Shown here: positions 1-64,000 of the stretch, one piece after another
Layout: the number at the start of each line of letters is the position of its first letter
Numbering within the stretch: the stretch's first letter is position 1
Source: Pimelobacter simplex
Lineage (GTDB): Bacteria > Actinomycetota > Actinomycetes > Propionibacteriales > Nocardioidaceae
Assembly: GCF_024662235.1 (NCBI RefSeq)
Contig: NZ_CP096276.1
Span: 4,526,001-4,590,000 of the forward strand
DNA: 64,000 bases
Reading direction: 5' to 3'
Made by a program: the position numbers and the translations under genes
The notes under the pieces: model-generated
What the model saw: only the letters and a program-made list of their open reading frames with translations
Told to the model about the DNA's origin: nothing
Database searches by the model: none

Positions 1-29
1 TCTGCGCACTCACTTCATCGAGGCTAGGA

Positions 30-47
30 ACTTCAAGTACTTGAAGT
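30..47. promoter_or_regulatory. 18-bp perfect palindrome, candidate operator
   Basis: The bases ACTTCAAGTACTTGAAGT form a perfect inverted repeat 23 nt upstream of the ATG at 71. A TAGGAA hexamer at 25-30 could be a -10 element overlapping its left edge. Such a palindrome over a promoter usually binds a dimeric regulator of the MarR, HxlR or TetR kind. No regulator gene lies beside it in the window, so the binding protein is unknown. Confidence 0.5.
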
Positions 48-70
48 CAAAGGTGTGGGAAAGGTGCAGG

Positions 71-505
71 ATGCTCGGCTCGCGGAAGAGGACCAAGAAG
101 CTCGACGACCTGATGGCGCGGCTCAGGCCCGACCTGAGCCGGGAGTCGCTCGGCGTCGGACCCGCCTTCCCCGGCATCGCCCCGAACCCGCTCCTGAGCA
201 GCGCCGCCCGCAAGCGCAAGGCGGAGCTGCGCACGGGTGCGCTCGCGCTCGGCGTCCTCGTCGACTGGCGCGAGGTCAGCAGCGACGGCAGCCCCCGCGT
301 GGTCCTGGTGCTCGACGTGGAGACCCCCGACGGCACCGCGTTCCGCGGGATCGCCGACGAGGACCTCACCATCACCGAGCTCACCCGGCTCGCTCCCGGG
401 CAGACGCTCCCCGTGCGCTACCGACCGGCCGTGATGGACCACTACGTCGCCCTCGCCCGGGACGCCGACCCCGCCCAGGTGCAGGGGCTCTACGACCGCA
501 GGTAG
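71..505 (+). CDS. Hypothetical protein, 144 aa
   Basis: I do not recognise this protein. It is basic at the N-terminus (SRKRTKKLDDLMARLRP) and has no signal peptide or membrane segment. The C-terminal two thirds look like a small beta-rich domain ending in PVRYRPAVMDHYVALARD, a pattern seen in short actinobacterial DUF3592-like proteins that handle a value or ligand, but this is weak. I chose ATG 71 because GGGAAAGG lies about 6 nt upstream; an in-frame TTG at 41 lies inside the palindrome and is less likely. The gene converges on the response regulator gene and overlaps its 3' end by 16 bp. Confidence 0.6.
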   Translation: MLGSRKRTKKLDDLMARLRPDLSRESLGVGPAFPGIAPNPLLSSAARKRKAELRTGALALGVLVDWREVSSDGSPRVVLVLDVETPDGTAFRGIADEDLTITELTRLAPGQTLPVRYRPAVMDHYVALARDADPAQVQGLYDRR

Positions 506-1128
506 GCCAGGACGGCGAGCACCCGGCGGTGCCCGCTGTCGGACGTGGCGAGCCCGAGCTTGGCGAAGATGTTGCCGATGTGCTTGCTGACCGCGGCCTC
601 GGTGACGACCAGCCGCTCCGCGATCGACCCGTTGTCGAGCCCCTCGGCCATCAGCCCGAGCACCTCCCGCTCCCGCGGGGTGAGCGACTGGACCGGGTCG
701 TCGGCGCGACGCCGGCTCAGCAGCTGCGAGATCACCTCGGGGTCCATGACGGTGCCGCCCGCGGCGACCCGGCGCAGCGCGTCGACGAAGGCGGCCACCT
801 TGCCCACGCGCTCCTTGAGCAGGTAGCCGAGCCCGTCGGCACCGCGCGCGAGCAGCTCGCCGGCGTACCGGTCCTCGACGTACGCCGACAGCACGAGCAC
901 CGGGAACCCGGGACGACGGGCGCGCGCCTCGACCGCCGCCTTCAGCCCCTCGCTGGTGTACGTCGGCGGCATCCGCACGTCGAGCACCGCGGCGTCGGCG
1001 TGGTCCAGGTGGGCGAGGAAGTCCTCCGCGTTGTCGACCGCGGCGACCACGTCGAAGCCCTCGCTGCGCAGCAGCAGGGCCAGTCCCTCGCGCAGGAGGG
1101 TGTCGTCCTCGGCGATCACGATCCGCAT
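490..1128 (-). CDS. NarL/LuxR-type response regulator
   Basis: This 212-residue response regulator is the output half of the two-component system with the kinase upstream. The receiver domain has the acidic pair at residues 8-9 (IAEDD), the phosphoacceptor Asp50 (AAVLDVRMPP) and the conserved Lys105 (YLLKE). A GerE/LuxR helix-turn-helix fills about residues 146-205 (LTPREREVLGLMAEG, then AAVSKHIGNIFAKLG). The start lies inside the kinase gene (13-bp overlap), so the two are translationally coupled. The divergent ABC exporter is the obvious candidate target, by analogy with DesKR/LiaSR-type systems that control drug or envelope-stress exporters; that link is inferred. Confidence 0.93.
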   Translation of the reverse strand: MRIVIAEDDTLLREGLALLLRSEGFDVVAAVDNAEDFLAHLDHADAAVLDVRMPPTYTSEGLKAAVEARARRPGFPVLVLSAYVEDRYAGELLARGADGLGYLLKERVGKVAAFVDALRRVAAGGTVMDPEVISQLLSRRRADDPVQSLTPREREVLGLMAEGLDNGSIAERLVVTEAAVSKHIGNIFAKLGLATSDSGHRRVLAVLAYLRS

Positions 1129-2348
1129 GCCAGCTCCGCCCTCACGTTCGTCGGTCCGCCCTCGGGGCTCACCACGGTCATCCGTCCCTCGAAAGCCTCC
1201 ACCCGTCGCCGCATCCCGGCGAGGCCGCCCCCCGGTCGCTCCACGGCACCGCCGCGGCCGTCGTCCTCGACCTCGACGACGAGCCACGCGTCGTCCACGG
1301 CGACCCGGACGTGCACGGCACGCGCCGCGCTGTACTTGTTCACGTTGTTGAGCGCCTCGGCCACGAGGAAGTAGCTGGCGGACTCGAGCGCCGCCGGCAC
1401 CCGGCCGATGCCGTCGACCGTCAGGGTGCACGGCACCACGCTGCGCCCGGCCAACGAGGCGAGGGCGCCCTCGAGGCCGAGCTCGTCGAGGATCGGCGGA
1501 TAGATGTCGTGCACCGTCCGGCGCAGCCCGGCGAGCGCCTCGGTCGCCGCCTCCTGCGCGCTGCGCAGCTGTGGCAGCCCGTCGCCTCCGGTCTCGAAGG
1601 CGCGCTCGGCGAGGCCCATCATCATCACGACGCTCACCAGCCGGTTCTGGGCGCCGTCGTGCAGGTCGCGCTCGATCCGGCGGAGCTCGGCACCGTGCGC
1701 GTCGAGAGCCGCCGCCCGGCTGAGGGTCAGCGAGTCCACCCGGGCCCGCAGCTCGAAGCGCCGGTCGGGCGTCAGCAGCCGGGCCGAGACCGCCGCGACC
1801 CCGCGCGCCGCGGCGAGCACCAGGAACCACGAGAGCACGGCGTACGCCGCCGCGACCAGCGGCATCGTCGCGGCCAGCCCCCACGAGGTCACCGGGTACG
1901 GCGCCACGACGGGCTCGTCGGCCGGCACCAGGAACCAGTAGAACGGCACCAGCAGCGAGCTCACGACGCCCAGCGGGATCGTGATGCACACCAGCGTGAC
2001 CGTCAGCGTGGGGACGGCGTGGACGACGAGCCACCCGAGCTCGCGACGGGTCTGCCGCGAGAACGCGAAGTGGAGCCGGGCGTCGATCGTGCGGTCCGCC
2101 GGCTCCTGGCTGCTCGGACCGGGGATCGGCGCACCGCGGAACGCCCCGATCCGGGTGCGGGCGCGCTCGGCCCAGCGCCGCAGCAGCCGCGCCGCCTCCG
2201 GGAGGACGAGCACGCCCCCGGTCAGCAGCATGAGGGGGGCGAGCAGGAGGAACGCCATGAAGAAGAGGGTCGAGACGGCGGACGCCCCGGCCTCGACGGC
2301 GAGGAACCGCCAGCTGCGGGCCCACGCGCGCAGCCGGTCCGACGTCAT
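1116..2348 (-). CDS. Sensor histidine kinase, HisKA_3 (NarL-partner) class
   Basis: This 410-residue membrane kinase carries hydrophobic segments near residues 20-50, 108-142 and 158-185. A HisKA_3 dimerisation domain follows, with the phosphoacceptor at His230 in RRIERDLHDGAQNRLV, the standard motif of this class. A degenerate HATPase_c domain covers roughly 310-405 (N-box AEALNNVNKYS, G-box DDGRGGA and GGGLAGMRRRV). The extracytoplasmic parts are short, so the signal is probably sensed within the membrane. It is cotranscribed with the response regulator, which it overlaps by 13 bp, and is transcribed divergently from the ABC exporter genes. Confidence 0.93.
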   Translation of the reverse strand: MTSDRLRAWARSWRFLAVEAGASAVSTLFFMAFLLLAPLMLLTGGVLVLPEAARLLRRWAERARTRIGAFRGAPIPGPSSQEPADRTIDARLHFAFSRQTRRELGWLVVHAVPTLTVTLVCITIPLGVVSSLLVPFYWFLVPADEPVVAPYPVTSWGLAATMPLVAAAYAVLSWFLVLAAARGVAAVSARLLTPDRRFELRARVDSLTLSRAAALDAHGAELRRIERDLHDGAQNRLVSVVMMMGLAERAFETGGDGLPQLRSAQEAATEALAGLRRTVHDIYPPILDELGLEGALASLAGRSVVPCTLTVDGIGRVPAALESASYFLVAEALNNVNKYSAARAVHVRVAVDDAWLVVEVEDDGRGGAVERPGGGLAGMRRRVEAFEGRMTVVSPEGGPTNVRAELACGS

Positions 2349-2444
2349 GGGACCAGTCTGCCCGGCCTCGCCGTCCGGCACGGTAGAGCCAGCTCCACCA
2401 TCGGAACGGTAGCCAGCAGGATTCTGCCGCGCGGCCGGAATTCC

Positions 2445-2450
2445 TAGCGT
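2445..2450 (+). promoter_or_regulatory. Leaderless -10 element TAGCGT
   Basis: TAGCGT fits the actinobacterial -10 consensus TANNNT and ends 6 nt before ATG 2457, so transcription should begin at or next to the start codon. No Shine-Dalgarno is needed. No clear -35 element is seen. Confidence 0.6.
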
Positions 2451-2456
2451 GGAAGC

Positions 2457-3236
2457 ATGATTCGACGAGACCGCGCGACCACCGTCGCCGCTCCTCCTGT
2501 GCCCACCACCGGCGAGGCCCTCCGCCTCGACGGCGTCGTCAAGAAGTACGGCTCGGGCGCCTCCGCCACCGTCGCCCTCCGCGGGGTCGACCTGGCCCTG
2601 GCGCCGGGCTCGTTCACCGCGATCATGGGCCCGTCCGGCTCGGGCAAGAGCACGCTCCTGCACGCCGCTGCCGGCCTCGACCGCCCGACCAGCGGCAGCG
2701 TCCGCCTGGGCGGCACCGAGATCTCCGGCCTGCGCTCCGCGCAGCGCACGCGCTTCCGCCGCGACCACGTCGGGTTCGTCTTCCAGGCCTACAACCTGCT
2801 GCCCGCCCTGACCGTCGAGCAGAACATCACGCTCCCCCTGCTGCTCGCCCGCAGCTCGATCGACGCCGGCTGGCTCGACTTCCTGGTCGCCTCGGTCGGC
2901 CTCGACGAGCTGCGGCACCGCCTGCCCAGCGCGCTGTCCGGCGGCCAGCAGCAGCGGGTCGCCATCGCCCGCGCCCTGGTCACCCGGCCGCACGTCGTGT
3001 TCGCCGACGAGCCGACCGGCGCCCTGGACTCGCGGACCGGCAAGCAGGTGCTCGACCTGCTCGCCCACACGACGCGCGAGCTCGACCAGACGGTGGTGAT
3101 GGTGACGCACGACCCGGTCGTGGCCGCCCACGCGGACCGGGTGATCTTCCTGGCCGACGGCGCGTTCGCGGGACACCTCGACGGTGCGACGCCGGCCCGG
3201 ATCACCGAGTACCTGACCGGGCTGGGTGAGTGGTGA
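2457..3236 (+). CDS. ABC transporter ATP-binding protein (MacB/LolD type)
   Basis: This 259-residue ATPase is the motor of an exporter or lipoprotein-handling system. It has a Walker A motif at residues 58-66 (GPSGSGKST), a Q-loop (FVFQAYNLLP), the signature LSGGQQQRVAIARAL and a Walker B VVFADEPTGALDS, followed by the H-loop VMVTHD. The ADEPTGALDS sequence and the AYNLLP Q-loop are typical of the MacB/LolD/FtsE family that partners FtsX-like permeases. The permease gene begins before this gene ends (GTG/TGA overlap), so the two subunits are made together. The promoter is probably leaderless and faces away from the two-component genes. Confidence 0.93.
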   Translation: MIRRDRATTVAAPPVPTTGEALRLDGVVKKYGSGASATVALRGVDLALAPGSFTAIMGPSGSGKSTLLHAAAGLDRPTSGSVRLGGTEISGLRSAQRTRFRRDHVGFVFQAYNLLPALTVEQNITLPLLLARSSIDAGWLDFLVASVGLDELRHRLPSALSGGQQQRVAIARALVTRPHVVFADEPTGALDSRTGKQVLDLLAHTTRELDQTVVMVTHDPVVAAHADRVIFLADGAFAGHLDGATPARITEYLTGLGEW

Positions 3237-5725
3237 CGCGCCCGGAGCGGCCCCGGCCGGGCGGCCTCGTCCGCGCCGACCTGCGCCGCCACCGCGCGAG
3301 CTTCGCCGGCGTCGCGGTCGCCATCCTCGTCGCCACCGTGCTGGTGACCGGGCTCGGCGTGCTCGTCGAGTCGGGGATCCGCGGCGGACTCGCGCCGCAG
3401 CGGTACGCCGGCGCGGACGTGGTCGTCACCGGGCAGCAGAAGGTGCCCGTGCCCGAGGACCTCGCGATCAGCCTCACCGAGCGGGCACCGGCCCCGGACC
3501 CGGCGTCGATCGCCGCCGTGCCGGGCGTGACCCGCGTGATCGCCGACGTCACCGTGCCGCTCGTGGACGGCCGGAACGGCGCCGTCGTCGAGGCGCACCC
3601 GTGGTCGGCGGCCCGGCTCACCCCGTTCACCCTGGCCGACGGCAGGGCACCCGACGGGGACGACGAGGTCGTGGTGACCGCGGGCAAGGCGGCGGTCGGG
3701 GACGACCTCCCGCTCGCCCACGGCGGCGTCCGGTCGTCGTACCGGGTGGTGGGGGTGGCGTCCGCCCCGGCAGGCGTGGAGCGGGCGAGCCACGTGTTCC
3801 TGACCTCGTCGCGCATCGCCGAGCTGGATCCCCACGACGGCGCCGCGCAGACCCTGGGCGTGTTCACCGACCGCTCCCCCGAGGACGTCGCCGCGCGGAT
3901 CCGCGACCGGCACCCCGACCTGACGGTGCTCACCGGGGCGGCACGCGGTGATGCGGAGTTCCTCGACTCGGGCTCGTCGCGCGCGACGCTCGTCGCGATC
4001 GGCAGCGCCTTCGCCGGCACCTGCCTCCTCGTCGCGCTCTTCATCGTCTCGGGGACGCTCTCGCTGTCGGTGCAGTCGCGACGCCGTGACTTCGCCCTGC
4101 TGCGCGCCGTGGGCGCGCTGCCGCGGCAGATCCATGCGCTGGTGGCGCAGGAGGTGCTCGTCGTGGCCGCGGTGGCGGCGCTGCTCGGCGTCGGGCCCGG
4201 CTACCTGCTCGCCGGCGTGCTGCGCCGCGCGTTCGTCGCCGGGGACGTGATCCCGGCCGACTTCGCTCTCGCCTACAGCCCGGTCCCGGCGCTCGCCGCG
4301 CTGGTCGTCGTCCTCCTGACCGCCTGGGGCGCGGCGCGCATCGCCGCACGCCGCCCGGCGAACCTCGACCCCGTCGACGCCCTGCGCGAGGGCGCCACCG
4401 GCCCCGCCACCGTGAGCACCGCCCGGATCATCGGCGGCGTCGTGGTCCTCGCGGCGGGGCTCGCCCTCTCGCTGGTCCCGCTGTGGCTCGACGGCGAGGC
4501 CGCGGCCGCCGCCTCGGCCAGTGCGGCTCTCGTGCTCATCATCGGCGCGGCCGTCCTCGGACCGTGGCTGGTCGCGGTCGCCGTCCGGGCAGCGGGGGAG
4601 CTGCTGGGCCGGACGTCACCGTCCGCCTTCCTCGCCACCGCGAACGGACAGGCGAACAGCCGCCGGCTCGCCGGAGCGGTCACCCCGATCGCGCTCGGCA
4701 TCACGCTCGGTCTCGTCCAGCTCGGCGCGCCCGCGATCATCGCCGACGAGGCGGCGTCCCAGGCGACGGCGGGCGTCACCGCCGACCTGCGGGTCGTCGC
4801 GCCGGCCGGACTCTCCGCGCCGGCACTCGCCTCGGTCGCCGACCTGCCCGCGGTCTCGGCCCTGTCCCCCGTGACGGTCAGCCAGACCGTGCTCGACTAC
4901 CGGACCTTCGACGGCACCGACGACCGCAGCGAGCAGGTCCTCCAGGGCATCGACCCGAGCACCTCCACCGGACTGCTCGACCTGCAGGTGCGCGAGGGCA
5001 CGCTCGACGACCTCGACGGCGCCGCGAGCGTCGCCCTGAGCACCGACGCCGCGCGCACCCTCCGGATCGGGCTCGGCGACGAGGTCACCGGTCGCTTCGG
5101 GGACGGCGCCCCGCTGCGCGCCCGGGTCGTCGCGATCTACGAGCGCGGACTCGGCTTCGGCGGCGTCACGATGGAAGAGGCCGCCGTCCGCCCGCACACG
5201 ACCAGCGGTCTCGCCACGTTCGCGCTGGTCTCCGGCGACGACCCCGGCGCCGCCCGCACGGCCATCGCCCGCCTCGGGCTGCCGGTGACCGACGGCTCCG
5301 GCGAGGCCGCCGGCGCGGACGCCCAGCGCCAGCAGGGTTGGGTGAACCTGGTCGCCCTGCTCGTGATCCTCGGCTACATCGCGATCGCGGTCGCCAACAC
5401 CCTCGCCATGGCCACCTCGGAGCGCTCGCGCGAGCTCGCCCTCCTCCAGCTCGTCGGAGCCGGCCGCCGTCAGGTGCGGAGCATGATGCGCCTCGAGTCG
5501 GTCCTCGTCGCCTCGATCGCGGCGCTCCTCGGCATCGCGCTCGCGCTGCCCCCACTCGTGGGGATCAGCATCGGCATCTCGGGCCGGCCGCTGCCCGCCC
5601 TGCCCCTCACCGGCAGCGCGGTCGTCGTCGCCGCGATGTCCGCCCTGGCGCTGGTGTCGCTGGCCGTCGCGACCCGCGCCGCCATGCGGACCCAGCCCAT
5701 CACCGAGATCGGGTCACGGCAGTAG
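3230..5725 (+). CDS. ABC transporter permease, duplicated FtsX/MacB domain
   Basis: This 831-residue permease works with the ATPase just upstream. A transmembrane segment near residues 20-43 is followed by a large extracytoplasmic domain (about 50-240). Two FtsX-type membrane domains follow, at about 255-380 and 700-825, separated by a second extracytoplasmic region, so one polypeptide supplies both permease halves as in many actinobacterial exporters. LQSRRRDFALLRAVGA-like and MATSERSRELALLQLVGAG segments are FtsX signatures. GTG 3230 and the adjacent GTG 3233 are both possible starts; the latter gives a 4-bp overlap with the ATPase stop. The 3' end overlaps the convergent methyltransferase gene by 12 bp. 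Confidence 0.92.
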   Translation: MVTRPERPRPGGLVRADLRRHRASFAGVAVAILVATVLVTGLGVLVESGIRGGLAPQRYAGADVVVTGQQKVPVPEDLAISLTERAPAPDPASIAAVPGVTRVIADVTVPLVDGRNGAVVEAHPWSAARLTPFTLADGRAPDGDDEVVVTAGKAAVGDDLPLAHGGVRSSYRVVGVASAPAGVERASHVFLTSSRIAELDPHDGAAQTLGVFTDRSPEDVAARIRDRHPDLTVLTGAARGDAEFLDSGSSRATLVAIGSAFAGTCLLVALFIVSGTLSLSVQSRRRDFALLRAVGALPRQIHALVAQEVLVVAAVAALLGVGPGYLLAGVLRRAFVAGDVIPADFALAYSPVPALAALVVVLLTAWGAARIAARRPANLDPVDALREGATGPATVSTARIIGGVVVLAAGLALSLVPLWLDGEAAAAASASAALVLIIGAAVLGPWLVAVAVRAAGELLGRTSPSAFLATANGQANSRRLAGAVTPIALGITLGLVQLGAPAIIADEAASQATAGVTADLRVVAPAGLSAPALASVADLPAVSALSPVTVSQTVLDYRTFDGTDDRSEQVLQGIDPSTSTGLLDLQVREGTLDDLDGAASVALSTDAARTLRIGLGDEVTGRFGDGAPLRARVVAIYERGLGFGGVTMEEAAVRPHTTSGLATFALVSGDDPGAARTAIARLGLPVTDGSGEAAGADAQRQQGWVNLVALLVILGYIAIAVANTLAMATSERSRELALLQLVGAGRRQVRSMMRLESVLVASIAALLGIALALPPLVGISIGISGRPLPALPLTGSAVVVAAMSALALVSLAVATRAAMRTQPITEIGSRQ

Positions 5726-6805
5726 GGCGTCCCGCTCCGCCGCCTTGCGCGCCACGTAGAAGTAGTTGAACGGATCGCTGCGGATCTCCAGCACCTCGAC
5801 GTCCGACAGCCCCGCCTCCTCGAGCATCCGTACGGCGACCTGCCGCCCCCACACGGTCCCCAGCCCCGCCCCGCCGTCGGCCAGCGACACGGTCATGCAG
5901 TGCATCAGGCTGATCGTGTAGAGGTAGGTGACCCACGGCAGGGCGAGGTTGTGCTCCACCCCGGACTGGGCCTTGATGTCGACCATCAGCAGCAGGCCGC
6001 CGGGCCGCAGCGCGGCGGTGATGCCGGCGAGGACCCGGTCCGGGAAGGCCTGGTCGTGGATCGCGTCGAAGGCCGTCACGACGTCGTACCGCTCGTCCTC
6101 GTCGAGCTCGGCGACGTCGCGGACCTCGAAGGTCGCGTTGGTCAGCCCCCAGGCGGCGGCCTCGGCGCGGGCCGCCTCGATCGGCTCGGCGCCGAGGTCG
6201 TAGCCGACGAAGCGGCTGGCCGGGTAGGCCCGGGCGAGCAGGTTGATCGCGTGCCCGGCGCCGCAGCCGATGTCGGCGAGGGTCGCGCCGCGGGTGAGCA
6301 GGTCGTGGAGGCCGGGGACCGCCGGGACGACCACGTCGAGCAGACCGCCGTCGTGGACCGCGGCCGCGTCCTCGGCCATCAGCTCGTGGAACCGCGGGAA
6401 GCGGTCGTAGCCCAGACCGCCGCCGTCCCGGAACCGCTCGCGCAGCTCGGGCTCCACGCCCGCGAGCATGGTGAGCATCTTCATGCTGCGCGCGAGGTTC
6501 ACCGGTCCACCGGACGGCGTCAGGCAGGCCGCCCGCTCGGCCGGCAGCGCGTAGTGCCCCGTCGCCGGGTCGTACGTCGCGACGTCGCCGGCCACGATCC
6601 CGTCGAGCCACTCGCGCAGGTAGCGCTCGTCCACGCCCGCCGCCGCGGCGAGCGTCGCGGTGTCCGCCGGACCGGTCCGGGCCAGGACGTCGAGCAGGCC
6701 GAGCTCGTCGCCGATGCCGAGGAGCAGGTTCAGGGCGGCGTCCTCGCGCACCCGGATCATCCGCTTCTGGAACGCCTTCGCGGCGTCGCGGTCGAAGGTG
6801 GTCAT
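5714..6805 (-). CDS. SAM-dependent methyltransferase with N-terminal winged helix
   Basis: This 363-residue protein has an N-terminal winged-helix dimerisation domain (about residues 15-95, as in Rv2258c-like and O-methyltransferase families) and a class I Rossmann methyltransferase domain. The SAM-binding motif I is ADIGCGAGHAINLLARAYP, motif II ends in GYDLGAEPI, and the FDAIHDQ segment matches the acidic loop before strand 4. The substrate is unknown. AAGGAGAAG just upstream of ATG 6805 is a strong ribosome-binding site. It is followed upstream by the TetR gene on the same strand, 52 bp away, so the two may be cotranscribed and the methyltransferase could belong to that regulon. Confidence 0.88.
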   Translation of the reverse strand: MTTFDRDAAKAFQKRMIRVREDAALNLLLGIGDELGLLDVLARTGPADTATLAAAAGVDERYLREWLDGIVAGDVATYDPATGHYALPAERAACLTPSGGPVNLARSMKMLTMLAGVEPELRERFRDGGGLGYDRFPRFHELMAEDAAAVHDGGLLDVVVPAVPGLHDLLTRGATLADIGCGAGHAINLLARAYPASRFVGYDLGAEPIEAARAEAAAWGLTNATFEVRDVAELDEDERYDVVTAFDAIHDQAFPDRVLAGITAALRPGGLLLMVDIKAQSGVEHNLALPWVTYLYTISLMHCMTVSLADGGAGLGTVWGRQVAVRMLEEAGLSDVEVLEIRSDPFNYFYVARKAAERDALLP

Positions 6806-6857
6806 CGCGCTTCTCCTTGCTTCGGGGGCGTCGGGGGCGGGCGTCAGGGGCGGGGCG

Positions 6858-7553
6858 TCAGGCGCCGAACAGCCGGGTCACCCAGTCGATCGCCTCGGCC
6901 CGCACCCGCTCCAGGCCGGCGCGCACGGCGTCGTCGTCGGGGCGGGGGTGCTGGCGGTCGAGGGCGTCGCTGGCGAGCTGGCGCACGCCGTACACACCGG
7001 CGAGGTAGGCGGTGTCGGGCAGCCGCTCGCCCGCGGTCGGGTCCCACTCCTGGTGCTTGGTGCGCAGCACCTCGGCCAGCGCGCCGAGGGCGACCCGGCG
7101 CCGTTCCCGGGCCGGCCAGCCCATGCCGTCGAGCTCGACCTGGAAGGCGCGGGCGACGACCAGGTCGGCGGTGAGCGCGTCGAAGTACGCCGCCATCACC
7201 GACTCGACGTACCCGTGCCAGGTGCCGTCGAGGGAGGCCACCGACATCAGCCGGGTCAGCAGCACCTCGATGAACCGGTCGTACGCCGCGAACACCGCGT
7301 CGGTGCGGACCGCGAAGAGGTCGTAGTACGCCGTCAGCGAGATCCCCGCGCGCTCGCACACCTCACGCGCGCCGGTCCCGCGGTCCCCGCGCGCGGCGAG
7401 CAGCTCGGTGACGGCGATCATGATCCGCTCGCGCTGAGCCGCCTGCACCTGGTCGCGGGCGATGTTGTGGCGCCCACGCGGGAGTGGCGCCGGGTGGGTG
7501 AAGAACACCCCGTCGCAGATCGCGGCGACCTCCGGCTCGCTCGGCACGGCCAC
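6858..7553 (-). CDS. TetR family transcriptional regulator
   Basis: This regulator of about 231 residues has its helix-turn-helix near residues 45-75 (ELLAARGDRGTGAREV, then AGISLTAYYDLFA), where the recognition helix ends in the TetR-typical YYDLF. The rest is the variable helical ligand domain. I chose GTG 7553 because longer forms would read through the operator region; a second GTG at 7547 is equally possible. The gene diverges from two secreted hydrolase genes, with a 14-bp palindrome in the 89-bp gap, so it probably represses both itself and that operon in response to an unknown lipid-like or peptide ligand. Confidence 0.85.
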   Translation of the reverse strand: MAVPSEPEVAAICDGVFFTHPAPLPRGRHNIARDQVQAAQRERIMIAVTELLAARGDRGTGAREVCERAGISLTAYYDLFAVRTDAVFAAYDRFIEVLLTRLMSVASLDGTWHGYVESVMAAYFDALTADLVVARAFQVELDGMGWPARERRRVALGALAEVLRTKHQEWDPTAGERLPDTAYLAGVYGVRQLASDALDRQHPRPDDDAVRAGLERVRAEAIDWVTRLFGA

Positions 7554-7578
7554 ATCATGCCCCACTCCCGGCAAAGGC

Positions 7579-7592
7579 GTGACCGCGGTCAC
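7579..7592. promoter_or_regulatory. 14-bp palindrome GTGACCGCGGTCAC, candidate TetR operator
   Basis: A perfect palindrome lies in the gap between the TetR gene and the divergent hydrolase operon. TACAGT at 7603-7608 is a good -10 for the operon, and the palindrome covers its -35 position at about 18-nt spacing. A weaker inverted repeat (AGTACAG/CTGTTACT, 7601-7616) follows. Binding here would block RNA polymerase on the hydrolase promoter. Confidence 0.55.
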
Positions 7593-7642
7593 TCGATTGA
7601 AGTACAGTCTGTTACTCCACTCCACTGCTCCCAGGAGTCCTG

Positions 7643-9187
7643 ATGCGTCTCACCCTCCGCCGGCGCCTCGCCGTCGTCGCCGCGGCCGCCCTCGCGGTCC
7701 CCGTCCTGACCGGCGGCCCCGGCCCGTCGTCCGTCTCCGCGACCGCCGAGGCCGCAGCCCCCGTCCCGCCGGTCCGGCCCGGACTGGCCGGCACCGCGGG
7801 CTTCATGGCGACCATCCGGGACCTGGTCGGCTTCGCACCGCGCACCACCGGCTCCCCCGGCGGCTTGCGCACCGCCGAGTACGTCGCGCAGCGCTTCCGC
7901 AAGGCCGGCCTGACGAACGTCCACTACGAGACGGCGACGTCGTACTCCTGGAAGGCCTCGGCCAGCTCGCTCAGCGTCGCCGGCCGCCGGATCGACTCGT
8001 TCCCGATCTCGCACTCCTTCATCGTCGGCCCGACCACGCCGGGCACCCGCACGCTCGGCCCGCAGGGCCGGACCGCCGAGGTCGTCGACATCGGCGGCCG
8101 CGACGTGGGCAGCACCGACGTCCGCGGCAAGTGGGTGCTCTTCGACCTCAACTTCAAGCTGCCGCTGGCCGGGCTGCTCCCGTTCACGACGTTCCTGTGG
8201 GATCCCTACCTGCGCCTGCTCAACCCGAGCGCGCTGCTGAGCGCCAACCCCTACCTCACCAACCAGGAGAGCGTCGTCAAGGCCGCCCAGAAGGGCGGTG
8301 CGCTGGGGGTGATCGGTGTCCTCGACGACTACTTCGACTCCAACCGCTACCACAACGAGTACTACCGCCGGACGCCGATGACGGTCCCCGGCGTGTGGGT
8401 CACCAAGAAGGACGGCGCCGCGCTCCGCGCCGCCCTCGGCACCACCCGGCGCGCCACGATGAGGCTCACCGTCGAGCGCAAGGCGGTCACCGCCCGGACC
8501 GTCGTCGGCTTCCTGCCCGGACGCACCAAGGACACGGTGATGGTCCAGTCGCACCACGACTCCCAGGGCCCCGGCGCGGTCGAGGACGCCACCGGCACGT
8601 CCGAGGTCATCGCGCTCGCCGACTACTACGGCGCGCTGGCCAAGAAACGCGGCTACCAGCCGCGCCAGAAGACGATGATGTTCGCGACCTTCGACACCCA
8701 CTTCACCGGCTACCAGCAGCACCAGGCCTTCGTCGAGAAGTACATCACCAAGAAGCAGACGCCCTACCGGATCGTCGCCAACGCGACCATCGAGCACGTC
8801 GGCAAGCGCGCCGTCGTCGACAAGGACGGACGGCTCAAGGTGCTCGAGCAGCACGAGCCGCGCGGCATCTTCGAGAACGTCAGCCTGCCGCTCAAGCTCA
8901 AGCTCGACGCCGCCATCGTGCGCAACAACCTGCACACCACCGCGGTCCTGAACTCCACGCTGCCCGCCAAGCTGCTCGGCGGCATCCCGACCGACGCCTC
9001 GTTCGTGCTCCAGGCGGGCGTTCCGGTGATCAGCCTCATCGCCGGCCCGCTCTACATGTACGACGAGGCCGACACCATCGACAAGATCGACCAGACCCAG
9101 CTCCGCCCGGTCGCCGTCTTCTACGCCGACATGCTCGACGTGCTCGACCGCACGGCCAGCAACCGGATCGGCCAGGGCCTGCGGTGA
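7643..9187 (+). CDS. Secreted M28-like metallopeptidase homologue with altered active site
   Basis: This 514-residue exported protein has a signal peptide (RRRLAVVAAAALAVPVLTGG, cleaved after about residue 38). A PA-type insert precedes an M28 aminopeptidase-like domain. The HxD metal motif is present (SHHDSQ, residues 303-308) and so is an acidic metal position in VEDATGTSE. Where M28 enzymes have the adjacent Glu-Glu that supplies the general base and a ligand, this protein reads FATFDTHFTGYQQHQAF (Asp351-Thr352-His353), so normal peptidase chemistry is doubtful. The ribosome-binding site is AGGAG. Its stop overlaps the start of the lipase gene (GTGA), so the two products are made together. 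Confidence 0.8.
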   Translation: MRLTLRRRLAVVAAAALAVPVLTGGPGPSSVSATAEAAAPVPPVRPGLAGTAGFMATIRDLVGFAPRTTGSPGGLRTAEYVAQRFRKAGLTNVHYETATSYSWKASASSLSVAGRRIDSFPISHSFIVGPTTPGTRTLGPQGRTAEVVDIGGRDVGSTDVRGKWVLFDLNFKLPLAGLLPFTTFLWDPYLRLLNPSALLSANPYLTNQESVVKAAQKGGALGVIGVLDDYFDSNRYHNEYYRRTPMTVPGVWVTKKDGAALRAALGTTRRATMRLTVERKAVTARTVVGFLPGRTKDTVMVQSHHDSQGPGAVEDATGTSEVIALADYYGALAKKRGYQPRQKTMMFATFDTHFTGYQQHQAFVEKYITKKQTPYRIVANATIEHVGKRAVVDKDGRLKVLEQHEPRGIFENVSLPLKLKLDAAIVRNNLHTTAVLNSTLPAKLLGGIPTDASFVLQAGVPVISLIAGPLYMYDEADTIDKIDQTQLRPVAVFYADMLDVLDRTASNRIGQGLR

Positions 9188-10368
9188 ACCGGGCGCTGCG
9201 CCGGATCGCGGCCGCGGGCGCGACCGCCGTCCTGCTGCTGGCCACGGCTCCGGTCACCGCCGCGGGCCCCCGCCCCGGACCGCGCCCGGGCACGCTCCTC
9301 GACACCTCCGCCGCCGGCCGGACCAGCCAGGTCGCCGGCGCCGGCCGCGTCGTCGAGGTCCGCTACACGACGAGCACCGCGGCGGGGCGCGTCGTACCGG
9401 CGACGGGGCTGGTGCTCGTCCCCCGCGGCCGCGCCCCCAAGGCCGGCTGGCCGCTGGTCGTCTACGGCCACATGACGACCGGTATCGCCGACCGCTGCGC
9501 CCCCACCAACGGCACCCCCGGTCACCCCGAGCTGCGCCGCATGCAGCAGGGCGACGACCTCACCCGCAGCCTCCTCGCGGCCGGCGTCGCCGTCGCCCGC
9601 CCCGACTACGAGGGCCTCGGTACGCCGGGCGCCCACCCCTACCTGCGCGGCGCCTCCCTCGGCCGCTCGATGGTCGACCTCGTCGCCGCCACCCGCACCC
9701 TGGTCCCCCTCAACGGACGCTGGGTCGCCTCCGGCCACTCCGAGGGCGGGGTCGCCGCCCTCAACGTCGCCGACCGCCGTCGTCCCCTCGTGCCGGGCAT
9801 GCGCCTCATGGGCGTCCACGCGATCACCCCCGTCACCCAGATGGAGGTCCTCGTCCGCACCCTGCGCCCCCTCCCCGTGGCCGTCGCCCCCCTCACCGGC
9901 GAGCTCGTGGCCCTCGCCGCCCTCATCATCAAGGGCCAGGCCGTCGAGGACCCCGCCGTCCAGCGCCTCGCCCTCGACGGCGGCCTCAGCCCGCGCGCCC
10001 GCGCCCTCTGGAACCAGCTCGACCAACGCTGCCTCGCCGAGCTCGCCGCCCCCGACTCCTGGGGCGGCCTCGCCCCCGCCCGCCTCCTCGGCCCCCGCGG
10101 CAACGAGCTCGTCCGCGTCGTCACCACCCAGCTCGCCCAGGACGACGTCCGCCGGCTCCGCCTGCGCCCCCTCCCGGTCCGCATCGAGGAGGGCCTGGTC
10201 GACGCGGTCGCGCCGTTCGTTTTCACCGAGCAGCTGGTCCGTTCCTACCGGCGCCAGGGGCTCGACGTGACGCTCGGGCGCTGGCTGGCGGGGCACTCGG
10301 AGACCAACTCGGCGTCGTACTCGGTGGGGGCGGCGACGGCGTGGATCCTCGCGCAGCTGCGACGCTGA
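9184..10368 (+). CDS. Secreted lipase/esterase (secretory lipase family)
   Basis: This 394-residue alpha/beta hydrolase has a signal peptide (RRIAAAGATAVLLLATAPVTAAG). The nucleophile elbow is GHSEG, with Ser186; the Tyr-Gly-His before it (LVVYGHMTTG) is the usual oxyanion strand. The likely acid is the Asp in EGLVDAVAP and the His is in WLAGHSETN, as in secretory lipases of the LIP family, which hydrolyse triacylglycerols. The GTG start overlaps the stop of the M28-like gene by 4 bp. Both genes should be under the divergent TetR regulator, which suggests a secreted scavenging pair for host- or soil-derived lipids or lipopeptides. Confidence 0.85.
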   Translation: MNRALRRIAAAGATAVLLLATAPVTAAGPRPGPRPGTLLDTSAAGRTSQVAGAGRVVEVRYTTSTAAGRVVPATGLVLVPRGRAPKAGWPLVVYGHMTTGIADRCAPTNGTPGHPELRRMQQGDDLTRSLLAAGVAVARPDYEGLGTPGAHPYLRGASLGRSMVDLVAATRTLVPLNGRWVASGHSEGGVAALNVADRRRPLVPGMRLMGVHAITPVTQMEVLVRTLRPLPVAVAPLTGELVALAALIIKGQAVEDPAVQRLALDGGLSPRARALWNQLDQRCLAELAAPDSWGGLAPARLLGPRGNELVRVVTTQLAQDDVRRLRLRPLPVRIEEGLVDAVAPFVFTEQLVRSYRRQGLDVTLGRWLAGHSETNSASYSVGAATAWILAQLRR

Positions 10369-10406
10369 GCCCCGGTCGCGCGGTTGCCAGGGGCGCGCAC
10401 CGTCCC

Positions 10407-10412
10407 TAGCGT
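10407..10412 (+). promoter_or_regulatory. Leaderless -10 element TAGCGT
   Basis: TAGCGT ends exactly 6 nt before ATG 10419, with the same layout as the hexamer before the ABC ATPase gene. No Shine-Dalgarno is present. Confidence 0.6.
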
Positions 10413-10418
10413 TCGGGG

Positions 10419-11528
10419 ATGAGCGCGGACCTCCTGTTCCTCCCGGACGGCAAGAGCTTCGACCTCACCGACATCGTGTTCTACGCCGACCGCGATCGCC
10501 GCTCGCTCGACGACGCGCTGGCCGAGGCCGACCTGCTGGTGAGCTGCCCGCACGCCGGCAGCGCGATCCCCGGCGAGCTGCGCCCGTACCTGGCGCCGGG
10601 GTTCACCCGCCGGCTCCAGCTCGACTACACCGACTGCACCACCGCGGCGATCGTCCGCCGCTGGGCCGAGCTCGACCCCAGCATCGTGTACGTCGAGAAC
10701 CCGCACCCCCGCCTCGTCCGCGACCCCAACCGCGCCCGTCCCGACGACCTCGCCGCGTCCCTGGCCGAGGCGCTGCGCCGGGTGCGCGACGCCGGGCCGT
10801 TCCAACCGGTCGACCTCACCGGGGTCGACGCGATCCGTCCCGTCACGTTCTCCTTCTTCCCGATGCTCGCCGTCCCCGAGGACGACGCGGGGATCGCCCG
10901 TCTGGTCGACGCGTTCGTCGACGCGGGGAGCCGTGGGGTCGACGTCTACCAGCGCACCCGCAGCGAGCTCATCGAGCGGATGGCCGCGAGCACGATCGCC
11001 GGGCGCTCGGCGTCACGCAGGTTCACGACCCTCTCGTTCCACGACACGATGAACTGCACGACCACGCGCGACGGCGCGGTCCGGGTCGAACGGGCCCCGG
11101 CGGACCGCCTCCCGCGGGTGGTCGCCCTCTCCAACCGTGGCGACGCCCACGGCGACCCCACGGCCGACGGGACCGTCACGATGGCGCCCGAGCGGATCCG
11201 GCTGCTGGCGCAGGCGCACCGGTCGGGCTTCGCCGTGGCCAGCCCGGACGACGTCCTGCTCAACCAGCCCTACCTCGGCAGCCAGGAGATCATCAGCGCC
11301 GGCGCGCGGTTCCGCGAGCTCGGCGACGAGGCCGGTCGCGCCGGGGTCACGCTCGACGCGGTCCAGGCCGAGTTCCTCCGCGAGCTGCTGCTCGGCGCCG
11401 CGGGCACGGCCCACATCTCCGCGCCCGGGGACGACTGGCCGGAGCCCGATCCCGAGCACGTCGACCGGATCGCGCGGGCGTGCGTGACGTCCTGGGCCGA
11501 CTACCGCGCGCTGCTCGACGGCGCGTGA
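10419..11528 (+). CDS. N-formylglutamate amidohydrolase family protein
   Basis: This 369-residue cytosolic protein matches the FGase family, which hydrolyses N-formylglutamate (end of histidine degradation) or related N-acyl amino acids. Visible motifs are SCPHAGSAIPGEL at about residues 42-54, DYTDCTT, PHPRLVRDPNRARP (the family NR motif) and LSFHDTMN. The family normally has about 270-300 residues; here the C-terminal 80 extend it. No other histidine-utilisation genes are nearby, so the true substrate is open. It is monocistronic with a leaderless promoter and converges on the Dcu transporter gene 16 bp away. Confidence 0.8.
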   Translation: MSADLLFLPDGKSFDLTDIVFYADRDRRSLDDALAEADLLVSCPHAGSAIPGELRPYLAPGFTRRLQLDYTDCTTAAIVRRWAELDPSIVYVENPHPRLVRDPNRARPDDLAASLAEALRRVRDAGPFQPVDLTGVDAIRPVTFSFFPMLAVPEDDAGIARLVDAFVDAGSRGVDVYQRTRSELIERMAASTIAGRSASRRFTTLSFHDTMNCTTTRDGAVRVERAPADRLPRVVALSNRGDAHGDPTADGTVTMAPERIRLLAQAHRSGFAVASPDDVLLNQPYLGSQEIISAGARFRELGDEAGRAGVTLDAVQAEFLRELLLGAAGTAHISAPGDDWPEPDPEHVDRIARACVTSWADYRALLDGA

Positions 11529-11544
11529 GGGTGCGGGCCGCGAG

Positions 11545-12882
11545 TCAGCCCAGGACCGCGCCCAGCAGCGCGCCCGCGGCGACCGTCGTCACGGTCAGCA
11601 CGACGGTCGGGATGGCGAACGAGTGGTCGACCAGCCGGGTACCGAGGCGGGTGCTCCCCGACTCGTCGAAGTTGGCGGCCGCGATCTGGGAGCCGTTGGT
11701 CGGCAGCAGGTAGATCCCGGCGAAGGCGCCCGACCACATGCCCGCGACCAACCCGGGCGCGAGGCCCGCGGTGAGGCCGATCGGCACGATCGTCCGCGTC
11801 GCCGTGGACTGGCTGGTGGTCAGCACGCAGACCACGAACACACCGAGGGCGAAGATCCACGGCGCGTTCTCGACCAGGCTGCCGACGTTGTCGACGATCA
11901 GGTCCGTGTGGGCGGAGATGAACGTGTCGGTCATCCAGGCGAGGCCGAACAAGGCGATCGCGGAGACCATGCCCGCCCGGAAGACGGTCTGCTCGGGGAT
12001 CGCCGCGACCTTGGGGCGGGAGACCAGCAGGATCAGGGTGCCGACCACGAACATGATCATCTGGATGATCGGCGTCATTCCCAGCGGCGAGCCGTCGGCG
12101 CCCTCGGGCCGCAGGTCCTTCCAGAGACCGAGGACGACGATCGCCGCCACCCCCAGCAGGAAGAGCAGCGCGGCGTTGCGGCCGGCCGTCGTGGCCTCGA
12201 CCGCGACGCCCTTGGCCGCATCAGCACCCGGCGCCCCGATCTGGCCGGACCGGATCCGCTCCTGGATCTCCGGGTCGTCCTCGATGTCGGCACCGAGCCG
12301 GTTGACGACCAGCGACGTCAGGACGATGCCGATGATCGCGGCCGGGAGGGTGATCTTGATGATGTCGAACATCTCGAACCCGTAGGGCGCGACCTCCGTC
12401 AGCGTGACCATCGCCGCCATCGCCGCCGAGACCGGGCTGCACGCCAGCGCAACGCCCGTGACCACGACCGAGAGCGACAGCGGCCGTGACGGGCGGATGC
12501 CGTTGCGGTAGCTGAGGTCGCTGATCACCGGGAGCAGCGGGTAGAGGATGTTCGAGGTGCCCGCGCCGACCGAGAAGAGGAATGCCACCAGCGGCGCGAT
12601 CAGCGTGATCTGGCGTGGCCGCGCCGCGATCAGCCGGGCCGCCACCGTGACCAGCCAGTCGATCCCACCGGCCAGCTGCATCATCGACGAGGCGAGCACG
12701 ACCGAGAGGACGATGAGGAGCGCGTCGACCGGCGGGCTGCCGACGTCCTCGCCGAAGACGAGGACCAGGACGGCGACGCCCGTGCCGCCCCACAGACCGA
12801 GACCCACACCGCTCGAGCGGGTGCCCATCACGATGGCGCCCAGCACCACGGCGAGCTCGAGGACCACCACGACGTCGTCCAT
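11545..12882 (-). CDS. Dcu-type C4-dicarboxylate transporter
   Basis: This 445-residue inner-membrane protein has about 11-12 hydrophobic helices and the DcuA/DcuB family pattern: SVGAGTSNILYPLLPVI, SPVSAAMAAM and the C-terminal LPTNGSQIAAANFD. Family members exchange fumarate, aspartate or malate for succinate, mainly in anaerobic enterobacteria. Here it is more likely a general dicarboxylate or aspartate carrier. AGGAGAA before ATG 12882 is a strong ribosome-binding site. It stands alone, between the amidohydrolase and a Pr6Pr membrane protein gene on the same strand 46 bp upstream. Confidence 0.88.
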   Translation of the reverse strand: MDDVVVVLELAVVLGAIVMGTRSSGVGLGLWGGTGVAVLVLVFGEDVGSPPVDALLIVLSVVLASSMMQLAGGIDWLVTVAARLIAARPRQITLIAPLVAFLFSVGAGTSNILYPLLPVISDLSYRNGIRPSRPLSLSVVVTGVALACSPVSAAMAAMVTLTEVAPYGFEMFDIIKITLPAAIIGIVLTSLVVNRLGADIEDDPEIQERIRSGQIGAPGADAAKGVAVEATTAGRNAALLFLLGVAAIVVLGLWKDLRPEGADGSPLGMTPIIQMIMFVVGTLILLVSRPKVAAIPEQTVFRAGMVSAIALFGLAWMTDTFISAHTDLIVDNVGSLVENAPWIFALGVFVVCVLTTSQSTATRTIVPIGLTAGLAPGLVAGMWSGAFAGIYLLPTNGSQIAAANFDESGSTRLGTRLVDHSFAIPTVVLTVTTVAAGALLGAVLG

Positions 12883-12928
12883 GTCCGTTCTCCTCTGGAA
12901 AGGAGCCGACCGAGGAGGCCGACTCAGG

Positions 12929-13654
12929 TCACGGTAGCGACGATCCGGCCCGCGGTCGCGCGACCCGCACCAGCACCGCCGCCACCGCGGCGAACGCCAG
13001 CGCGATGGCCACCACCCAGCCGGCCACCGCGAGGTAGCCGCCGTTGTCCGGGTTGAGGAACGGGTAGGGGTACCAGCCGTCACGGCCCTTGATCTGGTCG
13101 TGGACCAACGGCCCCCGCACCAGCGTGTACGCCGCCCACGCGATCGGGAACACCAGGATGACGCCGATCCGGCTCCAGGGCTGGGCCCGGCGGCCAGGGG
13201 CGAGGATCCAGTCGAGGACCACGACGACGGGCCCGACGACGTGCATCACCTCGTTGGTCCAGCTCGGGACGTCGCCGCCGCCGGTGACGGCGAGGCCGCG
13301 CAGCAGCAGGTTGTAGACCAGCCCCGTGATCCCCATGTACGTCGCCACGGCCACCCGGGTGCCGCTGAGCCAGGCAGGCTCGGCGCCGGTGCCGGTCCCG
13401 GTGTGCAGCAGCAGGCGCGCGGCGCCGAGCAGGAGCAGGGCCGCGGCGGCGATGTTCGACAGGATCGTGAAGTAGCTGAAGAAGTTGACCCACAGGGTCG
13501 CCCGGTCGGCGTACCCGGCGGCGTCCCAGGCGTCGACCGATCCGGACAGGGTGACCACGGTGGCGGCGACGATTGCCACCCCCATGCCCAGCCGTACGGC
13601 GGCCCATCCGAGGCGTGCGCGGCTGCGGAGCGGCAAGGTGAGCTCCCGATTCAC
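12929..13654 (-). CDS. Pr6Pr/FAR-17a-like integral membrane protein
   Basis: This 241-residue protein has six predicted membrane helices and the pattern of the Pr6Pr (androgen-induced AIG1-like) family: WVNFFSYFTILSNI in helix 2, TYMGITGLVYNLLL in helix 3, NEVMHVVGPVVVVLDWIL in helix 4 and RDGWYPYPFLNP before helix 6. The conserved Thr and His in FTILSN and MHVVGP match the catalytic pair proposed for eukaryotic AIG1 lipid hydrolases, but a bacterial function is not established. The start is GTG 13654; no strong ribosome-binding site is seen. Confidence 0.75.
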   Translation of the reverse strand: MNRELTLPLRSRARLGWAAVRLGMGVAIVAATVVTLSGSVDAWDAAGYADRATLWVNFFSYFTILSNIAAAALLLLGAARLLLHTGTGTGAEPAWLSGTRVAVATYMGITGLVYNLLLRGLAVTGGGDVPSWTNEVMHVVGPVVVVLDWILAPGRRAQPWSRIGVILVFPIAWAAYTLVRGPLVHDQIKGRDGWYPYPFLNPDNGGYLAVAGWVVAIALAFAAVAAVLVRVARPRAGSSLP

Positions 13655-13764
13655 AGGGGGACGTCGTGCAGGTGACCGGAGCAGCCTAGAGGCGGATTCC
13701 GGGCCGCGGAAGCAGCCCCCGTTCCTACGTATTTCACCCGATGTGGCAGGCCTCCCCTCCTCCC

Positions 13765-13770
13765 TAGCGT
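13765..13770 (+). promoter_or_regulatory. -10 element TAGCGT for the amidase operon
   Basis: TAGCGT lies 44 nt upstream of ATG 13815, giving a short leader of about 37 nt that includes the ribosome-binding site GGAGG. It is the same hexamer as the leaderless promoters, here used with a leader. The rest of the 160-bp gap back to 13655 shows nothing else that I recognise. Confidence 0.45.
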
Positions 13771-13814
13771 GTGCGGCGCGTCACAAGCGCTGGCGCCGCA
13801 GACCTGGAGGAAGC

Positions 13815-15284
13815 ATGGACGAACTACTGGACGCGGGAGCCGCGTCGATCGCCCGCGCGGTGCGCAGCCGAGCGGTGTCTCCCGTCGAGGTGCTCGACGC
13901 GACGCTGGCTCGTCTCGACCGGCTCGACCCGGTGCTCAACGCGGTCACCTTCGTCGCCCGCGACGAGGCGACGACGCGGGCGCGTGACCTGGAGCGCCGG
14001 ATCGGGGCCGGCGAGGACGTCGGCGTGCTGGCGGGCGTGCCGACGTTGATGAAGGACCTCTTCGGCCACAAGCCGGGCTGGCCGGCCACCTTGGGGCAGG
14101 TCCCGGGGCTGCTGGAGCGCAGGGCGACGGGGTGGAGCACCTTCCCGGCCGCGATGGAGGCGGCCGGCGCGATCGTGGTGGGCCAGACGAACAGCCCGGC
14201 CTTCGGCTTCCGCGGTACGACGGACAACGCCGTGACCGGTCCGACGCGCAACCCGCACAGCCTCGACCACAACGCGGGTGGGTCCTCCGGCGGCAGCGCG
14301 GCCGCGGTGGCCGGCGGCATCGTCCCGGTCGCGGGGGCCACCGACGGGGGCGGCTCGATCCGGATCCCGGCGGCGTGGTGCGGAGCCGTCGGCTTCCAGC
14401 CGTCCCCCGGCACGATCCCCTTCGTCACCCGGCCGAACGCGTTCGGCCCCTCGCTCTTCCTGTACGAGGGCCCGATCACGCGCAGCACCGAGGACTGCGC
14501 GCTCGCGCTCACCGCGATGGCCCGTCCCGACGTACGCGATCCGTCGAGCACCGGCACCGCGCCACCGCGGTTCGCCGAGCACCTGGGGCAGCAGTCGTTG
14601 CAGGGCGTGCGGATCGGCTTCACGCCGGACTTCGGCCTGTTCCCCGTCGAGCGCGGGATCGTGCAGGTCTTCCACGAGGCGCTTCTCGCGCTGGAGTCGC
14701 TGGGTGCCGAGGTCGAGGAGGTCCGGTTCGGCTGGCGGCACAGCCACACCGAGCTCACCGACACCTGGTGCCGTACGACGGCGGTGGGCGTGCACGAGGG
14801 GCTCGGGCAGCTGCGCGACGAGGGCTACGAGCTCGCGGCGCTCGGGCTCCCGGACCAGCTCCTGCACTGGGCCTCCCGGGTGCCGGCCCTCCGCGTCGAC
14901 GACCTGGTCCGCGACGCGCAGACCCGCACCCACGTGTACGACGAGATGCACGCGGCCTTCGCGACGTACGACCTGGTCGTCTCGCCGACCGTGGCCGCGA
15001 TGCCCGTGCGCAACCGCTCGGACGGCGACACCGTCGGGCCGTCGAGCATCGAGGGCGAGCCGGTCGATCCGCTGATCGGCTGGTGCATGACCTACCTGAC
15101 CAACTTCTCGGGCAACCCCAGCGCATCGGTGCCGATGGGGACCGTCGACGGCCTCCCGGTGGGGATGCAGGTCACCGGTCCGCGGCACGGCGATGTCGCC
15201 GTCCTCCGGGCGATCTCGGCCTTCGAGGCCGCCCGGCCGTGGCCGCTCAGCGCCCACCTCACCTCGCAAGGAGACGCGGCATGA
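13815..15284 (+). CDS. Amidase signature family hydrolase
   Basis: This 489-residue cytosolic amidase has the Ser-cisSer-Lys triad: Lys80 (VPTLMKDLFG), cis-Ser157 in AGGSSGGSAAAV, and nucleophile Ser181 in TDGGGSIRIPAA. It is full length for the family. The pocket-lining residues do not let me name the amide. It starts an ATGA-coupled operon with an NCS1/CodB-like permease, followed by a LuxR regulator. That suggests uptake and hydrolysis of a small nitrogen compound, such as an N-heterocycle or an allantoin-, urea- or cytosine-like amide. GGAGGAAGC before the ATG is a strong ribosome-binding site. Confidence 0.9.
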   Translation: MDELLDAGAASIARAVRSRAVSPVEVLDATLARLDRLDPVLNAVTFVARDEATTRARDLERRIGAGEDVGVLAGVPTLMKDLFGHKPGWPATLGQVPGLLERRATGWSTFPAAMEAAGAIVVGQTNSPAFGFRGTTDNAVTGPTRNPHSLDHNAGGSSGGSAAAVAGGIVPVAGATDGGGSIRIPAAWCGAVGFQPSPGTIPFVTRPNAFGPSLFLYEGPITRSTEDCALALTAMARPDVRDPSSTGTAPPRFAEHLGQQSLQGVRIGFTPDFGLFPVERGIVQVFHEALLALESLGAEVEEVRFGWRHSHTELTDTWCRTTAVGVHEGLGQLRDEGYELAALGLPDQLLHWASRVPALRVDDLVRDAQTRTHVYDEMHAAFATYDLVVSPTVAAMPVRNRSDGDTVGPSSIEGEPVDPLIGWCMTYLTNFSGNPSASVPMGTVDGLPVGMQVTGPRHGDVAVLRAISAFEAARPWPLSAHLTSQGDAA

Positions 15285-16603
15285 CCCTCCCCGCCACCGG
15301 CCTCACGGCACCGCCCCCGCCCACCGAGCCCGAGCACTCGGTGCTCTCCGAGGAGTACGAGAACACGCCCGTCCCGCTGAGCGCCCGGCGCTCGCTGATC
15401 TCGAACGTGCTGGTGTGGATGGGGTTCCCGATGATCCTCACCTGCGCCGTCTCGGGCGGCCTGATCGTCGCCGCCCTGGGGCTGGCGCACGGTGCGCTGG
15501 CGATCCTGGTCGGCAACCTCGTGCTGTTCGCGTACACCGGGCTGATCGGGATCGTGTCGACCCGGCACGGCCTCAACTTCCGCCTCCAGTCGGCCCTGAC
15601 CTTCGGCGCCAAGGGGTCCACGATCATCACCGGCTCGATGGCGACCATCGTCGTGGGCTGGTTCGCGGTGCAGGTGGCCCTGACCGGCGAGAGCATGGCC
15701 GACGCCTTCGACGTCAATGTCGTCGTCGTGACCGTCGTGGCCGGACTGCTCTACACCGGGTTCACCGTGCTCGGCGTCAAGGCGCTGACGCTGATCGGCT
15801 ACGTGTCGATCCCGTTGTTCCTGGTCTTCGGGCTCTGGGCCGCGATCGACGCGACGACCTCCGCCGGCTGGTCGGCCGTCAGCTCGTACGACGGCGACGG
15901 GTCGCTGACCTTCGGCTTCGCCGTCACGATGGTGATCGCCCTGTTCGTCGACGGCGGCACCATGACCGGCGACTTCAACCGGTGGGCCAAGAACACCCGC
16001 CACTCGCTGATCTCGACCGCGGGCGCCTTCCCGTTCGCCAACTCGGTCTCGATGCTGCTGGGCGGCCTCATCACCGCGGCCACCGCGTCGGCCACCGATG
16101 CCAACTTCTTCGGCAGGTTCGCCGACCAGGGCGGTCTCCTCGCCGTGCTCGCGATCCTGCTGCTGTTCATGAACCTCGGCAGCGTCTGCGCGCACAACCT
16201 CTACCTGTCCGCGGTCGGCTGGGCGAGCCTGACCCGGCGGAGCATGCAGCTGGCCGCCACCGTCATCGGCGTGCTCGGGATCGCCATCGCGATCTCGGGC
16301 GCCTGGAACCACTTCAGCACCTGGCTCTCGCTGCTCGGCGTGCTCGTGCCGTCGCTGGGCGCGGTGATGATCGTCGACCAGCTCGTCGTACGCCGCACGG
16401 AGTGCGCGGTCGTCGCGTCCGGCTACCGCGTCCACGCCTTCGCCGGCTGGGCGCTGGGCAGCGCCTGCGCAGGGCTCGCGGAGGCCTTCGCGCCGCAGCT
16501 CTCCACCGCGGTGGTCGGCATGGTCGCGGGCGCGGCGGCGTACCTCGTCGTGCACCGGCTGTTCTCGGGCGACGGGGGTCCGTGGCCGCCTCCGGCTGCG
16601 TAG
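15281..16603 (+). CDS. NCS1 (CodB-like) cytosine/purine permease
   Basis: This 440-residue membrane protein has 12 predicted helices and NCS1 family features: VPLSARRSLISNVLVWMG at the N-terminus, GLNFRLQSALTFGAKGS in helix 2-3, and VDGGTMTGDFNRWAKN, the family sequence around helix 6. NCS1 proteins import nucleobases, hydantoins, allantoin or thiamine precursors with Na+ or H+. Its start overlaps the amidase stop by 4 bp (ATGA), so transporter and enzyme are made together and probably share a substrate. Confidence 0.88.
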   Translation: MTLPATGLTAPPPPTEPEHSVLSEEYENTPVPLSARRSLISNVLVWMGFPMILTCAVSGGLIVAALGLAHGALAILVGNLVLFAYTGLIGIVSTRHGLNFRLQSALTFGAKGSTIITGSMATIVVGWFAVQVALTGESMADAFDVNVVVVTVVAGLLYTGFTVLGVKALTLIGYVSIPLFLVFGLWAAIDATTSAGWSAVSSYDGDGSLTFGFAVTMVIALFVDGGTMTGDFNRWAKNTRHSLISTAGAFPFANSVSMLLGGLITAATASATDANFFGRFADQGGLLAVLAILLLFMNLGSVCAHNLYLSAVGWASLTRRSMQLAATVIGVLGIAIAISGAWNHFSTWLSLLGVLVPSLGAVMIVDQLVVRRTECAVVASGYRVHAFAGWALGSACAGLAEAFAPQLSTAVVGMVAGAAAYLVVHRLFSGDGGPWPPPAA

Positions 16604-16629
16604 AGTGCAGGGGGCGCACGGAGGTGGAC

Positions 16630-17646
16630 ATGGGCAGCGGGTACCCCGCATCACAGGCGATCGAGGCCGCGTGGCGGGTCCCGGGGATCGTCGCCGGACT
16701 GGCGCCCGCTGCCGAGCGCGCCGAGGCCGTGTTCGACGAGCTGCGCCACGTCCTCTCGTACGCCGCCGTCCAGCTGGCCCGGTGGGATGCCGCACACGGC
16801 ACCCACCGAGTCATCGCCAGCCGGGGCTACCCGGACGCCGTGCTGGCCTCGCTGCACAGCGACCTCTACCGCAACGACCGGGTCTGGCCCGTCCTCGCCA
16901 ACCAGCACGGACCGGTCTTCTGGGACGACTGCCCCTTCGACCGCAAGGGATCGGGCTTCTACACGACGGTCCTCGAGCCGCACGGGTACGGCGAGGGCGC
17001 GACGATGCTGCTCCGCTCCCCCGAGGGCGACTACCTGGGGATGCTCACCCTCAACATCGAGGACGTCCGCGCCCCCATCGAGGGCACCCGGTCCCTGCTG
17101 GGCGTCGCCGGCGCCGCCCTCTTCCCCCTCGTCGCACCGGACCGCAACGCCCACGCGCTGGTGCTGCAGTGCGCGCCGGACGCCGACGCCGTCGCGGTCC
17201 GCGACGCCCAGGGCGACTGGCAGCCCCTGCGCGACTGGCCGATGCCGCCGGCCGAGCTGCTGGCCCACCTCGACGCGAGCCCGGCGCTGCCGGCCCAGGC
17301 CCGGTTCCCGTGGTTCGACGAGCGCGAGCGCGGCCGGGGCGTCAGCGCCCACGTCCAGGTGCTGCCGACCGGCGACCTGACCTATCCGACCGTGCTGACG
17401 CTCCAGCGGGCGCGGACGCCGTTCGGCCTCACCCGGCGCGAGGTCCAGATCCTCTCGCTCGTGGCCCGCGGCCTCTCCAACGCCGAGATCGCGGCCTCCC
17501 TGCACCTGAGCGTCCGCACCGTCGGCACCCACATGGACCACGTCCTGTGCAAGCTCGAGGTCACGTCCCGCACGGCCGCGGCGATCAAGGCGATCGACCA
17601 CGCCGTCCTCGCGGTGCACCCCGGACCGGCCCCGCGGCCGCGCTGA
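16630..17646 (+). CDS. LuxR-type regulator with GAF-like sensor domain
   Basis: This 338-residue regulator has an N-terminal GAF-like domain of about 150 residues (SYAAVQLARWD through NIEDVRAPIEGTRSLLG) and a C-terminal GerE helix-turn-helix at about 272-325 (LTRREVQILSLVARGL, then LHLSVRTVGTHMDHV). It lies 26 bp after the permease gene on the same strand with a strong GGAGGTGG ribosome-binding site, so it is likely the third gene of the amidase operon and its substrate-responsive regulator. The ligand is unknown. Confidence 0.85.
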   Translation: MGSGYPASQAIEAAWRVPGIVAGLAPAAERAEAVFDELRHVLSYAAVQLARWDAAHGTHRVIASRGYPDAVLASLHSDLYRNDRVWPVLANQHGPVFWDDCPFDRKGSGFYTTVLEPHGYGEGATMLLRSPEGDYLGMLTLNIEDVRAPIEGTRSLLGVAGAALFPLVAPDRNAHALVLQCAPDADAVAVRDAQGDWQPLRDWPMPPAELLAHLDASPALPAQARFPWFDERERGRGVSAHVQVLPTGDLTYPTVLTLQRARTPFGLTRREVQILSLVARGLSNAEIAASLHLSVRTVGTHMDHVLCKLEVTSRTAAAIKAIDHAVLAVHPGPAPRPR

Positions 17647-17653
17647 CCCGCGG

Positions 17654-18040
17654 TCACCCCGCCAGGTACCAGGCGGTCGCCGCCACGAGTCCCGCGCTCA
17701 GCGCGACGAACGACAGGTACGAGCCACCCCGGAACCACGCCTTCTCGTGCACGGTCTTGGAGAACGCCATGGGCAGGAAGGACAGCGGGTTCACGATGCC
17801 GCCGAAGGCGACGGGCAGCACGACGTACCAGGGGATCGAGGGCACGGCCAGGCCGACCGCCACGAGCAGGGCGCCCATGATGATCCAGTCGAGGTGGACC
17901 TGACGCAGCCGGTGCGGGTCCACCACGCCGAAGCGCCGCAGGGAGCCGGGGCGCTCGACGGCCGCCGCCAGCGCGAAGCCGGAGACGGCGCCCAGCGAGA
18001 TCGAGACCAGGCCGATGCCGACCAGGCCGTCCGCGCTCAC
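17654..18040 (-). CDS. Small four-helix membrane protein, possibly HabA/StyC-like isomerase
   Basis: This 128-residue protein has four hydrophobic segments and no signal peptide. The second helix contains RQVHLDWIIMGALLVAVG. This resembles the HLEG-x-MNG segment of the small membrane isomerases HabA (hydroxylaminobenzene mutase) and StyC (styrene oxide isomerase), whose His binds haem in StyC; here Asp replaces Glu. Length and topology fit that group, but the identity is inferred. Its GTG start overlaps the nitrilase stop (GTGA), so both act in one pathway, plausibly conversion of an aryl or alkyl nitrile or epoxide-derived compound. Confidence 0.5.
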   Translation of the reverse strand: MSADGLVGIGLVSISLGAVSGFALAAAVERPGSLRRFGVVDPHRLRQVHLDWIIMGALLVAVGLAVPSIPWYVVLPVAFGGIVNPLSFLPMAFSKTVHEKAWFRGGSYLSFVALSAGLVAATAWYLAG

Positions 18041-19005
18041 ACGTCCTCCGGAGCGGTCGCCACGGTCGCCACGGTCCGCAGCCGGCGGCGGTCGACCGTC
18101 AGCCGGAGGACATCGGGACGCGCGTAGTGGCCGGTCGCGTCGAGGTCGAGGTGCAGGCCGGGGAGCCCGTCGACGTCGAGGTCCGCGTAGACGATCCCCT
18201 CGACCCCGCGCTGCGGCTCGAGGATCCACTCGCCCTCGGGTCCGATCACGGCGGAGCCACCGGCGAAGTAGTGCTCGCCCGGGCCGACCCGGTGGTCCTC
18301 GCCGAGCGCGGCGGCGTACTCCTCGCGCATGTCCTCCGGCACGGCCTCGTAGGGCAGCAGCAGGCCGGCGGCGATGACGTAACAGCGTCCCTCGAAGGCG
18401 TAGGACCGCGCGGCGAGGAGGTGCTCCTCGGTCAGGTCGGGCCACACGGCGACGTGGATCTGCTCGTAGTCGGCGTGGAGCGCGGCGCGCGCGAGCGGGT
18501 TCCAGTGCTCCCAGCAGACGAGTCCGCCCACCCGGCCCACGGGCAGGTCGACGGCGCGCAGCCCCGCGGCGTCGCCGGGCGCCCAGACGATCTTCTCCGC
18601 GTGCGTGGGGACCAGCTTGCGGTGGACGTTGACGACCTCGCCGTCCGGCGCGATCGTGACGAGCGAGTTGTAGAGGGTCCCGCTGCCGCGCTCGGAGCGC
18701 TCGTTGACGCCGATCACGACCGAGACGTCGTGGGTGGCGGCGGCGCCGCGGAGCGCGTCGATGTCGTCGGGGACGACGACGCTCTCGCGGAGCATCGCGG
18801 CGTACAGGTCGCGGGCCCGGCGGTTCCCCCACGAGGTGCAGGAGAAGGCCCAGCCGGGGTACCCGGTGAGCCACGTCTCCGGGAAGACGACCAGGTCCGC
18901 CCCGCCTGCGGCCGCCTCGGCGATCGCCTGCGCGGCGATCTCCAGGGACGCGGTCAGGTCGTGCAGCCGGGCGGGCCGCTGCACGATCGCTGCTCGTTGG
19001 GTCAT
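18037..19005 (-). CDS. Nitrilase (carbon-nitrogen hydrolase)
   Basis: This 322-residue enzyme has the nitrilase triad Glu43 (FPETWLTGYPGW), Lys130 (HRKLVPTHAEK) and Cys164 (LVCWEHWNPLA). The CWEHWNPL sequence and PTHAEKIVW loop are typical of true nitrilases that turn nitriles into carboxylic acids and ammonia, rather than of amidases. Aliphatic versus aromatic preference cannot be read from sequence. AGAGGAGT precedes ATG 19005. It is cotranscribed with the small membrane protein downstream and diverges from the APC permease gene across a perfect 18-bp palindrome. Confidence 0.9.
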   Translation of the reverse strand: MTQRAAIVQRPARLHDLTASLEIAAQAIAEAAAGGADLVVFPETWLTGYPGWAFSCTSWGNRRARDLYAAMLRESVVVPDDIDALRGAAATHDVSVVIGVNERSERGSGTLYNSLVTIAPDGEVVNVHRKLVPTHAEKIVWAPGDAAGLRAVDLPVGRVGGLVCWEHWNPLARAALHADYEQIHVAVWPDLTEEHLLAARSYAFEGRCYVIAAGLLLPYEAVPEDMREEYAAALGEDHRVGPGEHYFAGGSAVIGPEGEWILEPQRGVEGIVYADLDVDGLPGLHLDLDATGHYARPDVLRLTVDRRRLRTVATVATAPEDV

Positions 19006-19055
19006 GCCGGACTCCTCTTGCTTGTGGGGCTGTCGGGTGGGACAGTACCCCAGGC

Positions 19056-19073
19056 CCTTATCGATCGATAAGG
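19056..19073. promoter_or_regulatory. 18-bp palindrome CCTTATCGATCGATAAGG, TetR-type operator
   Basis: A perfect inverted repeat lies between the nitrilase gene and the divergent APC permease gene, 50 bp from the first start and 23 bp from the second. Its length and symmetry fit a TetR dimer, and a TetR gene follows the permease gene. Its right arm contains AAGGAG, but that is too far from GTG 19097 to serve it; AGAAAGG at 19083-19089 is the likelier ribosome-binding site. Confidence 0.65.
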
Positions 19074-19096
19074 AGCCATGAGAGAAAGGTCCCCCC

Positions 19097-20572
19097 GTGG
19101 TTGACACGACAGCGCGATCCGCGGATCAGCAGCTCGAACAGCTCGGCTACCGCCCCGTCCTGCGCCGGGGCCTCGGCGTCTGGTCGACGTTCTCGATCGG
19201 GGTCGCGACCGTCGCGCCGGTGGTCGGGCTCTACGCGATCGTGCCGCTGGGCCTGATGACCGCAGGCCCCGGCTGGGTCTGGGTGCTCGGCGCCTGCCTG
19301 CTCCTCCAGCTGTGCACGGCGCTCGTGTTCGGCGTCCTCGCCGGCCGCTACCCGATCGCCGGCGGCCCGTTCCAGTGGGCCCGCCGCCTCGTCGGCCCGC
19401 GGTACGCCGTCTTCACCGGCGTCACGTACGTCGTCGCGGTCTCCGCCGCCCTGACCACCGTCACCTACCTGGCGGCCCCCTGGCTCTCCCAGCTCCTCCT
19501 GGACCGCCCGGTCTCCGGCGTGGAGCAGGCCGTCTGGAGCGCCGCGCTGCTCCTGGTCGCGCTCGGCGTCAACAGCCTCGGCGTCGGCGCCACCAAGGCG
19601 CTCGTCAACCTCGGGATCGTCTGCGAGATCGTGGCCTCGCTGGTGCTCGGGCTCGTCCTGATCATCGGCTTCCGGCACCACGACTTCAGCGTGCTGTTCA
19701 CCAGCGCCGGCTCCCTCGCAGCCGAGGACGGGAAGTCCCTGACCGCCGTCCTCGCAGCCTTCGCCGTCTGCGGCTGGGCGTTCGTCGGCTTCGACGCCGG
19801 CGCCTCGGTCGCGGAGGAGACCGTCGACGCGAGCCGGAGCGTGCCGCGGGCCGTCGTCTCCGCCACTGCTGTGGTCGGCCTCGTCGTGATGGTGGTGGCG
19901 ATCGCCGTCATCCTCAGCGCTCCGGAGAACGGCCCTCTCACCCCGGCGGCCGTGGCCGACCCGATCCTGCACACCGTGCTCGCCAACCTCGGCGACTGGG
20001 CCCGGATCCCGTTCCTGACGCTGGTCTGCATCACCTTCGTCGCGTGCGTCCTGTCGATGCAGACCTACCTGGGCCGGGTCATCTTCGCCGCCGCGCGCGA
20101 GGGCGTGCTGCCGCGGAGCCTGCGGCTCGACGACGTCACCCAGCGCAGCGCCGCACCCGTCCGCGCCATGGCGCTGGCCAGCACCCTCGCTGGGCTCGGC
20201 CTGCTGCTCGGCCTCAACCCCCGGGCGATCGGCACCATGATCACCTTCGGGACCGGCGGGCTCTACATCACGTTCTTCCTGGTCGTCGCGGCGACCGCCT
20301 TCGCCCTGCTCACCGGTCGCTGGCGCCCGCTGCCGACCCGCCGCGCCGAGCTGGGCTTCCGGGTGATCGTCGGGATCGCCTTCACCTGGCTCGCGTTCGA
20401 GGTCGTCAACATCGCCTGGCCGCGCAGCATCCTGGCGGCGCCGGGTGCGTCGACGTTCGAGATCTGGGCGGTGTCGATCGTGTTCAGCATCGTCGCCGTC
20501 GGCACCGGGCTGGCGATCCTGCTCGGCCGGCCCGAGCGGCGGATGCGGCCCGTCCCCGAGGACCGCCCCTAG
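19097..20572 (+). CDS. APC superfamily amino acid permease
   Basis: This 491-residue transporter has 12 predicted helices. The family signature near the N-terminus, FSIGVATVAPVVGLYAIVPLG, continues into GPGWVWVLGACLLL and the glycine-rich AGRYPIAGGPFQWARRLVG. FVGFDAGASVAEETVDASRSVPRA matches the helix 6-7 region of the amino acid/choline/GABA permeases (ACT family). Substrates are probably amino acids or amines. GTG 19097 is the start, after AGAAAGG. Sharing a palindrome with the nitrilase operon suggests it imports the nitrile, amine or amino acid handled there. Confidence 0.88.
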   Translation: MVDTTARSADQQLEQLGYRPVLRRGLGVWSTFSIGVATVAPVVGLYAIVPLGLMTAGPGWVWVLGACLLLQLCTALVFGVLAGRYPIAGGPFQWARRLVGPRYAVFTGVTYVVAVSAALTTVTYLAAPWLSQLLLDRPVSGVEQAVWSAALLLVALGVNSLGVGATKALVNLGIVCEIVASLVLGLVLIIGFRHHDFSVLFTSAGSLAAEDGKSLTAVLAAFAVCGWAFVGFDAGASVAEETVDASRSVPRAVVSATAVVGLVVMVVAIAVILSAPENGPLTPAAVADPILHTVLANLGDWARIPFLTLVCITFVACVLSMQTYLGRVIFAAAREGVLPRSLRLDDVTQRSAAPVRAMALASTLAGLGLLLGLNPRAIGTMITFGTGGLYITFFLVVAATAFALLTGRWRPLPTRRAELGFRVIVGIAFTWLAFEVVNIAWPRSILAAPGASTFEIWAVSIVFSIVAVGTGLAILLGRPERRMRPVPEDRP

Positions 20573-21141
20573 GGTGTGGCGGCCCGCAGCCCGCGCAGGA
20601 TGAAGTCCGCGCCCTGCCGGGCCGCCTCCTCCGGCGACGTCGCGAGGCCGAGGGTGTTGAGGTTCATGTGGCTGATCGTGATCCCGGCGATCATCGCCTC
20701 GGCGACCACCGGGTCGATCGCGACGAACTCACCGGCGGCGATCCCCTCGGCGACCAGCGCCTGCAGGATGTCGGCCAGCTCGCCCAGCTTGGCCGCCCAC
20801 GCCTCGAAGCCCGGCTCGTGCACGAAGTCCGACGCGTGGGCTCCCGCCAGTGGGATCGCGCCGGAGTGGATGGCCAGCAGGTCGTCGTACACGTAGGTGT
20901 GGAGGCGCTCCGCGGGCGAGCCCGGCGCGGCGAGCGCGGCCCGGGCCTTGACCAGCGTCTCGTCGAGGCTGACCGCCAGCAGGTTCTCGGCGATCGCCTG
21001 CTTGGACTTGAAGAAGTGGAAGAGCGCGGGTTGGGTGACCCCCACGCTCGCGGCGATCTGCCGAGTGCTCGTGCCGCGGTACCCGTGTCGCCAGAAGAGG
21101 ATCGACGCCTGCCGGAGGATCGACTCCCGGGTCTCGCTCAC
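20569..21141 (-). CDS. TetR family transcriptional regulator
   Basis: This 190-residue regulator has a standard TetR DNA-binding domain at about residues 5-55 (ETRESILRQASILFWRHGY, TSTRQIAASVGVTQPALFHFFKSK). The start GTG 21141 gives the usual short N-terminal arm. Its 3' end overlaps the convergent permease gene by 4 bp. It is the obvious candidate to bind the palindrome at 19056-19073 and control both the nitrilase operon and the permease. The C-terminal ligand pocket (HMNLNTLGLA) gives no clue to the inducer. Confidence 0.85.
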   Translation of the reverse strand: MSETRESILRQASILFWRHGYRGTSTRQIAASVGVTQPALFHFFKSKQAIAENLLAVSLDETLVKARAALAAPGSPAERLHTYVYDDLLAIHSGAIPLAGAHASDFVHEPGFEAWAAKLGELADILQALVAEGIAAGEFVAIDPVVAEAMIAGITISHMNLNTLGLATSPEEAARQGADFILRGLRAATP

Positions 21142-21263
21142 GCAGCCCGCCTTCGCTCGGCAACAGGCACGTCGGTGAGCATAGACGGCACAGGGACAAA
21201 GCCGGGACACGGAAGGGACAACACCGAGGACAACGGTCGTCGCCCGCGGGACGAACCGCCTCC

Positions 21264-21269
21264 TAGCGT
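21264..21269 (+). promoter_or_regulatory. Leaderless -10 element TAGCGT of the interrupted gene
   Basis: TAGCGT ends 6 nt before ATG 21276. The promoter and start codon of the IS-interrupted gene are therefore intact, and a short truncated product can still be transcribed into the insertion sequence. Confidence 0.55.
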
Positions 21270-21347
21270 CGCCGCATGACCTCACCGGACCGGAACCGCA
21301 GATCCCCCCTCGCCCTGGCCGCGACCCTCCTCACCGCTTTCCTGGTG

Positions 21348-21375
21348 TGGCGTGCCTCAGACATTTCGGACAGTG
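21348..21375 (+). repeat. Left terminal inverted repeat of the IS3-family element
   Basis: This 28-bp end begins TGGCGTGCC and closes with ATTTCGGACAGTG; it pairs with the right end. The start follows a GTG target duplication. Confidence 0.85.
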
Positions 21376-21415
21376 GATCAAATAAGGTCCATTCCGAAAT
21401 GGAGGTAACTAGTTA

Positions 21416-21706
21416 ATGCCGGAAAAGCGTCGAAAGTTCACGCCTGAGTTCAAGGACGAGGCCGTGAAAATGGTGATCGAGTCGTCTCGTTCGATCGCCG
21501 AGGTCGCCCGCGAGATCCACGTCAATGAAGGCACGCTGGGAAACTGGTGCGCGAAGTACCGGGAGGCGAACCCCGAGGAAGAGTCGCCACTGTCGATATC
21601 GGAGCGTGCCCGACTTCGTGAGCTCGAGAGTGAAGTTCGCGAACTGCGGATGCGTAACGAGTTCTTGGGAAAAGCGGCGGCCTTCTTCGCCCAGGAGTAT
21701 CGGTGA
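21416..21706 (+). CDS. IS3-family OrfA (transposase DNA-binding subunit)
   Basis: This 96-residue protein has an N-terminal helix-turn-helix of the IS3/IS911 type (FTPEFKDEAVKMVIES, SIAEVAREIHVNEGTLGNW) that binds the terminal repeats. A leucine-rich coiled coil follows (ARLRELESEVRELRMRNEFL) that multimerises the transposase. Its stop overlaps the orfB GTG by 4 bp. The heptamer GGGAAAA at 21667-21673 lies in the coiled-coil region and would shift ribosomes into orfB. Confidence 0.93.
   Translation: MPEKRRKFTPEFKDEAVKMVIESSRSIAEVAREIHVNEGTLGNWCAKYREANPEEESPLSISERARLRELESEVRELRMRNEFLGKAAAFFAQEYR
21667..21673 (+). promoter_or_regulatory. Slippery heptamer GGGAAAA for -1 frameshifting
   Basis: In the orfA frame the bases read G GGA AAA, the canonical X XXY YYZ pattern. 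The -1 frame is the orfB frame and stays open from here through orfB. Slippage would make the OrfAB fusion that is the active transposase in this family. Confidence 0.65.
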
Positions 21707-22584
21707 GCGCGAAATACGAGTTCATCGACGCGCAGAAGGCGCACTATCCGGTGGTCAAGATGTGCGCCTGGGCCGGGGTGTCCCGGTCTGGCTTCTACGA
21801 CTGGGCCGACCGGCCCGCCTCGGCCACCGCACAGCGTCGCGAGCGACTCAAGGCCGTGATCGAGGCCGTCTTCGACGACTCCGACGCCACCTACGGCTAC
21901 CGGCGGATCCACGCTTCCCTCGGCCGCATGGGCGAGGACGCCAGCCCGGAGCTGGTGCGGGGGCTGATGCGCGAGCTCGGACTGGTGCCGTGCCAGCCCC
22001 GGCCGTCCCGGCCGACCACCACCATCGCCGGCGACGCCGCCGCAGTGCCCGACCTCCTCGGACGCGACTTCACCGCCCACGCGCCGGGAACCAAACTCGT
22101 CTCCGATATCACCTACATCGGCACGGATGAGGGCTGGTTGTACCTGGCGACGGTGATCGACTGCGCCACCAAGGCCTGCATCGGCTACGCCATGGCCGAC
22201 CACATGCGCACCTCTTTGGTAGTCGAGGCATTGGATATGGCCGCACGCAACTACACCCTGGAATCACAATGTGTGATCCACTCGGATCGCGGAACGCAAT
22301 ACATGAGCGACGAATTTGCCCGCGCAGCCTCACGACTCGATCTTCGCCGGTCGGTGGGTAGAACTGGGATCTGTTTCGATAACGCGTTAGCCGAATCGTT
22401 CAACGCAGCGGTGAAAGTCGAACGGGTCAATCGCGTGACCTATCCCACCCGCGACGAAGCGAGGAAAGACGTGGCCCGGTACATCGAATTCCGCTATAAT
22501 CGCCTACGTCTTCATTCAGCACTCGGCTACCGCACCCCACAAGAGGTCCACGACGAGTACTGCAACCAGCAGCAGGCAGCGTAA
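21703..22584 (+). CDS. IS3-family OrfB (DDE transposase catalytic subunit)
   Basis: This 293-residue protein carries an HTH_21 region (YGYRRIHASLGRMG) and an rve integrase core. The catalytic triad is Asp135 (SDITYIG), Asp195 (IHSDRGTQY) and Glu231 (DNALAESFNA), with the 35-residue D-E spacing of IS3. It is complete. It can be made alone from GTG 21703 or as an OrfAB fusion through frameshifting in orfA. Confidence 0.94.
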   Translation: MSAKYEFIDAQKAHYPVVKMCAWAGVSRSGFYDWADRPASATAQRRERLKAVIEAVFDDSDATYGYRRIHASLGRMGEDASPELVRGLMRELGLVPCQPRPSRPTTTIAGDAAAVPDLLGRDFTAHAPGTKLVSDITYIGTDEGWLYLATVIDCATKACIGYAMADHMRTSLVVEALDMAARNYTLESQCVIHSDRGTQYMSDEFARAASRLDLRRSVGRTGICFDNALAESFNAAVKVERVNRVTYPTRDEARKDVARYIEFRYNRLRLHSALGYRTPQEVHDEYCNQQQAA

Positions 22585-22597
22585 AAACACAATTAAT

Positions 22598-22625
22598 CAC
22601 TGTCCGAAATTTGCGCGGCAGCCCA
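22598..22625 (-). repeat. Right terminal inverted repeat of the IS3-family element
   Basis: This end starts CACTGTCCGAAAT and ends in CA. It is followed directly by the second GTG copy and then by the in-frame remainder of the interrupted gene. Confidence 0.85.
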
Positions 22626-23590
22626 GTGGCCTTCGCGTCCCCCGCCCAGGCCGCCGCCGGGGAGTGGCAGGACGGCACCAGCCAGTCCGACACGATCATC
22701 GACTGCCTCACCCGCCTGCCCTCGACCGGCGTCACCGCCAACACCGGCTGGTGGTCCCCGACCGGCGAGGTGCCGAAGGTGGGCGAGCCCTTCCTCCTGC
22801 ACGGCTACATCGGCCTCGTCGGCCTGCCGTGCAGCAGCGGCGTCGCCGTCCTGCCCGAGCTCGTCTTCGACGAGACCGCCTTCGGCTACCCCGACGAGCC
22901 GGTCAAGTGGGGCATCAACGACATCGACGACCCGACCCCGACCTTCTCCACCGACCGGGTCGAGCTGACCCGCGGCCCCAACGGCGGCATCGCGATCGCC
23001 TCGGTCGGGGGCCGCGCGATCACCCTCGAGCGCGGACAGATCTTCGAGTTCCAGGTCCCCGTCGTCGCCAAGCGCGCCCTCAAGGGCACCGCCACCCGCG
23101 CCCCCAGCTGCCCCGGCCGCACCGCCGGCACCAAGCCGTGCGCCGTCGCCGAGAGCGGCGACCACCTGCAGGTCGCCTTCAAGGTGAGCGGGCACGGCGG
23201 CAACAAGGCGTACGTGACGCCGTACGTCCCGCTGTTCGCGACCGGCTCCGGCGGCACCGGCGGCGGCGTGGTGGCCAAGGTCGCCTCGACCACCGCGGCG
23301 ACGTACAAGGTGGCGGCGCGCAAGAAGGGCACCGCGACCGTCACCGTCCGCGCCGGCAAGACGGCCACCGGGCGGGTCGTCGTACGGGATCTTGCTCGCG
23401 GCGGCCGCGTCGTCGGCCAGAGCACGCTCACGGCGGGCCACCGCGGCGTCGTCCGCGTGGTCGTCGCCAAGCTCGGCAAGGGCAAGCACCGCCTCGTCGC
23501 CCAGTACGCCGGGTCGCCGACCGTGAAGCCCTCGAGCTCGGCCGTGCGGTCCATCCGGCTGCGCTGACCCCGCACCCTCACCCTCGCCGC

Positions 23591-23625
23591 GAGGCCCCGA
23601 CCTGTCTTCCGCAGGCCGGGGCCTC
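23591..23625 (+). terminator. GC-rich hairpin terminator
   Basis: GAGGCCCCG and CGGGGCCTC pair as a 9-bp stem with a second CCTG/CAGG pairing inside, just after the stop of the interrupted gene. It has no U-tract, which is common for actinobacterial hairpin terminators. It separates that gene from the deaminase gene. Confidence 0.6.
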
Positions 23626-23642
23626 TCGGCCATCCTGGACCG

Positions 23643-24122
23643 GTGTCCGCACTCGCCCCGCACGACGAACGCCTGCTCCTCGCCGCCATCGACCTGGCCC
23701 AGCAGGCCCGCGACCACGGCAACCACCCCTTCGGCGCCCTGCTCGCCACCCCCTCCGGCGACGTCCTCTGCGAGGCCGAGAACACCGTCCTCACCGACCG
23801 CGACGTCACCCGCCACGCCGAGCTGAACCTGGTCAGCCGGGCCTCCCGCACCCTCACCCCGGACCAGCTCACCACCGCCACGCTCTACACCAGCACCGAG
23901 CCCTGCGCGATGTGCTCGGGCGCCATCTACTGGAGCCGCATCCCCCGCATCGTCTACGCCTTCGGCTCGGACGAGCTCGCCGCCCTCGCGGGCGGCGGTA
24001 CGGAGCTCACGCTGCACCTCTCGAGCCGCGACGTGTTCGCGGCGGGGGCGCCCGACGTACGGGTGTCGGGGCCGCACCTGGGAGAGCGGGCGCGGGCGGT
24101 GCACGAGGGCTTCTGGGCGTAG
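23643..24122 (+). CDS. Cytidine/deoxycytidylate deaminase family (nucleoside or guanine deaminase)
   Basis: This 159-residue enzyme has the zinc motifs of the deaminase fold: His58-Ala-Glu60 (TRHAELN) and Cys88-x2-Cys91 (TEPCAMCSGAIYW). The CAMCSGAIYWSRIPRIVYA segment is nearer guanine deaminase/TadA-like nucleoside deaminases than cytidine deaminase. A dedicated tRNA TadA would usually keep an ENA motif with an Arg-rich tail, which is not evident here, so a free-base or nucleoside substrate is more likely. The GTG start has CATCCT 6 nt before it, a weak match to the leaderless pattern. Confidence 0.85.
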   Translation: MSALAPHDERLLLAAIDLAQQARDHGNHPFGALLATPSGDVLCEAENTVLTDRDVTRHAELNLVSRASRTLTPDQLTTATLYTSTEPCAMCSGAIYWSRIPRIVYAFGSDELAALAGGGTELTLHLSSRDVFAAGAPDVRVSGPHLGERARAVHEGFWA

Positions 24123-24146
24123 GCGAGCGCGGATGCTCCACCGCGG

Positions 24147-25538
24147 TCAAGCATCAAAATGGCCCTCCGCCACGTCTTCGCTGATCTCGCTGACGGCCTC
24201 CGAGCTGTTGGCGCTGGTGCGCTCGACGGGTTGGCGTATCCGTGATCCGCGCGACAACCCGGCTTGGCCTGCCGACAAGTCCAGCGTCGTACCGATTCCT
24301 CGCAGGTAGCGGTCTCTGGTCCCGGGAGCTATCAGAGCGCCACCGGCGTCAAGGGCTTCGTCGACCGCCCGCTCGTAGGCATCCGGGATCCTCGCGACGT
24401 AGTCATCGACGATGTCCATGAAGGAGGCGTCGTCGACGCCGGCTTCGTCAGCGCATCGCTGGAGATCACTCCGACCGATGTTGCGCAGCCGGTAGTCATT
24501 GCCGATCTTCATCGCAGTCTTGCCCTTGTAGAAGATCTTCTCTGGCCCCAGCAGAAGAGACCCCGAGGTGAGGTCATAGAGCGGAGCGAGACGCGCCCTG
24601 TCGCCCACCAGGAGAAGGCTGTAGTTCTTGGCATGAGCGTCCACCCCGGCGGTGAGCCAGTTGTAGATGAGGGAGCGCACGAAGAGTTCACGCGAAGGGG
24701 CCACATCGCTCGGGTGCAGACCGGAGATCAACTTGTTGACGTCCGCGACCCCAGGTCCTCCGTCGTTCTGATACTTCACCTTCCTCGTACGGCCCAGGGC
24801 CTGACAGAGGTCTTCCTGGTGAAAGCGACGGGTACCCATGGGGTCGATGACGCGGTCGTACCTCTCCACGACGAGCGCCGTCTGTGCGCCGAATTGCATG
24901 ATGGCCACGGCAGCGACACTGAGACCGAGGTGCTGGGCCGCACGCATGGAGACGAACTCGGCCACATCGGCGTTGGCAAACCGAGCGACTCCGACCTTGA
25001 AGATGTGCGTACTGGCCGCGCGGCCACTCGGCGCCGCCCACGAACCGTCCTGCTGTCGAGCCAGCGCAAACTTTCCCTGCGCACCACCGAGCGACCAACG
25101 ACCACCGTGGTCGTCTGCGTTCCAGGAGGTGACGTCACGGCGCAGCGATGCCAGGCGGGCCTCTATCTCCGCTTCGCCGACTCCCTCATGTCGTCCTGTT
25201 TGATTGGGGATCAGCCCGACAGGAACGACCTGGACAGCGCCGGCGCAGTCGATACCCATGCCTTCGAGCAGGTTGAACGGCGAAGGCGACGGCGCTTCGA
25301 AGTCAGTCGCCCATCGTTGCCGAACCTCGTCGTCATCGGGAAGAAGGTTGTCGAACCACGGCGCGACGACATCGTCGCCGTACTCGGCTTGCTGCTTGGG
25401 CATGGAGCGCGAGAGCGGCGTCGCGCCCCTGCGGTTGCGATAGGTCTCGTCGTAGGCGAAGCGAAGGCTTCCCTTGCGGTCCCTCGAGAGAGTTCCGGCG
25501 TGCTCGCCTTCAATCCAGACGGCGAGGTCGTCAGCCAC
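24147..25538 (-). CDS. hipA: HipA family serine/threonine kinase toxin
   Basis: This 463-residue toxin kinase has all the HipA active-site motifs: the P-loop-like SLGGAQGKFALA (149-160), ATP-binding Lys181 (HIFKVG), the catalytic loop VDAHAKNYSLLL with Asp300 and Asn305, and the metal-binding Asp322 (PLYDLTSG). E. coli HipA phosphorylates glutamyl-tRNA synthetase and induces dormancy; the target here may differ. I chose GTG 25538 (VADDLAVWIEG) because it matches the family start and overlaps the hipB stop by 8 bp. Its base composition is lower in GC than the neighbours, suggesting horizontal acquisition. A Ser/Glu-rich 25-residue tail is unusual. Confidence 0.9.
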   Translation of the reverse strand: MADDLAVWIEGEHAGTLSRDRKGSLRFAYDETYRNRRGATPLSRSMPKQQAEYGDDVVAPWFDNLLPDDDEVRQRWATDFEAPSPSPFNLLEGMGIDCAGAVQVVPVGLIPNQTGRHEGVGEAEIEARLASLRRDVTSWNADDHGGRWSLGGAQGKFALARQQDGSWAAPSGRAASTHIFKVGVARFANADVAEFVSMRAAQHLGLSVAAVAIMQFGAQTALVVERYDRVIDPMGTRRFHQEDLCQALGRTRKVKYQNDGGPGVADVNKLISGLHPSDVAPSRELFVRSLIYNWLTAGVDAHAKNYSLLLVGDRARLAPLYDLTSGSLLLGPEKIFYKGKTAMKIGNDYRLRNIGRSDLQRCADEAGVDDASFMDIVDDYVARIPDAYERAVDEALDAGGALIAPGTRDRYLRGIGTTLDLSAGQAGLSRGSRIRQPVERTSANSSEAVSEISEDVAEGHFDA

Positions 25539-25785
25539 CGAAGATCCCTCGGAAGGGATCCTGCTCGGTGTCGACGAGATCAACAGCGAGACCGACGGCT
25601 TGGACAGCCCTGATAGCGAGTCCGATTCGCGACGTCGGCGACCCTGACTCGAACGCGATCACCCATTGCCTGGTGACGCCGACAAGTGCCGCGAGATCCG
25701 CCTGCGACATTGCTGCTCGCAGACGCGCTTGTTTCACGAGCGCCCCCATCTGCTCCGCGTTGGTGGCGATCACGTCTTCCTCCAT
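25531..25785 (-). CDS. hipB: HipB family antitoxin (XRE repressor)
   Basis: This 84-residue protein has an XRE helix-turn-helix (residues about 15-68: LVKQARLRAAMSQADLAALV and TRQWVIAFESG). As in other HipB proteins it should neutralise HipA and repress the operon. Phased inverted repeats upstream of its start are the expected binding sites. It precedes hipA with an 8-bp overlap. Its short C-terminus (TEQDPFRGIFGG) after the XRE domain fits HipB. Confidence 0.9.
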   Translation of the reverse strand: MEEDVIATNAEQMGALVKQARLRAAMSQADLAALVGVTRQWVIAFESGSPTSRIGLAIRAVQAVGLAVDLVDTEQDPFRGIFGG

Positions 25786-25888
25786 TGTCGGCGTTCGTTG
25801 ACATCGCAGCCGATGTCAACTGTGGTTGACATCTTGCGGGATGTCAACCACGGCTGACATCACCGCCATGTCTTCTCTAGCAGACATG
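25784..25888. promoter_or_regulatory. Four phased hipBA operators, consensus GATGTCAAC-N4-GTTGACATC
   Basis: Two strong inverted repeats lie at 25812-25833 (perfect 9-bp arms) and 25840-25861 (one mismatch). Weaker copies lie at 25784-25805 (right arm perfect, overlapping the hipB start) and 25867-25888 (CATGTC/GACATG core). Centres are 28, 28 and 27 bp apart, so HipB dimers would bind in a regular array. The remaining DNA to 26084 (about 195 bp) has only an 8-codon frame after AAGGAG at about 25940, with no recognisable gene. Confidence 0.8.
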
Positions 25889-26084
25889 GATCGCACCAGC
25901 TGCGAAACGCCAGCCCCACTGGCTTGGAGAAAGGAGAACGTGACGTCGTTGAAGAGCACCCACTGAGTCGGCGACACCGAGCCGAGGCACGGGCTCGCTC
26001 GGCGGTCCTACCTGCGGCGAGGGTGCAACCGTGCGTTCTCACCGGCCGTCAGGCCCGGCGAAGAAACGGGTCTGACCTACTCGG

Positions 26085-26157
26085 AGCCGCCTGTCGGAAT
26101 CGAACCGACGACCTAGTCATTACGAGTGACTCGCTCTACCGACTGAGCTAAGGCGGC
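26085..26157 (-). tRNA. tRNA-Thr (anticodon CGT)
   Basis: The minus strand folds into a full cloverleaf: acceptor GCCGCCT/AGGCGGC, D-arm GCTC-GAGC, anticodon arm AGTCA-CTCGTAA-TGACT with anticodon CGT (reads ACG, threonine), and T-arm GTCGG-TTCGATT-CCGAC. CCA is not encoded. Its 3' end faces the lower-GC hipBA region, the usual orientation for integration sites. Confidence 0.96.
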
Positions 26158-26229
26158 GTACGCCGGTCTGCACCAGCGACCGCGGCAGCATACCGGGACC
26201 GGCCCCGAGACCGGGAATCCGGGTCGGCT

Positions 26230-27783
26230 TCAGCAGGTCAGGCCGTCCTGGGGGACCTTGCCGTCGATGAGGTAGGCGTGGACGGCGTCGTCGATGCAGC
26301 TGTTCCCCTTGTTGTACGCCGTGTGCCCGTCCCCCTCGCGCGTGACCAGGACGGCGGACTCGAGCTGCTCGGCCATCGCCACCGCCTCCTTGTACGGCGT
26401 CGCGGGGTCCCGCGTGGTGCCGAGGACCACGAGGGGGGCCGCGCCGGAGCCGTCGATCTTGAGGTCCGGCTCGTCGGTGGCGGTGAAGGGGTCGCCGTCG
26501 CAGGCGGTCAGGCCCCAGGCGAAGACCTTGCCGAAGGTGGGTGAGGCCTTCTCGAAGTCGGCGAACTGGCCGGGGACCTGGTCGGGCGTGATGGACCAGG
26601 GGTCGTCGAGGCAGTTGATCACCGAGATGGCCTCGAGGCTGTTGTCGGTGTAGCGACCGCCCTCGCGGGAGCCGTAGAAGTCGGAGAGCTGCAGGAGGGT
26701 CGAGCCGTCGCCCTTGAGGGCGGCCTTGAGGCCGTCGTCGAGGAAGGACCAGTTGTCCTTGGCGTAGAGGGGGGTGATCAGGCCGTAGAAGGCGAGGCCG
26801 ACGGTGAGCTTGCGGCCCTCGGCGTCCTTGGTCTCGAGCGGCTTCGCGTCGATGTCGTCGAGCAGGCCCTTGATGGTCTTCAGGCCGGCGTCGACGCTGT
26901 CGCCGAGGAAGCAGTCACCGTCGGCGACGCAGCTGCCGACATAGGAGCGCAGGGCGGTCTCGAAGCCGGCGGCCTGGCTGAGGGCGCCGTCGCGCGAGGA
27001 CAGCGAGGGGTCGATGGCGCCGTCGAGGACGAGGCGTCCGGTGTTCTCGGGGTAGAGCTCGGCGTACGTCGCGCCGAGGCGGGTGCCGTAGGAGAAGCCG
27101 AGGTAGTCGAGCTTGTCCTCGCCGAGGGCGGCGCGCAGGACGTCCATGTCGCGGGCGGCCTCGACGGTGCTGACGTGGGCGCCGAGAGTGCCGGAGCGGG
27201 CCTTGCAGCCGGCCCAGAAGTCCGCGGAGTTCTCGGTGGCCTGCTTCAGCTCCTCCGGGGTGTCCGGGTCGGGGTCGGCGGCGATGTAGGCGTCGAGGGC
27301 GGAGTCGCTCAGGCAGTCGACGGGGGCGGACTTGCCGGTACCGCGGGGGTCGAAGCCCACGATGTCGTACGCCGCGCGCAGCTCGGGCGCGAAGTAGTAC
27401 TGCGCGTCACGGACGGTGGAGGTGCCCGGAGCACCGGGTCCGCCCGGGTTGATCACCAGGGAGCCGATCCGGTCGCCGGTCGCCTTGGCCCGCTCGAGGG
27501 CGATCTCGATCGAGCCGTCGCCGGGCTTCTGGTAGTCGATGGGGACCTGGAGGGTGGTGCACTCGTCGGCGCCGCAGGCCGACCAGCTGAGCTTCTGCTG
27601 GTAGAAGTCCTCCATCGTGCGACCGTCCGCGCCCTGGGTCTGCGCGGGGGGCGGCGTGGAGGAGTCGGCGGCCGGCTCGTCGGAGTCGCCGCCGCTGGTC
27701 AGCAGCACCACTCCGATGCCGACGCCGCCGGCGAGCACGAGGGCCCACACCACGACGACCGCGACGATCAACTTCTTGCTCAC
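26230..27783 (-). CDS. Membrane-anchored tripeptidyl aminopeptidase-like alpha/beta hydrolase
   Basis: This 517-residue exported S33-family hydrolase starts with a hydrophobic segment (VAVVVVWALVLAGGVGIGVV) lacking a clear cleavage or lipobox site, so it is probably anchored. A low-complexity linker precedes the catalytic domain. The nucleophile lies in LGFSYGTRLG, preceded by the oxyanion segment NPGGPGAPG. The C-terminal TAP-like domain holds the Asp (GTTRDPATPY) and His (GDGHTAYN). Related Streptomyces SlpD/SlpE and TAP proteins release N-terminal tripeptides. Cys pairs in the cap (SCVADGDC, and the last residue) suggest disulfides outside the membrane. The gene starts 10 bp after holB and may be its last operon member. 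Confidence 0.88.
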   Translation of the reverse strand: MSKKLIVAVVVVWALVLAGGVGIGVVLLTSGGDSDEPAADSSTPPPAQTQGADGRTMEDFYQQKLSWSACGADECTTLQVPIDYQKPGDGSIEIALERAKATGDRIGSLVINPGGPGAPGTSTVRDAQYYFAPELRAAYDIVGFDPRGTGKSAPVDCLSDSALDAYIAADPDPDTPEELKQATENSADFWAGCKARSGTLGAHVSTVEAARDMDVLRAALGEDKLDYLGFSYGTRLGATYAELYPENTGRLVLDGAIDPSLSSRDGALSQAAGFETALRSYVGSCVADGDCFLGDSVDAGLKTIKGLLDDIDAKPLETKDAEGRKLTVGLAFYGLITPLYAKDNWSFLDDGLKAALKGDGSTLLQLSDFYGSREGGRYTDNSLEAISVINCLDDPWSITPDQVPGQFADFEKASPTFGKVFAWGLTACDGDPFTATDEPDLKIDGSGAAPLVVLGTTRDPATPYKEAVAMAEQLESAVLVTREGDGHTAYNKGNSCIDDAVHAYLIDGKVPQDGLTC

Positions 27784-27793
27784 CAGCAGCTCC

Positions 27794-28945
27794 TCATCGT
27801 TGTGGCGCCTTCAACGCCACCATCATCGACTCCAGGGCCAAAGCCACCGGCACGTTGAACTCCAGCATCTGTTCCCGCGCGGCGAAGATCCAACCGATCC
27901 TGCGGAGGTTCAGCTCGGGGGTGGAGGTCTCGACGATGGTCTGGACCTGTTCCCGGATGTCCTCGTTGACCAGCTCGCCGGGGGCTCCGGTCGCGAGCGC
28001 GATGGCGTCGCGGTAGACCGACATCAGGTCGGTCAGGCCGCGGTCGACGACGTCGAGGTGGCGCCGCTTGGCACGGGTGCGCTGGCCCTTCTCGAGGGCG
28101 GCGAGGGCGGGGCCGTACTCGCGGGGGCGGCGGCCGCGCTCGACCACGCCGTAGGCCGCGTCGAGGTCGACCTTCTCGCGCGCGTCGAGCTCGGCGGTGA
28201 TCGCGTCGGCCTCGTCCTTGGCGGCGCTCGCGAGGCGCGTGGCGGCGTCCATGCAGCGGCCGAGGGTGGTCAGCCGCACCGGCATGCTGACGACCTCCTG
28301 GCGCCGGCGGCTCACGTCGTCGTCGAAGGCCAGCGCCCGGGCCCGGCCGATGTGTCCCTGGCTCGCTCGCGCCGCGTACGTCGCCCGCCCGGCCTCGACG
28401 CCCCGCGCCTGCAGGAAGCCGGCGACCTCCTCGGTCGTCGGCGTCGCGAGGGTGACCAGGCGGCAGCGCGAGCGGATCGTGGGCAGCACGTCCTCGACGG
28501 TCGGCGCGCACAGCATCCAGATCGTGCGGCCGTTGGGCTCCTCGATCGCCTTGAGCAGGGCGTTGCACGCCTGCTCGGTGAGCCGGTCGGCGTCCTCGAC
28601 GATGAGGATCTGCCAGCGGTCGCCCATCGGGCTCAGCGACGCCCGGCGGACCAGGTCGCGGACCTCGTCGACGCCGATCGACAGCTTCTGGGTGCGGATC
28701 ACCGAGACGTCGGCGTGCGAGCCGGCGAGCACGGTGTGGCAGGTGTGGCACGTGTCGGGGCAGTCGGGCCCCCGTCCGCCCTGGTCGCACTGGAGCGCCG
28801 CGGCGAACGCGATCGCCGCGTTGGACCGTCCCGATCCCGGCGGACCGGTGAACAGCCAGGCGTGGGTCATCCCCTGGCCGGCGACGGCCTTCTCGAGCGC
28901 GGCGACGGTCGGCTTCTGCCCGACGAGGGTGTCCCAGACGCTCAC
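27794..28945 (-). CDS. holB: DNA polymerase III delta' subunit
   Basis: This 383-residue AAA+ protein is the clamp-loader delta' subunit. It has the Walker A-like GPPGSGRSNAA with Arg in place of Lys, the zinc cluster CPDTCHTCHTV and the SRC motif (TIRSRCRLVTL), all typical of delta'. The residues after LIVEDADRL replace the catalytic Walker B Glu, as expected for the non-hydrolysing subunit. The GTG start overlaps the tmk stop by 4 bp, a tmk-holB arrangement common in bacteria. It corresponds to Rv3644c in M. tuberculosis. Confidence 0.92.
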   Translation of the reverse strand: MSVWDTLVGQKPTVAALEKAVAGQGMTHAWLFTGPPGSGRSNAAIAFAAALQCDQGGRGPDCPDTCHTCHTVLAGSHADVSVIRTQKLSIGVDEVRDLVRRASLSPMGDRWQILIVEDADRLTEQACNALLKAIEEPNGRTIWMLCAPTVEDVLPTIRSRCRLVTLATPTTEEVAGFLQARGVEAGRATYAARASQGHIGRARALAFDDDVSRRRQEVVSMPVRLTTLGRCMDAATRLASAAKDEADAITAELDAREKVDLDAAYGVVERGRRPREYGPALAALEKGQRTRAKRRHLDVVDRGLTDLMSVYRDAIALATGAPGELVNEDIREQVQTIVETSTPELNLRRIGWIFAAREQMLEFNVPVALALESMMVALKAPQR

Positions 28946-29601
28946 GGTGCCATCCTCCGTGCCTGGGCCAGCAGCGGCGCCACCCGCGCCGCGATGAGGG
29001 CGGCGATCTCGTCGATCGTGCCGCGGGCGTCGACGACGAGGTAGTGCGCGGGGTCGTGCGCGGCGAGGTCGAGGAACGACTGCCGTACCCGCTGGTGGAA
29101 GGCCAGGCCCTCGCCCTCGATCCGGTCGCGCTCCTCGAACCGGCCCAGGCCGGCCTCGGGCTCCAGGTCGAGGACGACGGTCAGGTGCGGGCGCAGGTCG
29201 CCGGTGGCCCACCGGGAGACCTCCTCGAGCTCGTCGCGGTCGAGCGCGCGGCCGGCGCCCTGGTAGGCGAGGGTCGAGTCGACGTACCGGTCGGTGATGA
29301 CGACCTCGCCGCGGTCGAGCGCGGGCAGCACGAGGGTCTCGACGTGCTCGGCCTTGTCGGCGGCGTAGAGCAGGAACTCGGTCTTGTGGGCGAGCTCGCC
29401 GGTCTCGGGGCTGAGCACGATCCGGCGCAGGTCCTTGCCGACCGGGGTGTCGCCGGGCTCGTGGGTGAGCCGCACGGCGTAGCCCTGCTCGGCCAGCCGG
29501 TCGCGCAGCAGCCGTGACTGGGTCGACTTGCCGCCGCCCTCACCGCCCTCGAAGCACACGAAGACGCCGGTCGAGGTGTAGCGGCCGGGATAGCGGGTCA
29601 C
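28942..29601 (-). CDS. tmk: Thymidylate kinase (dTMP kinase)
   Basis: This 219-residue enzyme phosphorylates dTMP to dTDP in dTTP synthesis. The P-loop is FEGGEGGGKSTQSRLL, the substrate site is the TDRYVDSTLAYQGAGR segment with the DR(Y/F) motif, and the lid follows LDLEPEAGLGRF. The position of basic residues in the P-loop versus lid is not decisive for type I or II. GTG 29601 is the start, and TAGGTT lies 6 nt before it, so the tmk-holB mRNA is likely leaderless. Confidence 0.93.
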   Translation of the reverse strand: MTRYPGRYTSTGVFVCFEGGEGGGKSTQSRLLRDRLAEQGYAVRLTHEPGDTPVGKDLRRIVLSPETGELAHKTEFLLYAADKAEHVETLVLPALDRGEVVITDRYVDSTLAYQGAGRALDRDELEEVSRWATGDLRPHLTVVLDLEPEAGLGRFEERDRIEGEGLAFHQRVRQSFLDLAAHDPAHYLVVDARGTIDEIAALIAARVAPLLAQARRMAP

Positions 29602-29607
29602 GGGTTG

Positions 29608-29613
29608 AACCTA
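29608..29613 (-). promoter_or_regulatory. Leaderless -10 element TAGGTT for tmk-holB
   Basis: TAGGTT on the minus strand ends 6 nt before the tmk GTG. It lies back to back with the TACGCT promoter of the divergent serine hydrolase gene in a 68-bp gap. Confidence 0.6.
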
Positions 29614-29654
29614 CGAGACGGGTCCGACACGTGCCACGTCCGGGGCGACCGTCC

Positions 29655-29660
29655 TACGCT
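29655..29660 (+). promoter_or_regulatory. -10 element TACGCT
   Basis: TACGCT ends 9 nt before ATG 29670, slightly farther than the standard 6-7 nt; a near-leaderless transcript is likely. Confidence 0.45.
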
Positions 29661-29669
29661 CGCGTTGTC

Positions 29670-30671
29670 ATGTGGACCACCAAGACCGCCCTCGGCGTCG
29701 TCCTCCTGCTCGTCGGCGGTGCCGCCCTCGGCTGGTGGCTCCTGCGCGACGACAGCGTCTCCCACGCGCTCCCGGCGCCCCGCGACCTGGCCGCGGTCAC
29801 CCGGGCGATCACGGACGCCGTCCCGCCCGCGCAGCGCGACGCGGACGTCCCCGGCGTCACCGTCGGCGTGAGCAAGGACGGCGAGGTCGCCTGGACCCGC
29901 GGCTTCGGCGTACCGGAGGACCAGCTGCTCCAGGTGGGCTCGATCTCCAAGACCGTCGCGGCCGCGGCCGTGCTCACCCTGGCCGACGAGGGGATCCTCG
30001 ACCTCGACGCGCCCGTGTCGTCGTACCTGCGGGCGTGGCGGTTGCCCGCCGAGTTCCCCGACCCGGACGCGGTCACCCTGCGCCGGCTGCTGTCGCACAC
30101 CGCCGGCATCGGTACGCCGGGCTACCGCGGGCGCCCGGCGGTCCGGCCGCTGCCGACGACGGCCGAGGCGCTCGACGGCATCCGGCAGAGCGAGGAGCCG
30201 GGCACCTACGCCTACTCCGGCGGCGGGTTCACGATCGCCCAGGAGGTGGTCGAGGAGGTGACCGGGGAGCCGTTCGCCGACGTCGTGCAACGGACCGTGC
30301 TCACACCCCTGCGGATGACCGCGAGCGGCTACGCCTGCCCCGGCGCCACGCTCCGGTACGCCGAGGCCGCGGCCGCCGGCCTCTGCGCGACCGCCGCCGA
30401 CCTCGCCCGGTTCGCCGGCTGGCTCGGCTCCGCGGACCCGCGCGCCGTCCGGATGCGCACCCCGGCCGCCGGCACCGACGGCCGCTACGGCCTCGGCACC
30501 GAGATCGGGGACGACGGCGCCACCGTCGGCCACCTCGGCGTCAACCGTGGCTTCCACGCCGAGCTCCGGGTCAACCCGGCGGCCGGCGTCGGCCTCGTCG
30601 TCCTCACGGACGGGGACCGCGGCGGCGAGGTCGTCGCCGCGGTGCTCGGCGCGTGGCAGGACGCGGGCTAG
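29670..30671 (+). CDS. Beta-lactamase family serine hydrolase (class C-like)
   Basis: This 333-residue exported protein has an N-terminal hydrophobic anchor (LGVVLLLVGGAALGWWLL). The SxxK motif is GSISKTVA. The second motif reads YAYSGGGFTI, a YSG variant of the YxN tyrosine motif common in non-lactamase esterases of this family. The third motif is HLGVNRG, in place of KTG. These variations favour a D-alanyl-peptide or ester hydrolase rather than a resistance enzyme. It overlaps the convergent topA by 4 bp. Confidence 0.85.
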   Translation: MWTTKTALGVVLLLVGGAALGWWLLRDDSVSHALPAPRDLAAVTRAITDAVPPAQRDADVPGVTVGVSKDGEVAWTRGFGVPEDQLLQVGSISKTVAAAAVLTLADEGILDLDAPVSSYLRAWRLPAEFPDPDAVTLRRLLSHTAGIGTPGYRGRPAVRPLPTTAEALDGIRQSEEPGTYAYSGGGFTIAQEVVEEVTGEPFADVVQRTVLTPLRMTASGYACPGATLRYAEAAAAGLCATAADLARFAGWLGSADPRAVRMRTPAAGTDGRYGLGTEIGDDGATVGHLGVNRGFHAELRVNPAAGVGLVVLTDGDRGGEVVAAVLGAWQDAG

Positions 30672-33391
30672 GCCTTCTTGGCGGCCTTCTTGGCCGGCGC
30701 CTTCTTGGCCGCGGCCTTCTTGGTGGTCGTCTTCTTCGCAGCCGCCTTCTTGGCCGGCGTCTTCTTCGCGGCGGCCTTCTTCGCGCCCTTCTTGGCCGCC
30801 TTCTTGGCGGGGCCCTTGGCCCGGCGCTCGGCCAGCAGCTCGGCGGCGCGCTCGAGGGTGATCTCCTCGACCGAGTCGTCCTTGCGCAGGGTCGCGTTGT
30901 ACTCACCGTCGGTGACGTACTCGCCGAACCGGCCGGCCTTGACGACCACCGGCTGCCCGGAGACCGGGTCGTTGCCCAGCTCCTTGAGCGGCGGCGCCGC
31001 GGCGGCCCGGCCGCGCTGCTTGGGCTGGCTGTAGATCTTGAGCGCCTCGTCGAGCGTGATCCCGAAGATCTGGTCCTCGCTGGTGAGCGAGCGCGAGTCG
31101 GTGCCCTTCTTGAGGTACGGCCCGTAGCGGCCGTTCTGGGCGGTGATCTCCTCGCCGTCCTCGCCGGCGCCGACGACGCGCGGCAGGGCGAGCAGCTTGA
31201 CCGCGTCGCTGAGCGTGACGGTGTCGAGCGACATCGACTTGAACAGCGAGCCGGTGCGCGGCTTGGCGCTCTTGGGCGCGTCCTCCGGAAGCACCTCGGT
31301 GACGTAGGGACCGAAGCGGCCGTTCTTGGCGACGACCTGCAGCCCGGTCTCGGGGTCGACGCCGAGATCGATCTCCTCGCCGGCCGGGTTGGCGAGCAGC
31401 TCCTTGGCCTTGGCCACGGTCAGCTCGTCCGGCGGGAGGTCCTCGGGCACGTTGGCGCGCTTGGCGAACGCCGCGCCGTCGTCGCCGGGGCCCTCGAGGT
31501 AGGGACCGTACTTGCCGACCCGCAGGTGGATGCCGTCGTCCTCGTCGCCGACCGGGAAGGTCGCGAGCTCCTTGGCGTCGATGTCGCCGAGCCCGGTCAC
31601 CAGCGGCTGCAGGCCCTCGAGGCGGTCGGAGCCGTAGTAGAACTCGCTGAGCTCGCTGACCCGGTCCTTCTGGCCCTTGGCGATGTCGTCGAGGACGGTC
31701 TCCATGCCCGCGGTGAAGTCGTAGTCGACCAGCCGCGAGAAGTGCTCCTGGAGCAGTCGGATCACCGAGAACGCGATCCACGCCGGCACCAGCGCGGTGC
31801 CCTTCTTGTAGACGTAGCCGCGGTTGAGGATCGTCCCGATGATCGACGCGTACGTCGACGGGCGGCCGATCTCGCGCTCCTCGAGCTCCTTGATGAGCGT
31901 GGCCTCGGTGTAGCGGGCCGGCGGCTTGGTCTCGTGACCGTTGGCGCTCAGCGACGCGGCCGAGACCCGGTCGCCCTCGTGCAGGTTGGGGAGCCGCGTC
32001 TCCTGGTCGTCCTTGGCCGCGTTGTCGTCGGTGCCCTCGACGTAGGCCTTGAGGAACCCGTGGAACGTGATCACCCGGCCGGACGCGGAGAAGACGACGT
32101 CCTCACCGGTGCTCGCAGCGCCGCCGAGGCGGATCGTGACGGACTGGCCGACGGCGTCCTTCATCTGCGAGGCGACGGTGCGCATCCAGATCAGCTCGTA
32201 GAGCCGGAACTGGTCGCCCTTGAGACCGGTCTGGGCCGGCGTGCGGAACGAGTCGCCCGCCGGACGGATCGCCTCGTGCGCCTCCTGGGCGTTCTTGACC
32301 TTGTTGGCGTAGGTGCGGGGGGCGTCGGGGAGGTACTCCGCGCCGTAGAGCTCCTGCACCTGTGCCCGCGCCGCCCCGATGGCGCTGCCCGACAGCGTCG
32401 TCGAGTCGGTACGCATGTAGGTGATGAAGCCGTTCTCGTACAGTCGCTGCGCGACCGACATCGTCACGCTCGAGCTCATGCCGAGCTTGCGGCTGGCCTC
32501 CTGCTGGAGCGTGGTCGTGCGGAAGGGGGCGTAGGGGGAACGGCGGTAGGGCTTGGACTCGACCGACCGGACGTCGTACGTGCTGTCGGCGAGGCCGCTG
32601 ACGAGCGCCTGGGCCCGCCGCTGGTCGAGGTGGACGACGTCGGCGCGCGCCTTGAGCTGGCCGTCCTGCCCGAAGTTCGAGCCGCTCGCCACCCGCGTCC
32701 CGTCAACGCTGTAGAGCTTGGCCGGGAACATCCGCTGGTCGTGCGCGGAGCCGGCGTCGAAGGTGCCCTCGAGGTCCCAGTAGGAGGCGACCTTGAAGGC
32801 CATCCGCTCCTTCTCGCGGTCGACCACGAGCCGGGTCGCGACGGACTGGACGCGGCCGGCGGACAGACCCGACATCACCTTGCGCCACAGCACCGGCGAG
32901 ACCTCGTACCCGTAGAGACGGTCGAGGATGCGGCGCGTCTCCTGGGCCTCGACGAGGTCCATGTCGAGGTCGCGGGTGTTGGCGGCGGCGGCCTGGATGG
33001 CCGCCCGGGTGATCTCGTTGAAGGTCATCCGCTTGACCGGGATGCCCTTGGGCTTGAGCTCGTCGAGGAGGTGCCAGGCGATCGCCTCGCCCTCGCGGTC
33101 CTCATCGGTGGCGAGGTAGAGCTCGTCGGCGTCCTTGAGGAGCTGCTTGAGCTTGGCGATGTGGGACTTCTTGTCGCGCGGGACGATGTAGTACGGCGTG
33201 AAGTCGTGCTCCACGTCGATCGCCAGCCGACCCCACGGCTTGTCCTTGATCTTGGCCGGGGTGTCGGCGGCGTTGTTCGGGAGATCCCGGATGTGGCCGA
33301 TGGAGGACTCGACGACGAAGCCGTCGCCGAGGTACCCGCCGATGGTGCGGGCCTTCGCCGGCGACTCGACGATCACCAACTTGTGGGACAC
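30668..33391 (-). CDS. topA: DNA topoisomerase I
   Basis: This 907-residue type IA enzyme relaxes negative supercoils. The N-terminal TOPRIM domain begins LVIVESPAKARTIGGYLG with the acidic DEDREGEA motif. The catalytic tyrosine is Tyr325 in GFITYMRTDSTT. Instead of Zn fingers it has four or five topo_C repeats (GRFGPYVTEVLPEDAPKS and similar), as in actinobacterial enzymes. The last 60 residues are a run of Lys-Ala repeats (KKAAAKK and variants) that binds DNA, known from Mycobacterium and Streptomyces TopA. GTG 33391 follows AGAGAAGG. It corresponds to Rv3646c in M. tuberculosis. Confidence 0.97.
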   Translation of the reverse strand: MSHKLVIVESPAKARTIGGYLGDGFVVESSIGHIRDLPNNAADTPAKIKDKPWGRLAIDVEHDFTPYYIVPRDKKSHIAKLKQLLKDADELYLATDEDREGEAIAWHLLDELKPKGIPVKRMTFNEITRAAIQAAAANTRDLDMDLVEAQETRRILDRLYGYEVSPVLWRKVMSGLSAGRVQSVATRLVVDREKERMAFKVASYWDLEGTFDAGSAHDQRMFPAKLYSVDGTRVASGSNFGQDGQLKARADVVHLDQRRAQALVSGLADSTYDVRSVESKPYRRSPYAPFRTTTLQQEASRKLGMSSSVTMSVAQRLYENGFITYMRTDSTTLSGSAIGAARAQVQELYGAEYLPDAPRTYANKVKNAQEAHEAIRPAGDSFRTPAQTGLKGDQFRLYELIWMRTVASQMKDAVGQSVTIRLGGAASTGEDVVFSASGRVITFHGFLKAYVEGTDDNAAKDDQETRLPNLHEGDRVSAASLSANGHETKPPARYTEATLIKELEEREIGRPSTYASIIGTILNRGYVYKKGTALVPAWIAFSVIRLLQEHFSRLVDYDFTAGMETVLDDIAKGQKDRVSELSEFYYGSDRLEGLQPLVTGLGDIDAKELATFPVGDEDDGIHLRVGKYGPYLEGPGDDGAAFAKRANVPEDLPPDELTVAKAKELLANPAGEEIDLGVDPETGLQVVAKNGRFGPYVTEVLPEDAPKSAKPRTGSLFKSMSLDTVTLSDAVKLLALPRVVGAGEDGEEITAQNGRYGPYLKKGTDSRSLTSEDQIFGITLDEALKIYSQPKQRGRAAAAPPLKELGNDPVSGQPVVVKAGRFGEYVTDGEYNATLRKDDSVEEITLERAAELLAERRAKGPAKKAAKKGAKKAAAKKTPAKKAAAKKTTTKKAAAKKAPAKKAAKKA

Positions 33392-33500
33392 GGAGACCTT
33401 CTCTGCTACTTGTGCGCTGCCTGATCCGGCGGTTCACGGTAGCGCGTGGTGTCCAGCAGGGTGGCGAGCGGCGTCCAGGTGGGACGGTCGGGGAGGCCTC

Positions 33501-34571
33501 TCAGCCGACGGAGATCTCCCCGATGACCTGCTCCTCCTGGGCGATCCGGGCGTCGTCCCCGATGGGCGCGACCCCGATGAAGACGCCGTACGACGCCGGG
33601 TCGCCCGTGTCGACGATCACGACGGTGGTGACGTCCCCCTCGATCGGGAGGCCCTGGCCCTTGACCCGGATCTCCGAGGTGATCCGGTAGGCCGGCTTGC
33701 CGTCGACGGAGATCTCCTCACGCTTCAGGTCCGTGCGCTTCGAGAAGCCCTTGTAGATCTGGTCGTTGGTGGTGAGGCACTGCATGATGATCTCGGCCGT
33801 GGAGTCGACGCCCTCGAAGCCGTGGGCGCGCGGGATCGCACCGACGCCGTAGAGCGAGATCCACTTCTGGGGCACGACCTCGGCGACCTGGGAGATGAAC
33901 CCGTCGGCGTAGGTGTGGGCCGGCGACTGGCGTGCGTCGGTGGTGTAGCCGTCGAGCTTGGGGATGCTGAGACCGCCGCCGGTGAGCGTCGTGGCGCTCG
34001 GGTCCGGGGCAGTGGCCGGCTCCGGCTTGCCGCCGGTGCACTGGATGCCGGTCGGGCGCACGGTCGACGAGGTCTCGTCGGTCGGGCCGTCGCTGGTCTG
34101 CGACGTGGGGTCGTCGGCCTTCTTGTCGCCGCCGCCGCCGTCGTCGTCACCGCTGAGCGCGCGGATGCCGAAGAAGCCGCCCACGCCGAGCAGGGCCAGG
34201 ACGAGGACCGCCGCGACGACGATGCCGACCGTCTTGCCGGTGCTCCCGCCGCCGGTACCGCCGGTGCCGCCCGTCCCGCCCGGGGGCGGGGTCGGGCTCC
34301 AGGCGGGCTGGGGCTGCTGCTGGTACTGCGGCTGCTGGTACTGCGGCTGGTACGGCTGCTGCTGGTACGCCGGCTGGGCCGGGGGCAGCGCGGTTGCCGC
34401 GGTCGGCGGGACCTCCGGTGCCGGCGGGGCCGGAGGCGTCGCGGGAGCCGAGGAGGCCGCGCCGCCGCCGGACGGCTGCGTCGTGGTCATCTGGCTCCAC
34501 GCCTGGCCGTCCCAGTACCGGTAGGTGTCGGGCGCGCCAGCGGGGTCGGGGTACCAGCCTGCGTTCGTCAC
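33501..34571 (-). CDS. DUF2510 membrane protein with proline/glutamine-rich linker
   Basis: This 356-residue protein has an N-terminal DUF2510 domain (AGWYPDPAGAPDTYRYWDGQAW), then a Pro/Gln/Tyr-rich stretch with repeated QPQYQQ-like units. A single membrane segment follows (VGIVVAAVLVLALLGVGGFFG). The external C-terminal domain of about 180 residues shows no family that I recognise. DUF2510 proteins are common actinobacterial membrane proteins whose cytosolic tail may bind partners. The start GTG has CAGACT 6 nt before it, a weaker leaderless-type hexamer. The 109-bp gap down to topA holds nothing else recognisable. Confidence 0.8.
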   Translation of the reverse strand: MTNAGWYPDPAGAPDTYRYWDGQAWSQMTTTQPSGGGAASSAPATPPAPPAPEVPPTAATALPPAQPAYQQQPYQPQYQQPQYQQQPQPAWSPTPPPGGTGGTGGTGGGSTGKTVGIVVAAVLVLALLGVGGFFGIRALSGDDDGGGGDKKADDPTSQTSDGPTDETSSTVRPTGIQCTGGKPEPATAPDPSATTLTGGGLSIPKLDGYTTDARQSPAHTYADGFISQVAEVVPQKWISLYGVGAIPRAHGFEGVDSTAEIIMQCLTTNDQIYKGFSKRTDLKREEISVDGKPAYRITSEIRVKGQGLPIEGDVTTVVIVDTGDPASYGVFIGVAPIGDDARIAQEEQVIGEISVG

Positions 34572-34599
34572 GCGCCCAGTCTGCCGCACGGCGGCGTGG

Positions 34600-36093
34600 T
34601 CACTCGCCGGGCGCGAGGAACCCTTCGGCCACGAGCTCGGCCAGCTCGGGCAGGTAGACCTCCCGCAGACCGGCCGGGTCGCGGTCCAGGAGCTGCCCGA
34701 CGGCGTCGACCAGCGGGCCCACGGCGAGCTCGCCGTCGCACGCGCCGGCCACCGCGGCGACGACCGTGTCGACCTGGCGGGCGCGGCGGAACCCGCGCTG
34801 CTGGCGGAGCACGATCGTGGCCGGGTCCTCGCCGCCGACGGGCCCGGAGGTCTCCTGGACGACGTCCTCGCGCAGCACCAGGTGGGAGCCGGCGTCCAGC
34901 GACCGCGCGGCCAGGGACGAGTCGGCCCACGCCGAGATCGCCGGAGCGATGGGCTGCTCGACGTCGTACGGCCACTCGAGGAGATCGCGGACCAGCGCGC
35001 CCGGCGCGACGTCCGCGCGCCGGCGCAGGTTGAGCCAGCCGAAACCGACGCCGGCCACACCCTGCTGCTCCAGCCAGGACAGCCACGTGTCGTAGCGCCG
35101 GCCGTAGGTCGCGGGGTCACCACCGGTGGCCGGGTGGTGCCCGGAGTCCTTGAGCCACAGCTCGACGTACGACGCCGGGTCGAGCACCTCGCGCTGGACC
35201 ACCAGCGCGTCGCACTCGTCGGGCAGCCAGCCGCCGATCCGCTCGTCCCAGGGCCGGTCCTTCTCGATGACCCAGTTGGCGAGCACCTGGCACCAGCCGC
35301 CGTCGGTCAGGTGGTCGGGCGCGGTCCGGACGATGTGCTCGACGACCTGGTCACCCGGCAGCCCCGAGTCGCGGTAGACGAGGCGCTCACCGGTCGCCGG
35401 CGAGATCACGAACGGCGGGTTGGTCGCGATCAGGTCGAACCGCTCCCCCGCGACCGGCCCGAAGAACGACCCCTCGCGCACCTCGACCTTGTCGTCGACG
35501 TCGTTGAGCGCCGCGTTGAACCGGGCGATCGCCAGCGCCCGCTGGTTGACGTCGGTCGCGACCACCCGGTCGCTGTGCGCCGCCAGGTGCAGCGCCTGGA
35601 CCCCGCACCCGGTCCCGAGGTCGAGCGCGGTCCCCACGTCGTGCCGCAGCGTCAGCTGGGCCAGGCTCGACGACGCCGGGCTGATCCCCAGCACGTAGTC
35701 ACCGGTCACCGCCGTCGGGATCCCGTCCAGCCCCGGAGTCAGGTCGCTGACCACCCACAGGTCCCCCTCCTCCGACCCGTAGGGGCGTACGTCGAGCCGC
35801 GCCGCGACCTCCCCCACGCTCTGCACCAGCGCGCCCGCATTGGCCAGCCGGTCGACCAGCCCGGGCAGCGCCCGCTCCGCCTCGGACACCGGCACCGCGG
35901 CCTGCAGCAGGAAGAGCCGGACCAGCGTCGCCAGCGGGCTCCCGTCCGTCGTACGGCGCAGGCCGGGGCGGGTCTCGTTGCGCGAGAGCGCCTGGTGCGC
36001 CTCGGGGCCGAGCAGGTCGCTGACGGCGTCGTAGGTGAAGTCGGCGGCGAGGAGGGCTTCGCGCAGGGGCGCGGCGAGGGCGACGGGCAGCAC
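34600..36093 (-). CDS. PrmC/HemK-like class I methyltransferase
   Basis: This 497-residue protein has an N-terminal helical region (about 1-150, DUF7059-like) and a methyltransferase domain with motif I LDLGTGCGVQALHLAAH, motif II VVATDVNQRALAIA and the (N/D)PPF motif ATNPPFVISP, which is the glutamine/adenine N-methyltransferase signature. That places it near PrmC and RlmG-type enzymes. A C-terminal domain of about 180 residues follows. The target (release factor, rRNA base or other) cannot be told. The GTG start is preceded at 6 nt by TAGCGT. Confidence 0.8.
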   Translation of the reverse strand: MLPVALAAPLREALLAADFTYDAVSDLLGPEAHQALSRNETRPGLRRTTDGSPLATLVRLFLLQAAVPVSEAERALPGLVDRLANAGALVQSVGEVAARLDVRPYGSEEGDLWVVSDLTPGLDGIPTAVTGDYVLGISPASSSLAQLTLRHDVGTALDLGTGCGVQALHLAAHSDRVVATDVNQRALAIARFNAALNDVDDKVEVREGSFFGPVAGERFDLIATNPPFVISPATGERLVYRDSGLPGDQVVEHIVRTAPDHLTDGGWCQVLANWVIEKDRPWDERIGGWLPDECDALVVQREVLDPASYVELWLKDSGHHPATGGDPATYGRRYDTWLSWLEQQGVAGVGFGWLNLRRRADVAPGALVRDLLEWPYDVEQPIAPAISAWADSSLAARSLDAGSHLVLREDVVQETSGPVGGEDPATIVLRQQRGFRRARQVDTVVAAVAGACDGELAVGPLVDAVGQLLDRDPAGLREVYLPELAELVAEGFLAPGE

Positions 36094-36099
36094 GGGGCC

Positions 36100-36105
36100 A
36101 CGCTA
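36100..36105 (-). promoter_or_regulatory. Leaderless -10 element TAGCGT
   Basis: TAGCGT on the minus strand ends 6 nt before the GTG of the methyltransferase gene and lies inside the 3' end of the upstream gene, giving this gene its own promoter. Confidence 0.6.
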
Positions 36106-37026
36106 CGGCGTGGCCGGCCGCCGCTTCGCGTGGGCCAGCTCCGCGCGGAGATCGTCGCAGTAGGCGGCGATCCGGGCGCGCTGGACCGGCGTCACCCGGC
36201 GCAGCTGCAGGTCGAGGACCGCATGGGCCTGAAGCCGGTCGAACCCGAACCGCTCCTGCAACGCGGCCGCGGCCGCCTCGTCGTCCTCACCCGGGTCGTT
36301 CCGCTCGGCCTCGGCATCGACTCCCAGGAGCACGTCGAGCACCGCGTGCGGATCGGCCAGCGCCTCGGCGACGGCGCCGTAGAGGCGGAGGTCCTCGGTG
36401 GCGCGCTGCGCCACGACGTCAGGATCGACGTCGTCGTACGACGTGCCGCGAGGCTGCGACGGAAGCGCCCGGTCCGCCTCGGTCGGCACGAAGAACCCCA
36501 TCTCCAGCGACGGATCGACCTCCAGGTCGCTCCACTCCGCCCAGGAGCCGAGATCCTCCCGGGCGGCGCGGACCACGAGTCCCAGCTCGGCATCAACGGT
36601 GATGGTGGGCGAACCACCTTTGACCTCGGGCGCGGAGAACTGCCAGCTGGACCGGTTCTCGTGAACGACCGGACGCAGCGTGCTGGTGACATGCTCCGGG
36701 GCCTTCGACAACCAGGTCGTCCAGTACTCCCGCGGGTCGAGCAGCAGTCCCTCGACCTCGGCCGGAATGCCGCCGAAGTCCCGGGGCCGCTCTCCGCCGG
36801 GGAAGTACCAGACCCGTCGGTCGCCGGCGACCGTCATCCCACGGCCGGACGCATCCTCGACGCGGGCGAGGTCCCGTAGCCGCCAGATCCGCCGCTCGCG
36901 CACCAGGGCACCGTCCTCGACCACGGTGAACGTGCCGCGATAGCCCCGCACCGGATCATTGCCGGCGACCAGCAGGTCGATCAGCTCCTCCAGCGTGGGG
37001 GCGGCGGAAGGTTGCTCAGAGGACAT
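36103..37026 (-). CDS. Hypothetical protein with GyrA tower-like C-terminus
   Basis: This 307-residue protein shows two parts. Residues about 10-190 look like a beta-rich LolA/LppX-like module (RGYRGTFTVVEDGALV, then repeated Trp/Tyr-rich strands), but no signal peptide is present. The last 55 residues contain ERFGFDRLQAHAVLDLQL followed by RRVTPVQRARIA, close to the coiled-coil tower sequence of GyrA/ParC (QAxAILDMRLxRLT). No catalytic gyrase tyrosine is present. It could be a gyrase interactor or simply share the motif. GAGACT lies 6 nt before the ATG. Confidence 0.6.
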   Translation of the reverse strand: MSSEQPSAAPTLEELIDLLVAGNDPVRGYRGTFTVVEDGALVRERRIWRLRDLARVEDASGRGMTVAGDRRVWYFPGGERPRDFGGIPAEVEGLLLDPREYWTTWLSKAPEHVTSTLRPVVHENRSSWQFSAPEVKGGSPTITVDAELGLVVRAAREDLGSWAEWSDLEVDPSLEMGFFVPTEADRALPSQPRGTSYDDVDPDVVAQRATEDLRLYGAVAEALADPHAVLDVLLGVDAEAERNDPGEDDEAAAAALQERFGFDRLQAHAVLDLQLRRVTPVQRARIAAYCDDLRAELAHAKRRPATP

Positions 37027-37053
37027 CCACGCAGTCTCACACCCCTGGCCGCA

Positions 37054-38436
37054 CTAGCGCCGTACCCGGATCACCAGCGCCGTGCTCGCCGCCGACGTCG
37101 CCTGGCTGCCGCCGTAGCGCACGACGAGGCGGTGCTTGCCCGCCTTGAGCTTCTTCAGGCTCACCACCACCTTGCCGCCGCGCAGCGTCCCGCTGCCGAC
37201 CTTGCGGCCCTTCTCGGTCACGGTCACGACGCCGGACGCGACGCCGCGGGTGGGCTTCACGACGACCTGGACCTTGGCCTTGCGGCGAGAGGTGGGGGCC
37301 TTGCCGACCGCCTTGGCGCTGACCCGGGCGGCGACCTTGAGCGAGGTGACCGTGCCGCCGAGCGTGCCGGAGCTGCCGGACAGGCCGCCAGGCATACCGC
37401 CGGTGGTGCCGCCGATCGGCCCGGTCCCGGTCACGCCGCTGCCGGAGCTCGCGATCGTGAACGTCTGCAGGGGGCCGTAGACGGTCGAGCCGCCGGTGGG
37501 GGTGAACGCGCCGCGCCAGTAGTTCTTGCGGCCCGGCACGATCAGGCTCGCGAACGGCGCCCAGTCGGTCCAGCCGTAGACGGACGACCCGAAGTTGGCC
37601 GGCACCGGCACCTCCACCTGGTACGTCGGCTGGTCGAGGCCCGTCGCGAACTCGATCCGCAGCACGCCCGGCCGGTTGTTCGTGATCGCCTGGAACTCCG
37701 ACACGATCCCGTACGGCGTCACCCCGCCGTCGGGGTTGTGCGTCGCGGCGACGGTCGACGGGTTGTCGTACAGCACCTGGTACGACGGCGTGGCCGGCGT
37801 CCCCCCACCGCCGGCGACCGCGAACACGTAGACCGGCGCGCGCAGGGCGACCGTGCTGTCCGAGTTCCCGTCGAGGGTGTCGAGCGAGATGTTCAGGTTC
37901 GCGCCCGACACCGGCTGCGTGGCGCGCACCGGGAACTGGAACTCCCAGCGCCCACCCTGCGCGACCCCCCACAGGCCCTGGTCGCGGTTGTTGGAGTACG
38001 TGCCGTTCGTGAGGTTCCCCCAACCCGGGCAGCCCTGCATCGGCGCCGGTCCGCCGGACCCGTTGTAGCCGCAGCGGATCTGCTGGGAGGTGTCGAAGAC
38101 GACGCCGGGCGGCAGCGCGATCCGCGGGCGGAAGTAGGTCCCCCCGAGGCAGGGATTGCCCAGGCCGTGGACGGAGTAGTGGATCCAGAACGTCTGCCCC
38201 ACCGCGGGGACGCCGCTGTCCGGGTCGGCCCAGTAGCCGGCGTACGCACCGATGCCTGCCTCGGTGTAGGGCGTTCCCTGGATCAGGCCGATGCAGTTGA
38301 CGACCTGCGTGTAGCCGATCCCGCCGTCGTACCAGCCGCCGGGGCGATCGGCCGCGCTCGCGGGTGAGGGGTGCAGGAGGCCGGTCCCGAGGAGGAGCGC
38401 GACGAGGACGGCGACGAAACGCAGGGCTCTGGTCAC
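37054..38436 (-). CDS. Secreted Ig-like domain protein, intact paralogue of the IS-split gene
   Basis: This 460-residue exported protein has a signal peptide (RFVAVLVALLLGTGLLH to SPASAAD). The N-terminal part is rich in Gly/Tyr/Trp and Cys (NCIGLIQG, GLGNPCLGG, RCGYNGSG, QGCPGWG), consistent with a disulfide-bonded beta-sandwich. The C-terminal 100 residues form a Big_3_5-like Ig domain with GKHRLVVRYGGS, as in bacterial adhesive or matrix proteins. It shares both parts with the protein interrupted at 21.3-23.6 kb. The GTG start (38436) lies 15 codons before the hydrophobic core. It is probably surface-associated; no LPXTG or anchor is seen. Confidence 0.78.
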   Translation of the reverse strand: MTRALRFVAVLVALLLGTGLLHPSPASAADRPGGWYDGGIGYTQVVNCIGLIQGTPYTEAGIGAYAGYWADPDSGVPAVGQTFWIHYSVHGLGNPCLGGTYFRPRIALPPGVVFDTSQQIRCGYNGSGGPAPMQGCPGWGNLTNGTYSNNRDQGLWGVAQGGRWEFQFPVRATQPVSGANLNISLDTLDGNSDSTVALRAPVYVFAVAGGGGTPATPSYQVLYDNPSTVAATHNPDGGVTPYGIVSEFQAITNNRPGVLRIEFATGLDQPTYQVEVPVPANFGSSVYGWTDWAPFASLIVPGRKNYWRGAFTPTGGSTVYGPLQTFTIASSGSGVTGTGPIGGTTGGMPGGLSGSSGTLGGTVTSLKVAARVSAKAVGKAPTSRRKAKVQVVVKPTRGVASGVVTVTEKGRKVGSGTLRGGKVVVSLKKLKAGKHRLVVRYGGSQATSAASTALVIRVRR

Positions 38437-38480
38437 CGCACCATTCGGCCAGGAGGGGCGGCAGCTCCGCGTCAGGGGAA

Positions 38481-38501
38481 GACCCCTAGTTTTCGGGGAT
38501 C
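38481..38501. terminator. Hairpin after the M14 carboxypeptidase gene
   Basis: GACCCC and GGGGATC pair around a TAGTTTTC loop with one bulge, just downstream of the carboxypeptidase gene (minus strand) and upstream of the Ig-like gene. It is short, so this is a weak call. Confidence 0.35.
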
Positions 38502-38502
38502 C

Positions 38503-39294
38503 CTAGCGGACCCGCGCCGCGCGGGCGATGCCCCGGCCGGCGACCGCGGTGCGGAACCGGACCGACGTACGGGCGCCGTACTCGATCGTGGTGGCGACGC
38601 CGTGCCGGCCGAGGGTGCTGTCGTACCAGCCGGTCAGCGTCGGCGACACGGTCCCGGACGGGTTGCCGACGCCGAAGTGGCGGCGCGGGAGGTGGAGGTT
38701 GCGGGCGAGCCGCTTCTCCCAGCGGACGTCGCGGCCGCTGCGGCCGATCCCGCGCAGGGGTTGGTGGATCGAGGCGATGTAGTCCGGAGCGACCTGGCGC
38801 AGGAACGCGATCATCGCCTGCGTCTCCGGCTCGCTGGCCGGCCGCGGACCGCCCCAGTAGCGGGTGCCGCGCCGGGCGCTGGACCAGCCGCTGGTGGGCC
38901 AGTTGCGGTTGAGGTCGACCCCGTGCGCATTGGTGCGGGTACGACGAGCGGCGCCGTCGGGGTTCATCGTCGGGATCACCCAGATCCCGGTCCCCGGCTT
39001 GGGGGTGAGGTGCTTCTTGAGCCAGCGCGCCGTGGCGGGTCCGGCCTTCTCGTCGCCGTGCATCTGCCCGAGCACGAGCAGGACGTGGGTGGCATCCGGA
39101 TCACCCCGGTAGAACGCGCGGATCGGGCGCCCGCGCACGGAATGCCCGATCACGGTGCGCGTCAGCGCCTGCGGGGCCGCGACGGCGTTCGGGGCCGACG
39201 GTGCGGTCGCCTCGGCGGCGGGCGACGGTACGACGGCGGCCGCGCCGGCGACGGCCACGAAGGTCGCCGCCAGCGCGGCCAGGGTGCGCCGCAC
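38503..39294 (-). CDS. Secreted M14 zinc carboxypeptidase
   Basis: This 263-residue exported metallopeptidase has a signal peptide (LAALAATFVAVAGAAAVVP). Zinc ligands are His79 and Glu82 (QMHGDE) and His177 (ASIHQP); the substrate-binding LNRNWP motif is at residues 128-133; the catalytic Glu238 is in TIEYG. That set resembles the D,L- or muramoyl-peptide carboxypeptidases of the M14 family (murein amidase-like) as much as digestive carboxypeptidases. It starts at a GTG 2 bp after the hppA stop, so it is cotranscribed with the proton pump. Confidence 0.88.
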   Translation of the reverse strand: MRRTLAALAATFVAVAGAAAVVPSPAAEATAPSAPNAVAAPQALTRTVIGHSVRGRPIRAFYRGDPDATHVLLVLGQMHGDEKAGPATARWLKKHLTPKPGTGIWVIPTMNPDGAARRTRTNAHGVDLNRNWPTSGWSSARRGTRYWGGPRPASEPETQAMIAFLRQVAPDYIASIHQPLRGIGRSGRDVRWEKRLARNLHLPRRHFGVGNPSGTVSPTLTGWYDSTLGRHGVATTIEYGARTSVRFRTAVAGRGIARAARVR

Positions 39295-39296
39295 GC

Positions 39297-41597
39297 TCAG
39301 ACGGCCTCCGTCGCGGCGGGCTCGGAGGCGCCGTCGTCGATCGCGGAGGACCGCTGCTTGGAGATGTAGACCGCGGCGAAGATGCCAGCGGCCGCGGCCA
39401 GCGCGATGAGGATCCGGACGACGTCGTTCTTGTCCTCGCCGTAGGAGAGGCTGACGACGGCGCCCACGATCAGCAGCGACACCAGGTTCATCACCTTGAG
39501 GAGCGGGTTGATCGCCGGACCGGCGGTGTCCTTGAACGGGTCGCCGACCGTGTCACCGGTGACCGTCGCGGCGTGGGCCTCGGAGCCCTTGCCGCCGTGG
39601 TGACCGTCCTCGACGAGCTTCTTCGCGTTGTCCCAGGCCCCGCCGGCGTTCGCGAGGAACACCGCCATCAGCGTGCCGGACGCGATCGCGCCGACCAGGA
39701 ACCCGGCGAGCGGACCGACGCCGAGGCCGAAGCCCACCGCGATCGGGCTCAGGATGGCGAGGATGCCGGGCGTCGCCAGCTCGCGCAGCGAGTCGCGGGT
39801 GACGATGTCGACCACGCGGCCGTACTCCGGACGACCCGTGCCCTCCATGATCCCGGGGATCTCGCGGAACTGGCGGCGTACCTCGTAGACGACCGCTCCC
39901 GCCGCCCGGCCGACGGCGTTGATCGCCAGGCCGGAGAACAGGAACACCACGCCCGCGCCCAGCAGGGCGCCGACGATCAGCTTGGCGTCGTAGACGAGGA
40001 AGTCGTCGTACAGGACGTCGCCGGCCTCGGCGAACGCGCTCTGCGTGTACGACGCGAACAGCGCGCTCGCCGCGAGCACGGCCGTGGCGATCGCGATGCC
40101 CTTGGTGATCGCCTTGGTCGTGTTGCCGACCGCGTCGAGCTCGGTGAGGATCTTCGCGCCGTCCTCGCTCACGTCGCCGGACATCTCCGCGATGCCCTGC
40201 GCGTTGTCGGAGACCGGGCCGAACGTGTCCATCGCGACGATGACGCCGACCGTGGTGAGCAGACCGCAACCGGCCAGGGCGACGGCGAACAGCGCCAGGC
40301 CCGTGGAGCCACCGGCGAGCAGCGCCGCGCCGAAGACCGCGGCACCGATCACGATCGCCGTGTAGACCGCGGACTCGAGACCGACCGAGAGACCGGACAG
40401 GATGACCGTGGCGTGGCCGGTCAGCGAGGTACGGGCGACGTCGTTGACCGGGCGGTGCTCGGTGCCGGTGAAGTAGCCGGTGAGCGCGAGGATCGCGGCG
40501 GCGAGGACGATGCCGATCGCCACCGCCCCGGCGGCGAACAGCTGCGGCGAGAGGTCCGCCTCGACGCCCGTGCCGAGCTCGGACCAGTCGCTCGGGAGGT
40601 AGACGAAGGCGGCGATCGCGCTCGCGACCAGGCCGACGGCGGCCGAGAGGTAGAACGCCCGGTTGATCGTCTTCAGGCCACTCTCGCCGGCGCGGGGCTT
40701 GGTGAGGTAGACGCCCGCGATGGCCGAGAGGGCACCGATCGCCGGGACGATGAGCGGGAACACCAGGCCCTGGTCGCCGAAGGCCTGCGACCCGAGGATC
40801 AGCGCGGCGACCAGCGTGACGGCGTACGACTCGAAGAGGTCGGCCGCCATGCCGGCGCAGTCGCCGACGTTGTCGCCCACGTTGTCCGCGATCGTCGCGG
40901 CGTTGCGCGGGTCGTCCTCGGGGATGTTCTGCTCGACCTTGCCGACGAGGTCGGCACCGACGTCGGCGGCCTTGGTGAAGATGCCGCCGCCGACCCGCAT
41001 GAACATCGCGAGGAGCGCGGCGCCGAAGCCGAAGCCCTCGAGCACGTTGGGCGCCGTCTCCTGGAAGACCATGACCACGACGCTCGCGCCGAGCAGGCCG
41101 AGACCCACGGTGAACATGCCGACGAAGGCACCCGTGCGGAAGCCGATGTTCATCGCCGGGTCGCGGCCCTGCTCGTTGGCCGCGGCGGCGACGCGCAGGT
41201 TGGCGCGCACCGCGAGCGACATGCCGAGGTAGCCGACCGCCCCGGAGAAGCCCGCTCCCACGAGGAAGAAGACCGACCGGGCGATCCGGACCCCCCACTC
41301 GGACTGCAGACCCGTGGCGCCGTCGGCGGTATGGGCTGGCAGCGCGAGGAGGACGATGAACGCGATGGCCGCGAAGATCGTCAGGGTGCGGAACTGCCGG
41401 GTGAGGTAGGCGTTCGCCCCCTCCTGGACGGCCTGGGCGATCCGCTGCATGTTCGCGGTGCCCTCGCCGGCGCGGAGGACCTCCGATCTGAACAGCACGG
41501 CCATGCCCAGAGATCCGAGAGCGATCACGGCCACGATCGCCACCAGGGCGAGGTCGCCCCCGGTGACTTCGACATCGACGACGAGCGGACGGGGCAT
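39297..41597 (-). CDS. hppA: K+-independent proton-pumping pyrophosphatase
   Basis: This 766-residue enzyme couples PPi hydrolysis to H+ export, removing PPi from biosynthesis and energising the membrane. It has about 16 helices. The catalytic loop is the canonical DVGADLVGKVE, with acidic NVGDNVGDCAGMAADLFE after it. The GNTTKAITKG sequence has Lys at the position that is Ala in K+-dependent enzymes, so this is the K+-independent class. The ATG follows a GGAGG site. A TAGACT promoter and a TGTGA-N6-TCACA site lie upstream; the carboxypeptidase gene follows directly. Confidence 0.96.
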   Translation of the reverse strand: MPRPLVVDVEVTGGDLALVAIVAVIALGSLGMAVLFRSEVLRAGEGTANMQRIAQAVQEGANAYLTRQFRTLTIFAAIAFIVLLALPAHTADGATGLQSEWGVRIARSVFFLVGAGFSGAVGYLGMSLAVRANLRVAAAANEQGRDPAMNIGFRTGAFVGMFTVGLGLLGASVVVMVFQETAPNVLEGFGFGAALLAMFMRVGGGIFTKAADVGADLVGKVEQNIPEDDPRNAATIADNVGDNVGDCAGMAADLFESYAVTLVAALILGSQAFGDQGLVFPLIVPAIGALSAIAGVYLTKPRAGESGLKTINRAFYLSAAVGLVASAIAAFVYLPSDWSELGTGVEADLSPQLFAAGAVAIGIVLAAAILALTGYFTGTEHRPVNDVARTSLTGHATVILSGLSVGLESAVYTAIVIGAAVFGAALLAGGSTGLALFAVALAGCGLLTTVGVIVAMDTFGPVSDNAQGIAEMSGDVSEDGAKILTELDAVGNTTKAITKGIAIATAVLAASALFASYTQSAFAEAGDVLYDDFLVYDAKLIVGALLGAGVVFLFSGLAINAVGRAAGAVVYEVRRQFREIPGIMEGTGRPEYGRVVDIVTRDSLRELATPGILAILSPIAVGFGLGVGPLAGFLVGAIASGTLMAVFLANAGGAWDNAKKLVEDGHHGGKGSEAHAATVTGDTVGDPFKDTAGPAINPLLKVMNLVSLLIVGAVVSLSYGEDKNDVVRILIALAAAAGIFAAVYISKQRSSAIDDGASEPAATEAV

Positions 41598-41664
41598 ACG
41601 ACTTGCCTCCTGGGGGAGTTCAGCTTCGGGTCAGGGAAGACCCAGGTCTGAGATCGTGGCCCGG

Positions 41665-41670
41665 AGTCTA
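41665..41670 (-). promoter_or_regulatory. -10 element TAGACT for hppA
   Basis: TAGACT on the minus strand lies about 68 nt before the hppA ATG, giving a leader of roughly 60 nt with the GGAGG ribosome-binding site. The CRP-type site lies about 50 bp upstream of the expected start point. Confidence 0.45.
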
Positions 41671-41700
41671 CGCAGACTGTGGCGTAGAACACATGGACGT

Positions 41701-41716
41701 TGTGATGTGAGTCACA
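41701..41716. promoter_or_regulatory. CRP/GlxR-type site TGTGATGTGAGTCACA
   Basis: This matches the CRP/GlxR consensus TGTGA-N6-TCACA exactly. It is centred about 50 bp upstream of the expected hppA start point, a position from which CRP family proteins can activate, so cAMP may control the pyrophosphatase. It also lies just beyond the 3' end of the MocR gene, which is transcribed in the same direction. Confidence 0.6.
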
Positions 41717-41742
41717 CGTCCCGGGCGTGTCTCAGCGCCGTC

Positions 41743-43119
41743 TCAGCGCACGCGGCTGTGCCAAGCGCCCATCTGCGCGGCCTCGGCGACCCGCTCCGCG
41801 ACCTCGTCGAGCTCGTCGAGCTCCTCGTCCAGGAGCCCGACCGTGACCCGGACGAAGGCGCCCTCCCCCGCGAACACCTGGAACGGCCCGCCCGGCATCA
41901 CGCCGATGCCCAGCGACGCCAGCCGCACCAGCGCGGCCGACTCGTCGCGGACCGGCACCCACACGTTGAGCCCGTCGCGCCCGGTCACCTCGATGTCGTG
42001 GCGCCGCAGCACCGCGCAGAACGCGGCCCGCCGCTCGGCGTACGTCGTCCGGGCGGCGGCGACCTGGGCGACCGCGGCGTCGTCGGACAACAGCTCCAGC
42101 AGCACCCGCTGGAGCAGCCGGCTGCTCCAGCCCTGGCCCAGCTGGCGCAGCCGCGCGATCCCGGCGAGCACCTCGTCGGGACCGGACACCGCCGCCAGCC
42201 GCAGGTCGGGACCGTGGGACTTGCCGAAGCTGCGGATGTGCACCGTCCGCTCGGGCAGGAACGCGCCCAGGCTGACGTCCGGCGAGGTGCTGATCGCGCC
42301 GGCGGAGTCGTCCTCGACGACCAGCACCGGCGACGGCGCCTCCTCCAGCACCCGGGCGAGCTCCTCGGCGCGCCGGGGCGTGGTGGAGATGCCGGTCGGG
42401 TTGTGCGCCCGCGGCTGCAGGAAGAACGCCCGCGGCCCCTTGGCCAGCGCCGCTTCCAGCTCGGCCGGGACGACGCCCTCGTCGTCGAGGCGGACGCCGA
42501 TCACGCCGACGCCGGCGGCCTCGAAGATGTCGAGCGCAGGCGGGAACTCGGGGTGCTCGACGACCACCGTGTCGCCGTACTGGAGCTGGGAGCGGACCAC
42601 CAGCTCGACCGCGTCCATCGCGCCGTCGACGATCGCCAGCGAGGACGCCGGGGTCGGCCAGTCCTCCAGGATCAGCTCCTGGAGCTCGGGCAGCACCGGG
42701 TCCTCCAGGTAGCTCTCCGAGGCACCCGCGGTGCTCAGCACCTGCAGCGCGGTGGTCAGCGAGGGCAGCAGCGCGACGTCCGGGACCCCGGTGGACAGGT
42801 CGAGCGCGAACTGCGCCCGCGGGTCGACCACCCGCCGGATCCGGCCCTCGGCCGGCTGCGCCTGCTCGGCCACGATCGTGCCGTTGCGCCCCGCCGTCCG
42901 GATCGCGCCCGCCCGCGCCAGGATCGACCACGCTGCACTCACCGTGGTCGGCGAGAGCGCCAGCTCGCGGGCGACCGTGCGGATCGGCGGCAGCCGCTCC
43001 CCGCCGGTCAGCTCGCCGTCGCGCAGGGCCCGGCCGACGGCGGCCGCGAGTCCCCGCGCCGTCGGCTCGTCGAGGCGGGCCTCGATGGCCGAGAGCAGCT
43101 CACGCACGGTGGCGGGCAC
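41743..43119 (-). CDS. MocR-type GntR regulator with aminotransferase domain
   Basis: This 458-residue regulator joins a GntR winged helix (residues about 10-80: ERLPPIRTVARELALSPTTV) to a fold type I aminotransferase domain. PLP-binding features are present: HNPTGISTTP, the Asp-containing VLVVEDDSAG and the Schiff-base Lys in RSFGKSHGPDLRL. MocR proteins such as PdxR and GabR sense PLP or amino compounds; no PLP or GABA genes are beside it. The GTG start has TACGAC 6 nt upstream, a near-miss of the leaderless pattern. The STAS gene lies 30 bp upstream on the same strand. Confidence 0.88.
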   Translation of the reverse strand: MPATVRELLSAIEARLDEPTARGLAAAVGRALRDGELTGGERLPPIRTVARELALSPTTVSAAWSILARAGAIRTAGRNGTIVAEQAQPAEGRIRRVVDPRAQFALDLSTGVPDVALLPSLTTALQVLSTAGASESYLEDPVLPELQELILEDWPTPASSLAIVDGAMDAVELVVRSQLQYGDTVVVEHPEFPPALDIFEAAGVGVIGVRLDDEGVVPAELEAALAKGPRAFFLQPRAHNPTGISTTPRRAEELARVLEEAPSPVLVVEDDSAGAISTSPDVSLGAFLPERTVHIRSFGKSHGPDLRLAAVSGPDEVLAGIARLRQLGQGWSSRLLQRVLLELLSDDAAVAQVAAARTTYAERRAAFCAVLRRHDIEVTGRDGLNVWVPVRDESAALVRLASLGIGVMPGGPFQVFAGEGAFVRVTVGLLDEELDELDEVAERVAEAAQMGAWHSRVR

Positions 43120-43149
43120 GCGGACGTCGTACGGCGTGCCGGTGGCCGG

Positions 43150-43506
43150 TCAGGCCAGAGCGGCGTCGGCGGAGTCGTGGATGACGAAGACCTTCGCCAG
43201 CCCGGTGATCTTGAAGATCTTGAGCAGCCGGTCGGCGTTGCAGACCAGCTCGAGCGAGCCGTCGTGGGCGCGGACCTTCTTGAGGCCGCCGACCAGCACG
43301 CCGAGACCGGTGGAGTCGAGGAACTCGACGCCCTCCATGTCCACCACGAGGTGGTACGTACCCGCGGCGACCAGCTCGGTGATCGTGTCGCGGAGCTTGG
43401 GGGCGGTGTAGACGTCGATCTCGCCACCTACGGCAACGACGGTGCGCCCACCGACCTCGCGCGTCGACAGTGTCAGATTCACGACCCTCACCCCGGGAGT
43501 ACTCAC
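43150..43506 (-). CDS. STAS-domain anti-sigma factor antagonist
   Basis: This 118-residue SpoIIAA/RsbV-like protein is a single STAS domain. The phosphorylation site is Ser65 in [15 protein letters not shown]; its dephosphorylated form should bind an anti-sigma kinase and free a SigB/SigF-type factor. The kinase partner is not in the window, which is usual in actinobacteria where these genes are scattered. It diverges from the DECH helicase gene across 169 bp. The corresponding mycobacterial region also carries a conserved anti-sigma antagonist near the helicase. Confidence 0.9.
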
Positions 43507-43675
43507 CTACGTATGCAGTGGCACTCATCAAACCATGTCGGCCGCCCGGGCGCACAGCGAGTGCGGAATCCGCGGGAACGGGAGCGCGTCCCTCCGACCC
43601 TCTTCCTGCCGCCTCCCCGGCCCTCTCCGCCGCGTCGTGTTCCGTTGTGTCGGGGGTGGTTGCGACAATCGAACC

Positions 43676-46048
43676 GTGACCGCGCAGCCCGATCTCCGTC
43701 TCCCGGCCGCCGCCGGCCGACGGGACCCGATCGCGCTCCTCGACCGGCTCACCGCGCTCCCCGGACGGGCCGAGCGGCTCACCCACCGCCGTGAGGTCCC
43801 GGCGCGGGCGGCGGTCCACGCGGACTGGCCGGCCTGGGCCGACCCGGCCGTCGTCGCGGCGTACGAGGCGCGCGGCGTGGTTCGCCCCTGGGCCCACCAG
43901 GTCGCCGTCGCCGAGGCGGCCCACCGCGGCGAACACGTCGTCGTCGCCACCGGGACGGCGTCCGGCAAGTCGCTGGCCTACCTCCTGCCCGCGCTCTCCG
44001 ACATCCGCGCCACCCGCGGCCCGCGGGGCCAGCGCGGTACCGCCGTGCTCTACCTCGCGCCCACCAAGGCCCTCGCCCACGACCAGTGGTCGGCCATCCA
44101 CGACCTCGGGCTCGACGTCCGCGTCGCCACCCACGACGGCGACTCCACGCCCGAGGAGCGGGAGTGGACCCGCGACCACGGCGAGTACGTCCTCTCCAAC
44201 CCCGACATGCTCCACCGCTCGCTGCTGCCCGGGCACGAGCGCTGGACCCAGTTCTTCCGCTCGCTGCGCTATGTCGCCATCGACGAGTGCCACCACTACC
44301 GCGGCGTGTTCGGCGCCCACGTGGCCCAGATCGTGCGGCGGCTGCGGCGGGTGTGCGCGGCCTACGGCTCCTCGCCCACGTTCATCCTGGCCTCGGCCAC
44401 CGTCGCCGACCCCGACCTCACCGCGCGGCGGATGACCGGGCTCGACGTGACCGCCGTGACCACCGACGGCTCGCCCCGCGGCGCGCTCCAGGTGGGGCTG
44501 TGGGAGCCGCCCCTCACGTCGTACCGGGGGGAGAACGGGGCGCCCGTCCGCCGTCCCGCCACCGCCGAGACCGCCGACCTGCTCGCCGACCTCGTCGTCG
44601 AGGACGTGCGCACCCTCGCCTTCGTCCGCTCCCGCCACGGCGTCGAGACCGTCGCCCAGCGCGCCGGCGAGCTCGTCGCCGAGGTCGACCCCTCGCTGGC
44701 CGGCCGGGTGGACTCCTACCGCGGCGGCTACCTCCCCGAGGAGCGCCGTGCGCTCGAGGAGGACCTCCGCAGCGGCCGCCTGCTCGGCATGGCCGCGACC
44801 AACGCCCTCGAGCTCGGCATCGACGTCAGCGGCCTCGACGCCGTCGTCGTCACCGGCTACCCCGGCACCCGCGCGGCGTTCTGGCAGCAGGTCGGCCGCG
44901 CCGGGCGCGACGGCGGGGGCGCCCTCGGCCTCTTCGTCGCCCGCGACGACCCGCTCGACACCTACCTCGTGCACCACCCCGACGCCCTGCTCGGCCGCCC
45001 CGTCGAGGGCACCGTGTTCGACACCGACAACCCCTACATCCTCGGCCCCCACCTGTGCGCCGCCGCCCAGGAGCTGCCCGTCACCGTCGCCGACGCGCCC
45101 CTGTTCGGCCCCCGCATGCGCGAGGTGCTCGGCTCCCTCGTCGAGCGCGGACTCCTGCGCCGCCGCGCCGCCGGCTGGTACTGGACCGACCGCTCCCGCG
45201 CCGCCGACCTCGCCGACATCCGCTCCGCCGGCGGCGCCCAGGTCCAGCTCGTCGAGGGCGCCACCGGCCGCGTCGTCGGCACCGTCGACGGCAGCCGCGC
45301 CCACAGCACCGCCCACACCGGCGCGATCTACCTGCACCGCGGCCAGACCTGGCGGGTCGACGAGCTCGACCTCGACGAGCGCGTCGCCACCCTCAGCCAG
45401 GTCTCGGTCGACCACACCACCACCGCCCGCGACATCACCGACATCCGGATCGTCGCCGAGCGCGAGCACGTCGCCTGGGGCCCTTGCCAGGTCTCGTTCG
45501 GCACCGTCGAGGTGACCAACCAGGTGACGTCGTACCTCCGGAGGCGGCTGCGCACCGGCGAGGTCATCGACGAGACCCCCCTCGACCTCCCCGCCCGCAC
45601 CCTGTCCACGGCCGCCGTCTGGTGGACCGTGCCCGACGAGGTCATCACTCCCCTGCTCGCCCGCGCCGGCCTCGACCTCGCCGACCTCCCCGGCGCCGCC
45701 CACGCCGCCGAGCACTGCTCGATCGGCCTCCTTCCTCTCTTCGCAACCTGCGACCGCTGGGACATCGGCGGCGTCTCCACCGCCCGCCACCCCGACACCG
45801 GCGTCCTGACCGTCTTCGTCCACGACGGCCACCCCGGCGGCGCCGGCTTCGCCGAGCGCGGCTACCGCACCGCCGCCTCCTGGCTGCGCGCCACCCGCGC
45901 CACCATCGCCGCCTGCGAGTGCACCGCCGGCTGCCCCTCCTGCATCCAGTCCCCCAAGTGCGGCAACGGCAACGACCCCCTGGACAAAGCGGGCGCCGTG
46001 GCACTTCTCGACGCGTTGCTCACCGCCGCACCCCCCGACGTGGCGTAG
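43676..46048 (+). CDS. DECH-box helicase of the helicase/secretion neighbourhood (MrfA-like, DUF1998)
   Basis: This 790-residue SF2 helicase has Walker A ATGTASGKSLAY, a DECH-box (AIDECHHYRG), SAT (LASATV) and motif VI QQVGRAGRDGGG. Its C-terminal DUF1998 zinc module shows four Cys in ECTAGCPSCIQSPKCG. DUF1998 helicases such as B. subtilis MrfA act in mitomycin-type DNA repair. The family TIGR03817 is defined by sitting beside tad-like secretion genes, as here, and corresponds to Rv3649. GTG 43676 is the start, with GACAAT 6 nt before it. It overlaps nothing and is followed by a small membrane protein gene. Confidence 0.93.
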   Translation: MTAQPDLRLPAAAGRRDPIALLDRLTALPGRAERLTHRREVPARAAVHADWPAWADPAVVAAYEARGVVRPWAHQVAVAEAAHRGEHVVVATGTASGKSLAYLLPALSDIRATRGPRGQRGTAVLYLAPTKALAHDQWSAIHDLGLDVRVATHDGDSTPEEREWTRDHGEYVLSNPDMLHRSLLPGHERWTQFFRSLRYVAIDECHHYRGVFGAHVAQIVRRLRRVCAAYGSSPTFILASATVADPDLTARRMTGLDVTAVTTDGSPRGALQVGLWEPPLTSYRGENGAPVRRPATAETADLLADLVVEDVRTLAFVRSRHGVETVAQRAGELVAEVDPSLAGRVDSYRGGYLPEERRALEEDLRSGRLLGMAATNALELGIDVSGLDAVVVTGYPGTRAAFWQQVGRAGRDGGGALGLFVARDDPLDTYLVHHPDALLGRPVEGTVFDTDNPYILGPHLCAAAQELPVTVADAPLFGPRMREVLGSLVERGLLRRRAAGWYWTDRSRAADLADIRSAGGAQVQLVEGATGRVVGTVDGSRAHSTAHTGAIYLHRGQTWRVDELDLDERVATLSQVSVDHTTTARDITDIRIVAEREHVAWGPCQVSFGTVEVTNQVTSYLRRRLRTGEVIDETPLDLPARTLSTAAVWWTVPDEVITPLLARAGLDLADLPGAAHAAEHCSIGLLPLFATCDRWDIGGVSTARHPDTGVLTVFVHDGHPGGAGFAERGYRTAASWLRATRATIAACECTAGCPSCIQSPKCGNGNDPLDKAGAVALLDALLTAAPPDVA

Positions 46049-46051
46049 CCT
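46046..46051 (+). promoter_or_regulatory. Leaderless -10 element TAGCCT
   Basis: TAGCCT overlaps the helicase stop codon and ends 6 nt before ATG 46058, giving the small membrane protein its own leaderless promoter. Confidence 0.55.
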
Positions 46052-46057
46052 GCGGCC

Positions 46058-46369
46058 ATGCTCCTGCTCGGACTCGTCGTACTGGTGCTCGGAGTGCTCG
46101 GGCTCGTCCTCAGCTTCTTCGGCGCCAGCATCGACTACAACCATCGTTCGGCGGAGATCCTCAACATGGACGTCGCCCCCCGCACCCTCGTGCTCTGGGG
46201 CGCGATCTCCATGCTGCTCACCGTCCTCGGGCTGTGGATGATCAAGGGCGGGATGAAGCAGGGCTGGAAGCGCCGCAAGGAGCACAAGCGGCTTGCTGAG
46301 CTGTCGGAGAAGCTGGATGAGGCTGATCTCGAGCGGCGGGGTGAGCGGCGGGACGACGGGGACAGCTGA
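46058..46369 (+). CDS. Small two-helix membrane protein
   Basis: This 103-residue protein has two membrane helices (LLLGLVVLVLGVLGLVLSFF and LVLWGAISMLLTVLGLWMI) and a basic/acidic cytosolic tail (KRRKEHKRLAELSEKLDEAD) likely to be a helix. I do not recognise it as a named family. It lies directly after the helicase gene, a position where mycobacteria also have small membrane proteins. Confidence 0.7.
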   Translation: MLLLGLVVLVLGVLGLVLSFFGASIDYNHRSAEILNMDVAPRTLVLWGAISMLLTVLGLWMIKGGMKQGWKRRKEHKRLAELSEKLDEADLERRGERRDDGDS

Positions 46370-46434
46370 CTGGTCTGCCCGGCTGACCGTGCTGCTCGTC
46401 TGAGCGTGCTGAGCGTGCTGGGCGGCTGACCGGG

Positions 46435-46454
46435 CTGAGCGGCTCGCCGCTCAG
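46435..46454. terminator. Bidirectional hairpin between the helicase and tad operons
   Basis: CTGAGCGG and CCGCTCAG form a perfect 8-bp stem around a 4-nt loop, overlapping the stop of the last tad gene. The 80 bp just before it consist of degenerate GCTGA/GCGTGCT repeats. It should end transcription from both converging operons. Confidence 0.55.
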
Positions 46455-47032
46455 GGGGTCGAGGGGCCGGCGCGGGCTGAGGCCGTGAGGTCGTCTTGGC
46501 GGCCGAACCAGCGGGGTCCCTGCACTGCTACGGCGACGACGACGTCTGGTCCGACGCGGCGGCAGGAGCGCAGGGTGGCTCCGTTGGCGCTGGCGACGCG
46601 GGCGGCCGTCGTACAGGGGGCGGGGGCGGGGGCGGGGCCAGAGCCCTGTCCGGACTGAGCCGCAGCGGCCAAGGCGGCCAGGTCGGCGGCGGCCTGGGCA
46701 CGGCGGTGGTCGACGACCAGGGCGCTGAGACCTGCGGCCGCGGTACCGGCCAGGAGCAACACGCCTGCCATGGCGACGGTCAGCACGGTCGCGGCACCAC
46801 GCTGGGTGGCGTCCACGTCGTCCATGCCATCCACGCCATCCACGCCATCCACGCCGGCCGCGTTGGCCGCGTCGGGATGACCGGCGTGGTTGCGACTGCG
46901 GCTGCGGCGGTACCGATGGCGGCTCCAGGCGAGCCGAGCGCGGAGGGCTGCGAGCATCGCCGGAAGTGGGGTCATTGGGGGCGGCCGGAAGAGGCGTCTG
47001 CGCTCCGGTGTGGTGGGGCGGCGGGCGATCAT
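46451..47032 (-). CDS. TadE-like protein of the helicase/secretion neighbourhood
   Basis: This 193-residue last gene of the tad operon (TIGR03816-like, Rv3654c counterpart) has a long basic N-terminus with a nine-residue GVDGVDGVDG repeat, then QRGAATVLTVAMAGVLLLAG, a TadE-type hydrophobic segment. It lacks the Glu at +5 after the Gly that TadE and Flp keep, so it may not be processed by the prepilin peptidase. An external domain with two Cys follows (CTTAARVASANG, LRSCRRVG). ATGA overlap joins it to tadE. Confidence 0.82.
   Translation of the reverse strand: MIARRPTTPERRRLFRPPPMTPLPAMLAALRARLAWSRHRYRRSRSRNHAGHPDAANAAGVDGVDGVDGMDDVDATQRGAATVLTVAMAGVLLLAGTAAAGLSALVVDHRRAQAAADLAALAAAAQSGQGSGPAPAPAPCTTAARVASANGATLRSCRRVGPDVVVAVAVQGPRWFGRQDDLTASARAGPSTP
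46817..46860. repeat. Nine-bp tandem repeat encoding Val-Asp-Gly
   Basis: CATCCACGC is repeated three times in tandem, with degenerate copies on the left. It encodes VDG units in the last tad gene. Slippage here would change the protein length by three residues per unit, keeping the frame. Confidence 0.7.
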
Positions 47033-47460
47033 GGGGCCTTCTCCTCGGTCAGGGCGACGGCTTCGGCCCGCAGCTCGGCGCCGGGCAGGGAGTGGAACAG
47101 GCCTCCGGGGCCGGCGATCCGCCCGCGGGCGTGGACGACGACCTGGTCGCCGTCGTGGGTGACGGAAAGGCGGACTCCGTCGGGAGCGACCTGACGGCCG
47201 AGGGCGAGTGCTGATCCCGGGTCGTCGCCGCGGGCGAGGGCGCGGGCGGTCTCACGGGCGGCGTCGACCGTACGGACCTGGCCGACGGCGACCGCGAGCA
47301 GCCAGACGAGGCCCGCGGTGACGAGCAGCAGGATCGGCAGCGCGAGAGCGAGCTCGGCGGTCACGGCGCCGCGTTGGTGGCGCCGGTCCCGACGCGGCTG
47401 CCCACGCGAGTACCGGTGCCGTCGCGGGCTGGTCAGGGGACGACGAGGCACGGTGCTCAT
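47029..47460 (-). CDS. tadE: TadE family pseudopilin
   Basis: This 143-residue minor pilin has the class III leader ending in RG, followed by AVTAELALALPILLLVTAG with Glu at +5, so it should be cleaved by a prepilin peptidase and inserted near the pilus base. The rest is a small extracytoplasmic domain without Cys. It overlaps both neighbours by ATGA. It corresponds to Rv3655c. Confidence 0.85.
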   Translation of the reverse strand: MSTVPRRPLTSPRRHRYSRGQPRRDRRHQRGAVTAELALALPILLLVTAGLVWLLAVAVGQVRTVDAARETARALARGDDPGSALALGRQVAPDGVRLSVTHDGDQVVVHARGRIAGPGGLFHSLPGAELRAEAVALTEEKAP

Positions 47461-47735
47461 CCGAGCTGGAGGACCGACAGGACGCGGTCGAACAGGCTGG
47501 TGATGAGGCGGCTGCCCAGGCCTCCGGTGAGCAGCTTGAAGAGGAGGCCGGCGAAGCCGGCTCCGGCCGCGGTGGCGACGGCGTACTCGGCGGTGGTGAC
47601 GCCGCGTTGATGGCTGCACGGTCGAGGGCGTCGGGGGCCGCTGCGGTGAGGCTGGTGACGGCGGCATGGGACGGACGGCCCGGGACGGCGGTCGCGGGAG
47701 GGGTGGTCGGACGGGTGGGACGGGTGGTGGGACAT
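47457..47735 (-). CDS. flp: Flp-type pilin (DUF4244)
   Basis: This 92-residue protein has a long basic leader (about 45 residues), then HQRG and the mature sequence VTTAEYAVATAAGAGFAGLL. The G/xxxxEY motif is the hallmark of Flp pilins (class IVb), which form the tad pilus. Actinobacterial versions are annotated DUF4244. The start ATG 47735 follows GGAG. It is the likely structural subunit of the pilus and corresponds to Rv3656c. Confidence 0.85.
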   Translation of the reverse strand: MSHHPSHPSDHPSRDRRPGPSVPCRRHQPHRSGPRRPRPCSHQRGVTTAEYAVATAAGAGFAGLLFKLLTGGLGSRLITSLFDRVLSVLQLG

Positions 47736-47905
47736 ATCGCTCCGATCGTCGGGGCCGCGGGTGCGGCGGTGGTGGAGGGACGAGCGTGCGCGGGGATGGG
47801 GCCGGATGGGGTGGGGGCAGGGCGGGGCTGTGGAGGGGAAGGGGTGGGAAGGCGGGGTGGGGAAGGAGGGGGGTTGGGAGTGGGGCGGGTGGGGGCGGTG
47901 GGTGT

Positions 47906-48661
47906 TCAGACGATGGAGATGGCGAGGGAGACGGCGAGCGGGACGATGCCGAGCAGGAGGAAGGCGGGGAGGAGGCACAACCCGAGCGGTACGGCGGCGC
48001 GTACGCCGACTGCCCGAGCCCGGTCCTCGGTCTCGGCACGAGCGTGGGCGGCGAGGTCGGCGGCGAGGCGTTCGACCGCGGCGACGACCGGGGCTCCGGT
48101 GCGGTGGGCGCGGGCGAGGGTCCGGCCGAGGGGGGCGAGGTCGGGGTCGTGGGCGAGGCCGGTCCAGGCGGCAGCGACGTCCCCGCCGAGGCGGAGGCGG
48201 GCGGCGGTGGTGTCGAGCCGGGCCGCGGCGGGGCCGGGGAGGGCCCTGCAGACGAGGTCGATGGCGGCGGCTGGGTCCAGGCCGGAGCGGAGGGCGGCGG
48301 CCAGGAGAGTGACGACGTGGGGGAGGTCCCGGCGGACCTCGTCCCGGCGGCGCCGGACGGCGGGTGGCTCGAGGCGGGTGGCGGCGATCCAGGTCGCGGC
48401 GGCTGCGGCGAGACCGGCGGGGAGGGCGAGAAGGCCGCCGAGGAGGGCCGCGGTACCGGCTCCGGCGAGGACGGACCAGAGCGGTCGGCCGCGGCGGAGC
48501 AGGCCTGGCGCGGCATCCGCGCCCGAGTCAGGAGCGGGATCGGGGCGGGAGGCAGGGCCGGGACCGGAGCTGGAGGGCGGGGCGAGCCGGGGGCGTGGGG
48601 GCAGGAGCAGGAGGAGCGCGGCGGCGACCGCGATGGCATGGGCGAGCGCGAGGGCAGTCAT
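47906..48661 (-). CDS. tadC: TadC-like type II secretion F-domain membrane protein
   Basis: This 251-residue platform protein of the tad system has an N-terminal membrane segment, a GSPII_F domain (RRDLPHVVTLLAAALRSGLD to HRTGAPVVAAVERLAADLA) and a C-terminal membrane segment (GLCLLPAFLLLGIVPLAVSL). It overlaps tadB by ATGA. It is followed by 170 bp to the pilin gene without an obvious gene. It corresponds to Rv3657c. Confidence 0.85.
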   Translation of the reverse strand: MTALALAHAIAVAAALLLLLPPRPRLAPPSSSGPGPASRPDPAPDSGADAAPGLLRRGRPLWSVLAGAGTAALLGGLLALPAGLAAAAATWIAATRLEPPAVRRRRDEVRRDLPHVVTLLAAALRSGLDPAAAIDLVCRALPGPAAARLDTTAARLRLGGDVAAAWTGLAHDPDLAPLGRTLARAHRTGAPVVAAVERLAADLAAHARAETEDRARAVGVRAAVPLGLCLLPAFLLLGIVPLAVSLAISIV

Positions 48662-49470
48662 GAGAGGCGGTCGACGTCGCGGGCGAGGGCTTCGATCCAG
48701 GTGAGGCCGGCGTACCCGAAGGCGAGGCCGGCGGTGAGACAGGCGAGGCCGGCGGGCTGGGTGAGGAGGAAGCGCCACGGCCCCGGCCCGGATCCGGACC
48801 CCGACCCACCGGCCCCGGAGGCGATGAGGAGGGCGAGGAAGGGGAGGGCGGCGAGGAGGCGGGCGGTGGCGCGGGCGGAGGCGAGCTCGCCCGCGACGAT
48901 CCGGCGGGTGTGCTCGGCGGCGCGGAGGTCGGCGGCGGTGCGGGTGAGGACGTCGGCGAGGCCGTGGCCGGTGCGGTGGGAGACGTGCCAGGCGGCGGCG
49001 ACGATACGGAGGGCGTCGGCGCCGGGGGTGGTGGCGAGAGTACGGAGGGTGGTGGGGACGTCGCCTCCGGTGGCGGCGGCGCGGGCGGCGGGGGCGATGG
49101 GCGGCCACTCGGCGGCGGCGTGGTCGAGGGCGGCGGCGGGGGTCTGGCCGGCAGCGAGCTCGGCGCGGAGGACGTCGCAGAGGTCGATGACGCGGCGGCG
49201 GAGGTCGGTGGCGGCGCGGTCGTGGCGGCGGGCGGCGAGGAGGCGGAGGGCACCGGTGACGAGGGCGGCGGCGAGGGCGGCCAGGAGCACGGTTCGTGGG
49301 GAGACGGCGGCGGTGGTGGCGAGGAGCGGGAGGGCGAGGGCGGCCAGGATGAGCGGGGAGCGGCCGTGCAAGCGGCGCGGGGGGCGTGGCCTGCCGACGA
49401 GGGGGAGGCGCGGGTGCGGCGGGACCAGGAGGAGGACCGCGGCGGTGACCGTCAGGGCGACGGCGATCAC
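48658..49470 (-). CDS. tadB: TadB-like type II secretion F-domain membrane protein
   Basis: This 270-residue partner of TadC has three to four membrane segments around a GSPII_F domain (VIDLCDVLRAELAAGQTPAAALDHA, then ATTPGADALRIVAAAWHVS). The two proteins form the inner membrane platform that works with TadA. The GTG start overlaps the tadA stop (GTGA). It corresponds to Rv3658c. Confidence 0.85.
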   Translation of the reverse strand: MIAVALTVTAAVLLLVPPHPRLPLVGRPRPPRRLHGRSPLILAALALPLLATTAAVSPRTVLLAALAAALVTGALRLLAARRHDRAATDLRRRVIDLCDVLRAELAAGQTPAAALDHAAAEWPPIAPAARAAATGGDVPTTLRTLATTPGADALRIVAAAWHVSHRTGHGLADVLTRTAADLRAAEHTRRIVAGELASARATARLLAALPFLALLIASGAGGSGSGSGPGPWRFLLTQPAGLACLTAGLAFGYAGLTWIEALARDVDRLS

Positions 49471-50669
49471 GCCGGGCCTCCTCGGAGCAGGGCGCGGAGG
49501 GCGCTGACGGCGGCCTCCGGGCCGGGCACGGCTGCGGCAACCGCTCCGGCAGACGAGCCGGCCGGGAAGGTGAGGGCGGGGACGGTACGGACGAGGCCGG
49601 TGCGGTGGTCGCGGTCGAGGACGGCGATCTCGCCGAGGCGGCGGAGTCCCGACCCGCGGTCCCGTACGACGTGCAGGACGACGTCGAGGGCCGAGGCGAG
49701 CTGGCTGTGGGCCGCGGGGCGGTCGAGGCCGGCGCTGAGGGCGAGCGCCTCCACCCGAGCCGGTACGGCGCCCGCCGAGTTCGCGTGCAGCGTCCCGCAG
49801 CCCCCTTCGTGCCCGGTGTTGAGCGCGGCCAGCAGGTCGACGACGGCGGCGTCGCGGACCTCGCCGACGACGAGGCGGTCGGGACGCATCCGGAGGGCTT
49901 GGCGGACGAGGTCGCGCAGCGAGACGGCGCCGGAGCCCTCGATGTTGGCCGGGCGCGCCTCCAGCGCGACGACCTGGGGGTGGGCGGGACGGAGCTCGGC
50001 GGCGTCCTCGACGACGACGATCCGCTCGGTGGGGTCGACGGCGGCGAGGAGGGCGGCGAGGAGGGTGGTCTTGCCGGTGCCGGTACCGCCCGTGACGAGG
50101 AAGGCGGCGCGGGCCGCGACGAGGGCGTGAAGCACGTCGAGTCCCTCGGGGGTCAGCGCGCCGGCGGTGCGGAGCTCGTCGAGCGAGAAGCCGCCGCGGC
50201 GCGGGACGCGGAGCGAGACGGCCGTGCCCGGGTGGGCCAGCGGGGCGAGGACGGCGTGGCAGCGGGTGCCGTCGGGCAGGCGCACGTCGGCGTAGGGGGA
50301 CGCGTCGTCGAGGCGACGGCCGCCGCTGGCGACGAGGCGCTGGGCCAGGCGGCGGCAGCTCTCCTCGGAGTCGATCCGGACCTCGGTCTGCTCCAGGCCC
50401 CGGCCACGGTCGATCCGGACCGGGCCCGGTCCGTTGACCAGGACGTCGGTGACGCCGGGCAGGCGCAGGAGGGGGTCGAGCGGGCCGGCGCCGATGATGT
50501 CGCGGCGCAGCGCCTCGTAGACGGCGAGCACCGCGGCGTCGCCGACCGGGCGGCCGGCGGTGCGCAAGGCTTCGGCAACCCGGTGCGGGCTGAGCGCGCC
50601 GGGGCCGGCGGTGAGCCGGAGGCGCGCCTCCTCGACCAGGGCGGCGAGGGCGGGGGCGTCCGCGTCCAT
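49467..50669 (-). CDS. tadA: TadA-like secretion ATPase (CpaF family)
   Basis: This 400-residue hexameric ATPase powers Flp pilus assembly. It has an N-terminal domain with VTDVLVNGPGPVRIDRGRGL, Walker A VTGGTGTGKTTLLAALL, an Asp box with IVVVEDAAELRPAHP, Walker B VVGEVRDAAVVDLLAALNTGH and the His box GGCGTLHANSA. This is the TIGR03819 heli_sec_ATPase type and corresponds to Rv3659c. TGATG joins it to the CpaE-like gene. Confidence 0.92.
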   Translation of the reverse strand: MDADAPALAALVEEARLRLTAGPGALSPHRVAEALRTAGRPVGDAAVLAVYEALRRDIIGAGPLDPLLRLPGVTDVLVNGPGPVRIDRGRGLEQTEVRIDSEESCRRLAQRLVASGGRRLDDASPYADVRLPDGTRCHAVLAPLAHPGTAVSLRVPRRGGFSLDELRTAGALTPEGLDVLHALVAARAAFLVTGGTGTGKTTLLAALLAAVDPTERIVVVEDAAELRPAHPQVVALEARPANIEGSGAVSLRDLVRQALRMRPDRLVVGEVRDAAVVDLLAALNTGHEGGCGTLHANSAGAVPARVEALALSAGLDRPAAHSQLASALDVVLHVVRDRGSGLRRLGEIAVLDRDHRTGLVRTVPALTFPAGSSAGAVAAAVPGPEAAVSALRALLRGGPA

Positions 50670-51805
50670 CAGGCCACCGCCTCGCCCGCCGGGCGGGCTG
50701 CCGCAACCGCGGCACCCGGGCCGGCCGCCGGCTCGCCGAGGATCCCCGCGACGGCCCGGGCGAGGGGCCCGCGCAGGGAGCGGAGGGGTCCGAGGCCGAG
50801 GTCGACCGCCTCGGCCAGCCCGCGCTGGTCGCGCATCTGGACCAGGACGGGCAGCCCGACCGCGCGGGCGACCTCGTCGGGCGCGAACGCCTCGCCGCGC
50901 AGCACCAGGGCGGGATCGGCGTGCTCGGCGAAGCGGGTCCGCATCCGGGCCGCGCCCGCGACGCCGGTGACGCTCGCGAGCGTGACGACGAGGAGCTGGT
51001 CGCAGCGGGCGGCCACCTCGTCGACGAGGGGGTCAGGCGAGCGGGGCAGGTCGACGACGACCACGCGGTGACCGCGGCGGGCCGCGGACAGCACCTCGCG
51101 CACGGCGAACGCCTGGAGGGAGGGGACCCGGGCGTCGACGTGCCAGGAGAGGACCCCGAGCGAGCCGCGGCGGGGCAGGGCCTCGCGCAGGGCGCGCGCG
51201 GAGAGCCGCCCGGTGGTCCGGCTCAGGGTGTCCCAGCGGAAGCCGTCGCGTCCCTCGAGCCCGAGCATCCGGTCCAGGCCGGGACCCTGGGGGTCGCAGT
51301 CGACGACCGCGGCCGCTCCCGAGCGCGCCGCCCACTGGCCGAGGGCGCAGGCGAGGGTGGTCGCCCCGGCCCCGCCGCTACCGCCGACGACGCCGATCAC
51401 CCGTCCGCGGTCGGGCTGCTGCTCGGTGAGGTCGGCCAGCTGCTCGACCAGCCAGCCCGCGGATCCGGGCAGCTCGACGACCTGCTCGGCACCGAGGTGG
51501 AGCGTCGTGCGGAAGAGGTCGTCGGGAGCCCGCTCGCGACTCAGCACGAAGACGTGCGGCCGGGACTCGGGCGCCACCTGCGCCACGGCGGCGGCGAGGT
51601 CGGCGCCCACGAGCACCACGGAGGCGCGGCTCCAGGTCACCAGCGCGGTCAGGGGGTCGCCGGCGATCTCGGGGGTCACGTCGGCCGCGGCGGCGAGCGG
51701 GAGGAGCTCGGCCAGGAGGGCGTCATCAGCGGTCACCACCAAGGGCGGCCCGTCCGTACGACGACGGGCGGGCCAGGACGGGTTCGAGGGTCGGTTGCGG
51801 GTCAT
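50669..51805 (-). CDS. CpaE/SsdA-like protein with degenerate Walker A
   Basis: This 378-residue protein heads the tad operon and matches the helicase/secretion CpaE-like family (TIGR03815, Rv3660c/SsdA). An N-terminal receiver-like domain is followed by a MinD/ParA-like domain. The deviant Walker A reads VVGGSGGAGATTLACALG, lacking both Lys residues of KGGxGKT, so it probably binds but does not hydrolyse ATP normally. ParA-type features DCDPQGPGLDRML and VVDLPRSPD remain. CpaE proteins place the pilus machine at the pole; the M. tuberculosis homologue was linked to septum placement. ATG 51805 follows GAGAAGG. Confidence 0.88.
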   Translation of the reverse strand: MTRNRPSNPSWPARRRTDGPPLVVTADDALLAELLPLAAAADVTPEIAGDPLTALVTWSRASVVLVGADLAAAVAQVAPESRPHVFVLSRERAPDDLFRTTLHLGAEQVVELPGSAGWLVEQLADLTEQQPDRGRVIGVVGGSGGAGATTLACALGQWAARSGAAAVVDCDPQGPGLDRMLGLEGRDGFRWDTLSRTTGRLSARALREALPRRGSLGVLSWHVDARVPSLQAFAVREVLSAARRGHRVVVVDLPRSPDPLVDEVAARCDQLLVVTLASVTGVAGAARMRTRFAEHADPALVLRGEAFAPDEVARAVGLPVLVQMRDQRGLAEAVDLGLGPLRSLRGPLARAVAGILGEPAAGPGAAVAAARPAGEAVA

Positions 51806-51923
51806 GACGACCTTCTCGCCCGGGCCCGCGAACCCCACGCCCCAGCGGCGCGGAGCTGTGGACGAGCGGCCCCGGACGGCGCGCTGTGCACGGCTGGTGG
51901 ACCGGCCTGCGACGGGTGCGACC

Positions 51924-51929
51924 TACGAT
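51924..51929 (+). promoter_or_regulatory. Leaderless -10 element TACGAT
   Basis: TACGAT ends 7 nt before ATG 51937 of the HAD phosphatase gene. The 131-bp divergent gap has no other recognisable element. Confidence 0.55.
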
Positions 51930-51936
51930 GGTCCCC

Positions 51937-52746
51937 ATGGCCTCCGCGGGTACGCCGCCGACCGCTGCGTTCTTCGACCTCGACAAGACGATCATCGCCA
52001 AGTCGAGCGTGCTGGCCTTCAGCAAGCCGTTCCAGGCCGGCGGCCTGATCTCCCGCCGCGCGGTGCTGCGCTCGGCGTACGCCCAGTTCGTCTTCATGGT
52101 CGGCGGGGCCGACCACGACCAGGTCGAGAAGATGCGCCAGTTCATGTCCCAGCTGTGCGCCGGCTGGGACGTCGCGACGGTCCGCGAGATCGTCGCCGAC
52201 ACGCTCCACAACGTCGTCGACCCCCTGGTGTACGACGAGGCGGTGCGCCTCATCGAGGAGCACCACGCCGCCGGGCGCGATGTCGTCATCGTCTCCACGT
52301 CGGGCAGCGAGGTGGTCGAGCCGATCGGCGCCCTCCTCGGCGCCGACCGCGTCGTCGCCACCCGGCTCAAGGTCGAGGACGGCCGCTACACCGGCGAGAT
52401 CGAGTACTACGCCTACGCCGAGGAGAAGGCGAACGCGATCCGCGAGCTCGCCGAGAGCGTCGGCTACGACCTGGAGAACAGCTACGGCTACTCCGACTCG
52501 GTGACCGACGTGCCGATGCTGGAGGCCGTCGGCTTCCCCCACGCGGTCAACCCCGACAAGGAGCTGCGCAAGGTCGCGGCCGCCCGCGGCTGGCCGGTGC
52601 TGGTCTTCACCCGGCCGGTCGCGCTGCAGTCCCGGCTGCACCTGCCACCGCCGAAGCCGACCCTCGCCGCGCTCGCGGTGGGCGGTGTCGTCGCGGTCGG
52701 CACCGCGGTCTGGATCGGCGCCCGCCGCCGCACGTTCAGCGACTGA
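51937..52746 (+). CDS. HAD-IB family phosphatase with C-terminal membrane helix
   Basis: This 269-residue protein has a SerB-type HAD fold: motif I FFDLDKTIIA, motif II IVSTSGS, a Lys in the VVATRLKVEDGRYTG region, and motif III GYSDSVTDVPMLEAVG. The C-terminal cap ends in a hydrophobic helix (ALAVGGVVAVGTAVWI), as in mycobacterial Rv3661. The family covers phosphoserine phosphatase and lysophosphatidic-acid-type phosphatases; the membrane helix favours a lipid-linked substrate. It diverges from the tad operon, and the putative 6S-like RNA follows it. Confidence 0.88.
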   Translation: MASAGTPPTAAFFDLDKTIIAKSSVLAFSKPFQAGGLISRRAVLRSAYAQFVFMVGGADHDQVEKMRQFMSQLCAGWDVATVREIVADTLHNVVDPLVYDEAVRLIEEHHAAGRDVVIVSTSGSEVVEPIGALLGADRVVATRLKVEDGRYTGEIEYYAYAEEKANAIRELAESVGYDLENSYGYSDSVTDVPMLEAVGFPHAVNPDKELRKVAAARGWPVLVFTRPVALQSRLHLPPPKPTLAALAVGGVVAVGTAVWIGARRRTFSD

Positions 52747-52802
52747 ACCGGCAGGCGGCCCCAACCGGCCACACTCCCCCGGCCACGCCGAAAAGACAAC
52801 CC

Positions 52803-52831
52803 TTGAAGGTGCCTCGGCAGCGGCGTACAAA
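52803..52831 (+). promoter_or_regulatory. Sigma-A-type promoter TTGAAG-N17-TACAAA
   Basis: TTGAAG (52803-52808) and TACAAA (52826-52831) are separated by 17 nt, an unusually good -35/-10 pair for this window. It points into a gene-free interval and would start an RNA near 52838. Confidence 0.45.
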
Positions 52832-52837
52832 GGACTT

Positions 52838-53012
52838 CAAGAACTCAAGAGCAACACGTGATCCCGGTACCCACGCGGCGATCCACCCTTCCTAACAGGG
52901 CGCTGAAACTCGGAAAATGTCCGGGGCAGCAATTACCGGTGCACGCCTGGTAGCCATGGTTCACGTGTCAGCGGTGGCACCCGAGACGTTCGTCGGCTCG
53001 GGTGCCACCTGC
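52838..53012 (+). ncRNA. Candidate 6S/Ms1-like RNA, about 175 nt
   Basis: This interval lies between the Rv3661-like HAD gene and the Rv3662c-like gene, where mycobacteria encode Ms1 (MTS2823). It has its own promoter and terminator. It can fold into a long rod: ACACGTGA/TCACGTGT closing stem (52854-52861 with 52961-52968), TACC/GGTA, GGCG/CGCC and CACC/GGTG, then a large open loop (52888-52901 against 52931-52935) and a capping hairpin (CTCGG/CCGGGG). An interrupted rod with a central bubble is the 6S pattern. The fold was drawn by hand, so this rests mainly on position. Confidence 0.45.
52973..53009. terminator. Strong 13-bp hairpin terminator
   Basis: GGTGGCACCCGAG and CTCGGGTGCCACC pair perfectly around an 11-nt loop. 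It lies between the HAD/ncRNA region and the stop of the convergent Fic-like gene at 53022, so it can serve both strands. Confidence 0.8.
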
Positions 53013-53021
53013 ATGTACGGG

Positions 53022-53750
53022 CTATTCCGCGTCCCGCACGAGCGGGCTCGCCTCGGCGGCCGCCGCATAGGCCTCGGTCGCGTACAGCAGCCAGGCGTGC
53101 ATCCCGGCAGGGCCGCCGCCGGCCCAGCCGCGCAGGTTCGACTCGTACTGGGGCCGCAGCGCCAGGTGCGCCGCCTCCGGTACGACGAGCGACTTCTCGT
53201 CGACGCCCTTGGCCGCCAGCACCAGCCGCTCCGCGGCCCGCGCCACGACGCCGTTGTGGGAGCCGAACGGCGCCGCCGTGACCAGCTCGGCATGGACGAC
53301 GGCCGCGACCGCGAGCGCCGGTGCCTCGGTGGGCGCGGTGACCAGCTCGGCGATCCCCCGCAGCTTGGCCGCGGACTCGCCGTCGCGGGGCCGGCCGAGG
53401 AGCTCGTCGGGCAGCACCCCGCGCGCGGCCAGGGTGTGCATCCGGGCGAGCGCCTGGAGCGGCTGGCGGCGCAGCACCGGGACGAGCGAGAGCAGCTCGG
53501 TCGCCAGCCGTACGGCGTCCGCCGCGATCTCGTCCCCCTCGCCCGCCCGCACCTGCGCGAGCGTCGCCGTCGAGCCCTCGAGGACGGCGCTCGCGTGGGC
53601 ACCGCGCAGCAGCGACTCGGCGGTCAGGTCCGGACCGGTCCGGCGCAGGCCACGGTCGCGCAGCAGGACGTCGATGCCGTCGCGGGCCGCGGCGAAGCCG
53701 GACGGGACGCCCTCGAGCGAGACGAGCCAGGCATGGGGGTCGGAGGTCAC
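53022..53750 (-). CDS. Fic/DOC-like helical protein (Rv3662c-type)
   Basis: This 242-residue protein is mostly helical. Its best clue is APFGSHNGVVARAAERLVL, which resembles the Fic motif HPFxxGNGRxxR but lacks the first His, so AMP-transfer activity is unlikely. Position after the HAD gene matches M. tuberculosis Rv3662c, often annotated as oxidoreductase without good evidence. GTG 53750 is the start, with TAGGCT 6 nt before it. It diverges from the VapBC module across 72 bp. Confidence 0.72.
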   Translation of the reverse strand: MTSDPHAWLVSLEGVPSGFAAARDGIDVLLRDRGLRRTGPDLTAESLLRGAHASAVLEGSTATLAQVRAGEGDEIAADAVRLATELLSLVPVLRRQPLQALARMHTLAARGVLPDELLGRPRDGESAAKLRGIAELVTAPTEAPALAVAAVVHAELVTAAPFGSHNGVVARAAERLVLAAKGVDEKSLVVPEAAHLALRPQYESNLRGWAGGGPAGMHAWLLYATEAYAAAAEASPLVRDAE

Positions 53751-53756
53751 GGCAGC

Positions 53757-53762
53757 AGCCTA
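53757..53762 (-). promoter_or_regulatory. Leaderless -10 element TAGGCT
   Basis: TAGGCT on the minus strand ends 6 nt before GTG 53750 and borders the direct repeats of the vapBC control region. Confidence 0.6.
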
Positions 53763-53766
53763 GGAG

Positions 53767-53804
53767 GGTAGAAAGGTAGACAGCCACGAAGGTAGAAGGT
53801 AGAC
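53767..53804. promoter_or_regulatory. GGTAGA direct repeats, candidate VapBC operator
   Basis: GGTAGA occurs four times, at 53767, 53775, 53791 and 53798, as two paired blocks (GGTAGAAAGGTAGAC and GGTAGAAGGTAGAC). They lie 19-56 bp before vapB and are the likely binding sites for the VapBC complex. Confidence 0.55.
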
Positions 53805-53822
53805 TCCGTGGCGGAGGTCGAG

Positions 53823-54095
53823 ATGAGCCTGAACATCAAGAACGAGCGGGTCCATGCACTCGCCCGCGAAGCGGCGCGGGTGACCGGAAAGAACCAGACG
53901 AGTGCGATCGAGGAGGCGTTGGAGTTGCTGCTCGCGAGATACGGGAGCGATCCGGTGGCCGCGGACCGGGAACGGCGGATCGACATCATCCGCAACCTCG
54001 CACTGGAGTGGAAGGAGCGTCCCCGGGCCGAAGGGGACGACCGGATCTGGAACGAGGACGACCTCTACGACCCTCAGACGGGATTGCCCGCATGA
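53823..54095 (+). CDS. vapB: VapB-type antitoxin (Rv0623-like)
   Basis: This 90-residue antitoxin starts SLNIKNERVHALAREAAR, the typical N-terminal ribbon-helix of the PSK/Rv0623-like VapB group, followed by VTGKNQTSAIEEALELLL. The tail (RIWNEDDLYDPQTGLPA) should wrap the toxin. ATG 53823 was chosen because GGAGG precedes it and the family starts here; GTG 53808 is less likely. It overlaps vapC by ATGA. Confidence 0.9.
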   Translation: MSLNIKNERVHALAREAARVTGKNQTSAIEEALELLLARYGSDPVAADRERRIDIIRNLALEWKERPRAEGDDRIWNEDDLYDPQTGLPA

Positions 54096-54481
54096 TCGTC
54101 GACACGTCCGCACTCGTCGCGATCCTGCGCGACGAACCCGAACGGGAGGAGTTCGCCCGCCTGCTGCTGAGCACGTCGGCACGGATCTCCGCGGCCAACT
54201 GGCTCGTGGCGACGATGGTGGCCGACGGCTCGGGGGACAACGGCGCGGGCGACCGACTCGACCGGATCGTCGAGACCGCCGGTCTCGCTATCGAACCGGT
54301 GACCGAGACCCACGCGCGGGCGGCCCGGATCGCCTTCCGTCGCTACGGTCGCGGGTCAGGCTCACCAGCCCGGCTCAACTTCGGTGACTGCTTCGCCTAC
54401 GCGCTGAGCGCCACCTCGGGCGAGCCGCTGCTGTTCAAGGGGGTGGACTTCACGCACACCGACGTCCTCAGCGCACGCTGA
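54092..54481 (+). CDS. vapC: VapC-type PIN toxin with a missing catalytic Glu
   Basis: This 129-residue PIN-domain ribonuclease has Asp4 (MIVDTSAL), Asp99 (NFGDCFAYAL) and Asp119 (KGVDFTHTD). The fourth acidic residue, normally Glu in the helix after ISAAN (NYLEAA in close relatives), is Val39 here (ANWLVATMV). Metal binding and RNA cleavage may be weakened. The ATG overlaps the vapB stop, so toxin synthesis depends on antitoxin translation. Confidence 0.88.
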   Translation: MIVDTSALVAILRDEPEREEFARLLLSTSARISAANWLVATMVADGSGDNGAGDRLDRIVETAGLAIEPVTETHARAARIAFRRYGRGSGSPARLNFGDCFAYALSATSGEPLLFKGVDFTHTDVLSAR

Positions 54482-54514
54482 GCGTGCCTCCACGATCCGG
54501 GGGCCGGCTCGCCG

Positions 54515-54520
54515 TACCCT
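54515..54520 (+). promoter_or_regulatory. Leaderless -10 element TACCCT
   Basis: TACCCT ends 7 nt before ATG 54528 of the methyltransferase gene. Confidence 0.5.
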
Positions 54521-54527
54521 CGGCGGG

Positions 54528-55481
54528 ATGGCTACCGACTCCACCCCCAGCGCTGCGCCCGGTCTCTGCTTCGGGGCCGTGGCCGAGGCGTACGACCGCG
54601 GCCGCCCGGGCTACCCGCGCGAGGCCGTGGCGTGGCTGACCGGCGACGAGCCGCTGTCGGTGCTGGAGCTGGGCGCCGGGACCGGCAAGCTGACCGAGCA
54701 CCTCGTCGCGCTCGGGCACGACGTGCACGCCACCGACCCCGACCCGCGCATGCTCGACCGGCTGGCCCTGCGGCTGCCCGAGCTGCGGGTCTCGCAGACC
54801 AGCGCCGAGGAGATCCCCGCCGCCGACGCGACGTACGACGTCGTGGTGGTCGGCGAGGCCTACGCGTGGTTCGACCACGACCAGGCCCTGCCCGAGATCG
54901 CGCGGGTGCTCAAGCGCGGCGGCTCGCTGGCGTTCGTGCGCAACGTGCGCGACGAGCGGATCCCGTGGGTCAAGCGGCTCGGCGGCCTGATCGGTCGCCA
55001 GAGCGCCGGTACGGGCGTGGGCGACGAGCTCGAGGCGTCGCCCTACTTCGGGCCGGCCGAGGAGACGACGTTCAAGCAGTGGCAGGTCATCGACCGCGCG
55101 TCGGTGCAGGACCTGGTCCGCTCGCTGCCCGACGTCGCCGGGCTCGAGCGCAGCGCGCAGGAGTCGCGGATCCGCGAGGTGCTCGCGTTCTACGACGACT
55201 TCGGCCGCGGCATGGACGGCATGCAGCTGCCCTACGTCACGGAGTGCTTCCGCGCGGTCGTCGGCATCCAGCCCAAGACCGTCGCGAAGAACCCGGAGCC
55301 GGTCGCCGTCGACGGCGGCCCCGAGACGGCCGAGGGCACCGAGCGTGCGGAGGGCGCGTCGGCCGCCGGCGAGTACGCCGGTGAGTACGTCGGCGAGCCC
55401 ACCGTCCCGGTCGCGCTGGCGCCCGCCGTGGAGCCGCCGGCCGACGACGACTCCGGCATGCTGCTCATCGACTTCCGCTGA
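54528..55481 (+). CDS. Class I SAM-dependent methyltransferase with acidic tail
   Basis: This 317-residue protein has a Methyltransf_11/25 domain: motif I VLELGAGTGKLTEHLVALG, motif II VHATDPDPRMLDRL and motif IV VVVVGEAYAWFDHDQAL. AYDRGRPGYPREAVAWL is typical of the class that acts on small molecules or lipids. The C-terminal 75 residues are low-complexity (Ala/Glu/Pro-rich) and end in GMLLIDFR. The substrate is unknown. The stop overlaps the convergent TetR gene by 17 bp. Confidence 0.85.
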   Translation: MATDSTPSAAPGLCFGAVAEAYDRGRPGYPREAVAWLTGDEPLSVLELGAGTGKLTEHLVALGHDVHATDPDPRMLDRLALRLPELRVSQTSAEEIPAADATYDVVVVGEAYAWFDHDQALPEIARVLKRGGSLAFVRNVRDERIPWVKRLGGLIGRQSAGTGVGDELEASPYFGPAEETTFKQWQVIDRASVQDLVRSLPDVAGLERSAQESRIREVLAFYDDFGRGMDGMQLPYVTECFRAVVGIQPKTVAKNPEPVAVDGGPETAEGTERAEGASAAGEYAGEYVGEPTVPVALAPAVEPPADDDSGMLLIDFR

Positions 55482-56067
55482 CCTTGGCCCTCGCTCCGGC
55501 GAGGTAGCGCGTGACATAGGGCCGCACGGGCTGGTCGGCCGCGTCGCCGATCCCGATCAGCACCCGGTAGACGAGTGGGCCGAGGAAGTCGGTGACCGCG
55601 GCGTCGAGGTCCGTGCTCGCCGGCAGGTCGCCGCGGTCGAGGACCCGCTGGAGGACCGGCCGGCCGCTCGCGACGAGCGGGTCGCCGTCGCGCAGGAGCG
55701 CGGCGATCTTGGCGTCGTGCTGGGCCTCGCCGAGCAGCGCGCGGTAGGCGAGGCCGGCGTGGGCGGAGCCGAGGAAGGCCAGGACGGCGCTCGCGTAGGC
55801 GCTGAGCTCGGCGGCGGAGCTGCGCCCGGGCGGCGTGCGCAGCTCCCCCGCGGCGTCGTGGGTGGTGGCTTCGAGCAGGATCTCGGCCTTGGACGACCAC
55901 CAGCGGTAGACGGTCTGCTTGCCCACGCCCGCCCGGGCGGCGATGCCGGTCATCGTCATCGCGGCGTAGCCCACCTCGACGAGGAGGTCGTCGACGGCGT
56001 GGAGCACGGCGGTACGGGCCGCCTCGCTGCGGGGGCGACCGAGGGCCGGGGGCAGCGGACTGCTCAT
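55465..56067 (-). CDS. TetR family repressor of the MFS exporter
   Basis: This 200-residue regulator has a TetR helix-turn-helix (residues about 12-60: AVDDLLVEVGYAAMTMTG, RAGVGKQTVYRWWSSK) with the TetR_C_16/AcrR-like ligand domain after it. It follows the MFS gene by 10 bp on the same strand. TAGGAT, which contains the MFS stop codon, lies 7 nt before its ATG, so it may also have its own leaderless promoter. Two matching operators upstream of the MFS gene are its likely targets. Confidence 0.88.
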   Translation of the reverse strand: MSSPLPPALGRPRSEAARTAVLHAVDDLLVEVGYAAMTMTGIAARAGVGKQTVYRWWSSKAEILLEATTHDAAGELRTPPGRSSAAELSAYASAVLAFLGSAHAGLAYRALLGEAQHDAKIAALLRDGDPLVASGRPVLQRVLDRGDLPASTDLDAAVTDFLGPLVYRVLIGIGDAADQPVRPYVTRYLAGARAKVSGSR

Positions 56068-56074
56068 GCGCGCG

Positions 56075-56080
56075 ATCCTA
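56075..56080 (-). promoter_or_regulatory. Leaderless -10 element TAGGAT overlapping the MFS stop
   Basis: TAGGAT on the minus strand ends 7 nt before ATG 56067; its first three bases are the stop codon of the MFS gene. Confidence 0.5.
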
Positions 56081-57277
56081 GGCGGCGAGGGCCACGGGAC
56101 GGCGGGCGCTGCGGAGGGTGAGCGCGCCGACCACGGCGACGAGCACCGCGGCGGCGGCGACGAAGACCAGTCCGGCGTCGCGCAGCCCGATGGCGCTCGC
56201 GAGCAGGCCGACACCGATCGCCGGGACCGCGAGCATCAGGTAGAGCCCGGCGAAGAAGGACGACGACACCGCCCCGCGGCTGGCCGGCTCGGCCTGCTCC
56301 ACGGTGAGCGCGAGGCCGGCGTTGAGGCACAGCCCGCTCGCGAGGCCGAGGACCGCGGCGGCCACCAGCAGGGGGACGAGCAGGACGGCGGCGAGGGCGA
56401 GCGCCAGCGTGGCGGCGGCGACCACGAGTCCGGTGCAGCCGACGACGATCGCCGTGCGCGGGCCGGTGCCGCGGGCGGCGAGCTGGCCGAGCGCCATCCC
56501 GCCGAAGGCGAGGAAGACGACGAAGCCGGCGAGCGCGTGGCTGTCGTGGTGCAGCGAGCGGGCCAGGAAGAGCGACGAGACCGCGGTCAGCACGCCGATG
56601 GCGGCGAAGCCGCTGCCGGCGGCGAGCACCGCGCGGACGAAGGCGCCGCGGATCTCGGCCGGGACGGACAGGCGCTGGAAGCGCACGCTGACCCGGCCGG
56701 TGCGCTCCGGCGCCGGGACGAAGGCGTACAGGCCGGCCGCGGCGACGACGGCGAGGGCGAGGTGCACGCCGTAGGGGACGACGAGGGGCGCGCCCGCGAG
56801 CTCGGCGACGATTCCGGCGAGGAGCGTGCCGACCGCGAGGCCGCCGGCGTTGGCGCCCACGGCGAGCGCCCCGGCCGTCGTACGGCGCTCGGGGGCGAAG
56901 GCGTCGATGAGGGCGGCGGTGCCGGTCCCGCTCATCAGTCCGGCCGCGAGACCCGAGACGACGCGGGCCACGACGAGCAGCGGGAGCGAGGGCGGCAGCA
57001 GGAAGAGGACGGCGCTCAGACCGGCGAGGGTGGTCGCGGCGACGAGGACGGGACGCCGGCCGACCTGGTCGGAGAGCCGGCCGAAGCAGAGCAGGGCGCC
57101 GACGACACCGAGGGCGTAGACCGCGAACAGGATCGTGACGGTGAGCTCGGAGAAGTCGAGGCGCGCGGAGTAGATCGCGTAGAGCGGCGTCGGGAGCGTC
57201 GTACCGAGCATGGTGACGAGGAAGGCGAACGCGATCGCGGCGATCGCGGGAGGGGACACGGGCTGGGGCGGGTTCAT
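56078..57277 (-). CDS. MFS drug/metabolite exporter
   Basis: This 399-residue transporter has 12 predicted helices. MFS motif A lies between helices 2 and 3 (GRLSDQVGRRPVLVAAT), and SGLAAGLMSGTGTAALID belongs to the helix 4-5 region of the DHA1 exporters. Substrates of such proteins are small toxic or signalling compounds. The gene is controlled by two inverted repeats around its -10 element and is followed by its TetR regulator. Confidence 0.9.
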   Translation of the reverse strand: MNPPQPVSPPAIAAIAFAFLVTMLGTTLPTPLYAIYSARLDFSELTVTILFAVYALGVVGALLCFGRLSDQVGRRPVLVAATTLAGLSAVLFLLPPSLPLLVVARVVSGLAAGLMSGTGTAALIDAFAPERRTTAGALAVGANAGGLAVGTLLAGIVAELAGAPLVVPYGVHLALAVVAAAGLYAFVPAPERTGRVSVRFQRLSVPAEIRGAFVRAVLAAGSGFAAIGVLTAVSSLFLARSLHHDSHALAGFVVFLAFGGMALGQLAARGTGPRTAIVVGCTGLVVAAATLALALAAVLLVPLLVAAAVLGLASGLCLNAGLALTVEQAEPASRGAVSSSFFAGLYLMLAVPAIGVGLLASAIGLRDAGLVFVAAAAVLVAVVGALTLRSARRPVALAA

Positions 57278-57294
57278 GGGGGTCTGCCTTTCAG

Positions 57295-57319
57295 GAAACG
57301 AGACGCTCTGTCTCGTTTC
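57295..57319. promoter_or_regulatory. Operator 1, GAGAC-N5-GTCTC (10-bp arms)
   Basis: GAAACGAGAC and GTCTCGTTTC pair perfectly around GCTCT. It covers the expected transcription start of the MFS gene just downstream of the TAGCGT -10, so a bound repressor blocks initiation. Confidence 0.75.
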
Positions 57320-57322
57320 TCG

Positions 57323-57328
57323 ACGCTA
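57323..57328 (-). promoter_or_regulatory. -10 element TAGCGT for the MFS gene
   Basis: TAGCGT on the minus strand lies between the two operators. The leader would be about 38 nt with AAAGG as the ribosome-binding site. Confidence 0.5.
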
Positions 57329-57336
57329 GCAGAAAC

Positions 57337-57353
57337 CGAGACGGAGCGTCTCG
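57337..57353. promoter_or_regulatory. Operator 2, GAGAC-N5-GTCTC
   Basis: CGAGACG and CGTCTCG flank GAG, sharing the GAGAC-N5-GTCTC core of operator 1. Its centre is 38 bp away, over the -35 region of the MFS promoter and upstream of the divergent kinase gene. Confidence 0.7.
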
Positions 57354-57400
57354 TATTTGTGAGCAGCGGCACCCCGCTCCGCCGGTGCATGATGAGTCCC

Positions 57401-58528
57401 ATGCGGACGGAGCGGCGGTGGCGGCGCGGGCGCGGGCGGCTCGGGAGCGAGGCCGACCGGGCGGCGTTCCGGGCGCTGCACCAGGCGTCCCTGGCCGCAC
57501 CGGCGCTGCGCGAGGGACTGACCACGGCGAGCGCGGAGCGGGCCGTGCGGCACCTGCGCACCCTGCTCGGTACGCCGGCCGTCGCGATCACCGACACCGA
57601 GGCGGTCCTCGCCTGGGACGGGCTCGGCACCCACCACCTCGACCAGGCCCCCGTGGTCGGACTGCTCGCGATCGAGAAGGGGGCGACCCGGACCGTCGAT
57701 CGCAGCCAGCTCGGCTGCTCGGTCGGCGGCTGCCCGATCCGGACCGGTGTGGTGAGCCCGCTGGTGGTGGAGGGGCGGGTGCTCGGGACCGTCCAGGCGT
57801 TCGCGCCGACGCCGACGGCGGGACTGGTCCGGGCGACCGAGGAGGTCGCCGAGTGGGTCTCCGGGCAGCTCGCGCTGGCCGAGCTCGACGCCCACCGCAA
57901 CCGGATGATCGAGGCCGAGGTCCGCGCACTGCGCGCCCAGATCAGTCCGCACTTCGTCTACAACTCGCTCAACGCGATCGCGAGCTTCGTCCGGACCGAT
58001 CCCGACCGGGCGCGCGAGCTGCTGCTGGAGTTCGCGGACTTCACGCGCTACTCCTTCCGGCGGCACGGGGAGTTCACGACGCTGGCCGAGGAGCTGCGCT
58101 CGATCGAGCGCTACCTCCTGCTGGAGCAGGCGCGGTTCGGTGACCGGCTCCAGGTGACGCTCAACGTGGCGCCGGAGGTGCTGCCGGTCGTCGTACCGTT
58201 CCTCTGCATCCAGCCGCTCGTCGAGAACGCCGTCCGGCACGGTCTCGAGAGCATCGAGCAGACCGGCCAGCTGACGATCGTCGCGCACGACCGCGGGCAC
58301 GAGGCGGTGCTGGAGGTCGAGGACAACGGGGTCGGCGAGGACCCCGACAAGGTACGACGCGCGCTCGCCGGCGACGTCGCGCTCGACTCGGTCGGCCTCG
58401 GCAACGTGGACGCACGGCTGCGCGCGACCTTCGGTGACGACTACGGTCTGGTCGTGGAGACCGCTCCGGGGGCCGGGACCAAGGTGATCGTGCGCGTGCC
58501 GAAGTTCGCGCCGGGGGTGAGCGTGTGA
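57401..58528 (+). CDS. LytS-type sensor histidine kinase (cytosolic, GAF-containing)
   Basis: This 375-residue kinase lacks membrane segments. Residues about 30-170 form a GAF-like sensor (VAITDTEAVLAWDG to VEGRVLGTVQAF) with CSVGGCP, two Cys that could bind a metal or cluster. The His_kinase domain has the phosphoacceptor in RAQISPHFVYNSLNAI, and the HATPase has QPLVENAVRHG and DNGVG. This is the LytS/YpdA class. ATGs at 57389 and 57392 are alternatives; the ATG at 57401 has CATGAT 7 nt before it. It is coupled to the LytTR gene by GTGA. Confidence 0.9.
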   Translation: MRTERRWRRGRGRLGSEADRAAFRALHQASLAAPALREGLTTASAERAVRHLRTLLGTPAVAITDTEAVLAWDGLGTHHLDQAPVVGLLAIEKGATRTVDRSQLGCSVGGCPIRTGVVSPLVVEGRVLGTVQAFAPTPTAGLVRATEEVAEWVSGQLALAELDAHRNRMIEAEVRALRAQISPHFVYNSLNAIASFVRTDPDRARELLLEFADFTRYSFRRHGEFTTLAEELRSIERYLLLEQARFGDRLQVTLNVAPEVLPVVVPFLCIQPLVENAVRHGLESIEQTGQLTIVAHDRGHEAVLEVEDNGVGEDPDKVRRALAGDVALDSVGLGNVDARLRATFGDDYGLVVETAPGAGTKVIVRVPKFAPGVSV

Positions 58529-59253
58529 GCGGCCTGCGGGTGCTGGCGATCGACGACGAGCGCCCGGCTCTGGACGAGCTGACCTACCTGCTGCAGGCCG
58601 ACGACCGGGTCGCCGAGGTGGTCGCGTGCCAGTCGGCGACCGACGGGCTGCGGATCCTGCGCGAGCGCGAGGTCGACTGCGTCTTCCTCGACGTCCAGAT
58701 GCCCGGCCTGAGCGGGCTCGAGCTGGCCGAGGTGCTCGGCCGGTTCAAGCAGCCGCCGCCGGTGGTGTTCGTGACCGCGCACGAGCAGCACGCGGTGGAT
58801 GCCTTCGACCTGCACGCGGTCGACTACGTGCTCAAGCCGGTCCGGCCGGAGCGCCTCGCCGAAGCCGTACGACGCGTGCTCGGCGGCACCGCTCCCCCAC
58901 CGCCCGCGAGCGACACCCAGGTCGCGGTGGAGCGCGGCGGCGTCACCCGGTTCGTCGACCGCGGGGACATCACGCACGTGGAGGCGCAGGGCGACTACGC
59001 CCGGCTGCACACCGCCAACGGCGAGGCGTACCTGGTCCGGGTGCCACTGACGACGCTGGAGGAGGAGTGGGCCGAGGCCGGGTTCCACCGGATCCACCGC
59101 TCGTTGCTGGTCGCCCTCGCCCACGTCACCGAGGTCCGCACCGAGGCCGGGCGCACCTCGGTACGGATCGGGGCGACCGAGCTGCCCGTCAGCCGGCGGC
59201 ACACCCGCGGGCTGCGCGACGTCCTGGTCCGGCGGGCGCGCGCGGGCTCATGA
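58525..59253 (+). CDS. LytTR-family response regulator
   Basis: This 242-residue regulator has a receiver domain with Asp-Asp-Glu (IDDERPA), phosphoacceptor in VFLDVQMPGLSG and Lys in YVLKPV, followed by a LytTR DNA-binding domain (DITHVEAQGDYARLHT to FHRIHRSLLVAL). Such YpdB/BtsR-type regulators control carboxylate or pyruvate/acetate transporters encoded next to them, matching the symporter downstream. It overlaps the kinase and the next gene by 4 bp each. Confidence 0.92.
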   Translation: MSGLRVLAIDDERPALDELTYLLQADDRVAEVVACQSATDGLRILREREVDCVFLDVQMPGLSGLELAEVLGRFKQPPPVVFVTAHEQHAVDAFDLHAVDYVLKPVRPERLAEAVRRVLGGTAPPPPASDTQVAVERGGVTRFVDRGDITHVEAQGDYARLHTANGEAYLVRVPLTTLEEEWAEAGFHRIHRSLLVALAHVTEVRTEAGRTSVRIGATELPVSRRHTRGLRDVLVRRARAGS

Positions 59254-59624
59254 CCGAGCGGGTACGGGTCACCGGGCCGCCGCGGCACACCGCCGCGGCC
59301 GCGGGCCGACCCGCGAGCCGGCTCGGCGACGTCCACGAGCAGACCGCGCTGGGCGACGTCTACCTGCGCTCGCTGCTGCGCGAGCAGCTCGGGCTCGCCG
59401 CCCGGGTGCTCGGCGTCCTCGCGCTCACCCTCGGCGTCCTGCCGATCGCGTTCCGCCTCGCCCCGGGGCTGGCCGACGCGCACCCACTGGGGATCCCGCT
59501 GCCCTGGCTGTTGCTCGGCGTCCTGGTGCACCCGTTCCTGCTGCTCCTCGCCTGGCGCTACGTGCGCCGGGCCGAGCGCAACGAGCGCGCGTTCGCGGAC
59601 CTCGTCGGGGGCGAGGAGCCGTGA
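59250..59624 (+). CDS. DUF485-like small membrane protein
   Basis: This 124-residue protein has two membrane helices (LGVLALTLGVLPIAFRLAP and LPWLLLGVLVHPFLLLL). Its place directly before an SSS symporter matches the DUF485 (YjcH) partner of ActP, though it lacks an obvious full DUF485 signature. It is ATGA/GTGA-coupled on both sides and is probably a symporter subunit or stability factor. Confidence 0.7.
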   Translation: MTERVRVTGPPRHTAAAAGRPASRLGDVHEQTALGDVYLRSLLREQLGLAARVLGVLALTLGVLPIAFRLAPGLADAHPLGIPLPWLLLGVLVHPFLLLLAWRYVRRAERNERAFADLVGGEEP

Positions 59625-61132
59625 GCTCGGCCGCCGTACCGGGGCTGGTCGCGGTCGTCCTGGTGACGCTGGTGACCCTGGCGATCGGCATCTGGGGGCT
59701 CAAGGTCTCGCGCACGACGAGCGACTTCTTCGTGGCCTCGCGGACCGTGCGGCCGGGGCTCAACGCGTCGGCCATCGGCGGGGAGTACCTCTCCGCGGCG
59801 TCCTTCCTCGGCATCGCCGGGCTGCTGCTCGTCGGCGGGGCGGACATGCTCTGGTACCCCGTCGGGTGGACCGCCGGCTACCTCGTGCTCCTCGTCTTGG
59901 TGGCGGCGCCGCTGCGCCGCTCGGGGGCGTACACGCTGCCCGACTTCGCCGAGGCGCGGCTCGGCTCACGCACCGTCCGCGCCGCCTGCTCGCTGCTCGT
60001 GGTCGGCATCGGCTGGCTCTACCTGATCCCCCAGTTCGAGGGCGCCGGCCTGACCCTGCGCACCGCGATCGGCGCGCCCGAGTGGGCCGGCCCGGTCGTC
60101 GTCGGCGGGGTCGTGCTCGCCAACGTGACCGCCGGCGGGATGCGCTCGGTGACCTTCGTCCAGGCGTTCCAGTACTGGCTCAAGCTGACCGCGATCCTGG
60201 TGCCGGTCGCCGTCCTGCTCGTGGTGTGGTGGGGCGACGGGCGGCCGAGCAGTCCGGCGGGCGCCGACGGCTGGTCGATCCCGGTCGCGGGGGACGGCGG
60301 GATCGGGCTGTACACGACGTACTCGCTGATCGCGGGGCTGTTCCTCGGCACGATGGGCCTGCCGCACGTGGTCGTGCGCTTCTACACCAACCCCGACGGC
60401 CGCGCGGCCCGCCGGACCACGGTCGTCGTCCTGGCGCTGCTGGGGCTGTTCTACCTCTGGCCGCCGGTCTACGCCGCCCTCGGCCGCGTGTACGCCGGCC
60501 GGCTGGTCGACGAGGGACGCTCCGACGTCCTCGTGCTCGAGCTGCCGCGCCTGATGCTCGGCGGCCTCGGCGGCGACCTGCTGACCGGCCTGGTCACGGC
60601 GGGCGCGTTCGCCGCGTTCCTGTCGACCTCGTCGGGACTCGCGATCGCCGTCTCCGGCGTGCTCACCCAGGACGTCACCACGCGCCTGGTCGGCGAGCGG
60701 CGCGGTGGGGTCGCGGCCTTCCGGCTCGCGGCGGTCGTCGCGGTCGTGATCCCCGTCGTCGCGGCCCTGCTGGTGCGCAACGTGGGGGTGGCGCAGTCGG
60801 TGGGCCTGGCGTTCGCGGTGGCCGCGTCGACGTTCTGCCCGCTGCTGGTGCTCGGCATCTGGTGGCGGCGGCTGACCGACGCCGGTGCGCTGGCCGGGCT
60901 CGCCGCCGGCGGGCTCGGCGCGGGCGGGGCGGCGATCGCGACGCTGGCCGGCTATGCGCCGGGGGGATGGACCGGGGCGCTGCTCGCGCAGCCGGCGGCG
61001 TGGAGCGTGCCGCTCGCCGTACTGGTGATGGTGGGGGTGTCGCTGGGGACGGCGAGCCGGGAGCCGGTGCATGCGCGGCGGTTCCTGGTGCGGTTGCACA
61101 CGCCGGAGACGTTGGGGGCGGACCGGGGGTGA
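59621..61132 (+). CDS. SSS-family cation:carboxylate (acetate-type) symporter
   Basis: This 503-residue transporter has about 13 helices. SDFFVASRTVRPGLNASAIGGEYLSAAS is the helix 1-2 region of ActP-like members, and GLFLGTMGLPHVVVRFYTNPD is a close ActP/MctC marker. It probably imports acetate, propionate or pyruvate with Na+ or H+. It ends a four-gene operon with LytS, LytTR and the DUF485-like gene, so uptake should respond to the signal sensed by the kinase. Confidence 0.92.
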   Translation: MSSAAVPGLVAVVLVTLVTLAIGIWGLKVSRTTSDFFVASRTVRPGLNASAIGGEYLSAASFLGIAGLLLVGGADMLWYPVGWTAGYLVLLVLVAAPLRRSGAYTLPDFAEARLGSRTVRAACSLLVVGIGWLYLIPQFEGAGLTLRTAIGAPEWAGPVVVGGVVLANVTAGGMRSVTFVQAFQYWLKLTAILVPVAVLLVVWWGDGRPSSPAGADGWSIPVAGDGGIGLYTTYSLIAGLFLGTMGLPHVVVRFYTNPDGRAARRTTVVVLALLGLFYLWPPVYAALGRVYAGRLVDEGRSDVLVLELPRLMLGGLGGDLLTGLVTAGAFAAFLSTSSGLAIAVSGVLTQDVTTRLVGERRGGVAAFRLAAVVAVVIPVVAALLVRNVGVAQSVGLAFAVAASTFCPLLVLGIWWRRLTDAGALAGLAAGGLGAGGAAIATLAGYAPGGWTGALLAQPAAWSVPLAVLVMVGVSLGTASREPVHARRFLVRLHTPETLGADRG

Positions 61133-61238
61133 CGGCGCTCGCCGGCTGATCTGCGTAAGGACGCGCGTGGTTCTGCGTCCCTCCAGTGGCCCCGGCGCCG
61201 AGGCCGTCCCTCCCGGACAGGCAGCGCACCACGGAGCT

Positions 61239-61279
61239 GCTGAGCGGCTGCGCGTCCCCACGGCGCGCAGCCGCTCAGC
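61239..61279 (+). terminator. 15-bp perfect hairpin terminator
   Basis: GCTGAGCGGCTGCGC and GCGCAGCCGCTCAGC pair around an 11-nt loop in the 235-bp gap after the symporter gene. It is the strongest hairpin in that gap and should end the four-gene operon. The remainder of the gap holds only the promoter of the next gene. Confidence 0.75.
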
Positions 61280-61355
61280 GAACGGACCAGCAGGTGATCG
61301 ACGGCGGCTTGGGGGATTTCCCACCGAAGCCGCCCATTGCCCCTTCTTGTCCCCC

Positions 61356-61361
61356 TACGGT
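61356..61361 (+). promoter_or_regulatory. Leaderless -10 element TACGGT
   Basis: TACGGT ends 6 nt before ATG 61368. Confidence 0.55.
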
Positions 61362-61367
61362 GTCGCG

Positions 61368-63029
61368 ATGAGCTCCCTCGGCGACGTCCTTCCTGCCGTC
61401 CCGCCCGCAGCACGACCGTCGCGTCGCCGCCGCCGGACGGCGCTGCTCGCGGCGGGCGCCGTGGGCGCCGTCGCGGTGGTCGGGGGCGGAGCCTGGGCCT
61501 GGCGGGAGTGGTTCGCCCAGGGGCCGCAGGCGGCCGAGGCGCTGCCCGCCGACACCGTGGCGTACGTCGCGGTGGATCTCGACCCTCCGGGCGGGCAGAA
61601 GGTGGCGGCGTACGACACCTTGCGGCGGTTCCCGAGCCTGAAGAAGCACCTCGGGCTGGCGAGCCAGGACGATCTACGACGCTCGCTCGTCGAGCAGGTG
61701 ATCGACGACAACGGCTGCGGCCTCGGGTTCGACGACTTCGACGGGTGGGCGGGCGACCGGGCGGCGCTGGCCGTCGTACCCCAGGACGAGCTGGAGCCGG
61801 TCGTCGTCGTCCAGGCGGGCGATGCCGACGAGGCGCGCACCGGGCTGGCGAAGGCGCTCGCGGGGTGCGAGGACGAGGTCGGCTTCGCGACCGGGGACGG
61901 TTGGGTGGTGCTGGCCCGCACCGAGACGGTGGCGCGCCAGGTGCTGGCCGACGGCCGGAAGGCGCGGCTGGCCGAGGACCGCACGTTCCGCGACCTGACC
62001 GGCGCCGCGGGCGACCCGGGCGTGGTGACGCTCTACGCGTCCCCGGAGGCGGGTCAGGCCGTGCTCGCCGAGATCGCGGAGGATCCGTTCTTCGCGCTGT
62101 TCGCGTTCGGGAGCCTCGGCCAGGTCGATCCGATCAGCTCACTGCTGGCGTTCGCCTCGTTCCTCTCCTTCGACCTGGAGGAGGCGGACGACCACGCGTT
62201 CGAGACCGAGGACGACTTCGAGGACGACTACGAGGAGAGCTACCTGGACGACCTGGTCCCCGAGGAGCTGCGCAAGCAGCTGGCAGCCTTCGCCGGGCTG
62301 GGCGGCGTGGCGCGCTTCGAGGACGGGACGCTGGAGCTGGAGGTCGTGGCCGACCCTGCACTGCCCAGCTCAGCCGTCCGGTACGACGGCCGCGACGCTC
62401 TCGCCGCCGTGCGCGAGCTGCCGGCGGGTGTCGCGCTGGCGTTCGGCGGCGGGTTCGCCGACGGCTGGGCCGAGAAGGCGGTCCAGGAGAACTCCGGCGT
62501 CACCTCCGCGAAGGCGTTCGAGAAGGCGACGGGGCTCGGGCCCGCCGACCTCGCGGCGCTGGGCGGCGACCGGGTGGCGTTCGTCGCCGCGGCCGACTTC
62601 GTCGCGCGGCTCGACTCCGGCGGCCCCCGCGAAGCCCCGCTGGCCGCCCGGGTGACCGGCGATCCCGAGACGATCGAGGCGGCCCTCGCGAAGCTGCGCA
62701 CGGGCATCGGCCCCGAGGTGGCGCCGTTCCTCGCGTCGCGGCGGGTCGACGGCGGCGTGCTCATCGGGCCGAGCGCGGCGTTCCTCGACGAGCTGGCACG
62801 TCCGCAGGCGAACCTCGGCGACGACGAGCGCTTCCAGCGGGTGCTCCCGGACGCCGCGGAGGCGACCACGCTGACCTACGTCGACTTCGACGCGGGTGAC
62901 TGGCTGGTCGACTTCGCCGAGGGCGACCTGCGCGCCACCGACATCGCCCCGCTCGACTCCGCCGGGCTCCTCGTCGCCGACGACGGCGACCGGCAGCGAC
63001 TGGTGCTGCGGGTCGCCTTCGACGAGTAG
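61368..63029 (+). CDS. DUF3352 membrane-anchored protein
   Basis: This 553-residue protein has a short cytosolic tail with RPSRRRRRT, one membrane segment (ALLAAGAVGAVAVVGGGAWAW) and a large external domain. The region LPADTVAYVAVDLDPPGGQK is the DUF3352 hallmark and is followed by repeated VVVVQAGDADEARTGLAKAL-type units. An acidic stretch (EDDFEDDYEESYLDD) near residue 285 may bind cations. The function of this actinobacterial family is not established. Confidence 0.85.
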   Translation: MSSLGDVLPAVPPAARPSRRRRRTALLAAGAVGAVAVVGGGAWAWREWFAQGPQAAEALPADTVAYVAVDLDPPGGQKVAAYDTLRRFPSLKKHLGLASQDDLRRSLVEQVIDDNGCGLGFDDFDGWAGDRAALAVVPQDELEPVVVVQAGDADEARTGLAKALAGCEDEVGFATGDGWVVLARTETVARQVLADGRKARLAEDRTFRDLTGAAGDPGVVTLYASPEAGQAVLAEIAEDPFFALFAFGSLGQVDPISSLLAFASFLSFDLEEADDHAFETEDDFEDDYEESYLDDLVPEELRKQLAAFAGLGGVARFEDGTLELEVVADPALPSSAVRYDGRDALAAVRELPAGVALAFGGGFADGWAEKAVQENSGVTSAKAFEKATGLGPADLAALGGDRVAFVAAADFVARLDSGGPREAPLAARVTGDPETIEAALAKLRTGIGPEVAPFLASRRVDGGVLIGPSAAFLDELARPQANLGDDERFQRVLPDAAEATTLTYVDFDAGDWLVDFAEGDLRATDIAPLDSAGLLVADDGDRQRLVLRVAFDE

Positions 63030-63057
63030 CCCGGCGCCGACCGCCCAGCCGACGAGG

Positions 63058-63873
63058 TCAGCCGGTGAACTCGGCCGGGTGCGGCCCCACCCGCCCGTCC
63101 CGCTCCAGCCCGTCGACGGCGGCCAGGTCCGCCGCGGTCAGTTCGAAGCCGTCGAGGTCGAGGTTGGCCGCGATCCGGGACGGGGTGACCGACTTGGGGA
63201 TGACGACGCGGCCCTGCTGGAGGTGCCAGCGCAGGATCACCTGGGCGGGCGTGCGGCCGAGGCGCTCGGCGATGGTGGTGATGGTCGGGTCGGTGAGGAG
63301 GGCGCCCTGGGCGAGGGGGCTCCAGGCCTCGGTGACGATGCCGAGGGCGGCGTCGGCGGCGAGGATGTCGCGCTGCTGGAGGGCGGGGTGGAGCTCGACC
63401 TGGTTGACGGCGGGGACGGTGCCGCCGAGGCCGGCGACCCGGTGCAGGTGGTCGGGCAGGAAGTTCGAGACGCCGATGGCGCGGACCCGGCCGGCGGCGT
63501 ACAGCTCCTCGAGGCCGGTCCAGGCGTCGAGGTAGCGGTCGTTCGCGGGGGCCGGCCAGTGGATCAGGTAGAGGTCGGCGTGGTCGAGGCCGAGGCGCTC
63601 CAGGCTGGCGTCGTAGGCGGCGACGGCGGAGCCGTGGTCGCTGTTCCAGAGCTTGGTGGTGACGAACAGCTCGTCGCGGGCGAGGCCGGAGGCGGCGAGG
63701 GCGCGGCCGACGCCCTCCTCGTTGCCGTAGATCGAGGCGGTGTCGATGCTGCGGTAGCCGACCTCGAGGGCGGCGCTGACGGCCGCCTCGGTCTCGTCGT
63801 TCGGGACCTGGAAGACGCCGAAGCCGACCTGCGGCATGACGACTCCGTTGTTGAGCGTGACCTGCATCTGCAT
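63058..63873 (-). CDS. Aldo/keto reductase (AKR5-like)
   Basis: This 271-residue NADPH-dependent reductase has the catalytic tetrad Asp44, Tyr49 (DTASIYGNE), Lys74 (TTKLWN) and His105 (LIHWP). The cofactor loop is IPKSVTPSRIAANLD. Its length and the VIPKS segment fit the AKR5 2,5-diketo-D-gluconate/methylglyoxal reductases. AGGAGGATCCC precedes the ATG. The partial membrane protein gene upstream on the same strand may be cotranscribed. Confidence 0.92.
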   Translation of the reverse strand: MQMQVTLNNGVVMPQVGFGVFQVPNDETEAAVSAALEVGYRSIDTASIYGNEEGVGRALAASGLARDELFVTTKLWNSDHGSAVAAYDASLERLGLDHADLYLIHWPAPANDRYLDAWTGLEELYAAGRVRAIGVSNFLPDHLHRVAGLGGTVPAVNQVELHPALQQRDILAADAALGIVTEAWSPLAQGALLTDPTITTIAERLGRTPAQVILRWHLQQGRVVIPKSVTPSRIAANLDLDGFELTAADLAAVDGLERDGRVGPHPAEFTG

Positions 63874-63900
63874 GGGATCCTCCTGGGGTACGGGGTGGGT

Positions 63901-64000
63901 TCAGGCGGCGACGGGTGTCGCGACCGGAGCAGGGGTACGACGCAGCTCGCCGCCGGGCGCCAGGGCGGCGACGACGAGCACGACGAGGCCGGCGGCGGTG
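63901..64000 (-). CDS. Membrane protein, C-terminal fragment (cut by the window edge)
   Basis: Only the last 32 codons are in the window. They read a hydrophobic helix TAAGLVVLVVAALAPGG followed by a short basic tail ending in ATPVAA. This is what the end of an MFS-type transporter looks like, but the family cannot be fixed. It lies 27 bp upstream of the aldo/keto reductase gene. Confidence 0.5.
   Translation of the reverse strand, partial: TAAGLVVLVVAALAPGGELRRTPAPVATPVAA

Follow-up and report, generated by a model that had tools for sequence, protein, structure and literature searches.

A probable compact Ms1-class small RNA gene between a HAD-IB hydrolase gene and its convergent neighbour in Pimelobacter simplex

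Ms1 of Mycobacterium smegmatis is described as an abundant RNA of stationary phase that binds the RNA polymerase core free of sigma factor, and a mutant devoid of the internal bubble is reported to bind the core much less (PMC4191392). The Streptomyces coelicolor RNA scr3559 is reported to associate with the core, HrdB being absent; its 5' end is given as 3,934,693 and its 3' end as 3,934,920, which makes it 228 nt long, and it starts 134 nt into its gap (PMC9130861). The same paper predicts Ms1 by synteny and then by similarity of the gap sequences, reaching 708 species and 109 genera from one match. Its Table 4 includes Nocardioides, Marmoricola, Aeromicrobium, Kribbella and Pimelobacter among the genera with a predicted Ms1. 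Streptomyces actuosus is the species of its synteny match, neighbours in other Ms1 regions are annotated as oxidoreductase or Fic, and similarity among non-mycobacterial gaps is already in print there. The kind of RNA is known before, and its occurrence in the genus is predicted in print (PMC9130861). Three things look new: the explicit core that this RNA has in common with mycobacterial Ms1, its compact form of about 172 nt, and a model that reaches across the class. No covariance model that brings these RNAs together turned up in the open-licence literature searched, supplementary files aside, and a search for Nocardioides small RNAs with loose terms gave nothing relevant among the matches listed.

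The locus described here lies in a window of 64,000 nt, the whole stretch of Pimelobacter simplex DNA that was analysed. Positions 52803-53009 of the window are best read, with a probability of roughly 0.83, as a compact small RNA gene of the Ms1 class, the product of which would by homology bind the core polymerase.

Anatomy of the predicted gene

The gap at 52747-53021 is flanked by a gene that the first-pass annotation had assigned to the HAD family, an assignment confirmed by two profile matches, and by a convergent gene (53022-53750) for which a search of Pfam and NCBIfam matched no family (Table 1). Just past the convergent neighbour, at 53808-54478, is a toxin-antitoxin-like pair of genes, one PSK_trans_fac (PF07704) antitoxin-like and the other encoding a PIN domain (PF01850). 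Within the gap, 52803-53009 would constitute a free-standing gene with its own promoter and terminal hairpin. The predicted RNA has a leader of about 16 nt, followed by a closing stem that would lead into a near-invariant core helix, interrupted by a 2x2 loop, a 1x1 mismatch and a bulged A, and from there into a three-way junction bearing two short hairpins. To set the start of the transcript, the first position of the RF02566 (Ms1) model was taken as a guide; at locus L139 it lies 7 nt past TACAAA. The 3' end was placed at the terminal hairpin. The 8-bp closing stem had been recognized at the first pass, as had an inner bubble; the opening is present, and a more apt description of it is a helix, broken by small internal loops, that is topped by a three-way junction carrying two hairpins. 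The earlier length of about 175 nt holds as a prediction (172-175 nt). It had been taken as nearness to 6S RNA, which is not sustained: the length would reflect a compact Ms1 instead.

Table 1. Features of the predicted RNA gene and its neighbours (window positions)
Feature	Position	Strand	Remarks
HAD-IB hydrolase gene, 5' neighbour	51937-52746	+	PF12710 127 bits, TIGR01490 201 bits
-35-like hexamer TTGAAG	52803-52808	+	read from the sequence
-10 block GGCGTACAAAGGA	52822-52834 (hexamer TACAAA 52826-52831)	+	17-nt spacer to TTGAAG
Predicted transcript, about 172 nt	52838-53009	+	both ends inferred
Match to covariance model R1	52847-52976	+	125.2 bits, E 1.5e-24; same sequence also in the training set
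Closing stem, 5' arm ACACGTGA	52854-52861	+	pairs with 52961-52968, 8 bp
Core helix, 5' strand GGUACCCACGCGGCG, internal loops	52866-52880	+	near-invariant in 80 relatives
Junction hairpin A (CCCU/AGGG)	52886-52900	+	
Junction hairpin B (short arm of about 29 nt)	52902-52930	+	compensatory changes; arm long in mycobacterial Ms1 (RF02566 consensus and L139)
Core helix, 3' strand UGCACGCCUGGUAGCC	52940-52955	+	near-invariant; RF02566-like pairs
Closing stem, 3' arm TCACGTGT	52961-52968	+	pairs with 52854-52861
Terminal hairpin, presumed terminator	52973-53009	+	without T-run
Convergent 3' neighbour gene	53022-53750	-	homologue near the RNA in most distant loci examined

The folding energy of 52838-53012, which lies inside the stretch proposed for folding at the first pass (52800-53020), is -79.4 kcal/mol (z -4.40), and 0 of 200 shuffles equal it. 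For the whole gap, z is -2.67 on the + strand (2 of 200 shuffles as good) and -2.36 on the - strand (4 of 200). The RNA is assigned to the + strand because of the promoter, the hairpin and the orientation of RF02566. Wobble cells counted for the sense strand are 206 G.U vs 40 C.A in alignment A1 (see below) and 61 vs 64 in alignment A5, counts that are biased by the choice of pairs and were given no weight.

The promoter-like pair TTGAAG-N17-TACAAA of the first-pass annotation is read directly at 52803-52831. It is unremarkable alone, and a sigma-70 scan gave 0 sites; a terminator scan in which T's were required found no terminator. Since both scans were empty, conservation was taken as the evidence instead. 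The -10 block is recognisable in 66 of 80 Nocardioidaceae sequences when at most 4 mismatches in 13 positions are allowed, and TTG precedes it with a 17-nt spacer in 55 of these 66 relatives and with 18 nt in 2, while 9 have none. Mean pairwise identity is 80% in the -10 block (66 sequences), a figure inflated by motif-based finding, 31% in the 40-nt block upstream of the gene (61 sequences), and 94% (80 sequences) and 89% (76) in the two core strands, where motif-based finding favours high values. With at most one mismatch, the block GTACAAAGG stands before 16 of the 36 RNAs that are distant or divergent, Ms1 loci and Streptomyces included; locus L122, in which the block overlaps the start of the model, was omitted from this count.

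The terminal hairpin consists of 13 pairs in a row, a mismatch and 2 further pairs. The 13-bp hairpin that had been called a terminator is thus present, its T-run is not, and it would presumably act in termination. Hairpins of at least 10 perfect pairs are found in 77 of 80 relatives vs 64 of 400 shuffled stretches. The count at 9 or more pairs (79 of 80 relatives) was dropped as evidence, since 318 of 400 shuffles reach the same. A tail (T/C)GCATGT recurs after the terminal hairpin in the window (53010-53016) and in relatives; the closing stem could pair with it through its 3' arm. The tail looked like a switch element for this stem, a reading set aside because no covariation is visible by eye.

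Conservation and copy number

Ninety loci beside the HAD gene were gathered from Nocardioidaceae genomes, 30 of them listed and 60 picked from 149 genomes. Alignment A1 consists of 67 of the 73 sequences bearing both core motifs and was made with MAFFT, the structure not being used. Covariance model R1 was built from these 67 Nocardioidaceae sequences alone, and it recovered all six motif-bearing sequences that had been excluded (L083, L086, L088-L091). The structure tested was the window RNA's own fold, which has 40 pairs in the aligned stretch; six were dropped and 34 kept.

The conserved fold that the first-pass annotation had proposed to look for in related genomes is present. In A1, 91.6% of the cells at the 34 pairs are paired, against 87.5% when the 3' letters are shuffled and 33-47% when the partners are slid. 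Double-changed cells number 134 vs 51.9 after shuffling (0 of 500 shuffles), and pairs having a double change number 13 vs 9.3 (5 of 500), which is less striking than the cell count. Five of the nine pairs of the closing-stem helix are double-changed, among them one with G-C 36 times and A-U 29 times and another with U-A 34 and C-G 21, and hairpin B covaries as well (C-G 33, U-A 24). Neither the core helix, which scarcely varies in A1, nor hairpin A, which has no double changes there, yields covariation evidence, and the invariance of the core is partly selected, the core motif having been a selection criterion for 67 of the 80 relatives. In 41 more distant matches 87.7% of the cells pair, and 157 are double-changed vs 47.6 shuffled, in a model-made alignment that leans to the structure; hairpin A covaries in this model-fitted distant set, with 96.8% of its cells paired. 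One core position (A5 columns 27 and 298) is U.G in 64 of 80 Nocardioidaceae (alignment A4); elsewhere it is C.A in 28 of 41 sequences and U.G in 7 of 41, so that one wobble-like pair is exchanged for another.

R1 has one good match in the window's own genome, the runner-up scoring 17.7 bits (E 3.4). It matches 80 of the 90 Nocardioidaceae loci, 13 of the 80 being outside the training set, and all 37 sampled genomes of the family, with one match each at E<=0.01; 17 of these genomes gave training sequences and 20 none, and no member of the family stands unmatched in the kinship-ordered listing. Among 394 genomes of the class, 144 are matched at E<=0.01 and 135 at E<=0.001, again with one match each. 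That all 144 are genuine was ruled out by the match in genome G436, which lies in coding-like DNA away from the HAD gene.

The RNA does not always adjoin the HAD gene. Ten of the 90 HAD loci have no R1 match, and in four of these genomes the RNA is found about 2-4 kb away. At L015, L026, L027 and L080 the RNA is on the strand opposite the HAD gene, and the -10 block is kept 31-37 nt before the core; the positions of the HAD and convergent genes were mapped for the first three of these inverted loci. The RNA therefore looks like a separate unit and not a part of the HAD transcript. At L210 the RNA is also on the strand opposite the HAD gene. At L154, L155, L190 and L216 (Nonomuraea, Microbispora, Planomonospora and Planobispora) the RNA has the convergent gene close by, and the HAD gene was not found in the stretch examined.

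Relation to Ms1 and distribution in the class

Direct searches with the two published models, proposed at the first pass, do not connect the gap with either family: an Rfam search of the interval at E<=10 returns neither 6S nor Ms1, and RF02566 over the whole genome has its best match (10.8 bits, E 4.9) elsewhere than in the gap and below the gathering score of 162 bits. At gathering scores, Rfam finds one tRNA alone in the window, and no 6C RNA. The link to Ms1 came through R1. At locus L139 (genome G470, family f5), where RF02566 scores 294 bits, R1 has a match of 37.3 bits that lies within the Ms1 match and shares its strand. At the four HAD-flanking f5 loci tested, the R1 match is the sole one at E<=10, with E from 5e-8 to 2e-5 in 13.5 kb; RF02566 passes its gathering score at two of the four (294 and 235 bits) and the other two are below. 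At L124, a Streptomyces-like locus, RF02566 gives a sub-threshold 29.6 bits where R1 matches. Searched genome-wide, f5 is at the edge of detection: R1 finds the true locus of G470 (E 0.006) and the false match of G436 (E 0.0066), in which the RNA copy beside the HAD gene is at a different place, and it has no match in G151 and G178. Close to the HAD/Ms1 region, 6C RNA (RF01066) exceeds its cut-off at seven loci of the class: L139 (= L144), L129, L134, L136, L123, L143 and L145.

Through the core, the RF02566 consensus and the window RNA pair alike: the helices GGY-RCC, CCA-UGG and GCG-CGC follow one another, the first two separated by a 2x2 loop and the last two by a 1x1 mismatch, and a bulged A comes next. 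Beyond the bulged A, the window RNA forms three pairs; RF02566 forms two there, preceded by two unpaired 5' nucleotides. A three-way junction follows in both. The putative assignment to Ms1 is therefore supported by homology, beyond synteny.

A pattern scan of named genomes, which demanded C before ACCC and so favoured the Streptomyces form, returned at least 120 stretches; among the matches listed (80), all names are actinobacterial. R1 matches all 15 named loci tested of those 80, a result partly built in, since they were fetched by the core motif. In S. actuosus, S. tendae and S. violaceorubidus the R1 match lies between the HAD gene and the convergent gene, the order of the window being kept. 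The block TACAAAGG precedes the RNA in these three species and at L124, and TAGAAAGG does so at L126. In S. tendae the R1 match is 205-344 nt past the HAD stop; set beside the published S. coelicolor ends, this is a comparison between species and not a mapping. A second model, R2, was made from 47 sequences of many families, four of f5 among them, so its f5 matches are not independent. With stricter filters and E<=0.001, R2 matched 20 of 26 genomes of the class and 0 of 270 others in a set of 296 genomes of the phylum, the split being read from listing order; 7 of the 20 matched genomes had supplied training sequences.

The printed sources disagree on the strand of the Streptomyces RNA (PMC8539372 vs PMC9130861), scr3559 being placed on the minus strand in PMC8539372, and the shared core bears on this. 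The orientation of the model, the -10 block and the hairpin support a direction from the HAD gene towards the convergent gene.

The distance from GTACAAAGG to the closing stem is 71-73 nt at the Streptomyces-type loci L124 and L202 and the f5 loci L139, L143 and L146, and 17-28 nt at the remaining eleven loci, including those of Nonomuraea, Microbispora, Planobispora and Planomonospora. In the 66 Nocardioidaceae the median from the end of the hexamer to the closing stem is 22 nt (range 12-42). The R1 match covers 194-206 nt at each of the four f5 loci vs 122-155 nt in nearly all other matches. Judged by these distances, the compact form is common to the window RNA and several other groups. If the weaker -10 blocks (2-3 mismatches) at L120, L138, L141, L142 and L192 are counted, the leaders there would be 52-114 nt long, and long leaders may exist in further lineages. 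A division into just two leader lengths was dropped on account of these five loci. They also lower the odds of an idea that we consider unlikely, namely that the compact form is the ancestral polymerase-binding module, that the 5' stretch added in Streptomyces, mycobacteria and perhaps others tunes which form of the polymerase is held, and that compact RNAs also grip the sigma holoenzyme and so bridge 6S and Ms1 behaviour.

Proposed function and comparison with known systems

The window RNA retains the opening and the flanking helices, from which core binding and storage of polymerase are inferred. By homology it would most likely accumulate in stationary phase and use its core helix and junction to bind core RNA polymerase that carries no primary sigma factor; the bound fraction of the polymerase would be held in reserve.

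Three other readings were weighed. The label of the first pass, '6S/Ms1-type', left room for a true 6S RNA, which would bind a sigma-70-type holoenzyme by mimicking an open promoter and serve as template for product RNAs. The length is near that of 6S, the rod has an open middle, and the Streptomyces counterpart is termed 6S-like in PMC8539372, where binding to the HrdB holoenzyme is cited. The Ms1 half of the label stands, R1 matching inside RF02566, and the 6S half falls: RF00013, which passes its threshold in 4 of 14 control genomes, finds nothing at E<=10 in this genome, and the sequence and pairs of the window RNA fit Ms1. The reported core binding of scr3559 without HrdB (PMC9130861) and the statement in PMC11077062 that no RNA was strongly associated with HrdB also speak against 6S, and we hold this reading to be very unlikely. 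Quite unlikely, too, is a compact Ms1-class RNA with other partners, which would bind both core and holoenzyme in the manner of the CoRP RNA of Corynebacterium. A 5' stretch of about 65 nt, found in Ms1 and in the Streptomyces loci, is missing from the window RNA, and CoRP RNA is reported to bind both forms of the polymerase (PMC11077062); however, the core and junction are retained, and it is the internal bubble that core binding needs in M. smegmatis (PMC4191392).

The gap might also be a mere two-way terminator and spacer between convergent genes, its folding being due to chance. The genes are indeed convergent, the gap contains an inverted repeat, and its reverse strand also outfolds most shuffles. 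A two-way terminator does not account for the conserved promoter, the covariation, the one copy per genome or the persistence of the fold in loci where the RNA is inverted or kilobases away from the HAD gene, and its chance is negligible. The compact, core-binding Ms1-class RNA is accordingly the reading that we prefer. Its compact form displays the part of the molecule kept by distant relatives and provides structural studies of core RNA polymerase with a small molecule, and the core that it has in common, pair for pair, with mycobacterial Ms1 makes the family testable by sequence.

Among the known systems, 6S RNA (RF00013) is like the window RNA in length and rod-like shape, with no match of its model in the genome. 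The CoRP RNA of Corynebacterium glutamicum, likened here by description, is an abundant RNA-polymerase-binding RNA of a related group; unlike the window RNA it is about 500 nt long, and its close homologs are reported solely within Corynebacterium (PMC11077062). The core-polymerase binder scr3559 (Str13) of S. coelicolor is about 230 nt long (PMC9130861). As judged on named Streptomyces relatives, it has the order of HAD gene, RNA and convergent gene, TACAAAGGA, the core helix and the junction in common with the window RNA; the Streptomyces core reads GGCACC...GGUAACC, in which the U.G of the window is replaced by C.A, and in two Streptomyces loci 71 nt separate the -10 block from the closing stem vs about 20 in the window. 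The remaining system is Ms1 itself (RF02566; Mycobacterium, MTS2823 in M. tuberculosis). Unlike mycobacterial Ms1, the window RNA is without the 5' hairpin domain of about 65 nt and without the long second arm, and its predicted length is about 172 nt vs the 304 positions of the RF02566 model; since scr3559 is itself shorter, the class is not delimited by a length of about 300 nt. Like the window RNA, Ms1 adjoins the HAD gene in the same orientation, is preceded by a -10 block of the form GTACAAAGG, and has the closing stem, the loop pattern of the core helix, the three-way junction and the terminal hairpin, the whole forming a long hairpin with an internal opening, the flanks of which are its most conserved part.
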